The translations under genes and the position numbers were made by a program. A stretch of 64,000 bases of DNA, taken from assembly GCF_011064615.1 (NCBI RefSeq), contig NZ_JAALJH010000056.1, positions 1-64,000 on the forward strand. Direction: 5' to 3'. Shown here piece by piece: positions 1 to 64,000 of this stretch; within the stretch, counting starts at the first letter, position 1; each line of letters begins with the position of its first letter. Under the pieces are notes generated by a model. It had not been told where the DNA came from, ran no database searches, and saw only the letters and a list, made by a program, of their open reading frames with translations. Source of the stretch: Aquisphaera insulae. Its GTDB lineage: Bacteria; Planctomycetota; Planctomycetia; Isosphaerales; Isosphaeraceae.

Positions 1-1
1 A

Positions 2-199
2 AGGATCCTGGGGCTGCGGCGTCCGGAGGAGTTCGCCAGCGTCGATCAGGGGATCTACGGCCACCTCACCCGGCGCAACCTCGCGCGGCTCGCCGAGGAG
101 CGAGGGGATCACGTCCAGGCCAGGGCGCTCTGGCGGGACATCCTGGATGAATGCCCGGCCGACGCCGAGGCGCGGGGGCGGCTCGGGAAGGACGCCTGA
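2..199 (+). CDS. C-terminal fragment of a TPR protein, possibly a glycosyltransferase
   Basis: The reading frame is open from the left edge to a TGA at 197-199, giving the last 65 residues of a protein that starts outside the window. The segment contains SVDQGIYGHLTRRNLARLAE followed by ERGDHVQARALWRDIL, which has the pattern of one or two tetratricopeptide helices. In planctomycetes this pattern (SVDxGI, then H/RNLAxL, then RGD.xxAxxxW) often closes group 2 glycosyltransferases that carry C-terminal TPRs. That family link is my inference, because the catalytic part is missing. The next 240 bases up to the DUF1559 gene contain nothing I can support. Confidence 0.5.
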   Translation, partial: RILGLRRPEEFASVDQGIYGHLTRRNLARLAEERGDHVQARALWRDILDECPADAEARGRLGKDA

Positions 200-439
200 T
201 GAGGGGCAGGTCGGCCGGATGTCACGCGGACCCACGAGGTTGGATCGTCGCCACCCGGGTCACCGCCTGGGATGTCAAGGTCCGGCGCCCTGATCGGGGA
301 CGGTCGCTCGTCGGCGTCGCCTCGCTGATTTTTTACGTAGTATGCCCGAGAGGGAGTCCTTATGCTATTACGAACGTCATGGCTCGGCGATCCCGGCCGG
401 GCGGTCCCTCTCCCATGGTCCCGGACGAAAGGCACGTCG

Positions 440-2917
440 ATGACGCGAGTCGCGAACGGAAACATCGAGATCGGCTGGTCGGCGATCCGCACTTCGCGGC
501 GGATGGTGCTGCTCGCCCTGGCGCTGGGCGCACTGATGGGATGGACGGGGCCGGCCCCGGCGCAGGATGCGGCGGGATCGGCCGCGGCTCGCTACTTCCC
601 GCAGAAGGACCTGATCGCCTACCTCGCGTTCGACGGGCTCGACGCCCGGGCCGAGGCCTGGAACAAGACCGCGGCCCAGAAGCTGCTGAACGAGACGAAG
701 CTCGGGGCGCTGCTGGAGGACGTCGCGGGGCAGGTCGTCACGCTCGCCCAGCGGCAGACGCCCGAGGAGAAGAAGGTCCCGGCGGAAACCTACCTCAAGC
801 TCCTGAAGCAGTCCGCCCGCGACGGGTTCGCGGTCGGGATCTTCGGCGAGGCGCCGCAGAAGACGCGAGTGGCCCTGATCGCGAGGAAAGCCAACCGGCC
901 CGACTTCACCGGGCTGGTCGAGTCGGCGACGAAGCCCGATGAGGGTGAGGGCCAGCCGGCGGCGGCCCCGACCACGACCACGGAGAAGGGCCGCACGGTC
1001 CACTCCAGCCGGGGGCTCGTCTGGTGGGCGGAGAAGGACGACCTGATCTTCACCGACAAGGTCGGCTTCGACGCGATCACGGACGTCCTGGACGGCAAGG
1101 CCACGGCCGCGACCGGCGTCCCGTTGCTGGCTTCGGTCGCGAAGGGGGAGAATGGGGTCGTGCCGGCGGCCTACGGGTTCCTCGACGTGACGGCCCTGCC
1201 CCCCCTGCCCCCGGATGCGGTGAAGATGGGGCTCGACGGCCTCCAGCGGATCGAGGCCCAGTGGGGCTTCCAGGACGAGGCCCTGGTCACGTCGGTCCGG
1301 CTGGTCGCCCCCGCGCCTCGGCGCGGGGTGCTGGCGATGCTCGAACAGCCCGGGATCAGCCTCAAGTCGTTGCCGCCGATCCCGGCGGGACAGTCGGCCT
1401 TCGCGGCCTTCTCCGTGGACCTGCTGAAGACCTACGAGCAGTTCCTGTCGCTCAGCAAGGAGGTCAGCCCGGCCAATGCAGAGGGCTTCGACGCGATGGA
1501 GAACGCCATCCGCGGCCAGCTCGGATTCGACCTCAAGAACGACCTGCTGAAAAACCTCGGGCCCGGCCTTGCCATCTACTCCACATTGCCGCCGCAGGCG
1601 ATGGAGAACCTCGACGTTCAGACGGCGGTCGTTGCCGCCTATGGTGGGATGACGATCTCGCTTCAGGTCCGCGATCAGGCCGCCGTCGCCGGGCATCTGG
1701 AAACCCTGGTCAATGTGGCGAACCAGGCGATGAGCCGGCCGGGCGGAAACGCACCCCAGTTCCGGAAGAAGGAGGGCAAGGCCGCGGTCTACACGCTCGA
1801 ACTCCCCCCGGGGAGCATCCCGCCGCAGCTCGCGTCGATGAGCCCGACCATCGGCCTGAGCAAGGACCAGCTCGTGATCGCCGGCACGGCCGAGGGGGCC
1901 GAGAAGGCCCTGGCACTGTCCGAGGCCGGTGCCGCCCGCTGGGCGCCGGACGCCGCCTTCGACGCGGCGGCGAAGCGGCTGCCCGGCGAGTTCTTCATGC
2001 TCGGCGTGACCGACCCGCGGAAGACCCTGCCGGAGGTCATCCCGAACCTGCCGGGGATCCTCGACCGGTTGAAGGCCCAGATCCCGCAAGGGCCGGGCAA
2101 TCCGCTCGCGGAGATCCACGTCGACCCCGACAAGCTGCCGAAGGCGGATGAGCTGCGGGCGCTCCTCTTCCCCGCGACGACGTCCATCATCTCGGATGCC
2201 CAGGGCTTCCGGATCCTCCAGCGCGAGCCACTTCCCAGCATCACCTCGCCGGCCACCGCCGGGGTGCTGGCCGGTCTCTTGCTGCCGGCGGTGCAGTCGG
2301 CCCGCGAGGCGGCCCGCCGCGCCCAGTGCGTCAACAACGAGAAGCAGATCATGCTGGCGATGCACAACTACCTGTCGGCCAACGACAAGTTCCCCCGCGA
2401 CATCACCGACAAGGACGGCAAGCCGCTGCTGAGCTGGCGAGTGGCGATCCTCCCCTACATCGAGGACCAGGCGCTCTACAACGAGTTCAAACTCGACGAA
2501 CCCTGGGATAGCCCGAACAACAAGCCACTCCTCCAGCGGATGCCGAAGACCTTCCTCTGCCCGGACCTCGTGAAGGCCGATCCCACCAAGACGACCTATC
2601 GCGGCCTCAATGGCCAGGGGGCCATCTTCGAGACCAACCAGGACATCACCCTCGCCGGAATTACCGACGGTACATCGAACACGATCGCGATCGTCGAGGC
2701 CGCCGAGGCCGTCCCCTGGACCAAGCCCGAGGATCTTCCCTTCGACCCGGCCGCCGACCCGTCGCTCTACGGCGCCGGCTCGCCGCACCCCGGCGGCTTC
2801 AATGCCGGGTTCGCCGATGGCTCGGTCCGGTTCATCAAGAATTCGGTCGCGGTCCAGGTCTTCAAGTCGCTCATCACTCGCGCGGGCGGGGAAGTGATCC
2901 AGGCCAACGACTTCTGA
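440..2917 (+). CDS. Secreted DUF1559 domain protein with a long N-terminal region
   Basis: This 825-residue protein is probably exported. A basic start followed by a hydrophobic stretch (about residues 23-40, MVLLALALGALMGW) ends near an APAQ cleavage-like site. Residues 40-600 are an uncharacterised repetitive-looking region with no catalytic motif I recognise. The last 210 residues are a DUF1559 (SBP_bac_10) domain: LLLPAVQSAREAARRAQC, then YLSANDKFP, LSWRVAILPYIEDQALY and the closing HPGGFNAGFADGSV. In most family members the domain follows a type IV pilin-like N-terminal helix. Here it sits at the C-terminus of a much longer protein, with a short hydrophobic GVLAGLLLPAV segment before it. 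I chose ATG 440 over an earlier ATG at 362 because it places the signal peptide near the start. Function is unknown; such proteins are expanded in planctomycetes. Confidence 0.8.
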   Translation: MTRVANGNIEIGWSAIRTSRRMVLLALALGALMGWTGPAPAQDAAGSAAARYFPQKDLIAYLAFDGLDARAEAWNKTAAQKLLNETKLGALLEDVAGQVVTLAQRQTPEEKKVPAETYLKLLKQSARDGFAVGIFGEAPQKTRVALIARKANRPDFTGLVESATKPDEGEGQPAAAPTTTTEKGRTVHSSRGLVWWAEKDDLIFTDKVGFDAITDVLDGKATAATGVPLLASVAKGENGVVPAAYGFLDVTALPPLPPDAVKMGLDGLQRIEAQWGFQDEALVTSVRLVAPAPRRGVLAMLEQPGISLKSLPPIPAGQSAFAAFSVDLLKTYEQFLSLSKEVSPANAEGFDAMENAIRGQLGFDLKNDLLKNLGPGLAIYSTLPPQAMENLDVQTAVVAAYGGMTISLQVRDQAAVAGHLETLVNVANQAMSRPGGNAPQFRKKEGKAAVYTLELPPGSIPPQLASMSPTIGLSKDQLVIAGTAEGAEKALALSEAGAARWAPDAAFDAAAKRLPGEFFMLGVTDPRKTLPEVIPNLPGILDRLKAQIPQGPGNPLAEIHVDPDKLPKADELRALLFPATTSIISDAQGFRILQREPLPSITSPATAGVLAGLLLPAVQSAREAARRAQCVNNEKQIMLAMHNYLSANDKFPRDITDKDGKPLLSWRVAILPYIEDQALYNEFKLDEPWDSPNNKPLLQRMPKTFLCPDLVKADPTKTTYRGLNGQGAIFETNQDITLAGITDGTSNTIAIVEAAEAVPWTKPEDLPFDPAADPSLYGAGSPHPGGFNAGFADGSVRFIKNSVAVQVFKSLITRAGGEVIQANDF

Positions 2918-2994
2918 GGCTGCGGCGAATGGCTCGATAGGTCTCACTGTAAACCCGGTAGGGTCTTTCCGCCCCCGTCTCGAGGACTCACAGA

Positions 2995-4059
2995 ATGGCA
3001 AGCCCCCAGGGAGCGGCCGACACGCCGCCAGGCTCGGCGACGATCTCGCCGGAGACCATGGAGTTCATCCGCGCCGTCCGGGAGCGGGTCGGGACGGTGG
3101 TCGTCGGCCAGGACGTCGTCGTCGAGCGATTGCTCATCGCCCTGTTCACCGGCGGGCACCTCCTCTTGCAGGGCGTGCCCGGCCTGGCCAAGACGCTGCT
3201 GGTGTCCACGCTCTCCCGCACGATCGACCTCCATTTCGCCCGGATCCAGTTCACCGTCGACCTGCTCCCCTCCGACATCCTCGGCTCGGAGATCCTCGAC
3301 CAGCGGACCAGCGAGTTCCGGATCCACAAGGGGCCGGTCTTCACCAACCTGCTGCTCGCCGACGAGATCAACCGCGCCGCGCCCAAGGTCCAGAGCGCCC
3401 TCCTCGAGGCCATGCAGGAGCGGCGGGTCACGATCGGCAACGAGACGTTCAAGCTCCCCGCCCCGTTCCTGGTGATCGCCACCCAGAACCCGATCGAGCA
3501 GAGCGGCACCTTCGAGCTGCCCGAGGCGCAGCTCGATCGTTTCATGCTCTGCCACCGGCTCGTCTACCCGACCGCCGAGGAGGAGAAGGAGGTCCTCAGG
3601 CGGAACGCCGCCCTGGGAGTCCGCCGCGAGGACCGCGGCGCGGTGGCGAAGACCGAGTTCGACGTCCTGGAAGGCGGCCCGGTTGCCACCACGGAGCAAC
3701 TGGTCCGCGCCATGGAGGCGGTCCACGAGGTCTACGTCAGCGACGCCTTCACCGATCACGTCGTCGAGGTCGTCAAGCGGACGCGGACCCACCCGGCGCT
3801 CGAGCTGGGGGCGAGCCCCCGCGCGGGCATCGCGCTGGTGAAGGGATCGCGGGCGCGGGCGCTCATCCACGGCCGGAACTACGTCATCCCGGAGGACCTC
3901 TTCGCCCTGGCCGAGGACGTGATCCTCCACCGCATCCGGCTCAGCTACGAGGCCCTGGCGGAGGGGCGGACCGGGCTGGACGTGCTCCAGGAGATCCTCG
4001 GGCCCTACGGTGCGACACAGGCCCGAAATGGGATCGCAATGAATGGAAAACGGGACTAA
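2995..4059 (+). CDS. MoxR family AAA+ ATPase
   Basis: A 354-residue cytoplasmic AAA+ ATPase. Walker A is GVPGLAKT (residues 60-67), Walker B LLLADEINRA (D123, E124) and the sensor segment IATQNPIEQSGTFELPEAQLDRF (about 161-183). The length is normal for MoxR/RavA-like ATPases. These are thought to act as chaperones that mature or insert partner complexes, and they are nearly always encoded beside DUF58 and von Willebrand A (vWA) proteins. That is the arrangement here: the DUF58 gene starts about 97 bases downstream, and two vWA membrane proteins follow. This should be the first gene of the operon. The stop codon TAA lies inside an interspersed repeat that begins at about 4057, so the last few residues (NGKRD) may derive from that insertion. 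Confidence 0.93.
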   Translation: MASPQGAADTPPGSATISPETMEFIRAVRERVGTVVVGQDVVVERLLIALFTGGHLLLQGVPGLAKTLLVSTLSRTIDLHFARIQFTVDLLPSDILGSEILDQRTSEFRIHKGPVFTNLLLADEINRAAPKVQSALLEAMQERRVTIGNETFKLPAPFLVIATQNPIEQSGTFELPEAQLDRFMLCHRLVYPTAEEEKEVLRRNAALGVRREDRGAVAKTEFDVLEGGPVATTEQLVRAMEAVHEVYVSDAFTDHVVEVVKRTRTHPALELGASPRAGIALVKGSRARALIHGRNYVIPEDLFALAEDVILHRIRLSYEALAEGRTGLDVLQEILGPYGATQARNGIAMNGKRD

Positions 4060-4141
4060 CCACAGAGGCACAGAGGCACGGAGAAGACCGTAGGAGTGGA
4101 GAGAGGAGAGGAGAGGAGAGGAGAGGAGAAGGGACGGAGAG
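4057..4141 (+). repeat. CACAGAGG-type interspersed repeat followed by a GAGAG tandem tract
   Basis: Right at the stop of the MoxR gene the sequence reads TAACCACAGAGGCACAGAGG, then a purine-rich tract made of repeated GAGAG units (about 4096-4130). The CACAGAGGCACAGAG core contains two imperfect 9-10 base copies. I recall near-identical intergenic sequences from many planctomycete and other environmental bacterial genomes, so this is probably an interspersed repeat rather than coding DNA. It fills the gap between the MoxR and DUF58 genes, and a GTG-initiated extension of the DUF58 gene through it is unlikely to be real. The 10-base core TAACCACAGA recurs in inverse orientation at 40135-40144. 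Confidence 0.55.
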
Positions 4142-4155
4142 GAAGAAAAACGGAC

Positions 4156-5031
4156 GTGTTGGAGGAGATCGTGGAAGGCCGGATCGAATCGCACGACATC
4201 CTGGATTCGCGGCAGTTTTACCTGGCGGTGAAGCGGCTGGCGGACAGCCTGAGCTACGGGACGGACCACTCGCCGTTCCTGGGCTCCGGCGTGGAGTACA
4301 TCCAGTCGAGGCCCTATCAGTTCGGCGATCCGATCAAGCTCATCGACTGGAAGGTCACGGCGCGGACGCGGCGGTTCCACGTCAAGGAATACGAGGCCCC
4401 CAAGCGGATGCCCGTGTATCTGCTGATCGATACCTCGGCCTCGATGACGATCAGCTCGCATCATCGGACGAAGTACGAGACGGCCGTCTTCCTGGCGGGG
4501 GGGCTGGGGCTGGCGTGCCTGGAGCGGATCAGCCCGGTCGGGGTGCTCGGCGTCGGCGGACAGAGCCTGCACGTGCGGCCGAGCCTGTCCAAGGACCAGG
4601 TCATGCAGTGGCTCTACCGGCTGCGGTCGTATCGCCACGACGAGCCGACGTCGCTGGGGAGCCGGCTCGCGGAGCTGGTCCCGAGCCTGTCGCAACGGGT
4701 GATGGTGATCGTCCTGAGCGACCTCCACGATGACAAGGCGCTGCCGGCCCTGAAGCGCCTGGCCGCCCAGCACGACGCCGTGGTCCTCCAGATTCGCGAC
4801 CCGGCCGAGGAGCGGCTCCACGGCGTGGGCTTCGTGAGGGCCCGCGAAGCCGAGACCGGCGCCGCGTTCCTGGCGAGGAGTCGGACCCGATGGCTCGATC
4901 AGGAGAAGCTCGCCCAGGAGCTGAAGAAGACCGGCATCGATCACCTGGTCATCGACACGGACAAGCCATACAGCTCGCGGGTGCGGCAATTCTTCAAGAT
5001 GCGAAATCTCCTGGGCCGGGGGGCGCGGTAG
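4156..5031 (+). CDS. DUF58 / vWA-like protein of the MoxR operon
   Basis: A 291-residue cytoplasmic protein with the DUF58 signature: SRPYQFGDPIKLIDWKVTAR followed by FHVKEYE (about residues 51-80). It is followed by a vWA-like fold whose MIDAS start is LLIDTSASM. DUF58 proteins are standard partners of MoxR ATPases. The frame is open upstream to GTG 4096, but that would add 20 residues of Glu/Arg/Gly translated from the GAGAG tract. I therefore take GTG 4156 (TTG 4159 is equally possible), preceded by the purine-rich GGAAGAAAAA. The next gene begins 2 bases after the stop, so the two are probably translationally coupled. Confidence 0.85.
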   Translation: MLEEIVEGRIESHDILDSRQFYLAVKRLADSLSYGTDHSPFLGSGVEYIQSRPYQFGDPIKLIDWKVTARTRRFHVKEYEAPKRMPVYLLIDTSASMTISSHHRTKYETAVFLAGGLGLACLERISPVGVLGVGGQSLHVRPSLSKDQVMQWLYRLRSYRHDEPTSLGSRLAELVPSLSQRVMVIVLSDLHDDKALPALKRLAAQHDAVVLQIRDPAEERLHGVGFVRAREAETGAAFLARSRTRWLDQEKLAQELKKTGIDHLVIDTDKPYSSRVRQFFKMRNLLGRGAR

Positions 5032-5033
5032 GC

Positions 5034-5930
5034 ATGATGGTATCGCATCGATGGCGCGCGGTCTTGCTCGCAATCGTCGCGCCTGCCGCGGCGGTCGCGG
5101 CCTTCGGCGACGAGGAGAAGCCGGCCGGTTCGCCCCTGTCTACCACGACCGTGGGCATGCCGGCGAAGCTGGATCAGGTGGTGATCCCCGGCGGCGAGCT
5201 CGAGGTGAAGCCTCAGGAGGACAAGCGAGCCCCCTTCGTGCTCCGGATCGTCGCGAGCTATCCGCACGTCACGGCGTTCCGGTACGACCTCTCCTACTAT
5301 GCCCTGGAGCCGGGGACCTACGACCTCGCGAATTTCCTCCGCCGCAAGGATGGCACCGCCACGACGGGGCTGCCTTCGCTGACGGTCCGCGTCGAGCCCA
5401 TCCTGGCGCCGGGCCAGGTCGAGCCGCATGCGCTGACGATCGAGCGGTCGCCGTGGCTGGGGGGCTATCGCCTGCTGATCGGGCTGGTGGGCTCGCTCTG
5501 GTGCGCGGGGCTGGCCGCGATCCTGCTGCTGGGGCGACGCAAGGCCGGCGACCAGGCGGCGGCCGCGGCGAGGCCGGTCACGGTCGCGGAGCGGATCCGG
5601 CCGCTCGTCGCCTCGGCCCTGGACGGTACGCTCAGCGAGGGGCAGCATGCGGAGCTCGAGCGGCTCCTGATCGGCTACTGGCGGAAGCGTCTGGGGCTGG
5701 AGCGATCGAGCCCCGCGGAGACGATCGCCGCGATCCGTCGGGATCCCGATGCGGCCCCCCTGCTCCGCGGCCTGGAGGGATGGCTGCACCGGCCCGGCTC
5801 GCGGGCCGTCGCGGAGGAGCTGGCCGCGCTCCTGCGTCCCTACCAGGATCTCCAGGAGCCGGCCGAGGAGGCCGAGCTCCCCGAGGCCGCGGCCGTGACG
5901 TCGCCCGCCACCCCGGAGGCCCGCCGATGA
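5034..5930 (+). CDS. Membrane-anchored protein between DUF58 and vWA genes (DUF4381/BatD-like position)
   Basis: A 298-residue protein with a signal peptide (MMVSHRWRAVLLAIVAPAAA), an extracytoplasmic segment that looks beta-rich (about residues 40-140), one transmembrane helix (about 145-167, LLIGLVGSLWCAGLAAILLL) and a charged helical cytoplasmic tail. The layout of outer beta domain, single helix and inner helical tail matches the membrane components found between DUF58 and vWA genes in MoxR operons (BatD or DUF4381-like). I assign it by position and topology, not by a clear motif. It starts 2 bases after the DUF58 stop and its TGA overlaps the ATG of the vWA gene (ATGA), which indicates one transcript. 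ATG 5037 is an alternative start. Confidence 0.7.
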   Translation: MMVSHRWRAVLLAIVAPAAAVAAFGDEEKPAGSPLSTTTVGMPAKLDQVVIPGGELEVKPQEDKRAPFVLRIVASYPHVTAFRYDLSYYALEPGTYDLANFLRRKDGTATTGLPSLTVRVEPILAPGQVEPHALTIERSPWLGGYRLLIGLVGSLWCAGLAAILLLGRRKAGDQAAAAARPVTVAERIRPLVASALDGTLSEGQHAELERLLIGYWRKRLGLERSSPAETIAAIRRDPDAAPLLRGLEGWLHRPGSRAVAEELAALLRPYQDLQEPAEEAELPEAAAVTSPATPEARR

Positions 5931-6841
5931 GCTTCGCCTATCCGTGGGTCCTCGGCCTGCTCGCGATCCCGGTCCTGCTGCTGGGATGGACCTGGAGGCG
6001 GACTGGGGGACGGATCGCGATGCCGTTCGACCACGGCGGCCAGGCGTCGGGGCGGGCCTGGGCGGTCGTGCTCAAGCTCGCGGAGTCGCTGCCGGCGCTG
6101 GTGCTGGGGGTGGCGATCCTGATCCTGGCGGGGCCGCAGCACCTGAGCGCGCCGAGGTCGCGGCGGGTGCTCACGAACATCGAGTTCTGCGTGGACGTCT
6201 CCGGCAGCATGACGAGCCCCCTGGGCGAAGGGACGCGGTACGACGCCTCGATGAAGGCGATCGACGAGTTCCTCAAGATCCGCCAGGGGGACGCCTTCGG
6301 CCTGACCTTCTTCGGCAACAACGTGCTCCACTGGGTGCCGCTCACGAGCGATGCCTCGGCGATCCGCTGCGCCCCGCCCTTCATGAAGCCGGAGAACGCG
6401 CCCCCCTGGATGGGCGGGACGATGATCGGCAAGGCGCTGCTGGCCTGCAAGGAGATCCTGGCCGGCCGCGAGGAGGGGGATCGGATGATCATCCTGGTCT
6501 CCGACGGCGACAGCTTCGACCTCTCCGGCGGCAACGACGAGTCGGTGGCGCAGACCCTCAAGCAGGCCGGGATCACGGTCTATTCGATCCACATCTCCTC
6601 CGGCGATCCGCCGTCGGAGATCGTCACGATCACTGGCCTGACCGGCGGGGAGGTCTTCCCGGTCGACGACCCGCAGGCGCTCCGGGCCGTCTTCGAGCGG
6701 ATCGACTCGATGAAGGCGACCCGGATGGAGAAGACCGCGCCGGAGCTGCTGGACGACTTCGGGCCGTTCTGCATGGCGGGGCTGACCCTGCTGGGGGCGA
6801 CCGGCCTGACCCTGCTGGGGCTGAGGTACACGCCATGGTAG
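5927..6841 (+). CDS. vWA domain membrane protein (BatA-like)
   Basis: A 304-residue inner-membrane protein. Two N-terminal hydrophobic segments (about residues 5-22 and 53-69) are followed by a vWA domain. Its metal-ion-dependent adhesion site is intact: DVSGS (D90, S92, S94), a GGTMIGKAL threonine, and the LVSDGD strand. A C-terminal helix (about 275-297) anchors the protein again. The architecture is that of BatA in MoxR/Bat operons. The ATG overlaps the upstream TGA by 4 bases, and the stop overlaps the start of the second vWA gene by 7 bases, so the five genes from MoxR onward look co-transcribed and coupled. Confidence 0.88.
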   Translation: MSFAYPWVLGLLAIPVLLLGWTWRRTGGRIAMPFDHGGQASGRAWAVVLKLAESLPALVLGVAILILAGPQHLSAPRSRRVLTNIEFCVDVSGSMTSPLGEGTRYDASMKAIDEFLKIRQGDAFGLTFFGNNVLHWVPLTSDASAIRCAPPFMKPENAPPWMGGTMIGKALLACKEILAGREEGDRMIILVSDGDSFDLSGGNDESVAQTLKQAGITVYSIHISSGDPPSEIVTITGLTGGEVFPVDDPQALRAVFERIDSMKATRMEKTAPELLDDFGPFCMAGLTLLGATGLTLLGLRYTPW

Positions 6842-7860
6842 AGTTCAGCCCGGTCGAGCTCGCCACCGCGGCCGCGGCCCTGGTCGTCGCCATGGCGGAG
6901 GTCCTCCACGCCCGGCGGACCCGGCGGCTGGCACGCCTCGCCTTCGGGCCGGACCTGCGCCCCGCCCCGTGGGCCCGGCTTGCGCCCGCCCTGCGCGTGC
7001 TCTCGGCCGCGGCGGTGTGCTGGGGGCTCGCGACGCTTTACACCCTGCCGCCGAAGGCCCACGTCGCGGAATCCATCCCGGACAATCAGCGCCGCCATGT
7101 CCTGATCGTCCTGGACGTCTCGCCGAGCATGCGGCTGAAGGATGCCGGCCCGAATGCCGACGTCTCGCGGGCGAAGCGGGCCTCGGACGTGATGGAGTCG
7201 TTCTTCCAGCGGATCCCGATCGAGATGTACCTCATGTCGGTGGTCGCCTGCTACAACGGGGCCAAGCCCGTCGTGGTGGACACGAAGGACATGGAGGTCG
7301 TCCGCAACATCTTCGGCGACCTTCCCCTCAACTACGCCTTCCCGGCCGGCAAGACCGACCTGTTCTCCGGCCTGATCGAGGCGGCCAAGATCGCCGCGCC
7401 GTGGCAGCCCAAGAGCACGCTCCTGCTCATGCTGACCGACGGCGACACCGTCCCCGCGACGGGCATGCCGAAGCTCCCGGCGTCGATCGCCGACGTCCTC
7501 GTCGTCGGCGTGGGCGACCCCCGCGCCGGGACGTTCATCGACGGCAAGATGTCCCGCCAGGATGCCAACACCCTCCGCCAGATCGCCGCCCGGTTGAGCG
7601 GCACCTACCACGACGGCAACTCCAAGCACCTCCCCACCGAGCTGCTGTCGCGGTTGACGATCATCCCCCGCAAGACGGCCTTCGAGCAGTTGACCCGGCG
7701 TGAGTATGCGCTGATGGCGATTGGCCTGGGCTCGACGATCCTGGCGTTCCTGCCGGTGTTCCTCGCGTACTTCGGGACGCGATGGCGGCCGGGGGTGCAC
7801 GCCGGGTCGACCCCGCTCGCGAGCCGACGGAAGACCATGGCCGTGGGTTCGGCCCGGTGA
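6835..7860 (+). CDS. vWA domain membrane protein (BatB-like)
   Basis: A 341-residue protein, second vWA member of the operon. It has an N-terminal hydrophobic segment (about residues 9-23), a second helix (about 50-70), then a vWA domain with MIDAS motif DVSPSM (D94, S96, S98) and LLLMLTDGD. It closes with a C-terminal helix (about 300-323) and a basic tail. It is probably the BatB-like counterpart of the preceding vWA protein; in known Bat systems the two interact. It is the last gene of the run. The short gap to the convergent hydrolase gene (7861-7917) holds a 12-base palindrome, GGAGCCGGCTCC at 7880-7891, which could help end transcription. Confidence 0.87.
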   Translation: MVEFSPVELATAAAALVVAMAEVLHARRTRRLARLAFGPDLRPAPWARLAPALRVLSAAAVCWGLATLYTLPPKAHVAESIPDNQRRHVLIVLDVSPSMRLKDAGPNADVSRAKRASDVMESFFQRIPIEMYLMSVVACYNGAKPVVVDTKDMEVVRNIFGDLPLNYAFPAGKTDLFSGLIEAAKIAAPWQPKSTLLLMLTDGDTVPATGMPKLPASIADVLVVGVGDPRAGTFIDGKMSRQDANTLRQIAARLSGTYHDGNSKHLPTELLSRLTIIPRKTAFEQLTRREYALMAIGLGSTILAFLPVFLAYFGTRWRPGVHAGSTPLASRRKTMAVGSAR

Positions 7861-7917
7861 TTGAGGGTTGCCCCATGGCGGAGCCGGCTCCGACCGGAGG
7901 CCGGATGAGCCTCGGCG

Positions 7918-9096
7918 CTAACGGCCTCCGCCGAACTCCCCCTCCGCCGCCTTCCGGAAGGCGTCCTGGGCCTTGTCTCCGTCGCCGGGGAAGCCGGCGT
8001 GCTGGACGAGCCAGATGGTGATGAGGCCCCGGGTGGAGTCGATGGTCATGTTGGTGGCGTAGGCGCCGCCGTGGCCGAAGGTCTTGCCGTCGGTGCTCCA
8101 GCCCAGGCCGTAGCCGTCCTTGAGGGGCTCGGGCGTCTGCTTGGTGGTCATGGCGGCGACCGACTCTCGCGAGAGATACCGCCGGCCGTCGAGCTCGCCG
8201 CCGCTCAGGATCATCCGGCAGAAGCGGGCCAGGTCGTGGGCCGTCGAGAAGAGGCCGCCGGCGGGCATCGGCTGCCGCCTGGAGTCGTCGAGGGGATAGC
8301 GGAGCTGGGTGACGGTCGTCTCCTCCAACCCGGTCTTCGCGGCGTCGGGCTTGTAGGACTTCGCCAGCCGGTTGAGCTGCGGGCCGGACGGCCAGAAGGT
8401 CGTGTCGTGCATGCCCAGGGGCTCGAAGAGGCGCTTCGCCAGGAAGAGCTCATAGGGCATGCCGGAGACGACCTCGATGATCCGTCCGGCCGTGTTGATG
8501 CCGGCGTTCGAGTACGAGTAATGCGTGCCCGGCTCGGACTGGAGCGGCGTCATCGCGTAGGTGAGCGCCCCGACCCGCAGCGGCAGCAGGTCGAGCGTCG
8601 GCTGCTCCGCGGCCGAGGCGAACGGCAGGCCGCTCGTGTGGCTGAGGATCTCGCGGACCGTGATCGGGTGCCGCGGCTTCTTCAGCAGGACATGCGAGTT
8701 GTCCTTCTCGGTCGCGACCCAGATCTGCTGGAACTCGGCGAGATACTTCGAGACCGGGTCGTCCAGCTTCACCTTCCCCTCGTCCACGAGCATCATCAGC
8801 GCCGTCGCCGTGATGGGCTTGGATTGGGAGGCGATCCAGAAGATCGCGTCGGCCCTCATCGGCCTGCCGCCGGCGATGTCCGCGAAACCGACCGCGTCCA
8901 CGCTCAGGACCTTCTGCCGGTCCGCCACCAGGGCCACCGCGCCGGCCAGGACATGCCGATCGACATAGGGCTTAATGGCCGGGGCGATGGACTTCGATGC
9001 CGGAGCCGGTTCCTGGCCCATCGCCGAAGGTCCGACGCCGGGGGACAGGGCCACGACCAGCGTGATGAGAGGAACGGACGCTCGAGTCGGCCTCAT
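7918..9096 (-). CDS. Serine hydrolase, class C beta-lactamase / DD-peptidase family, secreted
   Basis: A 392-residue exported enzyme of the beta-lactamase/transpeptidase-like superfamily (Pfam Beta-lactamase). The signal peptide runs to about residue 27 (LITLVVALSPGVGPSAMG). The SxxK motif is SQSK in FWIASQSKPITA, the second motif is YSN (HYSYSNAGINTAG), and the third-motif region is HGG (FGHGGAYAT). All three catalytic elements are present. The family contains esterases, D-aminopeptidases and penicillin-binding enzymes, and the substrate cannot be told from sequence. An AGGAG lies 9 bases before the ATG. The gene is transcribed against its neighbours and splits the MoxR/vWA operon from the TPR and 1339-residue genes. 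Confidence 0.87.
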   Translation of the reverse strand: MRPTRASVPLITLVVALSPGVGPSAMGQEPAPASKSIAPAIKPYVDRHVLAGAVALVADRQKVLSVDAVGFADIAGGRPMRADAIFWIASQSKPITATALMMLVDEGKVKLDDPVSKYLAEFQQIWVATEKDNSHVLLKKPRHPITVREILSHTSGLPFASAAEQPTLDLLPLRVGALTYAMTPLQSEPGTHYSYSNAGINTAGRIIEVVSGMPYELFLAKRLFEPLGMHDTTFWPSGPQLNRLAKSYKPDAAKTGLEETTVTQLRYPLDDSRRQPMPAGGLFSTAHDLARFCRMILSGGELDGRRYLSRESVAAMTTKQTPEPLKDGYGLGWSTDGKTFGHGGAYATNMTIDSTRGLITIWLVQHAGFPGDGDKAQDAFRKAAEGEFGGGR

Positions 9097-9365
9097 CGCG
9101 GTGTGCTCCTTCGTCGGGCGGGCGATCGATCGGGATGCCCCTCCAGGATACCATGATCGGGGGTGGGACGGGCGATCCGGGCAAGGCCCACGGGGTACGG
9201 CTCTGACAATTGTTACAGGATCGACGTTTTCTGGTTCCTAGGCGGCGCCGAAATCGTTAGATTCGGATGGGACACGCCGGCGCTGGGCCGGCGCATTTCC
9301 TGGGGATCGGACGAGCGGCGGCGGCGGACCGAGGTTCCTCGCTGCGGCGTCGGAGGGGATGGCCG

Positions 9366-10088
9366 ATGCGGACCTTTGAGGTGCTCGCCTGGATGATGGT
9401 TCCCGTGCTGGCCGGGGCCTACCACTACGGCCCGGGCCAGGAGAAGTTGAAGCTGGACGACGCCGGGCTGGCCCTGGCGGCGGCCGACCAGCTCGCGGCG
9501 GCGGAGCAGTGGTCGAAGGCCTCCGCGGCCTACGAGAAGGCGCTCGCCGCGCTCCCGGCCGGCAAGGTGGACGAGGCGCGGCGGATCAAGCTCCAGCGGG
9601 CCAAGGTCCAGATGCTCGACCGCCAGTTGCCCGAGGCCCACGCGGCGCTCGAGGAGCTCGTCGACCAGATCGAGGCCGATCAGTCGGCCGACCCCAAGCT
9701 GCGTGAGGACGTCCAGTCGTCGTTCGCGAGCTCGCAGTATTACATGACCTGGCTGATGCGCCTGGAGGGCCTGCCGGAGGCCGACTGGGAGCCGGAGATC
9801 GAGGGTGCCCGCCAGACCTATCGGCTGCTCGCCGAGCAGGCGGAGGCCCGCGGCGATGAGAAGACGGCCCAGAAGCATCGCGAGGATCTCGAAAGCGCCA
9901 TCCGACTGGCGCGGATGGAACCCGGCGATCTCCAGGCCCGCGACCTCCCCAAGCAGTGCAGCGGCTGCAAGTGCAACGGGGCCTGCAAGAACCCCGGCAA
10001 GAACAAGGGGAATAAGCCGAGCCCGAACTCGAAGAAGGACGGCCGCAGCGCCGGGGCCGGACCGCCGCCGGACGGCTCCGGGTCGTGA
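9366..10088 (+). CDS. TPR protein with cysteine-rich C-terminal tail
   Basis: A 240-residue protein with a hydrophobic N-terminus (MRTFEVLAWMMVPVLAGAY), probably a signal peptide or anchor. It is followed by helical repeats of TPR type (about residues 35-185), such as LAAAEQWSKASAAYEKALAA and RQLPEAHAALEELVDQIEAD. The tail carries CSGCKCNGAC (about 199-208) and then a flexible Gly/Lys/Asn/Pro stretch, an arrangement that could bind a metal. ATG 9366 is preceded by GGAGGGG with 7 bases spacing. Upstream in-frame starts would give an implausible Arg-rich leader. A TPR gene with a charged tail, close to vWA genes, recalls BatC of Bat operons, but this is context only. The large downstream gene follows in the same direction. 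Confidence 0.72.
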   Translation: MRTFEVLAWMMVPVLAGAYHYGPGQEKLKLDDAGLALAAADQLAAAEQWSKASAAYEKALAALPAGKVDEARRIKLQRAKVQMLDRQLPEAHAALEELVDQIEADQSADPKLREDVQSSFASSQYYMTWLMRLEGLPEADWEPEIEGARQTYRLLAEQAEARGDEKTAQKHREDLESAIRLARMEPGDLQARDLPKQCSGCKCNGACKNPGKNKGNKPSPNSKKDGRSAGAGPPPDGSGS

Positions 10089-10216
10089 ACGGGAAGCGAC
10101 TTGTCCGATCAGGAACGGAGGGCGTCCCGCCTCGGTCGCCACGGCGCGAGCCGGGGCGGGACGTGCTCCGCCGCCAGGGATTCCACGTCTTCGCACCTCG
10201 AGAGGCTCGCAACCCC

Positions 10217-13200
10217 ATGCATCCGTTCCGCGTCCCCCGGCTGGCCCTCGGGCTCGTTGCATCCCTCGCGGCCCTCGAACCCGGCCCGGTCCCGGCACAG
10301 ACGAGCGGGACGACCGTCATCAGCGTCCGCTCCTTTCAGGGCGCTCCCGCCGCCCCCCCCGTGACGGTGCCGTCGCCCCCGATGGGGACCGTGACTCTCT
10401 CCGGCGCCGTGTCCTCCAATCCGACGAACTCGAAGGCGAGCCCGGCATCGACCGCGGCGGCGAAGGGGCCGAATGAGCTCCCCGAGCCGGTCTTCGCCAT
10501 GACCGCGCAGGAGAAGGCGCAGCTCGATTCCGAGGCGCAGCAGCGGAAGCAACAGAGGACGCAGAAGATCCAGCAGGCCAGCTTCGACCGGCGGCCCTCC
10601 GCCATCCTCAAGGCCTGGGCCACGCCGCGCGAGGTGATGCTCGACGAGGGCAAGAAGCCCGAGGACAACGCGCAGCCGGCCGCGGTTCCCCCGTCGGTCC
10701 GGGTGATCCGGCGGCGTGCCGTCTCGGCTGCGACGGCGGCCCAGCCGGCCGGTGCGACCGGAGCTCCGGACCCGGGGACGAAGGGCGACCCGTTCGACCG
10801 CGGCCTCCGCGGCCTGCAGCTCGATGTCACGCTCGGCGACTGGCCGGCCGTGAAGACCTTCCTGGCCCTGCTGCCGAAGGACGACGGCAAGGCCCTGTAC
10901 GCGCAGTTGCTCCAGTCGCTGGCCAACGGCCAGAACGGCGGCCCGGGGATGATGCAGCCGCAGCAGACGATGATGAACGGCCAGATGGTCATGATGATGC
11001 CCCAGCAGATCGCCATGGAGAAGAACGTCTTCTCCAGCCGCGACATCCTGGGCCTGGCCGCCGCCGCCCCCGGCGGCCTGGAGAAGGAGGCGCTCGACCC
11101 GATCGGCCAGATCCTCCGCCAGTCGTTCGACCAGGGAAACGCCGTGGAGGACTTCATCGCCCGGGCCCGCGAGGAGCTGAAGAAGCCCACCTCGTCCGCG
11201 GCCCTCAACGAGCGGCAGGCGGCCAAGCTCCTCTTCGCGGCCAACGCCCCGGTGGAGGCCGGCACGTTCCTCCCGCCGCCGGAGAAGGCCGTCAAGGACG
11301 ACGACCGCGAGGCCCTCAACCTCCTGGCCCGCCACTACCTGGCCCTCCACGACCGCGACAAGAAGCCGGCCCAGCTCGAGCAGGCCTGGAAGGTCACCCA
11401 GGAGGCGCTCGCGACCGGCAAGGTGGACCGCGACCAGAAGGACGAGGCCGTCCGCCGGGCCGTCGAGCTCGCCCCGAAGGTCAAGGAGGGGCTCGGCCGC
11501 GACTGGATCGAGAAGAGCTTCACGGAGCGGCCCGACCGCGGCATGGAGATCCTCGCCGCCATCGGCTCGGCCACGTCCCAGGGGCTGCAGAGCCACGCCT
11601 TCGACACCGAGTTCCGCACCAAATCGATCGAGCTTCAAAAGCTGGCCGTCGAGGCCCTCCTCAGGGTGGCCCCGGGGCGGGCGAAGGCCTGGGAGGACAC
11701 CCTCGGCCTGCTCGCCGAGGGGTGGCTCAAGGAGGCCGAGTTCTCCCAGAAATTCGACTTCGCCACCAGCCTTGGGCCGCAGATGCAGTTCGATCCGTTC
11801 GGCAACATGTACTACTCGAATTACAACATGACGCCCGAGCAGATGATGGCCCGCCAGGGGAACATGCCCCGGGCCCTGCTCACCGGGGACGTGGTCAAGC
11901 AGCGCCCGGGCGAGGCCTGGCTGGCGGCCGTCGACGACGGCCTGAAGCCGCGGTTCTCGACCACGCTGGCGCAGCTCTACATCAAGGTCAACGAGGAGGA
12001 CAGGGCGTTCCCGTTCATCGAGTCCCTGGCCGCCACCCACCCGCGGCAGGCGAAGGAGCTGGCCGAGGAGTTCCTCAGGACCTGGACCAGGAACCACAAC
12101 CCGAACTCCGACTCCAACCAGATGCGTCGGAGCCGGTTCTTCTACATCTACGGCTTCGAGTCCCGCGCCGAGGGGATCCCGCTGACCCGCTCCAAGCAGG
12201 AGCGGAACCTCGTGGAGCTGTCCTCGTGGGTGAAGAAGCTGAAGGCCCTGCCGATCGGCGAGATCGACGAGAAGCTCCTCACCGGCGCCTTCACCGCCTG
12301 CCACAGCCCGGCGGAGGTCTACCGGCTGGACGCCATCAACACCGTCTTCGGCTCGTTCGATTCGCTCAAGCCCCTCACCCTGGCCGAGCTGATCCAGCAG
12401 ATGCGCGGCAACCTCATCGGCGTCTGGCGGCGGCCCGACGAGCAGGAGAAGCAGAAGACCAAGCGGCGCGAGAAGGACATCCGCGGCGAGATCCTCCGCG
12501 GCTACGAGGTCGCGACCTCGGTCGTGGACCAGGGTCTGAAGAAGTATCCCGATCACTGGGCGCTCGTGCTGGCGAAGGCGGCGATCCTCCATGACGAGAA
12601 CAACTACCGGGCCGAGATCGAGAAGTCGTCCGAGTTCGTCCCCCGCCGCCAGAGGGCGTTCGCCGAGTTCCGCCGCGCGGCCACGCTCTACAACGCCGTC
12701 GCCCCGACGCTCCCGCAGGCCGAGGAGACGGTGGAACCCTACGAGATGTGGTACGCCGCGTCCCTGGGCGCCTGCGACCTCCAGCACATCACCGATTCGA
12801 CCAATCCCGACGATCGCCAGCCCCCGCTGATCCGCCAGACGCTGGAGGCCCTGCCGGCGGAGGTCCGCGAGCGGCACCTCGGCAAGTTCGCCAACGCGCT
12901 CTTCACCCGCCTGAATGTGGTCAAGCCGTCGGTCAAGGTCCGCTACCTGAAAGGCGGGTTCGATATCGTCGGCGACCACCCCCAGGCGCACGACGCCCGC
13001 AAGGTCTACGACTACTACAAGGACCTGGTCACGGAGATCAAGCTCGAGGCGAAGGTGGACGGCCTCGACGCGATCGGACACGAGAAGCCATTCGGCCTGT
13101 TCGTCAACATCCGCCACACCCGCGAGATCGAGCGCGAGTCCGGCGGCTTCGGCCGCTATCTCCAGAACCAGAACAATTCGGGCTATTACTATTACAACTT

Positions 13201-14236
13201 CGGCCGGCCGCTGGAGAACTACCGGGACAAGTTCACCGAGATGGCGAAGCAGGCGCTCCAGGAGCAGTTCGAGGTCGTCTCCGTGACCTTCCAGGACGAG
13301 AAGGTGAACTCGCGATCCACCAATGAGTACGGATGGCGGATCACCCCCTATGCCTATCTCCTCCTCAAGGCCCGCGGGCCGAAGGTCGACCGGATCGCAC
13401 CCTTGCGATTGGACTTCGACTTCATGGACACGTCCGGCTACGTGATCCTCCCCGTCGAGTCGGCCGCGATCCCCGTCGATGCCGGCGGGGACGCCGGCAC
13501 CGGCGCCGGCCCGGTCCGGCCCCACGAGAAGCTATCCGTCACCCAGATCCTCGACGAGCGGCAGGCGAAGGACGGCAAGCTGATCCTGGAGCTGAAGGCC
13601 ACCGCGCGGGGATTGGTCCCCGACCTGGAGAAGATCGTCGACCTGAAGCCCGAAGGATTCGAGCTCGAGAAGGTCGACGACCAGGGGCTGTCGGTCTCGA
13701 AGTTCGACCCCGACGCCGAGGCGAACGTCGTCGATTCGGAGCGGACCTGGCTGGTCCATTTCCGGGGCGCACCGGTCGCGGATCAGCCCGCCAAGACGTT
13801 CCGCTTCGCGTCGGCGCGCGAGGACGGCACGGAGATGATCCACCAGCGGTACGTCGACGCGGATCTCGCCAAGGTCGGGCCGGAAGTCGTGCTCGAATCG
13901 AAATACGGCGAGCCGAGCCGCGCGTGGGCCTGGTGGCTGGCCGGCGGGCTGGGCCTGGCGACGCTCGCGATCGGATCGCTGATCGCCTACCTCCGGGCCC
14001 GGCCGAGGAAGGCCCGCGCGACGAGGTTCCAGGTCCCGGACGAGCTCACGCCGTTCAGCGTGCTCGGGCTGCTCCGCGACATCGAGCATCGCAACGGCCT
14101 CCCCGCGCCGCAGTTGCAGGACCTGAGCAGCTCCATCGCGCAGCTCGAGCGTCACTTCTTCGCCGGGACCGACGGCCACGCGGCCGAGCCCGACCTGAAG
14201 TCCATCGCCGAGACCTGGGTCCGGCGGGCGTCGTGA
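10217..14236 (+). CDS. 1339-residue secreted, membrane-anchored protein of unknown function
   Basis: I do not recognise a family over most of this protein. The signal peptide is MHPFRVPRLALGLVASLAAL, ending near PVPAQ (residue 28). Residues 30-200 are Pro/Ala/Gln-rich. A Met/Gln-rich insertion lies at about 237-270. The long middle part is helical and TPR-like in composition. One helix (about 1236-1258, WWLAGGLGLATLAIGSLIAY) crosses the membrane, followed by a cytoplasmic tail (FSVLGLLRDIEHRNGLP, then LQDLSSSIAQLERHFFA). This tail resembles short helical domains at the C-termini of BatD-type and other planctomycete membrane proteins. ATG 10217 is chosen because the upstream frame (from GTG 10085) lacks a plausible signal peptide. 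It probably shares a transcript with the TPR gene 129 bases upstream. Confidence 0.7.
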   Translation: MHPFRVPRLALGLVASLAALEPGPVPAQTSGTTVISVRSFQGAPAAPPVTVPSPPMGTVTLSGAVSSNPTNSKASPASTAAAKGPNELPEPVFAMTAQEKAQLDSEAQQRKQQRTQKIQQASFDRRPSAILKAWATPREVMLDEGKKPEDNAQPAAVPPSVRVIRRRAVSAATAAQPAGATGAPDPGTKGDPFDRGLRGLQLDVTLGDWPAVKTFLALLPKDDGKALYAQLLQSLANGQNGGPGMMQPQQTMMNGQMVMMMPQQIAMEKNVFSSRDILGLAAAAPGGLEKEALDPIGQILRQSFDQGNAVEDFIARAREELKKPTSSAALNERQAAKLLFAANAPVEAGTFLPPPEKAVKDDDREALNLLARHYLALHDRDKKPAQLEQAWKVTQEALATGKVDRDQKDEAVRRAVELAPKVKEGLGRDWIEKSFTERPDRGMEILAAIGSATSQGLQSHAFDTEFRTKSIELQKLAVEALLRVAPGRAKAWEDTLGLLAEGWLKEAEFSQKFDFATSLGPQMQFDPFGNMYYSNYNMTPEQMMARQGNMPRALLTGDVVKQRPGEAWLAAVDDGLKPRFSTTLAQLYIKVNEEDRAFPFIESLAATHPRQAKELAEEFLRTWTRNHNPNSDSNQMRRSRFFYIYGFESRAEGIPLTRSKQERNLVELSSWVKKLKALPIGEIDEKLLTGAFTACHSPAEVYRLDAINTVFGSFDSLKPLTLAELIQQMRGNLIGVWRRPDEQEKQKTKRREKDIRGEILRGYEVATSVVDQGLKKYPDHWALVLAKAAILHDENNYRAEIEKSSEFVPRRQRAFAEFRRAATLYNAVAPTLPQAEETVEPYEMWYAASLGACDLQHITDSTNPDDRQPPLIRQTLEALPAEVRERHLGKFANALFTRLNVVKPSVKVRYLKGGFDIVGDHPQAHDARKVYDYYKDLVTEIKLEAKVDGLDAIGHEKPFGLFVNIRHTREIERESGGFGRYLQNQNNSGYYYYNFGRPLENYRDKFTEMAKQALQEQFEVVSVTFQDEKVNSRSTNEYGWRITPYAYLLLKARGPKVDRIAPLRLDFDFMDTSGYVILPVESAAIPVDAGGDAGTGAGPVRPHEKLSVTQILDERQAKDGKLILELKATARGLVPDLEKIVDLKPEGFELEKVDDQGLSVSKFDPDAEANVVDSERTWLVHFRGAPVADQPAKTFRFASAREDGTEMIHQRYVDADLAKVGPEVVLESKYGEPSRAWAWWLAGGLGLATLAIGSLIAYLRARPRKARATRFQVPDELTPFSVLGLLRDIEHRNGLPAPQLQDLSSSIAQLERHFFAGTDGHAAEPDLKSIAETWVRRAS

Positions 14237-14258
14237 ACGGGCGTCGAAGTGGGGGGGA

Positions 14259-16547
14259 CTAATTCCCCTCCAGGACCAGATAGAGCGAGTCCTTCGGCAG
14301 CTTCAGCGAGAAGGTCTCGCCGGACGCCTGAGCGGGCACGGCCTTGCCGCGGTTGCCGTTGACGTCGAGCCTGGTGGCCGACTTCAGCCCGGCGTTCGCG
14401 ACCTTGAGCGTGATGTTCGCATTCTTGACGGCCCAGGGCATCTTGCCGGTGCTGAGGATCTCCTTGCCGCGGTAGGTCTCCTTGCCGTCGCCGCTCTTGA
14501 AGGTCACCGCCTGCTCGGTCCAGCCGGTGGGGCGGGCCTGCGTGCCCACCTGCACGAGGATCCGCCGGCTCTCCTTCAGGGGCCGGTCGTCGAGCGACAC
14601 GACCATGACCGTGGCGTAGTCGTTGCCGGACTCGATCGTGATGTCCTTCAGGGGGACGTTCGAGACGCGGTTGAGGAACCCCGTGGCCCCCTGGGCCTTC
14701 GGCGCGTTGATGGCGCAGATGCCCCGGCCGTAGTCCCAGGTGATCTCACCGGTCACGGCGCGGACGACCTTCTTCTTGTGGTCGATGAGCCGCCCGAGGT
14801 TGGCCACCTGGGTCTTCGCCACGTTGGAGTCGTAGACGACGCGGACCGGTCCGGTCAGGAAGGCGAACGGATCGACGGTGCCGCGGAAGGCGGACTTGCG
14901 GGCGGCCTCCCCCTCGTCCCGGTTGGGGTCGTACCGCGCCTCCTCGGAGATCACGGGGATCTCCCGCTGCCAGATCTGGCTGAGGGATCGGTGCTCGACG
15001 ACGACCGGGTCGCCCTGCCGGAGCATCCCCGTCCGATAGGCGAGCGCCGCCGCCGGGAACTGGCCGAGTTCCATGGGGGTGGCGAACTCCCATTTCTTCC
15101 TCGAGGCCGAGTCCCATTCGGCCCGATCCGCGGTGGACCATTCCGGCTCTCCGGCGGCGAACCAGTAGTAGGCGTCCGTTCCCGTGAGCGACTGGTAGGC
15201 GGCGACCAGGAAAGGGCCCTCCGACTGGTAGCCGAGCGGCGGCACCCAGTGGCTCTCCGTGATCAGCATGGGATGCCCGGCCACCTGCTTCAGGTCCAGG
15301 GGCAGGGCGAGCGGATTGAAGAGGACCGAGTCGTCGAGGAACCTGTCCCCCTTGTCGATCCTCCAGCCGACGTCCTTGCCGGTGTGCACCGGGCTGTAAT
15401 AGCTGTTGACGGCGATCACCTCGTTGGCCGTGTAGCTCCATCGTTCCGCATCGTTGAGGAGCGTGGCGTCCGCGGTCCTCCAGTTGCACGCGTTGATGAG
15501 CTGCTTGCAGCCGAGGTCCTCGCGGAGGTATCTCGCGGTCTCCTGGTTGAACCGGTACATCGTCTCGGCGAAGAACTGGAGCTGATCGTCCAGGCGACGC
15601 TTGCGGCCCCCCTGGCTCGGCTGGGTCCACTCCCAGATCAGGCGGATCCCCACGACGCCGCGCGCGAAGTTGTCCTCGGGCATGCCGTCGTTGCCCCAGG
15701 CCCGCGAGGCGGCCTCGAGCGAGCCGTACTTGCGGGACAGCCACTTGCCGAACTGCTCGCCCAGGATTTCGAGCTGCCGGCCCTTCAGGGCCTGCATGGT
15801 CCAGAAGAGCATGCTGTCCTCGTTCTGGAGCTGGATGATCCCCAGCCCCGGGTCCCTGGCCAGGGGGATTCCCGTGTGCGGGTTCGGGGTCGTGAGCAGC
15901 GCCTTGAGCCAGGCCCGGTAGCCTTCCTGGAGCGTCGGATTGAAGAAGAGCAGGCCGTTGGCATCGCGGCCGTCGGGCCAGCCCTCGATCCCCCAGGAGG
16001 CCGGGACCTTGGCGCTGGAGGCCCAGTACGCGCTCAGCGTGACATAGATGCCCTCCTTCTTCATCGCGGCCACGAGCTTCCAGGCGGCCTCCAGGAACTT
16101 GGGGTCGACGTCGGTGATCCGGCTGTCCTTGGCCTTGGGCTCGATGGCGCCGTGGATCCGGACCATGTTCACCCCGCGCTTGGCGAGGAAGCGGGCATGT
16201 CGGGCCAGGTCCTCGGGCGTGGCGTTGTTCTGGACATTGGTGTTCGCGGCCCAGACCCGCACGGGCTTGCCGTCGCCGGTGACCAACGAGTCGCCGTCGG
16301 CGCTGAGGCGGAGGAAGCCGCCCTGGCCGGCCGTCCCCTCGTTCAGGGAGCGGAGGTCGAAGACCGCATCGGGGCGGAAGTTGTCGCGATCGGGCAGGAA
16401 GGGCCAGGTGCCGGCCTCGGCCCGGGCGGCGGGCCTCCGGTCCGGGTTCTGCCTGGCCTGGCCGCGGACCTCCGTCGTCGCCGAGGGCATGGCGATCGCG
16501 AGGACTCCGAGGATCGCGACCCGCGAGGAGTGGCGGGCGAGGAACAT
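14259..16547 (-). CDS. Secreted glycoside hydrolase, clan GH-A (GH5-like)
   Basis: A 762-residue exported enzyme. The signal peptide is about residues 1-29 (VAILGVLAIAMPSATTEVRG). The fold is a (beta/alpha)8 barrel of clan GH-A: GVNMVRIHG (about 125-133) on an early strand, the probable acid/base in IIQLQNED (E243), and the probable nucleophile in HPMLITESHW (E431), the usual spacing and positions for the two catalytic glutamates. YYWFAAG follows on a later strand. The C-terminal 200 residues look like beta-sandwich domains. Family members act on beta-linked polysaccharides; the substrate cannot be told here. ATG 16547 is preceded by GGAGACC. It diverges from the cytochrome c gene, so the 162-base gap should hold both promoters. 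Confidence 0.85.
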   Translation of the reverse strand: MFLARHSSRVAILGVLAIAMPSATTEVRGQARQNPDRRPAARAEAGTWPFLPDRDNFRPDAVFDLRSLNEGTAGQGGFLRLSADGDSLVTGDGKPVRVWAANTNVQNNATPEDLARHARFLAKRGVNMVRIHGAIEPKAKDSRITDVDPKFLEAAWKLVAAMKKEGIYVTLSAYWASSAKVPASWGIEGWPDGRDANGLLFFNPTLQEGYRAWLKALLTTPNPHTGIPLARDPGLGIIQLQNEDSMLFWTMQALKGRQLEILGEQFGKWLSRKYGSLEAASRAWGNDGMPEDNFARGVVGIRLIWEWTQPSQGGRKRRLDDQLQFFAETMYRFNQETARYLREDLGCKQLINACNWRTADATLLNDAERWSYTANEVIAVNSYYSPVHTGKDVGWRIDKGDRFLDDSVLFNPLALPLDLKQVAGHPMLITESHWVPPLGYQSEGPFLVAAYQSLTGTDAYYWFAAGEPEWSTADRAEWDSASRKKWEFATPMELGQFPAAALAYRTGMLRQGDPVVVEHRSLSQIWQREIPVISEEARYDPNRDEGEAARKSAFRGTVDPFAFLTGPVRVVYDSNVAKTQVANLGRLIDHKKKVVRAVTGEITWDYGRGICAINAPKAQGATGFLNRVSNVPLKDITIESGNDYATVMVVSLDDRPLKESRRILVQVGTQARPTGWTEQAVTFKSGDGKETYRGKEILSTGKMPWAVKNANITLKVANAGLKSATRLDVNGNRGKAVPAQASGETFSLKLPKDSLYLVLEGN

Positions 16548-16709
16548 GGGAGGGTCTCCGGAATGGGGCGGCGATCGGGGTCGCGACGGCCCCGGCGCGT
16601 TCAGCATACAGCGCCAGCTCGCGGTCGGGGACTTGCCGCCGCCCGCTCCGGCCATGTATGATCGAACTTCGATCCATCTTCCACCCCGGCAGTCCCAGGA
16701 TCCGCGACC

Positions 16710-17198
16710 TTGTCGACCGAGGACGAACCGCCTCGCCCGGAGCCATCCTCCGGGCCCGATTTCGCCCCCGGACGATGGGTGTTCCTCGGGATGCTCCTGC
16801 TCGGACTTGCCGGCTTCGCGGCCTTCAACCTGCTGCGAACACCCCCCCCGCTCCCGCCGCCGGAAGTCGCCGCCGATCCGCTCCTGCTCGAAGGGCGGAA
16901 TGTCTACGTCGCGCGCTGCCTGACCTGTCACGGGCCGACCGGCCGCGGCGACGGCCCCATCGCCGGACACCTGACCGGGCCGCCGGTCGGCAACCTCGCC
17001 GACGGTAGATGGAAGCACGGCGATGCGCCCGCGGACGTGCTGAAGGTGATCACCAAGGGGGTCCCCGAGACCCGAATGGCCGGGTGGGGATCCGTCCTGG
17101 AGCCGGATCAGCTCCGCGCCGTTGCGGGGTACGTCTATTTTCTCGCCGGCCTACCCATCCCCTCGGAGATTCGCGAGGAAATCCCATCCCTCAGGTAG
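16710..17198 (+). CDS. Membrane-anchored monohaem cytochrome c
   Basis: A 162-residue protein with a cytoplasmic Pro/Glu-rich start, one transmembrane helix (about residues 24-42, VFLGMLLLGLAGFAAFNLL), a proline linker and a class I cytochrome c domain. The haem c site is CLTCHG (about 71-76), followed by PTGRGDGP. The likely axial methionine is in ETRMAGWG. The C-terminal helix AVAGYVYFLAGLP is typical of the family. It likely carries electrons at the outer face of the membrane; the redox partner is unknown. The start is a TTG with AGGA 9 bases upstream. It is monocistronic and divergent from the glycoside hydrolase gene. Confidence 0.85.
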   Translation: MSTEDEPPRPEPSSGPDFAPGRWVFLGMLLLGLAGFAAFNLLRTPPPLPPPEVAADPLLLEGRNVYVARCLTCHGPTGRGDGPIAGHLTGPPVGNLADGRWKHGDAPADVLKVITKGVPETRMAGWGSVLEPDQLRAVAGYVYFLAGLPIPSEIREEIPSLR

Positions 17199-17925
17199 CC
17201 GCCCGCGGCCTGCGATCGAAGCCTCGCCCGATCAGGCCATTCGCGACCGACGTGGAGGGGAAACTTCGTGGCTGAGTTTGAGAGTTTAGGCGTGCATGGT
17301 GGCAGATTTGATGCGTGCCGTCATCCGCGTTGGTGAGCGTCCCTTCACGTCCGAGACATCTCGGAGTTGTTTTTTCGAGACGTGCTTGATTTCTCGGGCA
17401 TCTCGTCACAAGTATGATGATCGCTGGAAGGAATGTCTGCGTGGTTGTGCAGAACCCATCCAGACGTATTTTTTCCGCCCTCCACGCCAGACCGTGCGCG
17501 TTGCGATTTCGAAGCAAGGATGAATCGATCGCCTCATTGGATCTCGTTCACGCTCTCCTAGTTTAGCAACACGGAGAGATCTGCGTTTTGCGCGGACCAG
17601 CGCGAGCTATCGTGTTCGCCCGCGGACATGCCGTAACCTCCTGGTTTGAATGCATTCATTGCTGCGCCGGTGGGCTTGTCTCGAGCATTTTGCCCAAGGA
17701 CGGGGTGAGGTTGCCAGGATTTTAGGAAGAGCAACGAGATGCAATCCGTCGTTTCAAGACACCAGGATCCGGGACAACTCGAGAGGATCCGGTTCGTCCG
17801 GCGATTCAGGCCGGCTGCGGCCGTGACCCGGGCAGGTCGTAAAGCCAAGCGGGATTATATTCCGCTGTGATCAGTCCACTTTTCTTGCCCACCAAGTGAG
17901 CCGACATACATAGGAGTTTATGTAC
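17199..17925. other. Gene-poor intergenic region, lower GC than its surroundings
   Basis: No credible gene was found on either strand across about 720 bases. The two open frames here (minus, 17191-17517 and 17558-17848) have no family signal, no clear ribosome-binding site and atypical composition. The stretch contains T-rich patches such as 17365-17375 and 17465-17475, which is unusual for this genome. Just after the cytochrome gene, 17207-17238 can form a bulged stem (GGCCT with AGGCC, and GATCG with CGATC). It may end cytochrome transcription but has no T-run. The right end must contain the promoter of the PEP-CTERM gene. Confidence 0.5.
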
Positions 17926-18732
17926 ATGAGTCACCATTTCACGAGCCGCCGTAGCTACCTCGCCATCGGGCTGGCCGCCGGCCTGGTAGGGCTCGCGCTC
18001 GCCGGACAGCCGGCACGTGCCGGCAACATCTCGATCACGATCTCCCAGGGCGGGCTACCCAGCATCCAGGTGGGCCTGGACTTCGGCAACTTCGGTGCGG
18101 GAACGACGGCCAATAATGTCGTGGCCGACACGGGCGCGCTGAATGCACTCCTCGACGCGTTCGGCTTCGATTTCAACTTCAACGCCCTGGGGGCCATTTC
18201 CAACTCGCCGGCGAGCGGCGTGAATGCGACCCTCTTGCTCACGGGGCAGGTCTTCCGCACAACTGCCGGCGGAGGAGACCAGACGATTACCATCGACGCG
18301 AGCCAGAACGACTACACTACTCTGGCTTCGGCTCCGGGGACCTTGACCAGCTTCTCCACGGCGAATTTCGTCCCAGGAGGCGGGATCAGCCAGATCGGCA
18401 CGAGTTACTTCGCCACGAGCAACACACAGGATGACACGAGCGGGCTGTTCACCACGGCACCTACGTTGACCCCACCAGGCGGCAGCGCGACTGAGCCTCC
18501 GCTTCCGGTTCCCTCCACGCCTGTCTTCTCGCTGACGAATCGCGTCGTCATCACCCTGCCCGGCGATACGACCGGCGGTTCGAGCCCCCCGGTCGACCAG
18601 TTCACTCACTCCACCACCGTCACGGCGGTCATCCCCGAGCCGGCCAGCGTGGCCATGCTGGGGATGGGGCTTCCCGTGGCTTTTATGGGCCTGCGCTGGC
18701 TGCGTCGTCGTCGGGTCTCCGCGATTAACTGA
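17926..18732 (+). CDS. PEP-CTERM sorted surface or exported protein
   Basis: A 268-residue exported protein. The signal peptide is about residues 1-33 (YLAIGLAAGLVGLALAG, then ARAG). The mature part is rich in Gly, Thr, Ser and Asn with no catalytic motif. The C-terminus is a PEP-CTERM sorting signal: VIPEPASVAMLGMG, a hydrophobic helix, then WLRRRRV. Such proteins are recognised by an exosortase and released or anchored during exopolysaccharide assembly. AGGAG lies 9 bases before ATG 17926 but only 3 bases before ATG 17920, so the downstream ATG is the better start. No exosortase gene is in this window. Confidence 0.88.
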   Translation: MSHHFTSRRSYLAIGLAAGLVGLALAGQPARAGNISITISQGGLPSIQVGLDFGNFGAGTTANNVVADTGALNALLDAFGFDFNFNALGAISNSPASGVNATLLLTGQVFRTTAGGGDQTITIDASQNDYTTLASAPGTLTSFSTANFVPGGGISQIGTSYFATSNTQDDTSGLFTTAPTLTPPGGSATEPPLPVPSTPVFSLTNRVVITLPGDTTGGSSPPVDQFTHSTTVTAVIPEPASVAMLGMGLPVAFMGLRWLRRRRVSAIN

Positions 18733-18834
18733 GGCTTCTCGGCCGTTGAGGGACCGGGCTGGGTAGTCCCCGCCTTCTTAAAGGGCAGGATTACCTCCTC
18801 CCGGTCGAAACGTCTCATCACGCGTTACCCCTCG

Positions 18835-18866
18835 GCATGGAGTTGCCCGCACGGGCAACTCCATGC
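18835..18866. terminator. Perfect 15-bp inverted repeat between convergent genes
   Basis: GCATGGAGTTGCCCG, two bases, then its exact reverse complement forms a 15-bp stem. It lies between the PEP-CTERM gene (plus, ends 18732) and the ELW-repeat gene (minus, ends 18910). A pyrimidine-rich tract with TTTT follows on the plus strand. This is the expected place and shape for a bidirectional terminator. Confidence 0.75.
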
Positions 18867-18909
18867 TCTCCTTTTCTCCCGATGATACGATCCCAACCGG
18901 GATTCTCGC

Positions 18910-20286
18910 CTATCGAATGATCCAGAGTCGCTTGGAGTGGGTCGCGTCGGTCGCCATGAAGAAGAGCAACCCGGAGTTGACGACGACATTGCTTGGATTC
19001 GAGCTCATCGTCCCCGCGTAGGTGTCCTGCAAGAGCGAGGTGCCCGCGGAGGTGCCGTCGCTCTTCCACATCTCGACCCCATAGGTCGGCGTTGAAGCGG
19101 AGAAGTAGAGCGTTCCGTTCACGTAGCTCAGTTGTGACGGGCATGACCCGCCGAGGCCGCTGAAGATGTCCTTCACCAGGGTCGTGCCGGCGGCGGTGCC
19201 GTCGCTCTTCCATAGCTCGGTACCTTGCGACCCGTTGTCGGCCGCGAAATAGACCGTGCCTCCCACGGCCAGGATGTTGTTCGGCTTGGAGTCGCCCGCT
19301 CCGGGGTTGATATCCTTGACCATCACGGTGCCGGCCCCGGTCCCGTCACTCTTCCACAGCTCCCGCCCGTTCGTGCCGTCCGTCGCACTGAAGTAGAGAT
19401 TGCCGTTGACGTTGGTCAGCCAACTGGGCGATGACGATCCCGCCCCCGCGACGAGGTCCTTGACCATGACGGTGCCGGTGGCGGTGCCGTCGCTCTTCCA
19501 CAGCTCGACCCCGCTGGACCCGTTGTTGGCCGTGAAGAAGACGGTCCCGTTGACATTCGTCAGCCCGGAGGGGAAGGAGCCGGTGATCCCCGGGAGGATA
19601 TCCTTCACCTGGGTCGTACCGGCGGCGGTGCCGTCGGAGATCCACAACTCATTCCCCTGCAATCCGCCATTCGCCACGAACATGAGCCGCGACCCGAATG
19701 CGGTCAAGTTCGTCGGGAACGAGCTGCCGAGGTTCCCGGGATTGATGTCCTTGACCATGACGGTGCCGGCGGCTGTGCCGTCGCTCTTCCACAGCTCGGT
19801 GCCGGCGCTCGGGGTATAGGCGGAATAGTAGACCGTTCCGTTGACGTTGACCAGGTTCTGGGGGTTGGATCCGGAGGTCGCGGGCGCCACATCCTTGACC
19901 AGGGTCGTTCCCGCCGAGGTGCCGTCGCTCTTCCACAGCTCGAAGCCGTGCAACGGGTCGAAGGCGGAGAAATACAACGTGTTGCCGACGGCGCGCATGT
20001 TGGACGGCATCGACCCCCGGAGTCCGGGGTTGATGTCCGCGACCATGGCGGTGCCGACGGTGGTGCCGTCGCTCTTCCACAACTCCTGGCCGTGCACGCC
20101 GTCATCGGCGACGAAGAACAGATTCGAGCCCGCGGCCACCGCTCCCCCGGATAGCGTCGCCGGGAGGTCGATCGGGGCCACCGAGAGGAGGCTCCTCGTC
20201 TCGAGCGACTCGAGGGCGGGCGTCCGACGCCGACGCGCTTTCTGCGGCCCGTAGGAGCGGAAATTCGGCTTCAAGGATTCAAACAC
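18910..20286 (-). CDS. ELW-repeat surface protein with LEPR-XLL N-terminus
   Basis: A 458-residue protein built of eight full repeats of about 48 residues, each containing ELWKSDGT or a close variant followed by xAGTxxVKDI. The ninth is cut short at RLWIIR. This is the ELWxxDGT repeat family, usually predicted to form beta-propellers. Before the repeats is RRRRTPALESLETRSLLS, the planctomycete LEPR-XLL motif seen at the N-terminus of exported giant proteins. GTG 20286 is preceded by GGGAG at 8 bases spacing; a second GTG at 20322 is possible but has no such site. It is probably surface or extracellular; binding partner unknown. It ends toward the hairpin at 18835-18866. Confidence 0.85.
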   Translation of the reverse strand: MFESLKPNFRSYGPQKARRRRTPALESLETRSLLSVAPIDLPATLSGGAVAAGSNLFFVADDGVHGQELWKSDGTTVGTAMVADINPGLRGSMPSNMRAVGNTLYFSAFDPLHGFELWKSDGTSAGTTLVKDVAPATSGSNPQNLVNVNGTVYYSAYTPSAGTELWKSDGTAAGTVMVKDINPGNLGSSFPTNLTAFGSRLMFVANGGLQGNELWISDGTAAGTTQVKDILPGITGSFPSGLTNVNGTVFFTANNGSSGVELWKSDGTATGTVMVKDLVAGAGSSSPSWLTNVNGNLYFSATDGTNGRELWKSDGTGAGTVMVKDINPGAGDSKPNNILAVGGTVYFAADNGSQGTELWKSDGTAAGTTLVKDIFSGLGGSCPSQLSYVNGTLYFSASTPTYGVEMWKSDGTSAGTSLLQDTYAGTMSSNPSNVVVNSGLLFFMATDATHSKRLWIIR

Positions 20287-21426
20287 GTATGCGTCTCCCG
20301 TCGTCGAGCTGGAGCGATCCACGCTCGAGGGTCACTCGGTGGTGTCGGTGGAATCGGGAAAATTAACCCGCCGGGGGGAGCCGTCCTCGGCCCTCGAGAC
20401 TGGTTGCGCCGGGATCGAAACGTGGATCTCGACGCGAGACTGCAAGCTGTCATCACCCTGGACTTGCCGTGGACCGGGCGATGGGTCGGGCGCGGCATAC
20501 CTGTCGGAAACATAGGTCACGCCCGCCGTTCCCTCGCGGCCCTTTCGCGGAACGGCCCCAGACTATGCGGCCCTCCCCGACCCATGTCAACCAAAAAAGA
20601 GAAAACTTCTAGATAAAAGCGAGTTCGTACCTACTCGTACTATTATGAGTAAATGCATTCGAGATGTCGTCCCGGCGTGGCTTGCCGGCGGGCCGGGGGC
20701 CCGGCCGAGGATCGGAATAGTCCGCCGATCGTCGGCGGGCTACGTGCTAGATGTCGTGCCTTGAGGCTAAGCGTGATCTTGCGTGTCGCGGATGGGAGCG
20801 GCTCGGCTCTCGTCGAATCCCGACGACGCGTCGGGGACCCGCCGCGTCCCGTCGTCCCGCCGACGGACCCTCCTGCGAGTCGATCGCGACTTCCCGCCTC
20901 GTCGCGACGCGGTATGTTCGCTGGACAACATGAGCATCATTGCACTCTTGCGTGCAGGGCCGAGGCCTTCCTTCGACCCGGCCCACGCATCGTGGAGGTG
21001 AGGATGCACCCGCCGCTGGGCCGGGGTGCCTTCACGGATGGAACGCGGCTCGGTAAGGAGGCATCAGGCTGCTTTGCATGGTGCCGGCACGTCGACGCCG
21101 CCCGGGGCGGTGCGGTACGCCATCAGTGAGCCGGCATGGATGGCATCCCTCTGGGGGCGTGCCACGGGACGTTGCGACGACGAGTATCTTGCCGCGACGA
21201 GTCGTTGTCAAGCAGCTATAGACAAATCTTCGAAGATCAAACGTTATCATTCTTTAGCATCAAACATAGTATCTACCAAGGGTGATGCGATCTCGTCGTT
21301 CATCGCTGCCTCCATCGTCGTGCCGCGGCGCGAGCGTCCCCGGGGACCAGGCGGGATCGCGGTCGCATGCGCGGCACACCGGCCCTCCCGAGCCGAGGGG
21401 ATTCGCGATCGACGTTCGTCGGCGAC
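20287..21426. other. 1.1-kb region without a convincing gene
   Basis: Open frames here lack family signals and look like chance products of GC-rich DNA. Two A/T-rich patches stand out: 20580-20660, with the imperfect inverted repeat TACTC/GAGTA around 20632-20651, and 21210-21280, with a perfect 12-base palindrome ATCTTCGAAGAT at 21226-21237. The left end should contain the promoter of the ELW-repeat gene. I see no transposase remnant, tRNA or recognisable RNA. Confidence 0.45.
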
Positions 21427-21864
21427 TCAGATGTGGTCCAGCCGCTCCGGGCGGACGATCGCCTCGGCCTCGATCTCGATCATCGCCGCGTCGTCGATGA
21501 GCCGCGAGACCTCCACCATGGTCAGGGCCGGCCGGATCTGGCCGAAATACTGGCCGTGGACCTCGCCGACGTCCTTCCACTGGCTGATGTCGGTCACGAA
21601 GATCCGGGTCCGGATGATGTCCGTCGTCTTGCCGCCGAGGGCCTCGACCGCCGCGATGACGATGTCGAGCGCCCGCCTGGCCTGGCCCTTGATGTTCGGG
21701 GCGTAGTGGCCGTCGGCCTCCAGGCCCACCGTGCCGGTCACGGCGATCAGGTCCCCCGCGCGGACCGCCCGCGAGTAGCCGATCGTGGCCTCCCAGGGGG
21801 ATCCGCTCGAGGCGCACGGGCGGCCGTTCCGTTCGGTTACGCTGATCTTGACGTTCTGGGTCAT
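21427..21864 (-). CDS. RidA/YjgF family protein, non-canonical subfamily
   Basis: A 145-residue protein with the RidA (YjgF/YER057c/UK114) fold: an N-terminal segment SRAVRAGDLIAVTGTVG, then ALDIVIAAVEALGGKTTDIIRTRIFVTDI, and the C-terminal strand MIEIEAEAIV. Family members are trimers, and the archetype hydrolyses reactive enamines and imines. In archetypal RidA the arginine after PA (Arg105) binds the substrate carboxylate. Here the equivalent reads RPALTMVEVSRL, with leucine in that place, so classical imine deaminase activity is doubtful and a different Rid subfamily is likely. GGAG lies 9 bases before ATG. It is divergent from the J-like/FnIII protein gene. Confidence 0.85.
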   Translation of the reverse strand: MTQNVKISVTERNGRPCASSGSPWEATIGYSRAVRAGDLIAVTGTVGLEADGHYAPNIKGQARRALDIVIAAVEALGGKTTDIIRTRIFVTDISQWKDVGEVHGQYFGQIRPALTMVEVSRLIDDAAMIEIEAEAIVRPERLDHI

Positions 21865-22080
21865 CGAGGGGACTCCGGGTGGTGTGGCCGGCCGGTCGGG
21901 GGCGGCGTGACGGGACGGGGAATGTCCCCCAGGTTAGCGGTGGGAGAACTCGACGGCAATGGCCCTCGCGGGCTGGACGTTTCGCACCGGACCTTCGAAA
22001 ATACCAGCCGACGGACCGTCGTCGAACGGATCGGCCAGGGACGCAACCGGGGGATCGAGCGGAAGGCTTCGTCCACGAGC

Positions 22081-25000
22081 ATGGTGCCGGACTACTACGC
22101 CAGGCTGGGGGTCGATCCGAGGGCGACGACGGCCGAGATCGAGGCCGCGCTTCGGAAGCGTCAGCCCGCGTGGTCGATGGGGACGAGGAACCCGAAGACC
22201 CGGCACGCGAACCAGCTCTATCTCGACGAGGTCCCGGCCCTCCGCCGCGCCCTCCTCGGCGGGCCGGAGGCGCGGGCGTCCTACGACGCGGACCTCGCCG
22301 CGGTCGAGATCGCGGTGCGGGAGGAGAAGCTCGACCGGCTCCAACGGCGGATCCGGCTCCGGTCGGCCAAGGGGGGGCTTACGGCCGACGATCGCGGCCT
22401 GCTCCGCGAGGAGGCCGGACGCCTCGGCCTCGACGACCAGGCCCTGGAGCGGCTGACCCGGAACATCCCCGACCTCCTCCCGCAGGTCCGGATGGACGAC
22501 GCACCGGAGGAGGACGAGGGCCCCGCCGACGTCCTCGACCCCTCGACGCGGAGGCAAATCCACGCCGCGCTCGAACACCTCGGCCGCCGCAACCTGTACG
22601 ACGCGCTCGACCTGCCGCGCGAGGCGCCCGCCTCGATCGTGGCCGCCAGGGCCGACGAGGAGCGACAACGCTGGATGCGGAAGGCCCAGGTGACGGCGGA
22701 GAAGACCGCGTGGCTCGAGGCCATCTCGCACGCCCAGTCGCACCTCACCACGCCCAGGGAGAGGGCCCGCTACGACCGCACGCTGGACCATGAGTCCGAG
22801 GAACGGTTCGAAGAGGTCACGGGGTTCGCCCTGAGGGGGCTGACGCGGCTCGATGCCGGCACCCGCGAGGCGCTCCTCGCGGAGGCGGCCGCGCTGGGCG
22901 TTCGGGCGGACCGGGCCGATCGCCTCCTGCGGCGGGCCTGCCGCAAGCTGGGGATCGCGCAGGACGGCGGCGCCGTGGCTCCGGCCGGACCGGCGGCGCG
23001 CGCGGGAGCCGCTGCCAGGGCCGCCGGGCCGGAGAGCTATCCCCAGGTCCGTTGCCGGAGCTGCTCCGGCCTGACCGAGCTGAGCCCGACGGCCCGGCGC
23101 TCCGGGGCGGCTCGCTGCCGGCACTGCGGGGCGACGCTGCGGTGGGACTGCCCCGTCTGCCGCCGGAATCACGGGATCGACCGGGCGAAGTGCGATTGCG
23201 GCTTCCCGCTGGCACTCCGCGAGCCCGTCGTGCGTCACGTGGCCGCCGCGCAGCAGGCCTTCCGCCGCCACGACCTGGCCGTGTCGCGCGAGCACCTGGA
23301 GCAGGTCCAGCGATACGCCCCCAACCACCCGGGGGCGAGGAACGGGCTCGAGAAGATCCGCGAGCGGCAGGCGGCCATCGAGCAGGTCCGGATGGCCTGC
23401 GAGCTGGCGCTGGCCGGCCGTCGGCTGGCCGCGGCGAGGCGCGCGGCGGACGCCTGGCGGCGGCTGGACGACCCGGCCAATCCCGAGATTCGCCAGGCGT
23501 GGAAGGCGATCGGCGAGGGACTTCGACAGGCCGAGTCCCTGGCGGCCCGAGGCCGGGCCCTCGAACGGGTCGATCCGTCGGCGGCGCGGGCCCTTTACAG
23601 GAGGAGCCTGGAGGTTGCCGCGGATCTCCCCGAGGCCCTGGCGGGACTTCAGCGGTGCCCGCCGGATGGGCCGACCGGCCTGCGCGCACAGTCCCTCGGG
23701 GACCGAATCCGCCTGTGGTGGACTCCCCCCGCGCCCGATGGCCTGGGGCCGCTGACCTTCGCGATCGTCCGGAAGCGGGGCGGCATCCCGGAACAGCCCG
23801 GCGACGGCACGAGGATCGCGGAGGTCTCCACCTGCGAATACGACGACCGGCACGTCCGGCCGGGCGAGTCCGTCGGCTATGCGGTCCTCGGCAAGCGAGG
23901 GGAGGCGGAGTCGCTGGCCGCCGTGGCCGTCGGCCCGGTCGTCTACCTCCCCGACGTCGAGGATGTCCGGGTCGAGCCGCGCCAGTCCGAGGTGGAGCTC
24001 TCGTGGATCCCGCCCCACGGCGTCTTCGAGGTCCGCGTCGTCCGCAAGCTGGGCTCTCCCCCCGAGGGCCCGCGCGACGGCACGAGGATCCCCGCCGCGC
24101 TCGACCACGCGGTGGATGCGGACGCCCGGCCAACCGACGGGTCGATCGTCCATTACGGGATCTACGCCATCTACCGGGCGTCGGAAGGCCGGCGCTACCC
24201 GTCCCCGGGCGTCCTGGCGACGGCCGGCCGGCAGGATCTGTCGCCGCCGATGGGGGCCCCGCGGCTCTCCCGAGGCCCGGGACGTTCGGTCGTCCTCGAC
24301 TGGGTCGATCCGCCTCGCGGATCGGTGCGGATCCTCCGGACACTCCGGCCGCTCCCCTTCCCCCCCGGCGCGCGGATCCGGATCGAGGACGCGGAGCCGC
24401 TCGGCTCCTGGGTGGCCCTGACCGGGCCGAACCGCGCGGAGGATCCCGACCCGCCGGCCGTCGCCTGCTACTACACGGCAACCGTCGCGATCGGCACGAC
24501 CCTGACCCTCGGCGGCACGGCGGTCGCCAGCCAGGTCGCCGAGCCGTCCGACCTCCGCGCCACCCGATCCGGCACGCCATCGGTCAACGGATCGGCCGGC
24601 GTGCGGGTTTCGCTCCGCTGGATCTGGCCCCCGAGTGCGACCGGCACCCGGCTGGCCGCCCGCTGGGGGGCTCCCCCGGACGGCCCCGACGATCCGCGAT
24701 CGATCGCGACGACCGTGCTTCGCGAGGACTACGATCGGCACGGCTCGTGGTCGCTGAGCCTCCCCGCGACCGGCCCGCGGACGCCCGCCTCCAGGCCGGA
24801 CGACCGCGCCGACGGCGGCGTCAACGGCCATGCGACGGGGGCCGTCGCCGCTGCCGTTGCGGTTCATCCGCCCCTGGATCGCTGGTACATCACCGCGTAC
24901 ACGGTCCTCGATCAGGGCGGAGAGCTCGCCTTCTCCGCGGGCCACGAGCCGTCCGCGACGACCACCGTTCCGGGCCCGCACCCCGAGATCACGATCCGCT

Positions 25001-25305
25001 ATGCCCTCAAGCGGCCGTGGCTTCCCGGCAGGCCCTGGTCGCTGACCCTGTCCACGGAGCCGCCCGGGGAGCCGATCCCCCCCATGGTGCTGGTCGCCAA
25101 CCTCCGGGCCATCCCGCTCTCCACCGAGGATGGCGAGGTCATCGCCCGCTTCCCGGCCGGCCGCGACGGTGCCAGCCATCCCATCCGCACCGCCTTCCCG
25201 CTCGGTCGATCGGGCGTCCGAGCCTTCATCGATCCCCTCGCCGACCCCGCCTCCATCCCCCCCATCCGGCTCCGCCACCCCGAGGACGGCGCCACCCGCG
25301 CCTGA
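22081..25305 (+). CDS. Large protein with two J-like segments, two zinc ribbons and FnIII-like domains
   Basis: A 1074-residue, apparently cytoplasmic protein with no signal peptide. The N-terminus (1-75) looks like a DnaJ domain: YYARLGVDPRATTAEIEAAL, then PEARASYD. A second J-like unit spans about 152-238 (YDALDLPREAP, then PRERARYDRTL). Neither has the HPD tripeptide needed to stimulate Hsp70. Two zinc ribbons follow, with cysteines C325/C328, C346/C349, C357/C360 and C371/C373. Then comes a helical TPR-like segment (about 385-520) and several fibronectin III-like domains from about 530 to the end (for example IRLWWTPPAPDGLGPLTFAI and VELSWIPPHGVFEVRVV). I do not recognise a named family. 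Position 22081 is the first start that gives the J-like N-terminus, although the frame is open upstream. The unknown gene at 25539 follows on the same strand. Confidence 0.75.
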   Translation: MVPDYYARLGVDPRATTAEIEAALRKRQPAWSMGTRNPKTRHANQLYLDEVPALRRALLGGPEARASYDADLAAVEIAVREEKLDRLQRRIRLRSAKGGLTADDRGLLREEAGRLGLDDQALERLTRNIPDLLPQVRMDDAPEEDEGPADVLDPSTRRQIHAALEHLGRRNLYDALDLPREAPASIVAARADEERQRWMRKAQVTAEKTAWLEAISHAQSHLTTPRERARYDRTLDHESEERFEEVTGFALRGLTRLDAGTREALLAEAAALGVRADRADRLLRRACRKLGIAQDGGAVAPAGPAARAGAAARAAGPESYPQVRCRSCSGLTELSPTARRSGAARCRHCGATLRWDCPVCRRNHGIDRAKCDCGFPLALREPVVRHVAAAQQAFRRHDLAVSREHLEQVQRYAPNHPGARNGLEKIRERQAAIEQVRMACELALAGRRLAAARRAADAWRRLDDPANPEIRQAWKAIGEGLRQAESLAARGRALERVDPSAARALYRRSLEVAADLPEALAGLQRCPPDGPTGLRAQSLGDRIRLWWTPPAPDGLGPLTFAIVRKRGGIPEQPGDGTRIAEVSTCEYDDRHVRPGESVGYAVLGKRGEAESLAAVAVGPVVYLPDVEDVRVEPRQSEVELSWIPPHGVFEVRVVRKLGSPPEGPRDGTRIPAALDHAVDADARPTDGSIVHYGIYAIYRASEGRRYPSPGVLATAGRQDLSPPMGAPRLSRGPGRSVVLDWVDPPRGSVRILRTLRPLPFPPGARIRIEDAEPLGSWVALTGPNRAEDPDPPAVACYYTATVAIGTTLTLGGTAVASQVAEPSDLRATRSGTPSVNGSAGVRVSLRWIWPPSATGTRLAARWGAPPDGPDDPRSIATTVLREDYDRHGSWSLSLPATGPRTPASRPDDRADGGVNGHATGAVAAAVAVHPPLDRWYITAYTVLDQGGELAFSAGHEPSATTTVPGPHPEITIRYALKRPWLPGRPWSLTLSTEPPGEPIPPMVLVANLRAIPLSTEDGEVIARFPAGRDGASHPIRTAFPLGRSGVRAFIDPLADPASIPPIRLRHPEDGATRA

Positions 25306-25538
25306 CGCCGGTACAGGCCCTTCAGGTGCGCCGGAGTGTTTGCCTAATTCCTTTCTGGAAAACAGTTTGTGATTGTGAAGTCGGTCCACTCCAGGGATTC
25401 GTTTCGCCCCGTTCCGGGTTCTGATAGGATAGACGACTTGCACCTAACCCTTCTCGAATCAGGTCGCCCTCGGGCGAGGATCTCCCCCGCGACGGCACTG
25501 GCGTCGCACTTGCCCAGGGACGCATCGGGACGACACGG

Positions 25539-26282
25539 ATGAATCCATACAGCAACGACGCCGACGATTTTTACGTCAATGTTCATCTGAATACCGAGAT
25601 GGAGCTGCCGACGAACCGGGACACCGTGCTCCATTTCTTTGAGCAGATGAAGAAGGGGTTCCCGGACTTGCGGAACTTCCACACGAGGGAGAACGGCGAC
25701 CTCGTGCTGGAGGGGGACAAGGAGAAGGCGGCCTACCGGTGGGTCTCGATCGAGCCGAGGCGGCTTTGCAGCGGCCACACCAATCCGGAATCGATGGATG
25801 AGGCCTACCGGCAGCACGAGCTGCTGCTGGACCTGGCGCCGCCCCTGCTGACGATCAGCCTGCTGGACTGCGAGGCGCTCGACGTCATGTATGGGTTCGA
25901 CTTCACCTACGAGGGGAACCACGACGAGGTGGTGACCGAGGCCCTGGGGGTGGGCAACGCGATCGAGGGCCTGCTCGAGCTGCCCCGGACCCGGGTGATC
26001 AACTTCGAGCCCTCGATCACGCTGGCGCTCGACGAGTCGTGCCAGCTCCAGTGCCGGCTCTCGATCGAGACCCGGACGAACACGTTCCAGGTCCGGAGCA
26101 ACGAATTCGCGGACGATCAGCTCAGCGTCTATTTCACGATCCGGCAATACTGGGGCGCCGGCCCGGACCGGAGCTTCGTGGAGTCGTTCCGCCGCCAGAA
26201 GGAGGTCGGCGAGGAGATCCTCCGCCGCTCCGTGATCCCGCGGATCGTCCGCCCGCTGGCCCAGGTGATCGCCTCGCGCTAA
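25539..26282 (+). CDS. Conserved-looking protein of unknown function
   Basis: A 247-residue soluble protein without signal peptide or transmembrane helix. Composition and codon use match neighbouring real genes. It is acidic and mixed alpha/beta, with segments such as RDTVLHFFEQMKKGFPDL, LEGDKEKAAYRWVSIEPRRL and a C-terminal helix VGEEILRRSVIPRIVRPLAQ. I do not recognise the family. The aminotransferase starts 34 bases after its stop, so the two are probably co-transcribed. The 233-base gap upstream, which has an A/T-rich part around 25345-25380, should hold its promoter. Confidence 0.7.
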   Translation: MNPYSNDADDFYVNVHLNTEMELPTNRDTVLHFFEQMKKGFPDLRNFHTRENGDLVLEGDKEKAAYRWVSIEPRRLCSGHTNPESMDEAYRQHELLLDLAPPLLTISLLDCEALDVMYGFDFTYEGNHDEVVTEALGVGNAIEGLLELPRTRVINFEPSITLALDESCQLQCRLSIETRTNTFQVRSNEFADDQLSVYFTIRQYWGAGPDRSFVESFRRQKEVGEEILRRSVIPRIVRPLAQVIASR

Positions 26283-26316
26283 GGGGCGATTTGGCCCGTC
26301 TCAGGAAGTCGCAGCC

Positions 26317-27579
26317 ATGATCCGACTCAGTGAGCTTGCTCGCAACCTGACCGCGGAGACGGCGTTCACGGTCCTGGCCCTGGCCCGCGCGCTCAAGGCA
26401 CGGGGCAAGGACGTGGTCGAGCTGGAGATCGGCGATAGCCCCTTCCCGACCACCCCGCACGCCCGGGAGGCGGGCATCCGCGCGATCGAGGAAGGCTTGA
26501 CGGGGTACGGTCCCAGCCTGGGCCTGCCGGGGTTCCGCGAGGCGGCGGCGCGGATCGCGTCCGAGGAGTTCGGCTACGCGGCTACGGCGGAGAACATCGT
26601 AGTGGCCTCCGGCGCCAAGCCGTTCGAGCAGTACTTCGCCGAGGCCCTCCTGGACCCGGGGGACGGCGTCCTGATTTTCAGCCCGCACTTCCCCACGTAT
26701 ATCCCGAACCTTCAGCGGCGGCAGGCCCGAGCGGTGGTCGTCCCGCTGCGGGTCGAGGATGCCTTCCGACCCCGCGCCGAGGATGTCCGCCGGTTCGTCG
26801 AGACCGACCCGAAGCCGCGGGCCATCTTCCTGAACTCCCCCCACAACCCCACGGGGGGCGTGGCCACGCCGGCGGACCTGGCGGCCATCGCCGACGTGGT
26901 CCGCGGGACGGACGTGATGGTCTTCTCCGACGAGCCGTACTGCCACATGGTCTGGTCCGGGAAACACGCCTCGATCCTGGCCCAGCCGGGCATGTTCGAG
27001 AACGTGGTGGCGGCCTACACGTTCAGCAAGTCGTACAGCATGAGCGGCTGGCGGATCGGATTCGCCGTCGCCCACCCGGAGGTCGTGGAGGCGATCGGCA
27101 AGCTGATCAACACGACCGCCTCGTGCAGCCCCCCGTTCGTCCAGTGGGCCGCCGAGGCGGCGCTCCGGCTCGACCGGCCGGCGCGCGAGGACTACATGGG
27201 CCGCTTCCGTGCCAAGGTCGAGCGGCTCTCCGAGGGGCTGAAGCGCGTGGAGGGCCTGAGCGTGGCCATGCCGGCCGGGACGTTCTATGTCTTCCCGGAC
27301 GTCCGCCGGATCTGCAACGCGCTCGGGATCACGTCGCACGGGCTGGCCCTCTACCTGCTGGAGGGCGCGGACGACGCATTCGGCGTCGCCTGCCTGGGCG
27401 GCGAGTGCTTCGGCGAGGCCGGCGCGGGGTTCCTGAGATTCAGTTGCGCGGAGCCCGACGAGCGGATCGACCAGGCGGTCGCGTTCCTGCCCGAGGCGCT
27501 CGGCCGCAAGGACCGCGTGCGGCGCTATCTCGACGCGAATCCGGCCCACGTGCTGCGTGAACCCTACCCGGTGGATTGA
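26317..27579 (+). CDS. PLP-dependent class I/II aminotransferase
   Basis: A 420-residue fold-type I PLP enzyme. The cofactor lysine is K238 in FSKSYSMSGWRIGF, the typical SxSxxMxGWRxG context of aspartate-type aminotransferases. Also present are FLNSPHNPTGGV (the Asn that contacts PLP), MVFSDEPYCHMVW (the Asp and Tyr) and the C-terminal FLRFSCAEPDERI with the substrate-binding arginine. Length is normal for subgroup I-gamma enzymes. The amino acid substrate cannot be deduced. AGGAAG precedes the ATG. The DNA glycosylase gene begins 17 bases after the stop. Confidence 0.9.
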   Translation: MIRLSELARNLTAETAFTVLALARALKARGKDVVELEIGDSPFPTTPHAREAGIRAIEEGLTGYGPSLGLPGFREAAARIASEEFGYAATAENIVVASGAKPFEQYFAEALLDPGDGVLIFSPHFPTYIPNLQRRQARAVVVPLRVEDAFRPRAEDVRRFVETDPKPRAIFLNSPHNPTGGVATPADLAAIADVVRGTDVMVFSDEPYCHMVWSGKHASILAQPGMFENVVAAYTFSKSYSMSGWRIGFAVAHPEVVEAIGKLINTTASCSPPFVQWAAEAALRLDRPAREDYMGRFRAKVERLSEGLKRVEGLSVAMPAGTFYVFPDVRRICNALGITSHGLALYLLEGADDAFGVACLGGECFGEAGAGFLRFSCAEPDERIDQAVAFLPEALGRKDRVRRYLDANPAHVLREPYPVD

Positions 27580-27596
27580 GCAGGCGAGACCCGTCC

Positions 27597-28244
27597 ATGG
27601 CGCGGAAGCCCGCGAAGGTCGAGGACAAGGTCAAGGAGACGGACCGATGGGCCGCGGCGGTCCGGCATCTCCGCCGCGTCGATCCCGGCCTGCGCGCGAT
27701 CATCAAGCGGGTCGGCCCGTGCCGGCTGAAGCCGCGTCCGGATCGGTTCGGGACGCTGGTTCGGGCGATCGTCTCCCAGCAGATCTCGACGAAGGCGGCG
27801 GAGTCGATCAACGCCCGGCTCCATCTCCTGGGCGGCGATCCGCATCGGCCCGAGGCCTTGCTTGCCCTCAGCCAGGAGGCGCTCCGCGGCGTCGGGCTCT
27901 CGGCGGGCAAGGCCCGCTACGTGGTGAACCTGGCGGAGGCCGTCGCCTCCGGCGCCGTGCCGGTGGAGGGCTTCGACGACTCGTGGGACGACGCGGCGAT
28001 CGTCGCCTCGTTGACGTCGATCAAGGGCATCGGCGTCTGGACGGCCGAGATGTTCCTCATCTTCTCGCTCAACCGCCCGGACGTCCTGCCGGTCCACGAC
28101 CTGGGCATACGGTCCGGGCTCCGCGATCATCACGGCCTCGAGGATCTCCCGAGGCCGCGCGATTGCCATGCGCTCGCCGAGTCATGGCGGCCCTATCGGA
28201 CGGTGGCGAGCTGGTATCTCTGGCGGAACCGGGATGGGGGCTAA
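27597..28244 (+). CDS. DNA-3-methyladenine glycosylase II (AlkA-type, HhH-GPD)
   Basis: A 215-residue base-excision repair enzyme of the HhH-GPD superfamily, lacking the extra N-terminal domain of E. coli AlkA. It has FGTLVRAIVSQQISTKAAE, the helix-hairpin-helix LTSIKGIGVWTAEMFLIF, and the catalytic aspartate D168 in LPVHDLGIRSG. It should remove alkylated purines from DNA. No cysteine cluster of the EndoIII type is present, which favours the AlkA branch over Nth/MutY. ATG 27597 is preferred; a TTG at 27576 that overlaps the aminotransferase stop would add 7 residues. The final WRPYRTVASWYLWR is a family hallmark. Confidence 0.9.
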   Translation: MARKPAKVEDKVKETDRWAAAVRHLRRVDPGLRAIIKRVGPCRLKPRPDRFGTLVRAIVSQQISTKAAESINARLHLLGGDPHRPEALLALSQEALRGVGLSAGKARYVVNLAEAVASGAVPVEGFDDSWDDAAIVASLTSIKGIGVWTAEMFLIFSLNRPDVLPVHDLGIRSGLRDHHGLEDLPRPRDCHALAESWRPYRTVASWYLWRNRDGG

Positions 28245-28430
28245 GTGGAGGCGATATTCTCGAGAGGCTGGGCTCATCCGGCGGGTGGTGAATGGTGGCA
28301 TGACCCTGATGCCCCCGCCGTCGCCCCGTTCGTTATCCGCGTTAACCCCCCCGGCATCTGGGATTATGATGAGAGTAGTGCCACCGAAACGATCGTCACG
28401 TTAAGGGCCAGGGACCACGGACCAGATGCC

Positions 28431-28664
28431 ATGATCACGATCTCGATTCAAGAAGCCCAGAGCCGGCTCTCTGATCTGATTCACAATCTCTCGCCGGGGG
28501 ACGAACTGGTCATCACCGAGAACAACCAGCCTGTGGCCAGGCTGTCCCGCAGCGAGCCTAAGACCCAGTGGCCGCGCAAGGCCGGTAGCGCCAAGGGGAG
28601 GCCACACTGGATGGCTCCCGATTTTGACGCCCCGCTCGAGGATTTCAAGGAGTACATGGAGTGA
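28431..28664 (+). CDS. Phd/YefM family antitoxin
   Basis: A 77-residue protein beginning MITISIQEAQSRLSDLI, with GDELVITENNQPVARL, the standard N-terminal DNA-binding fold of Phd/YefM antitoxins. The C-terminal half (about 45-77) would wrap the toxin. It overlaps the PIN toxin gene by 4 bases (GTGA), the usual coupling for such modules. The complex normally represses its own promoter, which should lie in 28245-28430. A longer frame from 28245 adds 62 residues without family resemblance, so ATG 28431 is used. Confidence 0.9.
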   Translation: MITISIQEAQSRLSDLIHNLSPGDELVITENNQPVARLSRSEPKTQWPRKAGSAKGRPHWMAPDFDAPLEDFKEYME

Positions 28665-29047
28665 ACCTGCTCCTCGATTCCCACAGTTTCCTCTGGTTCG
28701 TGTGGGACGACCCTCAGCTCTCCCCCACGGCCAAGGCACTGATCGAGGACCCGGCGAATCGCTGTCTCGTCAGCGTGGCGAGCTGCTGGGAGATCTCCAT
28801 CAAGGTGGGCCTGAAGAAGCTTGAGCTAGGCGAACCCGCCACGACGTTCGTCTCTCGGGAGCTGACGACGAACCGCTTCGACCTCCTCGGGATCGAGCTA
28901 ATCCACGCAACCTCCGTCGAGGCGCTTCCGCCCCACCACAAGGATCCCTTCGACCGACTGCTCGTCGTGCAATCGATGATCGAGAACCTGCCAGTCGTCA
29001 GCGCGGACACCCAACTCGATGCCTACGGAATAACCCGGCTCTGGTAA
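28661..29047 (+). CDS. PIN domain toxin (VapC-like RNase)
   Basis: A 128-residue PIN domain protein. The acidic metal-binding residues are in place: D6 (LLLDSHSFLW), E44 (SCWEISIK), D98 (HHKDPFDRLL) and D116 (VVSADTQL). Proteins of this family are Mg2+-dependent endoribonucleases that cut specific RNAs when freed from the antitoxin. The LDSHSFLWF start and the HxDPFDRLL segment are typical of the subgroup paired with Phd-type antitoxins. The GTG start overlaps the antitoxin stop. The toxin appears intact. Confidence 0.92.
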   Translation: MNLLLDSHSFLWFVWDDPQLSPTAKALIEDPANRCLVSVASCWEISIKVGLKKLELGEPATTFVSRELTTNRFDLLGIELIHATSVEALPPHHKDPFDRLLVVQSMIENLPVVSADTQLDAYGITRLW

Positions 29048-29078
29048 AGGGAGATCTTCCCTGATCTCCGCCAGATCG

Positions 29079-29441
29079 TCACCAGACCCGCCGGTACGTG
29101 CGGACCATGGGAGGCCCGGGGACGACGTAGCGCGGGCCGAATCCCCATCCCGTTGTCATGACGGGACCAGTCACCATCGGCGCGGCCATGACCGGGGCTC
29201 CGACGACCATGGGCCGCTGGACGACCACGGGCTGCTGGACGACCATGGGCATGCCGTAGGGGACCACCGGGCCGGCGACCATGGGCGTCGCGACGACCGG
29301 TGCACCGAACCCGTAGACCCCGCCGAAGCCGGGCCGGCCGAAGCCGACGAAGCCCCCGGAGACGTACTGCGCGTCCGCCCTCGGTGCGGCGGAGAGGCAT
29401 GCGAGGACGACCAGCGCGATCAGAGCGTGCTTGATGGACAC
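29079..29441 (-). CDS. Small secreted Val/Pro/Gly/Met-rich protein
   Basis: A 120-residue protein. The N-terminal signal peptide (ALIALVVLACLSAAPRADA) is followed by a low-complexity mature region of repeated GxPVVxxPMV and PVVVQRPMVV units between Gly-rich ends (GGFVGFGRPGFGG and TGWGFGPRYVVPG). No enzyme motif is seen. It is probably a secreted or envelope structural peptide. GTG 29441 is preferred over upstream ATGs because AAGGAGA lies 7 bases before it and the signal peptide then begins at the start. Confidence 0.65.
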   Translation of the reverse strand: MSIKHALIALVVLACLSAAPRADAQYVSGGFVGFGRPGFGGVYGFGAPVVATPMVAGPVVPYGMPMVVQQPVVVQRPMVVGAPVMAAPMVTGPVMTTGWGFGPRYVVPGPPMVRTYRRVW

Positions 29442-29519
29442 CTGGGGATCTCCTTCCATCGAGTCAGCCGGCGGCATTCATCCCGGCCCCGTCGACTGTC
29501 TTGCATCGGGGCTGGATGA

Positions 29520-29549
29520 GCCTCATGCCTTACGCCGCCGGCACGAGGC
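29520..29549 (-). terminator. Inverted repeat after the Mrp-type gene
   Basis: GCCTCATGCC and GGCACGAGGC form a 10-bp stem with one mismatch and a 10-base loop. It lies immediately downstream of the Mrp stop codon on the minus strand. No T-run follows, so intrinsic termination is uncertain. Confidence 0.35.
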
Positions 29550-29553
29550 GTGT

Positions 29554-30738
29554 TCACTGGATGATCTCGAGCTTCGGCAACCGGGCCTTGGCCTCTTCCT
29601 GGGCCTTCCGCTCGTTCTGGATGCTGATCTGGGCCGCGAGCTGCTCGACCACGCCGAGCAGGTGAGGGCGCGACGGCGATCCCGGATCGAGGGCGCTGTC
29701 CATCCTGCCCGCGTCGCCCGTCTCGCGAAGGTAGAGGTTGAGCGGGACCTCGCCGAGGAACGGGACGCCGAGCTCCTGGGCCCGGCGGCGGGCGCCTCCG
29801 CGGCCGAAGAGGTAGGCCCGCTCATCCCCGGGCGAGTCGAAGAAGCTCCGGGATTCCACGAGCTTGCGGGCCTCGGGGCCGCCCCGGTCTTTCAGGTAGG
29901 CGAGGACGTCGAAGAAAGCCATGTTCTCGACCATGCCGAGCACCGGGACGCGGAGCTGGCGGAACATCGTGATCGCCCGGGTGGCGTCCAGGAGGGCGAC
30001 CTCCTGGGGCGTGCAGACGACGACTGCCCCGGTCAGCGGCAGGTTCTGGGCCAGCGACAGGGGGACGTCGCCCGTGCCCGGCGGGAGGTCGATGACCAGG
30101 TAGTCCAGCTCGCCCCAATCGACCTGGCGGAGGAATTGTTGCATGATGCCGTGGAGCATGGGCCCGCGCATGATCACGGCCCGGTCCGGCTCCAGGAGGA
30201 ATCCCATGGACATCAGCTTCAGGCCCCGGGTCTCGATCGGCAGGATCCGCTCGCCGATGGCCCGAGGCCGCTCGTTGGCCCCGACGAGGTGGGGGATCGA
30301 CGGGCCGTAGACGTCCGCGTCCATCAGGCCGACGGAGGCCCCGTAGGACTTCAGGCCGAAGGCGATGGAGGCGGCCATGGTGGACTTGCCCACGCCCCCC
30401 TTGCCCGACCCCACGGCGATGACATTCTTGATGCCCGGGATGTCGCCCGCCTCCACCGTCCCCTTGCTGCGAACCTCGGCGGTCATGGACACGTTCAGGG
30501 TCCACTCGCCGGGCAGGCGTGCTTGCAGGGCGTTGCGGACGTCGCGCTCGATCTGGGCCTTCAGGGGGCAGGCGGGCGTCGTGAGGTTGACGGTCAGCGC
30601 GATCGTGCCGTCGCCGACCCGCACGTCCTTGATCATGCCCAGGTCGACCAGGTCGCGTCCGAGGTCCGGATCCTTGACCCCCTTCAGGGCGTCGAGCACA
30701 TCCCGCTCGCTCAGCGTCGTCTTCGTCTTGCCGAACAT
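29554..30738 (-). CDS. Mrp/ApbC/NBP35 family P-loop ATPase lacking the CxxC motif
   Basis: A 394-residue protein. The N-terminal MIP18/DUF59 domain (about 10-90) has DPDLGRDLVDLGMI and TPACPLK. The ATPase domain has the deviant Walker A GSGKGGVGKST (110-120), DADVYGPSIPHL and the Walker B-like VIDLPPGTGD. Mrp/ApbC proteins carry Fe-S clusters to target proteins. In canonical members the cluster-bridging CxxC follows the VENM segment. Here that place reads VENMAFFDVLAYLKD (270-284) with no cysteine, so it may not bind a bridging cluster in the usual way. Length and all nucleotide-binding motifs are otherwise complete. It is likely a single-gene unit with the hairpin at 29520-29549 behind it. 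Confidence 0.9.
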   Translation of the reverse strand: MFGKTKTTLSERDVLDALKGVKDPDLGRDLVDLGMIKDVRVGDGTIALTVNLTTPACPLKAQIERDVRNALQARLPGEWTLNVSMTAEVRSKGTVEAGDIPGIKNVIAVGSGKGGVGKSTMAASIAFGLKSYGASVGLMDADVYGPSIPHLVGANERPRAIGERILPIETRGLKLMSMGFLLEPDRAVIMRGPMLHGIMQQFLRQVDWGELDYLVIDLPPGTGDVPLSLAQNLPLTGAVVVCTPQEVALLDATRAITMFRQLRVPVLGMVENMAFFDVLAYLKDRGGPEARKLVESRSFFDSPGDERAYLFGRGGARRRAQELGVPFLGEVPLNLYLRETGDAGRMDSALDPGSPSRPHLLGVVEQLAAQISIQNERKAQEEAKARLPKLEIIQ

Positions 30739-30871
30739 CAGGCCGTCGTTTCCTTGTCAGCGGGACGCGATTGCCCCTCGCGGGGTCGCGGATCGATACC
30801 AGGTCCGTGACCCCATTCTATTCGTGCGGGCCCGAAAGGACTACCCGCCCCGATCGCCCACCCGCGGGAGT

Positions 30872-31360
30872 TCACGCGATGGTCTCAGCGGCGGCCGTCT
30901 CCAGGCGGTGGATCACGGCCTCGATCCAGCCTTCCGCGTCCTCCGGCTCCTCTGGCTCGAGGCGGCGCGACCATCCCTCGTGCTCGGCCCGCCGAATGGC
31001 CTGGGCGATCCACGCGTCGAGCAGATCCGCGATCGCCGGGGGTGGGGCGAACCCGGAGACGACATGCGTGGCCCCGAGCTCCCTTGCGAGCAGGCGGATG
31101 CCCGGGACCTCGTCCGGGTCGAGGACCAGGATCCGGACGGAGGAGTCCATCTCCTGGAGCCGATCCAGGGCGGCCATCCCTCCCGCGAGGTCCCGCGCCA
31201 GGTCGATCAGCACGACGGGGCAGGCGAGGCCCGACATCGCGGCCTTGAGGTCGGACGGGGACCGCGTCTGAAGCCAGCGAACGGGCCTGCCGGCAAGCCT
31301 GGGGCGGAGCTGCCTGGCCCAGGAATCGTGCCGCTCGTGGAGGATGACGCCGATCCGCAT
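30872..31360 (-). CDS. Receiver-like protein of unknown function
   Basis: A 162-residue protein with alternating strand/helix pattern like a response-regulator receiver: VGVILHERH at the start, CPVVLIDLARDL in the middle, VRILVLDPDEV and ATHVVSGF. The central VVLIDL could carry the phospho-acceptor aspartate, but the conserved acidic pair near the N-terminus and the late lysine are not evident, so it may be a degenerate receiver. The C-terminal 45 residues are helical and acidic, with no DNA-binding domain. It is 63 bases downstream of the DUF1501 gene on the same strand and may share its transcript. Confidence 0.6.
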   Translation of the reverse strand: MRIGVILHERHDSWARQLRPRLAGRPVRWLQTRSPSDLKAAMSGLACPVVLIDLARDLAGGMAALDRLQEMDSSVRILVLDPDEVPGIRLLARELGATHVVSGFAPPPAIADLLDAWIAQAIRRAEHEGWSRRLEPEEPEDAEGWIEAVIHRLETAAAETIA

Positions 31361-31423
31361 CGCGGGCCTCTTCGAAAGAGCCTGACCTCTCCGGGATCAA
31401 CCGGCGGCCGGGGCAGCGACCGG

Positions 31424-32878
31424 CTAGGCGAGGATCTCCCGGATCACCCTCGCCGGCTCGACGCCCGTCAGCCGGACGTCCAGGCCCTGGAACTTGTACG
31501 ACAGCCGCGCGTGATCGATCCCGCAGAGGTCGAGGATGGTGGCGTGCAGGTCGCGGACGTGGACGACGTCCTCGACCGCCCGATAGCCGAGCTCGTCGGT
31601 GGCGCCGTAGGTCACGCCCCCCTTGATGCCGCCGCCCGCCATCCAGAGGGAGAACCCCAGGATGTGGTGGTCTCGACCGGTCCCCTGCCCCATCGGCGTC
31701 CGCCCGAACTCGCCCCCCCAGAGCACCAGGGTGTCGTCGAGCATGCCGCGCTGTTCCAGGTCCTTCACGAGCGCGGCGCACGCCTGGTCGACCTCCTTCG
31801 CGGCCATGGGCATGGCGTGGGCGATGTCGCCGTGATGGTCCCAGGCCCGGTGGTAGAGCTGGATCATCCGGACGCCGCGTTCGGCCAGCCGGCGGGCCAT
31901 CAGGCAGTTGGAGGCGAAGCTGCCGTCCCCGGGCTGCTTGATGCCGTACATCTCCAGGACGCTCCGCGGCTCGCTGCCGAAATCGGTCAGCTCCGGGATC
32001 GAGGCCTGCATCCGGAAGGCCAGCTCGAACTGGGCGATCCGCGTCTGGATCTCCGGGTCGCCCATCTCGTCGGCGAGCATCCCGTTGAGGCGGTTGATCT
32101 CGGCGACGCTCTCGCGCTGGTGCTCGCGGTCGACGCCCGGCGGGCTCGAGATGTAGTGGACGGCGTCGCCCCGGGACTGGAACTGGATCCCCTGGAACTT
32201 GCTGGGGAGGATCCCCGCCGACCACTGGCGGGCCGAGACCGGCTGCTGGCCCGTCGCGCCGGCCGACGTGAAGACGACGAACCCCGGCAGGTCGTCCGTC
32301 TCCGCCCCGAGGCCGTACAGGAGCCACGAGCCCATGCTCGGCCGGTTCTTGAGGATCGACCCGGAGTTCATGAACGCGTGCGCCGGGTCGTGATTGATCT
32401 GCTCGGTCGTCATCGATCGGACGATGCACATGCGATCGGCGATCCCCGCGATGTGGGGGAAGAGGTCGGAGATCTCCTGACCCGACCGGCCGTGGCGGTG
32501 GAAGCCGCAGGTGGGCCCGCGGGCCTTGAGGGTCATGTTCTGGAGCTGGGCGAGCTGCTGCCCCTTCGTGAACGACTCCGGGAACGGCTTGCCGTCCAGC
32601 TCCCTGAGCTGGGGCTTGTGATCGAAGCTCTCGAACTGGGACGGCCCGCCGGCCATGCAGAGGTGGATCACGCGGCGGGCCTTGACCGGCCGCTGCGGCG
32701 GGTCGACGACCCCTCGCCAGCGGCCCGCGGGCTTCGCCGTGTCGGCCCCGCGGGCGATGAGCCCGGGGTCGAGCAGCGTCGCCAGGGCCATCCCGCCCAG
32801 GCCGTAGACCGAGTTCTTCAGGAAGGCCCGCCGCCGCAGGGCCGCCCGCCACTCGCGAAGATCGGATGGAGTGTCCAT
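31424..32878 (-). CDS. DUF1501 protein (sulfatase/alkaline phosphatase-like), Tat-exported
   Basis: A 484-residue protein of the DUF1501 family, related in fold to sulfatases and alkaline phosphatases. The N-terminus has a twin-arginine signal, RRRAFLKNSVYGLGGMALATL. Family hallmarks include VIHLCMAGGPSQFESFDHKP, GSWLLYGLGAE, LVLWGGEFGRTPMGQGTGRDHH and GYRAVEDVVHVRDLHATILDLCGID. No biochemical activity is established for the family. It lies 9 bases behind a PSCyt1/DUF1549/DUF1553 gene, the usual pairing in planctomycetes, so the two products probably work together in the periplasm. Confidence 0.93.
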   Translation of the reverse strand: MDTPSDLREWRAALRRRAFLKNSVYGLGGMALATLLDPGLIARGADTAKPAGRWRGVVDPPQRPVKARRVIHLCMAGGPSQFESFDHKPQLRELDGKPFPESFTKGQQLAQLQNMTLKARGPTCGFHRHGRSGQEISDLFPHIAGIADRMCIVRSMTTEQINHDPAHAFMNSGSILKNRPSMGSWLLYGLGAETDDLPGFVVFTSAGATGQQPVSARQWSAGILPSKFQGIQFQSRGDAVHYISSPPGVDREHQRESVAEINRLNGMLADEMGDPEIQTRIAQFELAFRMQASIPELTDFGSEPRSVLEMYGIKQPGDGSFASNCLMARRLAERGVRMIQLYHRAWDHHGDIAHAMPMAAKEVDQACAALVKDLEQRGMLDDTLVLWGGEFGRTPMGQGTGRDHHILGFSLWMAGGGIKGGVTYGATDELGYRAVEDVVHVRDLHATILDLCGIDHARLSYKFQGLDVRLTGVEPARVIREILA

Positions 32879-32887
32879 GATTGGCCC

Positions 32888-35800
32888 TCAATATCGGGTG
32901 ATCGTCTCGTGGAGCCCGAGCACGACCCGGCAGACGGCCGTCCAGGCCGCCAACTCGGCCGGCGTGACGTCCTTCGTCCTCGGGGCGAGCCCCACGCCCA
33001 GGAGCTCCTCCGCCGCGGCGGGGCGACTGCCGAAGTAGGCCCGCTGCGCGGCCAGGAACGAGAGCAGAGAACCGCGCTCGCCATCGCGCGGGGGGCGCGC
33101 CAGCGCGAGCCGATAGATGCGGTCGATGCGGGCCGCCTCGTCGCCTCGATCGCGGAGGATACCCTGGGCAAGGACCCTCGCCGCCTCCACGAAGGTCGGG
33201 TCGTTGAGCAGCGTGAGGGCCTGCTGCGGCGTATTGGCGACGTTCCGAACGGCCGTGCATTCCTCGCGCGACGGGGCGTCGAAGTTCGCGAGCATCGGCT
33301 GGAGGAAGGTCCGCTGCCAGTGCATGTAGACGCCCCGGCGATACTGGCGATCGTCCGGGCTGGCGATGTACTCACGGTCCGGGAACTGGAGGTTGGCGTA
33401 ATAGCCCGGCGGCTGGTAGGGGAAGACGCTCGGGCCGCCGAGCTCGGGATTGAGCAGCCCCGCGATGGAGAGGGCGTTGTCGCGGACGAACTCGGCCTCG
33501 AGCCGCCTCGGCGACTGGCAGGCGACGAGGCGGTTGCTCGGATCCAGGTCGCGCAGGTCCGCCCGGTGCCTCGACTCGCGGCGATAGGCGTCCGACATCA
33601 CGACGAGCTTGACGATCCGCTTGACGTCCCAGCCCCCTTCGCGGAACTCGACCGCCAGCCAGTCCAGGAGCTCCGGGTGCACGGGCCATTCGCCCTGCGC
33701 GCCGACGTCCTCGATCTGGGCGCTGAGGCCGGTGCCGAAGAGCTGCTTCCAGATCCGGTTGACGAACACCCGGGCCGTCAGCGGGTTCTCCGCCGAGGTG
33801 ATCCACCTCGCCAGGTCGAGCCGGCTGAGACGAGCGTCGCCCGGACTCGAGGGGGCGGATCTCGCACCGGGGAGGAAGTGGGGCACCGCCGGCTCGACGA
33901 TCGGGCCGCTCTCGTCCTGCCAGTTGCCGCGGGGCAGCACGCGGACGGTCCGCGGCGGGGCGGCCTTCGCGACCATGACGTACGTCCGGCCGGCGCTGCA
34001 CTCCTGGATCTCGCGGCAGGACGACTTCAGCTCGGCCCAGGCAGGCCCGCGCGAGCCCCGCGAGAGCTCGAGCAGCTCGGCGACGATGGGATTGATCGGA
34101 GACTTGCCGTCGCCGGCGTGGGCGGCCTCGGCGAGGGCTCGCCGTTCCTCCTCGTCGAGCTCGGGCCGTCCGCTCGGTGCGGGCCCGAAGGGAGAGACCG
34201 AGAGGCGGACGCAGCCGGCGTGATCGGTCGTGAGGGTGAGCCTCAGCTCGTCCTCGGCGGCGAGGTCCGCCGGGGTGTCGAGGCACCAGACGGCGGTTTG
34301 GGCCCTGTCCTTCCGGGCCTTCTCGGTCAGCCAGGCGTCGAGGACGCCCGGGACCTCGTAACCGTTGAAGTAGCGCGGCTCGTGGGCGTCGGCCTCCGCC
34401 ATGAAGAAGGACAAGGGGCGCTCGCCGGACCGGCCCCGCACCGTCGCGCCGAGCTTCAGCGTCGCACTGTCTGCGCCGTCGCGTGTGACCTTGCCGCCGT
34501 TCGAGGCGTGGGGGAGGACCTCGACGCGGATCCGGGCGACTCGTCCCGGGCCGGGCCTCAAGGCGAGGATCAGCGGCTGCTTCGAGGACGACACCCCCGT
34601 CACCAGGATCGCCCCGTCCTCGACGGCCCGCGCCGGGCCCTTCTCCACCAGGGCCCGGGGCGTGTCCCAGCCCGTGGGATGTTGCTCCACGAAGGCGGCG
34701 GCCTGGCGGATCCAGGCCTGGCCGTCGGGGCCGGCGGTCGCGGCCGAATCCAGGCAGGTCCGGCGGATCTTCGCCCGCAAGCCGGCGATTCGTCGCTTCA
34801 GGTAGGGGCTCTCGACGGCGGCCTCCGGGGGGAACGGGTGGTCGTTGCTCCAGCCCTTCAGCTCCGGGTTCGGTGTGTAGTCGTAGTCCTGGTAGACGCC
34901 CCATTGCTTGAGGTCGGCGAAGAAGGCGGCCAGCGAGTAGAAGTCGCGCTGGGTGAACGGATCATACTTGTGATCATGACATTCCGCGCACCCCATCGTG
35001 GATCCGAGCCAGGTGATGGAGACCGTCCGGACGCGATCGGCGGCGTACTTGGCCAGGTATTCGCCGGGCTGGGCGCCTCCCTCGCGGGTCATCATGTTGA
35101 GCCGATTGAAGCAGGTCGCCGTGAGCTGCTCCGGCGTCGGGTTCGGCAGCAGGTCGCCGGCGATTTGCTCGAGGGTGAAGACGTCGAACGGCTTGTTCTT
35201 GTTGAAGGAGTCGATGACGTAGTCGCGATAGGGGAAGACGCGCTGGCCCTGGTCGCCGTGATAGCCGACCGTGTCCGCGAACCGGGCCATGTCCAGCCAG
35301 GGGACGGCCATCCGTTCGCCGTAGTGGGGCGATCGGAGGAGGCGATCGACGAGCTTTTCATAGGCGCCCGGGTCGTCGTCCTGCTCGAAGGCGCGGACCT
35401 CGTCGGGCGTGGGCGGCAGTCCGATCAGGTCGAGGGAAAGGCGGCGGATCAGGGTCCGGCGATCGGCGTCCGGCGAGGGCGTGATCCCCTTCGATTCGAG
35501 GACGGCCTGGATGAAGGTGTCGATCGGGTTGCGGACCCGGGACGCGTCGCGGACGGCCGGGACGGGGGGCCGTTCGGGGCGGACGTAGGCCCAGTGGGCC
35601 TGGTATTCGGCCCCCTGGGCTACCCACGCCTTGAACGCCTGCTTCTGCGCGGGGGTGAGGGACTTGTGGCTCGACGGCGGGGGCATGACGGCCTCGGCGT
35701 CGTCGCTGAAGATCCGCGAGATGGCCTCGCTCTCGTCGGCCTTGCCGGGGACGATCGCCTTGAGGGCCACGGCGGAGTCGCGCTCGTCGAGCCGGAGTTT

Positions 35801-36022
35801 GGCCTTGCGGCGGTTCTTGTCCGGCCCGTGGCAGGAGTAGCAGTTCTCCGAGAGGATGGGCCGGATGTCGCGGTTGAACTGGACCGGGCTCTTGCGGTCG
35901 GGTCCGGCCTCGGCGGCCCGGAGGCGAGAGAAGTCGCCCGGCGTCAGCCCGAACGTGGCGAGGCCGAGGATCGCCAGGAGGAGTCGCCGTAATCGTGTGG
36001 GGCGGGTTCCTGGATCTGGCAT
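32888..36022 (-). CDS. PSD1/DUF1549/DUF1553 planctomycete cytochrome c protein
   Basis: A 1044-residue exported protein. After a signal peptide (LLLAILGLATFGLTPG) comes the PSCyt1 domain with haem motif CYSCHG and MPPPSSHKSLTPAQ. Then follow DUF1549 (VDRLLRSPHYGERMAVPWLDMARFADT) with a second haem-like motif [11 protein letters not shown], a middle PSD1 region with a probable beta-sandwich, and DUF1553 at the C-terminus (ARWITSAENPLTARVFVNRIWKQLFG, QSPRRLEAEFVRDNAL, LTLLNDPTFVEAARVLAQ). Such proteins are abundant in planctomycetes and of unknown activity. ATG 36022 is preferred over a TTG 9 bases upstream because GGGAGG lies 9 bases before it. The DUF1501 gene follows after 9 bases. Confidence 0.92.
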   Translation of the reverse strand: MPDPGTRPTRLRRLLLAILGLATFGLTPGDFSRLRAAEAGPDRKSPVQFNRDIRPILSENCYSCHGPDKNRRKAKLRLDERDSAVALKAIVPGKADESEAISRIFSDDAEAVMPPPSSHKSLTPAQKQAFKAWVAQGAEYQAHWAYVRPERPPVPAVRDASRVRNPIDTFIQAVLESKGITPSPDADRRTLIRRLSLDLIGLPPTPDEVRAFEQDDDPGAYEKLVDRLLRSPHYGERMAVPWLDMARFADTVGYHGDQGQRVFPYRDYVIDSFNKNKPFDVFTLEQIAGDLLPNPTPEQLTATCFNRLNMMTREGGAQPGEYLAKYAADRVRTVSITWLGSTMGCAECHDHKYDPFTQRDFYSLAAFFADLKQWGVYQDYDYTPNPELKGWSNDHPFPPEAAVESPYLKRRIAGLRAKIRRTCLDSAATAGPDGQAWIRQAAAFVEQHPTGWDTPRALVEKGPARAVEDGAILVTGVSSSKQPLILALRPGPGRVARIRVEVLPHASNGGKVTRDGADSATLKLGATVRGRSGERPLSFFMAEADAHEPRYFNGYEVPGVLDAWLTEKARKDRAQTAVWCLDTPADLAAEDELRLTLTTDHAGCVRLSVSPFGPAPSGRPELDEEERRALAEAAHAGDGKSPINPIVAELLELSRGSRGPAWAELKSSCREIQECSAGRTYVMVAKAAPPRTVRVLPRGNWQDESGPIVEPAVPHFLPGARSAPSSPGDARLSRLDLARWITSAENPLTARVFVNRIWKQLFGTGLSAQIEDVGAQGEWPVHPELLDWLAVEFREGGWDVKRIVKLVVMSDAYRRESRHRADLRDLDPSNRLVACQSPRRLEAEFVRDNALSIAGLLNPELGGPSVFPYQPPGYYANLQFPDREYIASPDDRQYRRGVYMHWQRTFLQPMLANFDAPSREECTAVRNVANTPQQALTLLNDPTFVEAARVLAQGILRDRGDEAARIDRIYRLALARPPRDGERGSLLSFLAAQRAYFGSRPAAAEELLGVGLAPRTKDVTPAELAAWTAVCRVVLGLHETITRY

Positions 36023-36126
36023 GGCGGGCAACCTCCCGAGGCGGAGCGAAGAGAGGCAAGGCGATGGAGCCGGAGGCCGTGAGCCGATGGATACCCCACA
36101 CTATAGGCGTGTCCGCCCGGCGATCT

Positions 36127-37386
36127 CTACCCGGCACCGCTCCTGCTCGCCCCTGCGACCCGGTCGAGGAAGTCCCGGATCGGCGGGATGCAGACGTCAA
36201 GGGAGTAACGCGCCTCGATCGTTCGGCGGGCCTCGCGGCCGATGCCCTCGTAATCACCCGGTCGGGCGAGGACCGCGAGGGCCGTCGCCGCGAGACGGTC
36301 CACGTCGAAGAGCGGTTCGAGGAGACCATTGACCCCGGGCTCGATGATCTCCCGGACGGGCGCGACGTCCGAGGCCAGCACGGGGAGGCCGGTGGCCATC
36401 GCGTTGAATAGCGACCAGGAGACGACGAAGGGCGCGGTGAGATAGAGGTGCAGGTCGCTCCGGCGCAGGAGGTCGGCCAGGTCCTCGGGCAGGATCCGGC
36501 CGGTGAAGACGAACTTCGAGAGGTCGTGATCGCCGCGGTCCAGCACCCACCGCTTGAAGCTCGGCGATCCGGTGTGGAGCTTGTCCCAGCCGTAGTGGAT
36601 CTCCTCGCCGCCGACCACGAGGAAGAGCACGTCCGACCGCTCCCGGAGGATTCGCCCGGCGACCTCCATGAACAGGTCGAAGCCGCGGATCGATTCGAGG
36701 CCGCGGGAGACGAACGTCACCACCTTCGTCCCCGCCGGGATCGCCAGCTCCTTGCCGCCCACGATCAGCGGCGACGGCGGCGGCCCGGGCCGGTACAGGT
36801 CGATGTCGATGCCGTCGAAGAGTGCCTCGATCCGGGGCCGAAACCGCTCCGGGAACGAATCCCTCTGCCATCGCGTCGCCGAGTAGCCGGCGTCGCAATC
36901 CGCGAGCGCGGCGAGCGTCGGGGCGTTGATGCAGCGGGGGAAGAACGGGGCCGGCTCGGCCGGCGGCAGGTCGATCCGGTACGAGATGTCGCGATGGCTG
37001 GTCGCGAAATAATATTCGCAATAGACGATGATCGGCACGTCCAGGTGGTCGCGGAGGAAGAGCGTGGGAGCCCCGCGCCCGCCGTGGGCGACGACCAGGT
37101 CCGGCCGCAGGCCGGGCCGCGCCCGCATGGCCTCGGCGACCGTCGCGCACTGCTCGAGGTAGGCCCCGAAGATCTGCGGCCAGGGGATGCCGTCGTTCGA
37201 ACGGTGATCGGCCGAGAGCGGGAGCTGGTGGATCTCCAGCGATTCGAGCATCTCGCGCGACGGCGTCGGGCAGCTCGAGAGCTGCTGGACCAGGTATGAG
37301 CAACGCCAGCCATACCGCCGTTTCAGCTCCAGGCCGAGCCGGCCGAACTGGGCGGGGAAGGCGTCGTGGAGGAAGAGCACGTGCAC
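36127..37386 (-). CDS. Group 1 glycosyltransferase (GT4-like)
   Basis: A 419-residue GT-B fold glycosyltransferase. The N-terminal Rossmann half begins HVLFLHDAFPAQFGRLGLEL. The C-terminal half has GTKVVTFVSRGLESIRGFD (the loop that contacts nucleotide-sugar phosphate), DVLFLVVGGEEIHYG, the strand VFTGRILPEDLADLLRRSDL, and the donor-binding region SLFNAMATGLPVLASDVAPVREII. Donor and acceptor are unknown; it could serve surface polysaccharide or glycan synthesis. The GTG start at 37386 lies 4 bases after the upstream glycosyltransferase stop and is preceded by GGAGGGGG, so the two genes are coupled. Confidence 0.87.
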   Translation of the reverse strand: MHVLFLHDAFPAQFGRLGLELKRRYGWRCSYLVQQLSSCPTPSREMLESLEIHQLPLSADHRSNDGIPWPQIFGAYLEQCATVAEAMRARPGLRPDLVVAHGGRGAPTLFLRDHLDVPIIVYCEYYFATSHRDISYRIDLPPAEPAPFFPRCINAPTLAALADCDAGYSATRWQRDSFPERFRPRIEALFDGIDIDLYRPGPPPSPLIVGGKELAIPAGTKVVTFVSRGLESIRGFDLFMEVAGRILRERSDVLFLVVGGEEIHYGWDKLHTGSPSFKRWVLDRGDHDLSKFVFTGRILPEDLADLLRRSDLHLYLTAPFVVSWSLFNAMATGLPVLASDVAPVREIIEPGVNGLLEPLFDVDRLAATALAVLARPGDYEGIGREARRTIEARYSLDVCIPPIRDFLDRVAGASRSGAG

Positions 37387-37390
37387 GGCG

Positions 37391-38665
37391 TCACCCCCTC
37401 CGCCCGGTGGCCGCAAGCTCGGCGAACCGTTCCGCGATTCGCGGCAGGCAGGCTTCGCGAGAGTAGCTCGATCGGACGAGCGCGGCGGCGGCCTCGCCGA
37501 GCGGCCGGTGCCCGTCCGGGTCGGCGAGCACGGCCAGGGCCCGCACCGTGAACGCCTCGGGATCGGCCGGGTCGGCGAGCAGGCCGGTCCGGCCCGATGT
37601 GATGGGCTCGCGGTGCGGCGCCGTGTCGGAGGCGAGCACGACGCAGCCGCGCCCCATCGCCTCCAGGAGCGATCGGGCGACCGGGTAGGGGCGGCCGGGC
37701 GCGACGTGAAGGTCGCTCGCGGCCAGGACCTCGGCCGTCGCGGCCGGCGAGCAGCGGCCCAGGATCCACATCCGCTCGGGGTCGGCCGCGGGCTCCTGTG
37801 CCCCGAGGCTGGCCGCGTAGTCGCGGCCGTGCTGGTAGACGTCCAGCCCGCGCTCCACGACCTGCGCCCCGACGATCGCGCAAACGACATCTTCGCGGAC
37901 CTTCAGCACCGCGTTGGCCATCTTCCAGAACCGGTCGAAGCCCCTCAGCCGGTCGAGCGACCGGGCGACGAAGCTGATCACCTTGGTCCCGGCGGGGATG
38001 CTCCGCCCCGCGATCGTCCGCCTGGTCGTCGCGGGTGGCCGGCCGATCGAGGCGGGCTCACGCGGGGCGGCGACCCCGTCATGCTGGACCCACATCGTCT
38101 CGCGATAGGCGGGCGGATACAGGTGGCGTTGCCAGTGCGTGGGGGTCCACGCGACGTCGGCAGCCTCCAGATCCAGGAGGTCGATCGCATTGATCGACCG
38201 CCGCCACCGCGTGTAGGCGGGCGGTGCCCCGGGAGCGTCCTCGTCGGCGAGGTCATTATGCCGGGCGTGGAAGTAGTAATCGAAGAAGCTGACCCGCGGC
38301 GGCGCGGGGGTGTAGACGGGGGCGAAGAGGGACGAGCCGAGCATGGCCGAGCGGCCGACGACCAGGTCGATCGGCCGCGGCCGCCGGGATTCCAGGACCT
38401 CCCAGCAGCCGTAGGAGTAGCAGAGGCTCCGCTCGAGGGTCCGGGACCAGCTCACCGACGGATCGCGGGCCACGCCGCCGACGCCGAAGTTCTGGAGCTC
38501 CAGCCCGTTGCCCACGGAGGCCGGCCAGTTCTCCCGGGGCTCGGCGGTGTGGCAGTAGAACCAGCATCGATAGCCGCGACGGCGGACCAGCCAGTCGGCC
38601 ATCGCCCCGAGCCGGCCGGGGAAATGGGGCTCGATCCAGAGGACGTGGAGCGGGTCCTGGTCCAT
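37391..38665 (-). CDS. Group 1 glycosyltransferase (GT4-like), paralogue of the downstream gene
   Basis: A 424-residue GT-B enzyme with the same layout as its downstream neighbour: HVLWIEPHFPGRLGAMADWL at the N-terminus, GTKVISFVARSLDRLRGFDRF at the start of the C-terminal domain, and SLLEAMGRGCVVLASDTAPHRE at the donor site. The parallel motifs suggest tandem duplication followed by divergence. It begins 52 bases downstream of rpsG on the same strand, so it may be read through from the ribosomal transcript or have its own promoter in that gap. Confidence 0.87.
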   Translation of the reverse strand: MDQDPLHVLWIEPHFPGRLGAMADWLVRRRGYRCWFYCHTAEPRENWPASVGNGLELQNFGVGGVARDPSVSWSRTLERSLCYSYGCWEVLESRRPRPIDLVVGRSAMLGSSLFAPVYTPAPPRVSFFDYYFHARHNDLADEDAPGAPPAYTRWRRSINAIDLLDLEAADVAWTPTHWQRHLYPPAYRETMWVQHDGVAAPREPASIGRPPATTRRTIAGRSIPAGTKVISFVARSLDRLRGFDRFWKMANAVLKVREDVVCAIVGAQVVERGLDVYQHGRDYAASLGAQEPAADPERMWILGRCSPAATAEVLAASDLHVAPGRPYPVARSLLEAMGRGCVVLASDTAPHREPITSGRTGLLADPADPEAFTVRALAVLADPDGHRPLGEAAAALVRSSYSREACLPRIAERFAELAATGRRG

Positions 38666-38716
38666 GGCGGGCCTCGGCCTATCCGCTCCCCGTCTCCCTC
38701 TCGGTCGAATCCGGAA

Positions 38717-39190
38717 TCACCAGGCGAAGTGCGCGAACGCCTTGTTGGCGTCGGCCATGCGGTGGACGTTCTCGCGGCGGGTGATCGCGGCGCCTTCGCG
38801 GTTGAACGCGGCGACCAGCTCGTCGGCCAGCTTGATGGCCATCGGCCGGCCCTTCTTCTCGCGGGCGGCCATCAGGATCCAGCGGATGGCCAGGGTCTGC
38901 TGGCGGGTCTTGTTGACCTGCATCGGGACCTGGTAGGTGGCACCGCCGACGCGCTTCGAGCGGACCTCGATCATCGGCTTGACGTTCTCGACGGCGCGGG
39001 TGAAGACGTCGATCGGCGGCTCGTTGGGGAGCCGCTTCTGGATCAGCTCCATGGCATCGTAGAAGATGCGCTGGGCGACGCTCTTCTTGCCGTTGTGCAT
39101 GACGCAGTTGATGAACTTGCCGGCCAGCTTCGAGCCGTACCGGGGGTCGGGTCGGAGGTGCGTCTTGCTGGCGGTGAACTTGCGGGCCAT
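38717..39190 (-). CDS. rpsG: 30S ribosomal protein S7
   Basis: A 157-residue ribosomal protein that nucleates assembly of the 30S head and binds the 3' domain of 16S rRNA. Hallmarks are [23 protein letters not shown] at the N-terminus, [22 protein letters not shown], and the C-terminal segment [24 protein letters not shown]. Length is standard. It follows rpsL by 59 bases as in the str operon, but fusA and tuf do not follow; glycosyltransferase genes do. It is probably co-transcribed with rpsL from the promoter at about 39.96 kb. Confidence 0.98.
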
Positions 39191-39249
39191 ATCGGAAAAT
39201 CCGTCCTGCGGGGATTCGATTCGGGTAGTCGTCGAGAACCGGGGCTACG

Positions 39250-39645
39250 TCACTTCTTCTTGGCCGGCGCGGCCGCCTTCTTCTTCTGGGCCCCGTACTT
39301 GGAACGGGCCTGCTTGCGGTCGGCGACGCCCTGGCAGTCGAGCACGCCCCGGACGATGTGGTAGCGGACGCCAGGCAGGTCGCGGACGCGGCCGCCACGC
39401 ACCAGGACGATCGAGTGCTCCTGGAGGTTGTGCCCCTCGCCGCCGATATAGGCGGTGATTTCCTTGCTGTTGGAGAGCCGGACCCTGGCCACCTTGCGGA
39501 GGGCCGAGTTCGGCTTCTTGGGGGTCATGGTCTTGACCTGGAGGCAGACGCCCCGCTTGAACGGGCAGGACTCGAGCACCGGGGCCTTGGTCTTGTACTT
39601 CACCGGCCGGCGCGGCTTGCGAACGAGCTGATTGATCGTGGGCAT
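39250..39645 (-). CDS. rpsL: 30S ribosomal protein S12
   Basis: A 131-residue protein of the decoding centre. Conserved segments include [32 protein letters not shown] (with the lysine where streptomycin-resistance changes occur) and [17 protein letters not shown] with the aspartate that is methylthiolated in many bacteria. Streptomycin resistance-type substitutions are not apparent. The C-terminal extension [13 protein letters not shown] is Lys/Ala-rich. It is the first gene of a short rpsL-rpsG unit with a leader of about 300 bases. Confidence 0.98.
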
Positions 39646-40170
39646 GTCTCGGTCGTTTCCCTTACCCCGGAGCCGTCCGTCCAGGCTCCCAACCGTCCCT
39701 CATCCATCCGTTCCGGGGCCAACTGTGCGAAAGAAACTACGGGATTGAGTCACTCGTCGAGTCGAAAGGCGATGCGATCCGGCGACCCGTCGAAACAGGT
39801 CCCGGAACCCCCCGGCTCGCGTCGAGCCCTGGGTCAAGAGCGGCAACTCGCCCTGCCATCGCCGTGATCCGTCCGGCGGCCCCATCGGGATGCTAGGGTC
39901 CCCCGCGCGGCCATGGGCACGGCGCGCAAACACTGAGGGCCGAAGCTACGAGTGTAATGAGTCTATCCCGCCTGTCAACCCTCCGCGACGTCATTTCCCG
40001 GACCTCGGGCCCCCGGGACTTCCCTGCCCTCCTGCCCGATCCGGGACCTGCGACGGCGGCCGGCTCACGCTCGGGGCTCGACTCGATCTGGGCGATCGGT
40101 GTCCCCGGGTTCCTGTTCGTAAGGGTCTTTCAAATCTGTGGTTAAGCTCCGCCCTCGCCGGATTCCGGGC
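39646..40170. other. Leader and intergenic region upstream of rpsL
   Basis: About 525 bases without a gene. The part from 39646 to about 39945 would be the transcribed leader of rpsL if the promoter at 39951-39978 is used. I could not recognise a known riboswitch or ribosomal protein-binding element in it. The remaining part, to the DUF1501 stop at 40171, contains the inverse copy of TAACCACAGA at 40135-40144, shared with the repeat at 4057. Confidence 0.5.
39951..39978 (-). promoter_or_regulatory. Sigma70-type promoter for rpsL-rpsG
   Basis: On the minus strand a perfect -35 TTGACA (39973-39978) is followed after 16 bases by TACACT (39951-39956), four of six matches to the -10 consensus. 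It lies about 305 bases upstream of the rpsL start in an otherwise gene-free stretch and points at rpsL. Confidence 0.6.
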
Positions 40171-41625
40171 TCAGGCGAGGATGGCGTCGATCGCCTTGCC
40201 GTGGTCGATGTCGAGTCGCTTGCGGCCGGGGATCTCGAGGCGGCGGGAGTCGAGGCCGAGCAGCTTGAGGATCGTGGCGTGGATGTCGGTTACGTAATGG
40301 CGAGACTCGACGGCGTGGAAGCCGATCTCGTCGGTCGCGCCGTGGACCACGCCCCCCTTGATCCCGCCGCCGGCCATCCAGACGCTGAAGCCGAAGATGT
40401 GGTGATCGCGGCCGTCCGAGCCCTGCGAGCCGGGCGTGCGGCCGAATTCGGTGGCGAAGACCACGAGCGTCTCCTCGAGCAGCCCGCGCCGGGCCAGATC
40501 CTGGAGCAGGCCGGCGATCGGCCGGTCGACGGCCAGGGCGTTCTGAGCGTGGTTGGACCTCAGTCCCGAGTGCGCGTCCCACGCGCCGGCACCGCCGCCG
40601 CCGTGCTGGACCTGGATGAACCGCACGCCCCGCTCCACTAGGCGGCGGGCCGCCAGCATCTGCATGCCGAATTCCCGGCAATGCGGCAGGTGCAGCCCGT
40701 AGAGGTTCCTGGTCTCCTCGCTCTCCTGCCGGAAGTCGACCGCCTCCGGCACCGATCGCTGCATGCGGAACGCCAGCTCGTACGAGGCCACCCGAGCCGC
40801 GATCGCCGCGTCCCTGGGCGATTGCGCGGCCCGGAGCCCGTTCAGCTCGCCGAGGAGGCCCACGCCGACCGACCTCGCCCGCGCGGAGACGGTCCGTTCG
40901 GGCTGGCCGAAGTCGAGCGGATTCTCGGGGTCGATGCGGAGGGGCACCGCGTCGTGGGCGGGGCCCAGGTAGTGGCCATCCTTCTTGTTCCAGTACTCGC
41001 GGGTCCCCAGCGAGATGAACTGCGGCAGGTCGTCGTTGAGCGAGCCGAGGCCGTAGTGGACCCACGCCCCCAGCGTCGGGAAGTCGCCGTCGTTCTGGTG
41101 CCGGCCGGAGTGGAACTGGGTCTGGGCGCCGTGGTTGCTGTCGGTCGTCCACATCGACCGCACGACCGCCAGCCGGTCGACCTGATTGGCCAAGTGGGGG
41201 AACCAATCGCTCACCTCGATCCCGCTCTCGCCACGCTTCCGGTAGCCGACCTGGAGCGGGTAGAGCACATTCCGCTGGTTGCCGTTCCCGTCGGGCACGA
41301 CCAGCCGTTCGACGGCCAGCCGTTTGGGGGACTGGACGTCCGCGAACGGCGTCTCGGCGATGGTCTTGCCGGCGTAGCGCGTGAGCATCGGCTTGGGATC
41401 GAAGCTCTCCATGTGGCTGACGCCGCCGTTCATGAACAGCCAGATGACGCTCTTCGCCCGGGGCGCGAAGTGGGGACGCCCGTCCGGCGGCGACCAGGTG
41501 CCCTCGGCCCCGATGCCGTCGCGCTGCAGCATGGCCCCCAGGGCGAGGGCCCCGAATCCGGACAGGAATCCGCGTCGGTTGGCGTTCCCGGCACGGCCCG
41601 CGAGGTCCTCGTCGTGGTCGAACAT
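40171..41625 (-). CDS. DUF1501 protein, second copy, Tat-exported
   Basis: A 484-residue DUF1501 protein. The twin-arginine signal is [19 protein letters not shown]. Hallmarks are [81 protein letters not shown] and the C-terminal [20 protein letters not shown]. The sulfatase-like fold is known; the reaction is not. It is 49 bases downstream of its PSCyt1/DUF1549/DUF1553 partner. Compared with the copy at 31424-32878 it keeps the same length and motif order but is clearly diverged, so the two modules are old paralogues and not a recent duplication. Confidence 0.93.
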
Positions 41626-41674
41626 CTTTGGCTCCCGGAGGAGGCGCCTCGCCCGCCAGGGCCCGGCCCCAAGC

Positions 41675-44407
41675 TCATCGCAGGGTCACGAAGTCGTTAT
41701 GGTTCAGGAGGACCCACACCAGATTGGCCCGGGACCAGGCGATCGCGTCGCCGGCCCGGCCCGCCTCGGGGAGCCGGGTCCATTCGCCCAGCGCCCGGGC
41801 CATCGCGGCCACCTCCGCGTCGCTCGGCTCGGCCCCCAGGAGGACCACGAAGGCCAGTCGCGCGAAGGCCGGGTCATCGGCCGCGCCGCCGAGCGCGGCG
41901 AGCCGGCGGCCGAGCCGCGCCGCGACCGGCGCCGAGGCGTCGAGCACCAGCCGGCTATTCGTCAGCGCGAGTGCCTGCTGGGGCACGATGCTCTGCTCGC
42001 GGCGGTAGCACTCCTTGACGAGGGCCTCGTCGAAGGTCGTGAGGAACGGGTTGCGCTCGTTGTTGGAGTGGAAGAAGTAGAGGCTACGCCGGGCGGAGTT
42101 GGCCTGGTCGGGGGTGGCGACCGGGGGGCCGCCGATCGCGGTGTCGAGGGTCCCGGCCAGGGCCAGGATGGAGTCGCGTACGACCTGCGACTCGAGGCGG
42201 ATGGCGGTGCGCCGCCAGAGGTGGACGTTGTCCGGATCCTTGGCCGCCCCCGCGTCGTCCGCCGAGGTCGAAGATGTAGTCGACGACAGGCGATAGACCG
42301 ACGATTCGACGATCAGGCGATGCAGGTGCTTCATGCTCCAGCCACTGTCGACGAGCTCCGCCGCGAGCCAGTCCAGGAGCTCGGGGTGCGTCGGCGGGCT
42401 CCCCTTGCGGCCGAAGTCGAACACGGTCGGCACGAGGGGCGTCCCGAAGTGGCGAGCCCAGATGTGGTTCGCGGCCACCCGGGCGGTAAGCGGGTTACGC
42501 CGGTCGATGATCCATCCCGCCAGGGCCCTGCGACGTCCGCTGCTGCGGGGCGGGAACGAGACCGCCGGGTCATCCTTGCTCGAGTCCTTGAAGCGAGTCG
42601 GGCTCCACTGCGCCCCGACGAGCTTCGTGTAGGTCTCGCCCGGCTCTGCTTCCGCCTTCTCGGCCTTGCCGAGTGCCTCCCGCGCCGAGGCGACTGTCTT
42701 GGCGGCGGCCTCGCGGCCGCCGGCCGCCGCGCGATGCCGTTGCAATTCGGCCGCGGCGAGGTCGGACCGCGCCCGGGCCGTCGCATGGGCACGCTCGGCG
42801 AGGGCCGCGCGGCGTCGGACCTCCGCCGAGTCTGCGTTCATGGCCTCGGCGCGACGTTCGACGCTCTGGTACTCGGCTCGCGCCGCCGACAGCACGGCCT
42901 CGGCGACCTTCAACTCCAGCTCCGCCTCGACCCGGCCGGGGGCCTGGCCCGCCGCGGCGAGCTTCGCGCGGGCGGGGTCGAGCCTCGCCTCCGCGGCGGC
43001 GATCTTCGCCAGGGCCGCCGCGCGATAAGCCTCGACGACCCAGGCCCGGCGCTCCGGTTGCCAGGCCCCGGGGGGGAGATCGACGGCAGCGGGCTTCAGC
43101 GTCTCGAAGGCGAGCATCGCCGGGACGGCGGGACCGACCGGCGCGGAGCGATCGGGGCGGTTCTCCTCGCCGCGGACGAAGCGGTACGTGGGCTCGTCCG
43201 GGAGCCCGTCGAAGGCACGCGGAATCCCATCCCGGCCCAGGTCCGGCTCGCCCGGCACCATGTCGACCCGCACGTGATAGGGCTCGAAGACGGCCCGCAT
43301 GCGGTAATATTCGACCTGCGCGATCGGGTCGTACTTGTGGTCGTGGCATTTCGCGCAGTTCATCGTCAGGCCGAGGAAGCCCTTGCTCACGTGCTCGACC
43401 GTCTCGTCCATCCACTGGTTGCGGTTGAACAGGAAGTAGTTCCTCGCCAGATAGCCGGTCGCCCTCAGCGCGTCGGGGTCGTCCGGGCGAATCTCGTCGG
43501 CCGCGAGCATCAGGCGCACCATCTCGGCGTACGACCGGTCGACGTTGAGCGATTCGACGATCCAGTCGCGCCAGTGCCAGATGTGCTTCTGGCTATTGCG
43601 GAGCTGGTCGCCGAGTCCCCACCAGTCGCTGTACCGCCAGATGTCCATCCAGTGCCGCGCCCAGCGTTCTCCGTGGCGGGGGTCCGCGAGGAGACGATCC
43701 ACCGCGCGCCCGTACCAGCCGGGCGCCCTGTCGCCCACGAATGCCGCGATCTCCTCGGGCGTCGGCGGGAGGCCGATCAGGTCGATGGAAAGCCGCCGGA
43801 TCAGCTCCGTGCGGGAGGCCTCGGGGCTCGCCGCCAGCCCGAGCTCCTCGTGTCGCCGTGCGACGAACGCATCGATGGGGTTGTTCGCCCAACCGGCCCG
43901 TCGGACGCGCGGGACCTCCGGCCGCACGATCGGGCGGAAGGCCCAGTGGTCGCGGGGATTCGCCTCGGGCAGCTCGCCGGCCGGCGCCGGGGCTCCGGCC
44001 GCGATCCAGGCTCGCAGATCGGCCAACTGCCCGGCCGTGAGCGCTTCGCCCTCGTGCTCGGGCGGCATTCGCTCCGCCGGGTTGGCCGCCGACACCCGCT
44101 GCAGGAGCAGGCTGTCCTCCGGGCCCAGCACCGGGCCGCTATCTCCGCCGCGGCGAATCAGCTCGGCCGTGTCGAGCCGGAGCCCCCCCTTCTGCTTCAG
44201 GCTCCCGTGGCAGGCGTAGCAGCGAGCCTTGAGCAGCGGCTTGACCCGCGAGAGATAGTCCTCCCGACCGTCCGCCGCCGTCGCCCCTCCCGGAAACGCG
44301 GCGAGGAGGAGACACCATGCCGCGAGGCCGCGGCTCGCGGCGGCGAGGATTCGGGCCGGCCGGCTAGGACTCGCCGATCGCGAAGGTTCCGCGGAGACCA
44401 TCGACAC
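41675..44407 (-). CDS. PSCyt1/DUF1549/DUF1553 protein with a coiled-coil insert
   Basis: A 910-residue exported protein. The signal peptide is [16 protein letters not shown]; the PSCyt1 haem motif is CYACHG, followed by [24 protein letters not shown]1549 is recognised from [21 protein letters not shown] and contains [14 protein letters not shown]1553 covers the end ([27 protein letters not shown] and [17 protein letters not shown]). Between DUF1549 and DUF1553, where the other copy has a PSD1 sandwich domain, this one has about 150 residues of Ala/Glu/Arg-rich predicted coiled coil. The GTG start has AAGGTGA 6 bases upstream; ATG 44401 is an alternative. It pairs with the DUF1501 gene downstream. 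Confidence 0.92.
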
Positions 44408-44478
44408 GCGGCGTCACCTTTATTCATGTGTTCCGGGGGAGGGATGGCGAGAGCCCTCATCATGGCCCGGCCGCACAC

Positions 44479-44547
44479 GCGATGGCAAGCCATCGCCGAG
44501 ATCGCCCGCGCCCCGCGATCCGGAGCCGAGAGCCCTCCCGGATCGCG
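44479..44547 (-). terminator. Two tandem hairpins after the sigma/anti-sigma pair
   Basis: GCGATGGC-AA-GCCATCGC (44479-44496) is a perfect 8-bp stem. CGCGATCCGG and CCGGATCGCG (44514-44523 and 44538-44547) form a perfect 10-bp stem with a 14-base loop. Both sit just downstream of the anti-sigma-like gene on the minus strand. Neither has a T-run, so they may be terminators or mRNA-stabilising structures. Confidence 0.4.
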
Positions 44548-44574
44548 AGGCCGTCGCCGAAATCACGCATTCCC

Positions 44575-46155
44575 TCAGCGGTTCCGGGCGTCCGCGCCCC
44601 CGGGCGGCAGCATGTCCTCCGGGCCGATGTCGTGGGTCTCGTCGCACTGGCGAAGATCGTCCAGGCCCCGTCGGACGGCGGCGGCGAAGTCGGCGTCGGT
44701 GGTTGATTCGGGCGAGAAGCCGGACATCGGCCGGAGCTTGCTCGCGTCCGCCTTCGCATCCGCGGCGATTCCCAGCAGCCTCCCCGCGCCTCCGGACCCC
44801 ATGGTGAGGAGGTCGCGGCGGGCCCGTGCGGCGACGGCCTCGATCGCGGCCGGAGGACGATCAGGCGGTAGCGGGACCTCGACCCAGGTGGACACGTCTT
44901 GCTGCACCCCCCGCGCGTCGCGGTGCGTCTCATCCCAGTACGTCGCCTCCAGTCGCACCCTGGCCTTGCCCGGCAGGTCGTCCAGGCGGGCGGGCTCGCC
45001 AGGCATGCCCGATGGCTCGTCGACCGGCAGGTACTCACGCTTGCCGTCCTTGACCTTGAAAAACCTGCGGGGGACGATCAGCCACCAGCAGAATTCCACG
45101 CCATCGCGGCTCGCGGTGCCGAGCACGATGCGGTCGTAGTTCCCCCCCATCATGCCGTTTCCCATCGGCTGGAAGGCCACGTCGAGCGCGACCACCTCGG
45201 GATTGATCGGCCGTCGCCGCGGGGGATACTGCCGCAGGAACTCCGGCGTCCCGCGCACCGAGGAGACGACGTAGAATCCCTCGCGATTCACCAGCGGCTG
45301 GACGTCGTGGACCGCCAGGATCAGGCCGCCCAGCTCCACGCGATGGAGAGACCGATCGAGCGGATGAAGGCTCTCGAAGGCCGCATCGCGGTCGATGACG
45401 CGGGCCCCCTCGGGGAGCCTGGCCGCGAGCTTCTCGGCCGGGATGGGCACGTCGTAGGCGATCCGGATCTGACGCTCCCGGCGCCAGGTGCCGTCGTCCC
45501 CGCGACGCTCGACGGTGATCTCACGAATCCTCCCATTCGATTCCGCCAGGACGATCCCCCGTGCCGGGGGAGTGGCGTTTCGGATCGCGATCGTCGAGGC
45601 CCGGCAGACGTGGCCGTCGACCGCGCGGTCGAGCTCGGGGGCGCGGACCGGGATACCCTCATCGCGAATCTCGGAAAGGGAGAGCATGCCCGGGAGCATC
45701 GTCGTGAAGAAGCCGGGGCTGCGCTGGCGGAGCACGACCTGTTCGCCCTGAGGCTCGGCAGTCCGCCACGACCATTGGGTCGTGCCGTCCTCGACGACGA
45801 TCTGCCCCGGGAGCTCGGCCCGTAGGCCCCTGTCGCGACCGTACCAGAGGTCGAACTTGCCGAGCTCCTTGCCTTGATCGTCCCAGGTGGTGGTCACCAG
45901 GTGCGCCGTCTGGGCCTTCCTCAGGTCGTCCTGGACCGCCGCCAGCAGGTCCTTCGGCGTGCTCAGGAGGAGCAGCCAGGCCAGGATCAGCGAGGCCGCC
46001 AGCCCGGTCATCGCGGTCCCCGCGAGCAGCCGGCCTCGCCAGCGGGGCCTGTGCGGCGGACTGACCGCGATCCGGCTCATCACGTCATCAACCATGGACC
46101 GGGCCGGCCATTCCTTGCGGAGCTGGTCGAAGCGGGCCTCCAGTTCGTCGCTCAT
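44575..46155 (-). CDS. Membrane anti-sigma-like protein partnered with an ECF sigma factor
   Basis: A 526-residue protein with a short cytoplasmic N-terminus (about 1-42, ELEARFDQLRKEWPARSMVDDV), one transmembrane helix (about 43-65, LLAGTAMTGLAASLILAWLLLL) and a large extracytoplasmic part. The outer part starts with a LolA-like pattern (LLAAVQDDLRKAQTAHLVTT, then GKFDLWYGRDRGLRAELPGQ). The gene overlaps the sigma factor stop by 4 bases (ATGA), which is the typical sigma/anti-sigma arrangement. I infer anti-sigma function from this; no ZAS zinc motif (HxxxCxxC) is present in the N-terminus. The extracytoplasmic domain could sense an envelope signal. Confidence 0.75.
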   Translation of the reverse strand: MSDELEARFDQLRKEWPARSMVDDVMSRIAVSPPHRPRWRGRLLAGTAMTGLAASLILAWLLLLSTPKDLLAAVQDDLRKAQTAHLVTTTWDDQGKELGKFDLWYGRDRGLRAELPGQIVVEDGTTQWSWRTAEPQGEQVVLRQRSPGFFTTMLPGMLSLSEIRDEGIPVRAPELDRAVDGHVCRASTIAIRNATPPARGIVLAESNGRIREITVERRGDDGTWRRERQIRIAYDVPIPAEKLAARLPEGARVIDRDAAFESLHPLDRSLHRVELGGLILAVHDVQPLVNREGFYVVSSVRGTPEFLRQYPPRRRPINPEVVALDVAFQPMGNGMMGGNYDRIVLGTASRDGVEFCWWLIVPRRFFKVKDGKREYLPVDEPSGMPGEPARLDDLPGKARVRLEATYWDETHRDARGVQQDVSTWVEVPLPPDRPPAAIEAVAARARRDLLTMGSGGAGRLLGIAADAKADASKLRPMSGFSPESTTDADFAAAVRRGLDDLRQCDETHDIGPEDMLPPGGADARNR

Positions 46156-46679
46156 CGCGTCACCCCCTTGTTCACGTGAGTTCTCAGCCTCTCGATCGCG
46201 CGGGAGAGCTGCTTGGTCACGGTGCCGACCGGCCGGCCCAGCGCCGCGGCGACCTCGGCGACGGACTGGCCTTCGAGGTATCGTAGCGAGACGACCACGC
46301 GCTCGTGCTCCGGCAGCCGGGCGACGGCCTCCAGCAGCTCTTCCGAGTCCGAGGAGAGGCCGTCGGCCGGCCCTGCCCCGCACCCATCGAGCGATTCCGA
46401 CCGGACCGGCTCGCGGGCCCGGCGTCGGGCCAGGCGGGTCGCCTCTCGCCCGGCGATCCGCACCAGCCAGGCCCCGAACTGGTCGGGGTCCCGAAGGTCG
46501 CGCAGCCGTCTATACGCCTGGAGGAAGGCCTCCTGCCCCGCATCCGCCGCGGCGTGGCCGTCGCGGAGCACGCGCCAGGCCGTGGCCCAGACCGCGCGCT
46601 CATGCCGCGCCACGAGTGCGGCGAACGCCTCCCGCCGGCCGTCGAGCACGGCCCGCACGATCTCGCCATCGCTCTGCAT
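46152..46679 (-). CDS. ECF-type RNA polymerase sigma factor
   Basis: A 175-residue sigma70-family factor with only regions 2 and 4. Region 2 spans about residues 10-80 (FAALVARHERAVWATAWRVL, AGQEAFLQAYRRLRDL, FGAWLVRIAGREATRL). Region 4 spans about 113-165 (LLEAVARLPEHERVVVSLRYLEG, then VAEVAAALGRPVGTVTKQLSRA as the helix-turn-helix). It should direct RNA polymerase to a dedicated set of promoters when freed from its membrane partner, which is encoded by the next, overlapping gene. A possible self-recognised promoter lies just upstream at 46704-46740. Confidence 0.92.
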   Translation of the reverse strand: MQSDGEIVRAVLDGRREAFAALVARHERAVWATAWRVLRDGHAAADAGQEAFLQAYRRLRDLRDPDQFGAWLVRIAGREATRLARRRAREPVRSESLDGCGAGPADGLSSDSEELLEAVARLPEHERVVVSLRYLEGQSVAEVAAALGRPVGTVTKQLSRAIERLRTHVNKGVTR

Positions 46680-46703
46680 CGGTCTCTCTCCCGGGGTTCA
46701 TCC

Positions 46704-46740
46704 CCCCATAGAGAGGCGCGTCGCGGCGGAAATGCGACAA
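46704..46740 (-). promoter_or_regulatory. Possible ECF sigma autoregulatory promoter
   Basis: Reading the minus strand, TTGTCGCATTTCC (46728-46740) is followed about 11 bases later by CTCTCTATGG (46707-46716), 27 bases upstream of the sigma factor ATG. The spacing and position suit an ECF promoter, and I recall similar CTCTATxGGG sequences before sigma genes in related genomes, but I cannot test it. Confidence 0.3.
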
Positions 46741-46756
46741 GGAGCCGAGGTGTCCC

Positions 46757-47935
46757 TCATGCGGAATTCGGGCGGTCCGGACTGTTCAATGCGAGACGCG
46801 TCTTCTCGATCTCGCGGCGGAGTTCCTCCTCGTCCGGCAGGCTGGTGAGATATCGAGATGCGAAGACCTGCGCGTTCATTCCGCCGGTCGCATAGCGGAC
46901 CACCGTGTCGCTTTTTTCGCTGCACAGGATGATGCCGATCGGCTCGCCCTCGCCCGGTTCCGCGAGGTTCTCGCGAGCGTAATTCAGGTAGAGATTCATC
47001 TGTCCGGCGTCGGCATGAGTGAATCGCCCCAACTTGATGTCCACGATCACGAGGGCGCGGAGACGCCGATGGAAGAGGACGAGGTCCATCCGATACCACA
47101 CGTCGTCGATGGGGATTCTTTTCTGCCGGGCCACGAAAGTGAAGCCCTTGCCGAGTTCGAGGAGGAATGCCTCGAGGTGCCGAATGAGGGCCTCCTCGAG
47201 GTCGGATTCGCTGTACTCGTCCTTCAGGCCGAGGAATTCGAGCACATAGGGCGAACGTATCTCCTCTTGGACGGTCACCACGTCCTCTGGCTTCGGAGTC
47301 TGCCCGTTCGCCAGCATCGCATCCTTCCGCCGCGACGCCGCGACTCTCTCGTAGAACTGCGTGGCGATTTGCCGGTCGAGCTGTCGGACCGACCATGCCC
47401 CGCGGATTGCCTCCGCCTCGTAGAAGGTCCGGGCCTGGTCGCTCTCAACCGTCATCAGTCGGACATAATGGGACCAGGAGAGGGGGAACAGGCCAAGGAG
47501 GGATTCGCCGAGCAGCGGCGGTTGGTCGGGCGACCTTGCAGGTAGTTCGGAGGAAGGCAACCCCTCGGTTTGCCTTGCCCTGGCCGTCAATTTTCCAGAC
47601 GGTGTCTGGAATATCTCCCAGCCGAGATAGAAAGCCCGCATCTGGAAGAGGTTAGACTTCGAAAACCCTCTGCCGTGCGTCCTGGAAAGATCCGCGGAAA
47701 GGCGGATGAGGAGAGCCTCACCATAGCCGGCACGCTTCTCCCCTCCTTGCTCGTGTTCAACGATCCGTCGCCCGATCTCCCAGTAGGCTCCGGTCAGCAC
47801 CGCGTTGACGGCGCGTGCCGACGTTCGTCTCGCCTCCTCCAGCAGCGATCCGATGCCGGAGATGAGTTCGTGGTAGTTGTCCGCAGAATAGACGAGAATC
47901 GGCTCGTTCGACGTCGAACGCGGCTTCTTTGCCAT
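46757..47935 (-). CDS. DUF1016 (YhcG-type) PD-(D/E)XK nuclease family protein
   Basis: A 392-residue protein of the DUF1016/YhcG family. The N-terminal domain (about 20-185) has AVLTGAYWEIGRRIVEHEQGG, RGFSKSNLFQMRAFYLGW and LSWSHYVRLM. The C-terminal domain (about 215-360) is a PD-(D/E)XK nuclease fold with EEALIRHLEAFLLELGKGFTFVARQKR, YRMDLVLFHRRLRALVIVDIKLGRF (catalytic D, then DxK) and DAGQMNLYLNYA. The motif has VDIK where many relatives have ELK. Family members occur beside restriction-modification and mobile elements or as orphans. Here no methylase, helicase or transposase is adjacent. It may act in DNA repair or defence. Confidence 0.88.
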   Translation of the reverse strand: MAKKPRSTSNEPILVYSADNYHELISGIGSLLEEARRTSARAVNAVLTGAYWEIGRRIVEHEQGGEKRAGYGEALLIRLSADLSRTHGRGFSKSNLFQMRAFYLGWEIFQTPSGKLTARARQTEGLPSSELPARSPDQPPLLGESLLGLFPLSWSHYVRLMTVESDQARTFYEAEAIRGAWSVRQLDRQIATQFYERVAASRRKDAMLANGQTPKPEDVVTVQEEIRSPYVLEFLGLKDEYSESDLEEALIRHLEAFLLELGKGFTFVARQKRIPIDDVWYRMDLVLFHRRLRALVIVDIKLGRFTHADAGQMNLYLNYARENLAEPGEGEPIGIILCSEKSDTVVRYATGGMNAQVFASRYLTSLPDEEELRREIEKTRLALNSPDRPNSA

Positions 47936-47979
47936 GATCCGCTCGACCTAATAAAGAATCTTGGAATACCCCTGTCGGG

Positions 47980-49320
47980 TTAGACCTTCACCCTAAGGCC
48001 CGACCACGACAGCAACCCCGTGAGGGCGCAGACGACGGCCGCCATCCCCAGCGAACCGGCCACGGACACGACCGGATCGGACGAGCCGGTGTAGCTGTGG
48101 ACGACGCCCAGCCCGACCACCCCGAGGAGCCAGGTCAGGATCGGGTGGAGGAAGTAGGCCACCAGCGGGTTGGCCCCCGCGAAGGAGAAGAGCGAGGCCC
48201 AGCCGCGGAAGCCGCCGACGTCGATGATCCGATACAGGACGATCCAGAGCCCGGAGGCGATGGCGGCGCACCAGTAGCACCACGTCGGCGTGGCGGCGTT
48301 CTTGTTGATCCCCTCGAAGTTGTCCATCAGCAGGCCGGCCAGGAAGAGTCCGGCCGCGAACATCGCCGCCCAGGAGGTGCGGTCGCGGGGCGTCACGACG
48401 TCGCTGTCCCGCTTGAGGATCGAGCCGAGGAGCGTGCCCGCCATCACGATCGCGGCCAGCGAGCCGAACGAATCACCCAGGCTGACGTAGTTGCCGACGG
48501 CGTTGACGACGCCGGCCACCGCATCGACCGCCCCGCGGGCGGGGGCGAGCCAGGACTTGCTGTCCAGGTGGGTGAAGAGGCCGCCGTGGTGCATCGCCAG
48601 GTGCATGGTCATGCAGAGGGCCATCGCCCCCATCAGCCACTCGCGGCGGCGGCCGATCGCCAGGACGATCAGGCTGGCCGCCAGGTAGGACCAGCCGATC
48701 AGGCCGAGGATCCCCCACCAGCCGGCCCGCATCCAGGTCCAGGCCTCGACGTGGCCGTAGAACGGCAGGGTGGTCTCGGCTGGCTTGCGGCGGTAGATCG
48801 CCAGCAGGGTGAGCAGGCCGACGATGCCCAGGACCTTGAGCCCGAGGAAGACCTTCCGGCGCGTGCCTTCCTCCCGCGGCGGCGAGCACCACGCGAGCAG
48901 GAGGGCGATGAAGCCGAGCAGGCCCCAGGTCCGCGGTGCCATGGTGGTCACCCGCTGGTAATTCTCGGACATCACGCCCATCAGCAGGAGCGCAGCGGTC
49001 CTGGTGGCGATGTGCCCCAGCCGGGACCCGAGCGAGAGGCCCGCCTCCCTGGCCCGATCGAAGGCCAGCGGGATCGAGACGCCGACGATGAACAGGAACA
49101 TCGGGAAGACGATGTCGGCGAGAGTCATCCCGTCCGCGTTCGAGGGGTGGATGTGCCTCATCCACGCGGGCGATCCGTCGCCGAGGTCGTTCACGAAGAC
49201 CATCAGGAAGATCGTCAGCCCGCGGAGCACGTCCACCGAGGCCACCCGCGAGGCGGGGATCTCGCGGGGCGTCGGGGCGGGCTCGTCGAGGGTCGGCAGG
49301 TCGGCGGTGAGTGTCGTCAT
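47980..49320 (-). CDS. DUF5009/HGSNAT-like multi-pass membrane acyltransferase
   Basis: A 446-residue integral membrane protein with about 10-11 transmembrane helices. The N-terminal segment RVASVDVLRGLTIFLMVFVND, then HPSNADGMTLADIVFPMFLFIVGVSIPLAF is the signature of the family related to heparan-alpha-glucosaminide N-acetyltransferase (DUF5009/DUF1624). Members are thought to move an acyl group across the membrane to an amino sugar; the substrate here is unknown. The start MTTLTADLPTLDEP (ATG 49320) is chosen because the proline-rich cytoplasmic leader then precedes the first helix. Two upstream ATGs (49362, 49338) are possible. Confidence 0.87.
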   Translation of the reverse strand: MTTLTADLPTLDEPAPTPREIPASRVASVDVLRGLTIFLMVFVNDLGDGSPAWMRHIHPSNADGMTLADIVFPMFLFIVGVSIPLAFDRAREAGLSLGSRLGHIATRTAALLLMGVMSENYQRVTTMAPRTWGLLGFIALLLAWCSPPREEGTRRKVFLGLKVLGIVGLLTLLAIYRRKPAETTLPFYGHVEAWTWMRAGWWGILGLIGWSYLAASLIVLAIGRRREWLMGAMALCMTMHLAMHHGGLFTHLDSKSWLAPARGAVDAVAGVVNAVGNYVSLGDSFGSLAAIVMAGTLLGSILKRDSDVVTPRDRTSWAAMFAAGLFLAGLLMDNFEGINKNAATPTWCYWCAAIASGLWIVLYRIIDVGGFRGWASLFSFAGANPLVAYFLHPILTWLLGVVGLGVVHSYTGSSDPVVSVAGSLGMAAVVCALTGLLSWSGLRVKV

Positions 49321-49384
49321 GGCACGATCGTACCGCATCCCCCCGCTCGCGTCACCCGACAAGGACAGGCCGGGGATGGTCGGA

Positions 49385-49939
49385 TCAGAACGGGATTCCG
49401 TAGGTCCGCGGGGCGTCGCGCCAGAGCGTCATCGGCTCGCCCGTGACGGGATCGCGGGCCGGGATCGGCAGGCTGCCGATCAGCTTGACGGCCGCGCGAA
49501 ACTCCGCCTCGGAGACCCGGTCGTCGCGGATCAGGTCCCAGTCCCGGCCCTCGGGATAGCCGCCGACCATCCAGGAGTCGGCCGAGCAGTCCAGCCGGGT
49601 GTGCGACGTCCCGGCCGGCAGCACCACGACGTCGCCGGGGGCCAGGTCGACGATCTTGCCCCCCTCGCCGCCGAGCCGGAGCTGGATCCGCCCGCGGGCC
49701 ATGCCCAGGACCTCGTGGGTCGTGGAGTGGTAGTGGTAATAATCGTAGACCCCCAGCTCGCGCCAGTTGTTCAGCCAGTCGTGGCGCCGGAATGTGGCCT
49801 CGATCGCGTCGGCCAGGTCGCCCCCCTCGACCGACGGCGACACTCCGCCGCGGTAGAGCAGGACCGGGAACCGGCTGTTGGGGACCCGGCCGCCGGGGCC
49901 GAAGTGGAGCGTCTCCAAACGGGGCTTGCCTTCCGCCAT
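49385..49939 (-). CDS. YjlB-like cupin protein
   Basis: A 184-residue cupin. The first cupin motif is YHYHSTTHEVLGMARGRIQL, giving metal ligands HxHxxxxHE, and the second motif is GDVVVLPAGTSHTRL. These fit a metal-binding cupin of the YjlB-like group, as does the C-terminal SLPIPARDPVTGEPMTLW. The activity of this group is not established. ATG 49939 is preceded by AAGGATGATG; a longer frame exists upstream but overlaps the dehydrogenase gene. It is 40 bases downstream of the HisD-family gene and very likely co-transcribed, suggesting a joint role in metabolism of a small polar substrate. Confidence 0.82.
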   Translation of the reverse strand: MAEGKPRLETLHFGPGGRVPNSRFPVLLYRGGVSPSVEGGDLADAIEATFRRHDWLNNWRELGVYDYYHYHSTTHEVLGMARGRIQLRLGGEGGKIVDLAPGDVVVLPAGTSHTRLDCSADSWMVGGYPEGRDWDLIRDDRVSEAEFRAAVKLIGSLPIPARDPVTGEPMTLWRDAPRTYGIPF

Positions 49940-49979
49940 GTCGTCATCATCCTTCCGCGTAGAGAGGGTCGAGATCGCG

Positions 49980-51305
49980 TCAACCGGTGGGACCGTCGGG
50001 CTCCACCACGCCGCCATAGGGGACGTCGCGGCCTCCATACCGCCGGACCCGGAGGTTGGCCTGCTCGGCGTGCCCGACGAAGCCCTCCAGGGCGCAGAGC
50101 CGCGAGCAATAACCGCCGATCCTCGCCGCGGCCGCATCGGTGAGGACTCGCTGATACGTGCAGGTCTTGAGGAACTTGCCGACCCAGAGGCCGCCCGTGT
50201 ATCGGGCGGCCCTGCGGGTGGGGAGGGTGTGGTTCGTGCCGATGACCTTGTCGCCGTAGGCGACGTTGGTGCGCGGGCCCAGGAACAGGGCGCCGTAATT
50301 GCGCAGATGTTCCAGGAAGTAGTCGGGGTCGCGAGTCATGACCTGGACGTGCTCGGAGGCGATGCGGTCGGCGATCCGCACCATCTCCGCGTCGTCGTCC
50401 GCCACGCAGACGGCGCCGTGGCGGTCCCACGCCTGGCGGGCGATCGGGGCCGTGGGAAGTACCTCAAGCAGCCGCTCGACCTCGGCGATGGTCCCGCGGG
50501 CGAGCGCGTCCGAGCTCGTGAGCAGGATGGCGGGGGAGTCGGGCCCGTGCTCGGCCTGCCCGAGCAGGTCGGTCGCGCAGATCTCGGCGTCCGAGGAATC
50601 GTCCGCGATCACGAGGGTCTCCGTCGGCCCGGCCAGGAGGTCGATGCCCACCCGCCCGAAGAGCTGTCGCTTGGCCTCCGCGACGAACGCGTTCCCCGGC
50701 CCGACGAGCATGTCGACCGGCGCGATCGACGGCGTCCCGAGCGCCATCGCGGCCACGGCCTGGACGCCGCCCAGGCAGTAGATCTCGTCCGCGCCCGCCA
50801 GGTGCTGGGCCGCGACGATCGCCGCGGCCGGCGCCCCGCGGTGGGGGGGCGCACACGTCACCACCCGGGGCACGCCCGCGACCTTCGCCGTGATCACCGA
50901 CATGTGCGCCGAGGCCAGCAGCGGGTACTTGCCGCCCGGCACGTAGCACCCGGCCGAGCCCACCGGGATGTTCCGGTGGCCCAGGACGACCCCCGGCAGG
51001 GTCTCCACCTCGACGTCGTGGATCGCCTGTCTCTGGTGCCGGGCGAAGGTGCGGACCTGCTCCTGGGCGAAGGCGATGTCCTCGAGGTCGCGCCGCGTGA
51101 TGCCCCCCACGCACGCCTCGATCTCCGCGGCCGAGAGCCGATAATCGTCCCGATCCCAGCCGTCGAACCGGACGGAGAGCTCCCTCACGGCGAGATCGCC
51201 GCGGCTCGAGACGTCGTCGAGGATCCGCTCGACGGTCTCGCGGACCTTCGCGTCGACGGCGGCGGTTTCCGCCTGATCGACGCCCCGCTTCAGCCAGCGT
51301 TCCAC
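49980..51305 (-). CDS. Histidinol dehydrogenase family protein, HpsN-like branch
   Basis: A 441-residue NAD-dependent zinc enzyme of the HisD family. Conserved elements are [38 protein letters not shown], the zinc and catalytic segment [15 protein letters not shown] (Q, then E/H), IGTNHTLPT and [19 protein letters not shown]. The stretch [14 protein letters not shown] and GTNHTLPT resemble HisD paralogues such as HpsN (2,3-dihydroxypropane-1-sulfonate 3-dehydrogenase) more than biosynthetic HisD, which usually has GPSEVLVIAD and GPNHVLPT. No other his gene is nearby and a cupin gene follows, so a catabolic oxidoreductase is more likely than histidine synthesis. The start is GTG. Confidence 0.85.
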
Positions 51306-51645
51306 CGCGGGCCCCCTTTGCCGATCGCGAGGTCAAGGCGTCCTCGGGGAAGATCCGCACGGTCCCGAGGTGCCGTCGTGGAGGAGAATGGAGACAGGCT
51401 AAGGGGATGAGCCATCCCGGGGAAGGCCCGACCGGTCCGGATTCGAAGTTTGCCCCTCGCCGCGTCGCGGAGGAGCCTCGCTCAGGGCCGTCGCCCTCGT
51501 GCGCCGGTATGCCCGGCGGGCGGAACTTGCCGGCCGTCGTGCCATCCCGTTCGTTCGGGCGAGAGGATCTGCGGCGATGCTGTGACCTCGGCGTCAATTC
51601 AAGAGCACCAAGAGCCCAATCGGGGACCACCCTGGAGGGCTTCAT
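51306..51645. other. Intergenic region between divergent genes
   Basis: No gene is seen between the HisD-family gene (minus) and the DUF429 promoter (plus). The frames open here are GC-driven and lack family signals. The left end should contain the promoter of the dehydrogenase-cupin pair, which I could not pin down. Confidence 0.4.
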
Positions 51646-51676
51646 CCGACATCTCGGGTGGACCCGAGACTATAAT
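51646..51676 (+). promoter_or_regulatory. Promoter of the DUF429 gene with perfect -10 box
   Basis: TATAAT at 51671-51676 matches the -10 consensus exactly, rare in DNA of this GC content. A -35-like CCGACA (51646-51651; four of six matches) lies 19 bases upstream, a long spacer. The DUF429 start is 56 bases downstream of the -10. Confidence 0.55.
51652..51669. repeat. Palindrome upstream of the -10 box (7-bp arms)
   Basis: TCTCGGG-TGGA-CCCGAGA is a perfect inverted repeat with a 4-base centre. It fills the spacer between the -35-like and -10 elements. It could be a repressor or activator site. Confidence 0.6.
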
Positions 51677-51686
51677 GGTGCTTATT

Positions 51687-51702
51687 CTGGACTTATGTCC
51701 AG
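51687..51702. repeat. Palindrome downstream of the -10 box (6-bp arms)
   Basis: CTGGAC-TTAT-GTCCAG is a perfect inverted repeat with the same 4-base centre length as the upstream one. It starts 10 bases after TATAAT, over or just after the expected transcription start. Confidence 0.6.
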
Positions 51703-51731
51703 TATGTCGACGGTCCGGGTCGGAGGGGCGG

Positions 51732-52418
51732 GTGAGCAGACGATCGAGACCAAGGCCGCGTGCCCCGGGTGTCTGCGTCGGGATCGACCTTGCCGGGGTC
51801 GCGCACCGGGAGACCGGCGTGGCCATCCTCCGGGCGGGCCGACTGGAGGTACTGACGACGGCCGGGCCGGATGAGGAGATCCTGGAGCTGGCGCGAATGG
51901 CGGGTCGGTGGGGGACGGTCGCGATCAACGCCCCGCTGAACCGGCCCCTGGGCCGCTGCTGTCTGGACGACGACTGCGTCTGCCGTACCGATCCGGGCAC
52001 CCGCAGTCGCCACCTCGAACGTGAGCTGGCACGCATGGGGGTCCCGGCATTGGCAACGGCTCTCATAAAAATCCTCGCTCGCCGGGGGATCCGACTCGCG
52101 GACGCCCTCAAGGCCGAGGGGTACGAACCGCTGGAGGTCTACCCTTTCGCCACCCTCAAGCTCCTCGGCCTGCCCTGGCGGGCCAAGCGCACCGCGGCCG
52201 GGCGTCGTCGCATTCGCCGGGCCCTGAAGCCCCTGGTGCCAGGTTTCGAACGTCAGCACGCCTGCGAGCACCAGCTCGACGCCATCGTCTGTGCGCTAAC
52301 GGCATCCCTGTGGCGGCAGAGGCGCACCCGCGGTGTCGGCCTTCCCGAGGAAGGGGTCATGACGATCCCGGACCCGGATCTTTGCGGCGGCCTGAGAGGC
52401 CCTGGGCTTGGCGGTTGA
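51732..52418 (+). CDS. DUF429 family protein
   Basis: A 228-residue protein with the DUF429 pattern, predicted to have an RNase H-like fold: CVGIDLAG near the N-terminus, VAINAPL in the middle, a Cys/Asp-rich segment RCCLDDDCVCRTDPGTRSRHLE, then EPLEVYPFATLKLLGLP and the closing EHQLDAIVCALTASL. The acidic residues could bind metal as in RNase H-like nucleases, but no activity is known. GTG 51732 has GGAGG 5 bases upstream. ATG 51675 in the same frame overlaps the -10 box and is unlikely. It is transcribed alone from a palindrome-flanked promoter and is convergent with the giant VCBS gene. Confidence 0.72.
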   Translation: MSRRSRPRPRAPGVCVGIDLAGVAHRETGVAILRAGRLEVLTTAGPDEEILELARMAGRWGTVAINAPLNRPLGRCCLDDDCVCRTDPGTRSRHLERELARMGVPALATALIKILARRGIRLADALKAEGYEPLEVYPFATLKLLGLPWRAKRTAAGRRRIRRALKPLVPGFERQHACEHQLDAIVCALTASLWRQRRTRGVGLPEEGVMTIPDPDLCGGLRGPGLGG

Positions 52419-52532
52419 TGGGACATCGCGGGTTGTCAGAGCGGACATGGGGCCGGCGTAAACGGCGCGTTGATCCCGTTGTCTCGAGGTAGGGCGCTTG
52501 CGCCTTCCGGCCTACCGGCCCCACTCGTCGGG

Positions 52533-55500
52533 TCACCCGGATATCGCGCGCGGGGGCCGGATGCGGCGATCCCGCCTTCCGGCGATCAGTGCCCTGACGA
52601 GGATGCGGATCGCGGCCGTGAGGCCTTTCCCACGTCGTCTCGTCGCGGCTTCGCCGTCATTCACCTGCGGTTCGCGGGCCGACCGGCGGGTAGACGATCC
52701 TGGGGGCCTCCGCATCGCGAGGACCGGGAGGATCGAGGCCCACAGGAGGAACAAGCCCGATGCAGGTTCGGCGCGGGTCGAGTCTGGCGTCGCGTCTCGC
52801 CGGGGCCCGGCGTGCCGGGGCGATAGCGGGGAGGTGGCCGCCTCGATCCCTCCGCTGTCGCCGTCCGGGGGGCCGTCCTCGTCCAGTGCCTGGCCGACCC
52901 GATCGAGACGATCCTCGATGCCGGAGACGAAGCGGTACAGGGAGTCTGTCGGGGATTCGCGGTGCCATCCCGAATCCGTCCCGGACCCGTCGATTGTCGC
53001 CGGATTGGACGCGCTCGCCCGCGGCTCATGGTCGAGGTCTCCGACGAGCGGGTCCTCGGAATCGTCGGCCGTCGGCAGCAGGACGGCCACCGCGGGCATC
53101 GTATCGTTCTTCAGCGGGAGCACGTTCGAGGTTTCTTGCCAGTTCACGACCATCAAGTTGGAGATCGCGGTCGCGAATGAGCCCCCGACCATCGCGGGCA
53201 AGACCTGTGGCATGCCGGACTGTCCGGCGACGAAGGAGCTGAACATTCCGGCGACGTTGGAGAGGCCGGACAGCATGCCCGACGCGATGTTCTGGGACAT
53301 GGAAAAGAACGCCGGATTGCTCGTCGACATGGTGGACCACGCGGTCGATATGAACTCGACCGACGCGATGGCACCGGTCGATCCGACGTCGAACCCGTAG
53401 GACGACGGCGAGTTGGCTTGTGCGGGGGGCGAGCCGCCCAGCCCGAGCATCAAGGTCACGTCGAGGACGGCATTGCTCCCCTCGGTGCTGACATAAAAGC
53501 GGAGGGCCTGGCCTTGCCGCCCGTCGACCACGACGCCGGTCGGCCGCCCCGAGTCGGCCAGGACGAACGATTCGGCCAGGGCGATGCCGGCCCACCCGCC
53601 GTTCAGGAGCGAGATCCGGGAATCCCCGTTGTTCGCGACGACCAGGTCGAGGAACCCGTCGCCGTTGTAGTCGCCCGCGACGGCCGCGATCGGATTCAGC
53701 CCGCCGGTGGGGATGGTGACCGCCTGCGTCCGCGGATCGAGGAAGTCCGGGTAGATGGACAGGGTGCTGGAGACGGAGTTCACGATCACCAGGTCATTCT
53801 CGGGACCGCCGGTGAACTGGCCCATGTAGGCACGGATCGGCCCGTCGCCGCTCGCGTAGGTGCGCGCCGTCCGGTCGGTGAAGAACCCGCCCCCTTCTCC
53901 GAACAACATGCTCACCGTGTTGCTGCCCTGGTTCACCACCAGCACGTCCGGGCGATCGTCGCCCTCGAACTCGCCCAGGGTGGTGGAGATCGGGGACAAT
54001 CCCGCGGCGAGGCGGGGTCCCCGTTCGATCTGGAAGCCCGCGGCGCCGACGTGGGTGATGAAGACGCTGACGTCGTTGGAGCCCGAGTTGGTGACGAACA
54101 GTTGGCGGCTCCCGTATTCGTCGACGCCGCCCACCTGGACCTCCACCGGGTTCGTCCCCGTGAAGACCCTCAGCGGCGACGCGAACACGCCTCCGCCGAC
54201 TCCCAGGTAGATGAGCAGGCTGTTGCCGCCGCTGTTGGCCACGAGGAGGTCCGAGATGCCGTCCCCGTTCAGGTCGGCGATCTTGACGTCGCTGGGGGCG
54301 AGCAGGCCCTCGCCGCGTCCCTGGAGGAAGGTCTGGCCCGCCTGCGGGCTCGTGACGACCAGCTCATCCCGGGCCTCGTTGGTCAGGACGAAGCTCGGCC
54401 GGCCGTCCCCGGTGATGTCACCGACCGCCAGCGTCACCACCTCGTTGGCCCGCTGGTAGGGTGCGAACGTCCCGTCGCCCCGGCCCAGCAGGATCAACAG
54501 GTCGCCGGCATCGTTGGAGACCAGGAGATCCGCCCGGCCGTCGCCGTTGATGTCCCGAGAGGCCACATCGCTCGGCTGGCTGCCCACGGAGATGCGCTGC
54601 CCTTGCACGAAGTGCCCCGAGCCGTCGTTCAGCAGGATCCACAGGTCCTGGCTCCCCCGGTTCAGGATCAAGAGGTCGAGATCGGTGTCCTCGTTGAACG
54701 AGCCCAGGAGGACCCTGATCGGATCGAACCCCGCCTGGATACTCAGGGCGAGCTCCGGATCGCCGAACTGCCCACCGGCCAGCCCGGGGAGGGCACAGAC
54801 CCGGTTGGAGCCGCGATCGAGAATGATCAGGCCGGGATTGCCGTCGCCATTGAAGTCGCTGGCCACGAGCGTCGTCGGTTGATCGGGGCTGGTGCGTTCG
54901 AGGCGGCCTCCGTGCCAGGTCAGGCCGGCCGGGCTCAGCCCTGCCGAGAGGCGGATCGGCGTGGCGAAGGCGCGGAGCGCGAGACAGTTCACGACGCTGA
55001 CGTCTCCGGAGCCTTCGTTCGTGATCACGATCTCGGGAAAAGCCGCCCCGGGCGTCAGCATGATGATGGCGTCCGAGGGGCTGACCCCCACGTCGATCGC
55101 TGAATGGACCCGGGTGAAATGGCCGTCCGATCCCTGGAACAGGATCAGGGCCTGACCGGTCGCGCGGGCCAGGACGACCAGGTCCTCTCGGCCGTCTCGG
55201 TCCAGGTCGCCGGCGATCACCCGGGACGCGAGCCATCGGGGATCGAGCGGGATCAGGTCGTACGACTGGGTATTGTCCGCATTCCAGGTGGCCACGACGA
55301 GCCCCGGCCCCTGGACCGTGAGGATGGCCGTCGTGATGCCGGTCGCGGATGCGACGAAGGTGAAATCCCGGATGGCGCCGGGATACATCGGGGCGATGAG
55401 CTGGGGGGCGCCGAATTGCCCCGGCTCGTCGGGGCGTCCCAGGCGCAGGAGGGGATGCCCGCTGCCGTCGAGCACCAGGGCATCATCGACACCGTCTCCG

Positions 55501-58500
55501 TTCAGGTCGCCGAGCCAGAGCTTGCGGCCCTGCGCGGAAGAGGTGGAGACGGGCGCGAGGAAGCGTCCGTCGCCGACGCCGATCCAGACGCGAACCGTGC
55601 CGGTCGCGAGCGAGCCGACGGCGAGGTCGAAGATGCCGTCGTCGTTGAAATCCCCCGCCAGGAGCCCGTCGACGTTCATCCCGGCGTCGAATGGATCCAG
55701 TATGGCGGACTCGCCGTCCGGCTGCCCGAGGTAGACCTGCAGGAGCGAGGATCCCCGCGTCCCACCGACCAGGTCCGGCAGGCCGTCGCCGTTGAAATCC
55801 ACCTGGGAGTAGGTTCCGGGCTCCCCGGAAGTCACGTACGACCTGAGGATGCGATCGATGCTGCCGCCCAGGCCCGCGAGCTGCACGAGCCAGACTCGCC
55901 GCCCCAGGTCGTCCTGGACCACCAGAAGGGGGGGGCTGCCCGGGCCCCCGCCGAATGGGACCAGGCCGCTGGGGCCGGCTCCGGGGAGCTCGATCTTGCG
56001 CTGGAAGAACCCGCCCCTGCCGTCGCCGAGCAGGAGCGAAACGTCGGCGGATGAGCGGTTCGCGGTCGCCAGGTCGAGGATCCCGTCCCCGTTGAGATCC
56101 GCGGCGATCAGGGCGACGGGCTCGGTGCCGACAACGAGCTCGCGCCACGGGAAGAACGTCCCGTCGCCGTTGGCCCCCAGCAGGGTGATGCGGTTGCTGC
56201 CCGCGTGGGCCACGGCGACCTCGATCCTCCCATCGCCGTTGAAGTCGCCGGTGGCCAGCGAGCCGGGGCGGGGGCCCGAGGCTGCTCGCCGCTCCGAGAG
56301 GAACGTCCCGTCGCCCAGGCCCAGGAGGATCGACAGGTCGTTCGAGCCCGCGTTGGCCACGACCAGGTCGGGCCGGCCGTCCCGGTTGATGTCCGCGACC
56401 AGCATCGCGGAGGGCTCCTCGCCCACTCGGGTCGGGGCCAGGTCGCGGAACACCCCGTCCCCCTGATTCAGGCGGATCGTCACGGCGCCGATCCCGGGGT
56501 CGATGACGGCCACGTCGAGGTGCCCGTCGCCGTTGAAGTCGGCGGAGACCATGAGCAGCGTCTCGGGGCCGACCCCCTGGACGGTCGGGCTCCGGAACGT
56601 CCCGTCGTCGTTGCCGAGCAGGACCGTGATGTCTCCCGAGCTGTAGTTCGCGGCGACCGCGTCGAGGAGGCCGTCGCCGTTGAAGTCGCCGACCGTGAGC
56701 GCGCTCGGCCCCTTGCCGGCGGGGAGTCGGGCTTCCGGCAGGAAGGTGCCGTCGCCCCGGCCCAGCAGCAACGAGAGGTCGTCGGAGCCGTCGTTCCCCA
56801 CGAGGAGATCCGAGTGGCCGTCGCGATTGAAGTCGTCGACCGCGATGGGATAAGGCGACGCCCCCACGGCCACGGCGGCCGGGGGCAGGAAGCTCCCGTC
56901 GCCGCGGCCGAACAGGATCGAGACGAACGACGGGGCCTTGGACACGTGGTCGGAGACCACGAGGTCGAGGCGGCCGTCCTCGTTGAAGTCGCCGGCGGCC
57001 ACGGACCAGGGGCCCGGGCCCGCGGCCCAGCGCGCCTCGGCGCCGAGGGTCCCGTCCCCCCGGCCGAGAAAGACCGAGACGTCGTCGGACCCGGTGTTCG
57101 GCGTCACGACGTCGAGGAGGCCGTCGCCGTTCACGTCGGCCACGAGCACGCCATCGGGGGTCGCACCCGTCCGGTAGACGACCTGGTCCCGGAAGGTGCC
57201 GTCGCCCCGGCCCAGCATCACCGAGAGGTCGTTCGACGCCCAGTTGGCCGCGATCACGTCGAGCCGGCCGTCTCGGTTGAGGTCCGCCACGGCCAGGTAG
57301 CACGGCCAGGCGCCCGCCGCCAATCGGCCGATCGGGGCGAAGGTCCCGTCGCCCAGGCCGCGGAGGGTCACGATTTCGTTCGACATGTAGGTCGCGACCG
57401 CCAGGTCGAGGCGGCCGTCACCATCGAAGTCGCCCGCGGCCAGGTCGAAAGGCCCCCGCCCGCAATCCACCGAAATCGGGGCGCGGAACGTGCCGTCCCC
57501 GCGGCCGAGCATCACCTGCACGGCGTCGCGGGACTCGTCCGCGAGCGCCAGGTCCGGGACGCCGTCGCCGTTGAAATCCGCCCTCGCCACCGCGCTGGGA
57601 GACGACGGCCGCGGCGGGCGGCTCGTCGCCTGGAAGCTCCCGTCGCCATTCCCGACGAGGACCGTCACCGTCTGGGAGATCAGGTCGGTGGTCGCGAGGT
57701 CGGGCCGCCCGTCGCCGGTGAGGTCCGCCGCCGCCAGGCCCTGGGTGCCGTTGCCGGCGCCGAGGCCCCCGATCGCGACGAAGGTTCCGTCGCCCCGGCC
57801 CTGGAAGACGCTGACCGTGCCGTCGCCGTAGTTCGCGGTGCAAAGGTCGAGGATCCCGTCGCGGTTCAGGTCGGCCGGGACGACGTTGTAGGGGATGCTC
57901 CCGGTCGATTGCTGGTTCAAGCTCCGGAAGCTACCATCCCCCCGGCCCAGCAGCACCGTCAGCCGATCCGAGGCGTCGTGGACCGCCGCGACGTCGAGCA
58001 GGCCGTCGCCGTTGAAGTCGCCCGTCGCCAGCCAACTGATCGCCAGGGGGACGGCCCAGGCCCGCTCCGGGGCGAACGTCCCATCGCCGCGGCCGGAGAA
58101 TATCGAAAGATACCCGCCATCGTGGTTGCCGACGATCAGGTCGGTGCGGCCGTCGCGGTCGGAGTCGCCGACTACGAGGGCGTCCGGAGCCCGGCCCGTC
58201 GCCATCGTCGGGCCGGGCCGGAAACCTCCATCCCCCGTCCCCAGAAGGATCGACACGTCCTCGCCGGCCATGTTGGCGACCGCCAGGTCGGGGATGCCGT
58301 CGCCGTTGAAGTCGGCCGTCGCGAGCGCTGTGGGGAAGGATCCCGCGGGGACCTCGCTCGCCTCGTCGAACGTGCCATCGCCCCGGCCGAGCAGCACCGA
58401 GAGGTCGTCCGAGAACTGATTGGCCGTGACCAGGTCGGGGACGCCGTCGCGGTTCAGGTCCGCCGAGGCGATGGCCCCCGGGCCGAAACCGACGGGGATG

Positions 58501-59153
58501 CCCGCGGGGGGGCGGAAGCTGCCGTCCCCTGCGTTGAGGTAGACCAGGACCGCGTTGTCGTAGTTGTCGGCCACCGCCAGGTCAAGATGCCCGTCGCCGT
58601 CGAGGTCCCGGGAGACGATCGCGATCGGGCCCGAACCGGCCGGCAGGGTGGTGAGGGAGGGCGTCGTCGCGATGAAGCGCGTGGACAGCGTGTAGCCCCC
58701 CGCTCCGCCGTTGATGGCCCGGACGTCCAGGTAGTAGGTCCCGGCGACCAGGTGCTGGCGGATCCCGTCGTCCGGGTTCGACAACGACACGGCCCGGCTC
58801 TGGATGATCGGATTGCGATCCTGGTCGAGCAGGGACAGTTGGGTGTCCAGCCCCACTGCATGGACGTTGACCGAGATCAGGCCGTCCTGGCTCACCGTGA
58901 AGACATAGGCGTGCTTGTCGGAGGCCGCATCCAGCAACCCGGTGACCTCGACCGTCGGGTCGGCCGGCAGAGGATCCGGGGCTCCGGCCGCCCAGGGCCC
59001 CCAGGACATGGCCACCCGCGGCTCCAGCACCTCAAGGGAGGGCGGTCGATGTCGGTTCCGTCGCGGGCGTCGCGAGTCCGACCGCCGGTTGCACCGCCGC
59101 CGCGCCCGCTCCGGCCACCCCCAGGTCGATCGGGCTGAAGACTCGGTCATCAT
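52533..59153 (-). CDS. 2206-residue FG-GAP/VCBS repeat surface protein with LEPR-XLL N-terminus
   Basis: A giant secreted protein. The N-terminus is basic and carries the planctomycete export-associated LEPR-XLL-type motif SLEVLEPRVAMS. Residues about 55-170 resemble a pre-peptidase-type beta domain (HAYVFTVSQDGLISVNVHAV, then GTYYLDVRAINGG). Next come dozens of FG-GAP/VCBS repeats of about 49 residues, with GDFNGDGxxDLxVAN and LLGRGDGTF. They are regular at first and degenerate in the C-terminal third. Their DxDxDG-like loops normally bind Ca2+ in beta-propellers. A hydrophobic segment (FLLWASILPVLAM) and a basic tail close the protein. ATG 59153 has GGAGG 9 bases upstream and lies inside the 3' end of the kinase gene, a 122-base overlap. 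Function is probably adhesion or cell-surface structure. Confidence 0.85.
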   Translation of the reverse strand: MMTESSARSTWGWPERARRRCNRRSDSRRPRRNRHRPPSLEVLEPRVAMSWGPWAAGAPDPLPADPTVEVTGLLDAASDKHAYVFTVSQDGLISVNVHAVGLDTQLSLLDQDRNPIIQSRAVSLSNPDDGIRQHLVAGTYYLDVRAINGGAGGYTLSTRFIATTPSLTTLPAGSGPIAIVSRDLDGDGHLDLAVADNYDNAVLVYLNAGDGSFRPPAGIPVGFGPGAIASADLNRDGVPDLVTANQFSDDLSVLLGRGDGTFDEASEVPAGSFPTALATADFNGDGIPDLAVANMAGEDVSILLGTGDGGFRPGPTMATGRAPDALVVGDSDRDGRTDLIVGNHDGGYLSIFSGRGDGTFAPERAWAVPLAISWLATGDFNGDGLLDVAAVHDASDRLTVLLGRGDGSFRSLNQQSTGSIPYNVVPADLNRDGILDLCTANYGDGTVSVFQGRGDGTFVAIGGLGAGNGTQGLAAADLTGDGRPDLATTDLISQTVTVLVGNGDGSFQATSRPPRPSSPSAVARADFNGDGVPDLALADESRDAVQVMLGRGDGTFRAPISVDCGRGPFDLAAGDFDGDGRLDLAVATYMSNEIVTLRGLGDGTFAPIGRLAAGAWPCYLAVADLNRDGRLDVIAANWASNDLSVMLGRGDGTFRDQVVYRTGATPDGVLVADVNGDGLLDVVTPNTGSDDVSVFLGRGDGTLGAEARWAAGPGPWSVAAGDFNEDGRLDLVVSDHVSKAPSFVSILFGRGDGSFLPPAAVAVGASPYPIAVDDFNRDGHSDLLVGNDGSDDLSLLLGRGDGTFLPEARLPAGKGPSALTVGDFNGDGLLDAVAANYSSGDITVLLGNDDGTFRSPTVQGVGPETLLMVSADFNGDGHLDVAVIDPGIGAVTIRLNQGDGVFRDLAPTRVGEEPSAMLVADINRDGRPDLVVANAGSNDLSILLGLGDGTFLSERRAASGPRPGSLATGDFNGDGRIEVAVAHAGSNRITLLGANGDGTFFPWRELVVGTEPVALIAADLNGDGILDLATANRSSADVSLLLGDGRGGFFQRKIELPGAGPSGLVPFGGGPGSPPLLVVQDDLGRRVWLVQLAGLGGSIDRILRSYVTSGEPGTYSQVDFNGDGLPDLVGGTRGSSLLQVYLGQPDGESAILDPFDAGMNVDGLLAGDFNDDGIFDLAVGSLATGTVRVWIGVGDGRFLAPVSTSSAQGRKLWLGDLNGDGVDDALVLDGSGHPLLRLGRPDEPGQFGAPQLIAPMYPGAIRDFTFVASATGITTAILTVQGPGLVVATWNADNTQSYDLIPLDPRWLASRVIAGDLDRDGREDLVVLARATGQALILFQGSDGHFTRVHSAIDVGVSPSDAIIMLTPGAAFPEIVITNEGSGDVSVVNCLALRAFATPIRLSAGLSPAGLTWHGGRLERTSPDQPTTLVASDFNGDGNPGLIILDRGSNRVCALPGLAGGQFGDPELALSIQAGFDPIRVLLGSFNEDTDLDLLILNRGSQDLWILLNDGSGHFVQGQRISVGSQPSDVASRDINGDGRADLLVSNDAGDLLILLGRGDGTFAPYQRANEVVTLAVGDITGDGRPSFVLTNEARDELVVTSPQAGQTFLQGRGEGLLAPSDVKIADLNGDGISDLLVANSGGNSLLIYLGVGGGVFASPLRVFTGTNPVEVQVGGVDEYGSRQLFVTNSGSNDVSVFITHVGAAGFQIERGPRLAAGLSPISTTLGEFEGDDRPDVLVVNQGSNTVSMLFGEGGGFFTDRTARTYASGDGPIRAYMGQFTGGPENDLVIVNSVSSTLSIYPDFLDPRTQAVTIPTGGLNPIAAVAGDYNGDGFLDLVVANNGDSRISLLNGGWAGIALAESFVLADSGRPTGVVVDGRQGQALRFYVSTEGSNAVLDVTLMLGLGGSPPAQANSPSSYGFDVGSTGAIASVEFISTAWSTMSTSNPAFFSMSQNIASGMLSGLSNVAGMFSSFVAGQSGMPQVLPAMVGGSFATAISNLMVVNWQETSNVLPLKNDTMPAVAVLLPTADDSEDPLVGDLDHEPRASASNPATIDGSGTDSGWHRESPTDSLYRFVSGIEDRLDRVGQALDEDGPPDGDSGGIEAATSPLSPRHAGPRRDATPDSTRAEPASGLFLLWASILPVLAMRRPPGSSTRRSAREPQVNDGEAATRRRGKGLTAAIRILVRALIAGRRDRRIRPPRAISG
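53600..58650 (-). repeat. Tandem coding repeats of about 147 bp in the VCBS gene
   Basis: The FG-GAP units are visible at DNA level: the plus strand repeats GCCGTCGCCGTTGAAGTCG and GTCCCGTCGCCCCGGCCCAG or near variants roughly every 145-200 bases across 5 kb. Conservation is highest at 56.0-58.6 kb. The repeats are coding, not a CRISPR array: units are long, imperfect and in frame. Confidence 0.8.
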
Positions 59154-62100
59154 GGTGGCGTGCCTCCGCCCCGGATGGGTCTCTTTCGCCGTCGCGCGGG
59201 GCGTAGCGCGCCCGGAGCTCTCGGAACTCAGCCTTGCCGCGGATCGAGTCGAGCGCGGGGTCGCGCAGCGCCACCTCACGCCAGAACCGCCCTCGCTCTT
59301 CCGCGGGGAGCAGGTCCAGGGCCCTGGGCATCCAGGCCATGGCCTCCTCCCGGCATCGCTTCATGAGCTGGAACTCGCGATCGCTGATGCGGGCCGGGGT
59401 CGATTGCAGGTCGGCCGCGACCAAGCCGTAGATCCGAACCGCGTTGTAGATCAGCCGCGGGTTGGTGGGGCCCGCGTCGAGCACCGCGCGGGCGTCGGCG
59501 ATCGCCTCGCCGTTCCGCCGGAGCTGGGCCCGAGACAGCCCGCGGCCGCAACGGGCGTCGGCGTTGCTTTCGTCCAATCGCATCGCCTCCTCGAAGTCGT
59601 CCTCCGCCAGCCTGGGCGAGCCGGAGAACAGGTGCGCCCAGCCTCGATTGAGGTGGAGGGAGGGTGAGTTCCCGCCGGCGTTGGCGGCCAGGGTGAAATC
59701 GGCGAGAGCTTCGGCGTATCGCCCCCGCCAGGTCTGCGCCAGCCCTCGGGCCTCGTAGAGGCTCGCCGAGGGTTTCCCCCGCGACAGGCAGGAGTCGAAG
59801 CAGCGAATCGCCTCGTCGTACCGCTTCAGCTCCATCAGGATGGCCCCGCGGAGGCGTTGGGCGGTCGGCAGGTCGGGACGGATCGCCAGCGCGCGGTCGT
59901 AGTCGGCGAGGGCCGTCTGATGTTGCTTGCGCCGATGGGCGAGGTGGCCGCGCTCCAGGAGCAGGTCGGCGAGCTGGGGATCGTCCGGCGGCGTATGGCG
60001 GATCGCGCGGTCGAAGTCCTCGCGGGCATGACCGTCCCGGCCGAGCTGCTGTTCGACCTGGCCCCTGAGCCGGTAGAGCACCGGGCTGTCCGGGTCCTTC
60101 TCGATCCCCCGGTCGAGCGTCGCGAGGGCCTGTTCCGGCCGGCCGATTTTCACGTGGGCCTGGGCGAGGTCGAGATACGCCTGGTAGCGGTCGGGCTTGA
60201 GCGCGATGGCGGCCCGGAAGTCCTCGATGGCCGCCGCGGGCTCCTTCTTGCGCAGCCGCATGACCCCCCGGTTGACCAGGAGCACGTAACGCGCGTCCTC
60301 GTCGGCGTGGAGCTCCAGCGCGCGACGGAAGTCAGCCTCGGCGAGATTGAACTCTTGCATCTCCCCCTCGGCGAAGCCCTTCAGCAGGTAGATCCAGATG
60401 AAATCCGGGCGCCGGGCCTGGCAGGCGATCAGGGCCGCCTGGGCCTCGGCGGGCCGGTGGGTCTTGATGAAGCAGTGGGCCATCAGGTATCCGGCCCAGA
60501 AGTGGTTCGGGTCCGCCGAGAGGGCTTGCTTGAAATGGTCGATGGCCCGGGACAGGTCTTCCCGGCGATAGCACTGCTCCCCCAGGAGGAACTCGTCCGG
60601 GGCGCTGGCCGGTGACCCGGAGGACAGGGCGAGCTGATGCTCCTCCCGGGCTTCATCCCGTTGGCCCAGCCGCTCCAGCGAGGCGGCCCGGAGGGCGTGA
60701 TAGGCGCGGGTCGGCGGATGCAGTCGCGCGGCCTCTTCGAGCAGGGCGGTCCCGAGCCTCGCCTGCTCCGCCGGGTGCTCCCCCTTGATCGGTTGCGCGA
60801 CGGCCTCGGCCAGGAGCAACATGACCTCGTAACCCTCCGCCAGTATCCGGGCCCGATCGGCGTCGTCCACCATCCAGTCGTCCAGCGCATCGGGGCAGCA
60901 CGGCGTTCCCTCCGGCCAGAACTGGTCCATGGCCTGCCGGGCGGCCTTCCGGACAGCCCTGACGTTTGCGTCGGAGTCGAGGCCCGTGTACTGGGACTGG
61001 TAGAAGACGGCCTCGTCGTGGAACCGGCGCAGCGCCTCGCCGCGAGCCCGGGCGGCGAGCCGGACGTTGACCTCGGCGATCTTCTCGCCGGCCTCGTTGA
61101 GGAGTTGCTGCGCCGGGGGGAGCATCGCGGCCAGGTCGGACTCGGACTGGATGAGTGCCAGCGCGCTGGAGAGCTGGGCCTTGACCGTCGGCCAGTCCTC
61201 CCGGCTTTGTGCCGACCGGCCCAGGACCAGGTAGGACTCCGCCTGGCTGCGTACACGCTGAACCCGGTTCCGGACGGCCTCGGATCGCTTGCGGAGGTCC
61301 TCCCGGTAGGCCATCGCCCCGGCCGAGGCCGCGACCACGGCGACGGCGCTGACGAGCGTCAGGGCCGCCGTGGTCGGCTTGCGGCGGACCCATTTCCAGG
61401 CGCGTTCCCAGGGCTTGGCGGGGCCGGCGTGGATCGGCTCATTGCGGCGGTAGCGTGCCAGGTCGTCGGCGAGGTCGCCGGCCGTCGCGAACCGCCGATC
61501 GGGACCCTTCTCCAGGCATTTCAGGCAGATCGTGTCGATGTCGCGGGGGAGCCCGGGGACCAGGCGGGACGGGGGCACCGGCTCGGCGGCCTTGACCATA
61601 TCCAGCGTCTCGAGCACGCTCGTCCCCCGGAACGGGGGCCGGCCGGTCAGCAACTCGTAGAGTATGGCGCCCAGGCTGTACACGTCGGCCCCCGGCCCGA
61701 CGTCCCTCGCCCCCCCGTTGGCCTGTTCGGGCGCCATGTAGCAGGGCGAGCCCATGATCGACTCGACGGCCGTCAGATCGACGTCCCGGTCCAGCGTCTT
61801 TGCCAGGCCGAAGTCCGAGATCTTCGGGATCCCGTCCGGGGTCATCAGGATGTTGGCCGGCTTGAGGTCGCGATGGATGATGGCCTGTTCGTGCGCCGCC
61901 TGGATCGCCTGGGCCAGCTCCTCGATCAGCTCCGCGGCCCGGCCCGCCGGCCAGGGCGTGCCCTCCATCTTGGAGCCGAGGCTCCCCCCGTCGACGTACT
62001 CGAGCGCGATGAACGGGCGTCCCTCGTGGTAGTCGACGGCGTGGATCTGCACCACGTTTGGGTGGTGCAGCCGAGCGACGGTCTCCGCCTCGGCCAGGAG

Positions 62101-62544
62101 TCGGGGCACCGAATCCGCGCTCGCAAGGTCGCCGGCCAGCATCATCTTGATCGCCACGAGCCGATTGAGCCGGACCTCGCGGGCCTTGTAGACGACCCCC
62201 ATCCCCCCGCGCCCCAGCTCGGAGAGGATCTCGTATCCCGGGATCTCGGGCAGCCTGCCGCGGGGCCCCATGGCCGGCACGCCTCGGGGGGCGGAATCCG
62301 AGCCACCGCCCCGGCTGTCCCGGAATTCCGCGTGAAGGCTCGCTTCGAGGAAGTCCCCGTCGGGGAGGATCATGGCCGGCGGCAGCGGCGGCGGATCGGC
62401 TGGAGACGGCGGATCGACCTCGAACGCCCGGGAAAGGTGGTTGTCGGACTCCTCCAGGGCTTGCTCGATCGAGCCGGCCTGCGGGTGGATCGACCAGCGT
62501 CTTCTCGTCGTCCTGTTCGTCATCGACTGGTTATCCGTCCGCAT
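59032..62544 (-). CDS. PknB-type Ser/Thr protein kinase with transmembrane helix and TPRs
   Basis: A 1170-residue membrane kinase. The kinase domain spans about residues 104-365: glycine loop GRGGMG (111-116), K133 (VAIKMM), catalytic HRDLKPAN with D226, DFG (244-246) and the activation segment ending APEQA. All key residues are present. One transmembrane helix (about 391-412) leads to an extracytoplasmic region of about 12 tetratricopeptide repeats (for example GRPEQALATLDRGIEKDPDS). This architecture is common in planctomycetes. The start is uncertain: ATG 62544 or ATG 62523, with a longer frame to 62691. The last 40 residues overlap the start of the VCBS giant gene in another frame, so the two are translationally linked. 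Confidence 0.9.
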   Translation of the reverse strand: MRTDNQSMTNRTTRRRWSIHPQAGSIEQALEESDNHLSRAFEVDPPSPADPPPLPPAMILPDGDFLEASLHAEFRDSRGGGSDSAPRGVPAMGPRGRLPEIPGYEILSELGRGGMGVVYKAREVRLNRLVAIKMMLAGDLASADSVPRLLAEAETVARLHHPNVVQIHAVDYHEGRPFIALEYVDGGSLGSKMEGTPWPAGRAAELIEELAQAIQAAHEQAIIHRDLKPANILMTPDGIPKISDFGLAKTLDRDVDLTAVESIMGSPCYMAPEQANGGARDVGPGADVYSLGAILYELLTGRPPFRGTSVLETLDMVKAAEPVPPSRLVPGLPRDIDTICLKCLEKGPDRRFATAGDLADDLARYRRNEPIHAGPAKPWERAWKWVRRKPTTAALTLVSAVAVVAASAGAMAYREDLRKRSEAVRNRVQRVRSQAESYLVLGRSAQSREDWPTVKAQLSSALALIQSESDLAAMLPPAQQLLNEAGEKIAEVNVRLAARARGEALRRFHDEAVFYQSQYTGLDSDANVRAVRKAARQAMDQFWPEGTPCCPDALDDWMVDDADRARILAEGYEVMLLLAEAVAQPIKGEHPAEQARLGTALLEEAARLHPPTRAYHALRAASLERLGQRDEAREEHQLALSSGSPASAPDEFLLGEQCYRREDLSRAIDHFKQALSADPNHFWAGYLMAHCFIKTHRPAEAQAALIACQARRPDFIWIYLLKGFAEGEMQEFNLAEADFRRALELHADEDARYVLLVNRGVMRLRKKEPAAAIEDFRAAIALKPDRYQAYLDLAQAHVKIGRPEQALATLDRGIEKDPDSPVLYRLRGQVEQQLGRDGHAREDFDRAIRHTPPDDPQLADLLLERGHLAHRRKQHQTALADYDRALAIRPDLPTAQRLRGAILMELKRYDEAIRCFDSCLSRGKPSASLYEARGLAQTWRGRYAEALADFTLAANAGGNSPSLHLNRGWAHLFSGSPRLAEDDFEEAMRLDESNADARCGRGLSRAQLRRNGEAIADARAVLDAGPTNPRLIYNAVRIYGLVAADLQSTPARISDREFQLMKRCREEAMAWMPRALDLLPAEERGRFWREVALRDPALDSIRGKAEFRELRARYAPRDGERDPSGAEARHHDDRVFSPIDLGVAGAGAAAVQPAVGLATPATEPTSTALP

Positions 62545-63110
62545 GGATCCGCGTGGCACGCGCCGCCCGCCGTCCGGCAGCCCGGCCGGCCCCGGGCCGT
62601 GCCCCCGGGCTTGAGGAGATCCGGCCTGCATCTCGATCGCGGCCCTGATACCCCATCGGGATCGTCGGGGGTTACGGCGCGGGCGGGACATCCGTCTTGC
62701 CCCGCCCGCGGTCTCACACCGGCCCGCCCCCGCCCCCGCCCGCGTCTTCGCGGACTGCAGCGGCCTGGCGGGCCCCCATTCAAGCCTAGCTCACGGTGCG
62801 GGGACGGTTGCGACAACGGGATGAAGACCCTGTCGTGGCCTAGCGGAAACGTCGCGTTTCGATGTGCGGCGTTCCGTAAATCCGATGAGCTAGGATCCAG
62901 GTAGGATTCCACGACGATCCCGTCCGCCCGGGCGGCGAGTGCCGGGGACCGATCGGTCGGGCGTCGGGCAGTACCTCCGACGGGCACGCCGCCCTCTCCG
63001 CCGAGCGGGGGCGGGGTGACGCCGCCGGAATCGGGCGTGAGATGCCCTCCCCGCGGCCTCGAGCCAGACGCGGTGGGCACTCGGAACCGTGAGGGCCAGG
63101 GGAGAGCTCG
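62545..63110. other. Divergent intergenic region between kinase and diguanylate cyclase
   Basis: About 565 bases without a convincing gene. The kinase frame is open to 62691 but the extra N-terminal 49 residues are Pro/Arg-rich without family signal. A tract of GCCCCCGCC-type repeats lies at 62720-62745. Promoters for both flanking genes are expected here; I could not assign them. Confidence 0.4.
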
Positions 63111-64000
63111 ATGCTAACACACGGCGTCATCGGCGGAAGATTCGCGCACCAACGTCACGTCTATCGGGAGGATGCGAGGCGTTCCAGGCTATCCATCGAC
63201 GGAGGGGACCCGACGGCGCCAATGGCGGAGGCGTCGGCCCAGGTCGTGGACCGCGATAGGTTCGACAGCGAACTCCGGGAGGCCCGCGAGCGGATCGCGG
63301 GGCTCATGAAGTCGCACGACGAGAAGGAACGGATCATCGACGAGCTGAGCAAGCTCGCCACGACGGACGAGCTCACCGGGCTCTGCAATCGTCGCCACTT
63401 CTTCGACGAGATGGAGTCCGCGCTCGCGACCGCCGATCGCGAGGGAAAGCCCCTCTCGATGGTGATGCTGGACGTGGACCGATTCAAGTCGTATAACGAC
63501 GCTTTCGGGCACGCGGCCGGCGACCTCGTCCTTCGCGTCGTCGGGGAGATCCTGGTCCGGTGCTCGCGCCCCGGCGATGTCGTCGCTCGCTACGGCGGCG
63601 AGGAGTTCGCGGTGCTCTTGCCGAGGACCGACGCTCGGGGCGCCGGCGCGTTCGCGGAGCGGGTCCGGACCTCCCTGCTTTCCTATGCCTGGAGTTCACG
63701 CCCCGTCAGCGCCAGCCTGGGCGTGGCCACCTTCGATACGATAGTCCGCGATGCCGACGCCTTGATCGAGGAGGCCGATCAGGCCCTCTATTGCGCCAAG
63801 CGATCCGGGCGTAACCGGGTGGTCCACTTCCGGGATCTCCTCGAGGCCGAGTCGGGGGAGGTCCCCGGCCCTCCGGCGGGATCGCCGCCAGGCCCCGGCG
63901 CCCAGCCTCGGGAGATCAGCCCGGTCGCCGCGCCCGGGGAGCAGTCCGCCGAGGCCGAGTCGATCTCGACCCCCTCTCCGCCGTGCCAGGCGGCCTGCGA
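63111..64000 (+). CDS. GGDEF diguanylate cyclase, incomplete at right edge
   Basis: The frame is open from ATG 63111 (GGGGAGAG 5-6 bases upstream) to the window edge, so the C-terminus is missing. Residues about 45-85 form a likely coiled coil (ELREARERIAGLMKSHDEKE). The GGDEF domain follows at about 86-245: TTDELTGLCNRRHFF, VMLDVDRFKSYNDAFGHAAGD, and the active-site loop GGEEF at 162-166. RPGD at 153-156, five residues before GGEEF, is an intact inhibitory I-site (RxxD). It should make cyclic di-GMP and be feedback-inhibited. After residue 245 the visible part is Pro/Ala/Gly-rich. No signal peptide or transmembrane helix is visible. It is divergent from the kinase gene. Confidence 0.9.
   Translation, partial: MLTHGVIGGRFAHQRHVYREDARRSRLSIDGGDPTAPMAEASAQVVDRDRFDSELREARERIAGLMKSHDEKERIIDELSKLATTDELTGLCNRRHFFDEMESALATADREGKPLSMVMLDVDRFKSYNDAFGHAAGDLVLRVVGEILVRCSRPGDVVARYGGEEFAVLLPRTDARGAGAFAERVRTSLLSYAWSSRPVSASLGVATFDTIVRDADALIEEADQALYCAKRSGRNRVVHFRDLLEAESGEVPGPPAGSPPGPGAQPREISPVAAPGEQSAEAESISTPSPPCQAAC

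Follow-up and report, generated by a model that had tools for sequence, protein, structure and literature searches.

The HPD motif, which lies between helices II and III of the J domain, is regarded as essential to J-protein action. In the DnaK-DnaJ complex this motif is touched by both R167 of DnaK and the interdomain linker, with R167 bonding to D35 of the HPD (PMC8215388). J domains have also been described next to fibronectin-type repeats: GAP1-N2 GTPase systems, which carry Hsp70/GrpE and a second Hsp70, include FnIII proteins fused to DnaJ or TPR (PMC7159879).

The protein studied here, P0001 (1,074 aa), is encoded by an open frame in a 64,000-nt stretch of the Aquisphaera insulae genome (the window, G+C 69%; contig NZ_JAALJH010000056.1). 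The host genome measures 10 Mb and holds a single copy of the gene. Conservation among orthologues begins at position 22081, which supports that start. The chain opens with J1 and J2, each with TerB-like helices behind it, and continues with four cysteine pairs and a TPR region; four FnIII sandwiches and a C-terminal beta domain make up the rest (Table 1). The relatives belong to the Isosphaeraceae (e.g., Singulisphaera, Paludisphaera and Tautonia), and since orthologues at 37-78% identity share the complete domain order, a chance origin is excluded. The original prediction could not name the architecture; it is not entirely without precedent, FnIII fused to DnaJ or TPR being already on record (PMC7159879). 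Neighbors of the gene in the window, named from sequence, are a RidA-like gene on the other strand, a 247-aa protein, an aminotransferase and a DNA glycosylase-like gene. The window further holds a small pair judged by eye to be antitoxin-like and PIN-domain toxin-like (28431-29047), and a minus-strand protein with many ELWKSDGT repeats (18910-20322). Outside the window, genes were called with a home-made codon-usage caller.

Table 1. Features of the P0001 gene and its downstream neighbor, by position in the window
Feature	Residues	Position	Strand	Evidence
J-J-cysteine pairs-TPR-FnIII protein P0001	1-1074	22081..25305	+	Open frame; orthologues at 37-78% identity
J-like domain 1	1-75	22081..22305	+	Pfam DnaJ in 14/15 members; Foldseek J fold; invariant WSxGTRNPK replacing HPD
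Post-J1 helices, TerB-like	76-130	22306..22470	+	Model helices 102-114 and 119-126; weak Pfam TerB in homologous segments
J-like domain 2, without HPD, WxxKxQVTAEKTAW loop	165-240	22573..22800	+	hhalign to J1; model; conservation
Post-J2 helices, TerB-like	241-292	22801..22956	+	Model; hhalign
Zinc-ribbon-like region, four cysteine pairs	324-375	23050..23205	+	Columns at least 90% conserved; lost in L019
TPR-like helical region	380-525	23218..23655	+	Pfam TPR_2 in 6/15 members; weak profile matches to TPR proteins
Four FnIII sandwiches	~530-960	23668..24960	+	Titin profile match; model; Foldseek to fibronectin
Conserved C-terminal beta domain	~961-1074	24961..25302	+	Model strands; mean 53% identity
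247-aa protein, syntenic neighbor only		25539..26282	+	In 39/40 Planctomycetia genomes

As a single sequence, P0001 scored 19.7 bits against Pfam DnaJ, under the cut-off of 27.8. Among family members the best match reached 2.5e-9, and a search with the family profile retrieved the J domains of DNAJB6 and DnaJ. For residues 1-385, an AlphaFold model with a pLDDT of 80.6 matched solved J domains in Foldseek with a probability of up to 1.00 and an rmsd of about 2 Å over about 63 columns; the great length of the query compared with a J domain makes the E-values of these matches weak. Homology between J1 and J2 extends to the helices behind them (hhalign 95.5%), and in related proteins the segments homologous to these helices matched Pfam TerB at 0.019 and 0.0013, under the TerB cut-off. 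No aligned member has HPD in either J domain, so that P0001 has the fold of a canonical J-domain protein without its motif. Both loops, W-S-x-G-T-R-N-P-K in J1 and W-x2-K-x-Q-V-T-A-E-K-T-A-W in J2, are nearly invariant, which argues that they have some function.

The cysteine pairs (C325/C328, C346/C349, C357/C360 and C371/C373, the last a CxC) are conserved but missing from one member. The FnIII part matched titin by profile (1.2e-14) and fibronectin by fold (Foldseek, 1e-11), family members gave Pfam fn3 and TPR matches, and the AlphaFold model of residues 518-1074 had a pLDDT of 84. The C-terminal beta domain is better conserved than FnIII domains 3 and 4; apart from one weak match, the phylum sample contained no wider homologue of it. 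A hydropathy scan revealed no transmembrane (TM) segment in P0001. The parts listed by the original prediction, namely two J-like segments lacking HPD, zinc-ribbon-like cysteines, TPR-like and FnIII-like regions and no export signal, are thus borne out, and the comparison with DnaJ and FnIII folds that it had suggested ended in matches of the models to J domains and fibronectin.

Of 45 Isosphaeraceae genomes, 37 carry the P0001 gene; in a 294-genome sample of the phylum a full-length relative was found only in its own genome. Across orthologue loci the neighbors are RidA, the 247-aa protein, an aminotransferase and a GAF-like or FKBP gene. The 247-aa gene lies 3' of the P0001 gene in many loci and had been put forward as a partner. 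We reject it as a dedicated one, as it occurs in nearly all Planctomycetia genomes with or without the P0001 gene (Table 1); it has no Pfam match. A GAF-like gene upstream in 12 loci was also rejected, being absent from the A. insulae genome and adjoining the 247-aa gene in a genome that lacks P0001 (G001). The original prediction had looked to nearby Hsp70, GTPase or MoxR genes; none of these, and no GrpE gene, was recognized near the P0001 gene in any Isosphaeraceae locus examined. An NCBIfam search gave nothing useful, and spread by plasmids was rejected, no match having been found.

Using a profile built from the J and post-J module, we retrieved relatives in other planctomycete families, and none of the full module matches carried HPD. 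P0001 shares what defines these modules, a J fold that lacks HPD and has TerB-like helices behind it. Counted within the single phylum Planctomycetota, 17 of 25 distinct loci with an HPD-less J+TerB-like module had an Hsp70 gene on the same strand within a 1.5-kb flank, as against 0 of 22 HPD-bearing J gene loci retrieved by the same profile and given equal flanks (duplicate loci removed by hand; p ~2e-7 with the control counted as 25 loci). The other 8 of the 25 had no adjacent Hsp70, and P0001 likewise belongs to the class by its module and not by an adjacent Hsp70, since the Isosphaeraceae show co-occurrence only. The original prediction held Hsp70 stimulation to be unlikely; in view of this linkage and of the co-occurrence of P0001 with a specific divergent Hsp70 (see below), the inference that a link to Hsp70 is improbable is not supported. 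We found no description of HPD-less J/Hsp70 pairs in bacteria in the literature searched, most subscription papers being outside its reach.

The module loci vary in composition. One cassette reads GrpE, Hsp70, J-TM (L229) and another GrpE, Hsp70, J, FHA-GAF-histidine kinase (L239). In the latter and in a similar locus (L239:2551-9555 and L240:415-7723), GrpE is fused to a long N-terminal region and is accompanied by Hsp70, an HPD-less J protein and an FHA-containing histidine kinase, assigned as FHA-GAF-HisKA by Pfam in L239 and judged by sequence in L240. In another planctomycete family, L190:6325-10253 and L191:6661-10392 hold an operon of GrpE, a short Hsp70 and a tandem HPD-less J-TM-PDZ protein, the Hsp70 having A at position 167, D at 170 and V at 173. 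Four further loci (L171:5998-7413, L235, L236 and L238) encode an HPD-less J module with a TM-like segment after it and then, by eye, an FGE-sulfatase-type domain, with no adjacent Hsp70. An FnIII protein of genome G124 (L081), at first taken to have a J-like N terminus, was dropped when the module profile did not find one.

The Hsp70s linked to the modules differ from DnaK where DnaK contacts the HPD. The R167 equivalent is S, A or G in 15 of 15 readable module-linked Hsp70s and R in 12 of 12 DnaKs, and the linked proteins have also lost the VLLLDVTP linker. A 564-aa Hsp70 of the Isosphaeraceae has A or S at this position (6/6). As a mark specific to HPD-less partners the loss of R167 is weakened by unlinked divergent Hsp70s of other families, which carry D or E there.

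The gene of the 564-aa Hsp70 (G000:C308) stands in an Isosphaeraceae operon with an Hsp70-vWA fusion, two FHA membrane proteins and a vWA protein; the Hsp70 with the C-terminal vWA fusion beside FHA membrane proteins (L107:9328-11439) is conserved in the family. This Hsp70 and the P0001 gene agree in 42 of 45 Isosphaeraceae genomes, with both present in 35 and neither in 7, and the co-absences are four separate ones by genus. Collapsed to 23 genus units, the co-occurrence had p = 0.008, and among genomes of up to 6.6 Mb, again by genus, p was 0.02. Both values fall short of a full phylogenetic correction, and genome size and relatedness are partial confounders of the co-occurrence. One discordant genome, 81% complete, has the 564-aa Hsp70 without the P0001 gene (G011), and two have the gene without that Hsp70 (G012 and G013). 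The G012 orthologue has lost J1 and its J2 is eroded, and a recheck of this genome found no close Hsp70 of the 564-aa type (best 32%). In the G013 orthologue both loop motifs are lost; a frameshift splits it at the J/cysteine boundary (L048:8470-11530). The TPR and FnIII parts stay where the loop motifs erode. Both motifs are kept in every inspected orthologue from genomes with the 564-aa Hsp70, a set of which part was retrieved by those very motifs, so that only orthologues found otherwise count as unbiased.

A scaffold or adaptor role, already favored by the original prediction, remains the most plausible for P0001. More specifically, we propose, with a probability of about 0.6, that it is an adaptor that docks a dedicated divergent Hsp70 independently of HPD and keeps its TPR and FnIII arms for other partners. 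Working in the cytoplasm, the two N-terminal HPD-less J + TerB-like modules would dock the 564-aa, non-DnaK Hsp70 through the WSxGTRNPK and QVTAEKTAW loops, which would take the place of the HPD-R167 contact and might stimulate the ATPase. The cysteine, TPR, FnIII and C-terminal beta parts may bind clients or other components, and the Hsp70 would thereby be brought to a particular complex. We favor this reading because module loci adjoin Hsp70 at a frequency not seen for HPD-bearing J genes (17/25 versus 0/22), because the linked Hsp70s lack the residue that contacts HPD, because the P0001 gene and the 564-aa Hsp70 agree so widely (42/45), and because the loops are lost in the two genomes that have the gene without this Hsp70.

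It is unlikely, in our estimate, that P0001 is instead a scaffold unrelated to Hsp70, with J folds that are relics reused as generic interaction modules and a co-occurrence that reflects shared loss in reduced genomes. Such a scaffold would fit the lack of HPD in every member, the fact that the gene never adjoins Hsp70 in Isosphaeraceae and the tendency of genomes without it to be small. However, it leaves the linkage of the module class unaccounted for, the association holds among small genomes, and the loops erode just where the 564-aa Hsp70 is missing while TPR and FnIII remain. Somewhat less likely again is that P0001 is the FnIII component, encoded apart from the rest, of a conflict-type GAP1-N2/DO-GTPase system with Hsp70 and GrpE among its members (PMC7159879), its FnIII arm sensing a trigger. 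The building blocks are the same, FnIII with DnaJ and TPR; in one genome (G009) a zinc-ribbon DO-GTPase and GrpE adjoin the Hsp70 pair, and the A. insulae genome has DO-GTPase2 matches. Among the neighbors read at the loci of the P0001 gene, though, no GTPase or GAP1 was recognized, PADLOC matched no known anti-phage defense family, which led us to reject a defense annotation, and a gene so broadly conserved in the family seems less mobile than a defense gene would be. As a co-occurring partner DO-GTPase was uninformative, being present in genomes without the P0001 gene (e.g., G001 and G007).

We consider it very improbable that P0001 is a Pam16-like negative regulator, in which an HPD-less J module pairs with an HPD-bearing J protein and tunes a DnaK. 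In Pam16/Pam18, HPD-less J-like domains are known to pair with J domains, and J1 and J2 are tandem homologues; but neither of the two has HPD, the module loci read showed no HPD-bearing J gene alongside, and the Hsp70 encoded at these loci no longer has the residue that contacts HPD.

Beyond the adaptor reading of P0001 itself, we tentatively suggest, at somewhat less than even odds, that Planctomycetota possess a class of Hsp70 machines working without the HPD-R167 switch. In these, divergent Hsp70s lacking the J-docking arginine and the linker would have as their partners HPD-less J/TerB-like modules whose loop is of the PK type (NPK, SPK or similar) and which are joined to PDZ, coiled-coil, cysteine-rich or FnIII parts, and P0001 would be an unlinked, tandem-module, FnIII-bearing member. 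If HPD-less J modules are indeed tied genetically to R167-less Hsp70s, they would represent a natural experiment on alternative Hsp70 recruitment or control, for which the analysis names specific partner pairs and loop residues.

Among known systems, P0001 resembles the FnIII component of the GAP1-N2 DO-GTPase systems in having FnIII repeats fused to DnaJ or TPR (PMC7159879). It differs in combining tandem HPD-less J + TerB-like modules, TPR and FnIII in one chain, in being unlinked from Hsp70, GrpE, GTPase and GAP1, and in its restriction to Isosphaeraceae. As this theme is known, we regard P0001 as a dispersed HPD-less variant of it and not as a new kind of protein. Like Pam16/Magmas it has a J-like domain without HPD; Pam16 pairs with the HPD-bearing Pam18, and no such partner was seen for P0001. 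With the class C J-domain proteins DjlB and DjlC and their partner HscC (PMC8215388), it shares a J fold fused to other domains and, as proposed here, dedication to a divergent Hsp70 and not to DnaK, whereas neither J domain of P0001 has HPD, and both R167 and the VLLLD linker are missing from the partner Hsp70s. The HPD-less modules of L170, L173, L190, L191, L229 and L239 have the same J fold without HPD, the PK-type loop and the post-J helices; unlike P0001, most of them consist of one module, which stands by itself or is fused to TM-PDZ, a coiled coil or cysteine pairs, and they lie in an operon with Hsp70.
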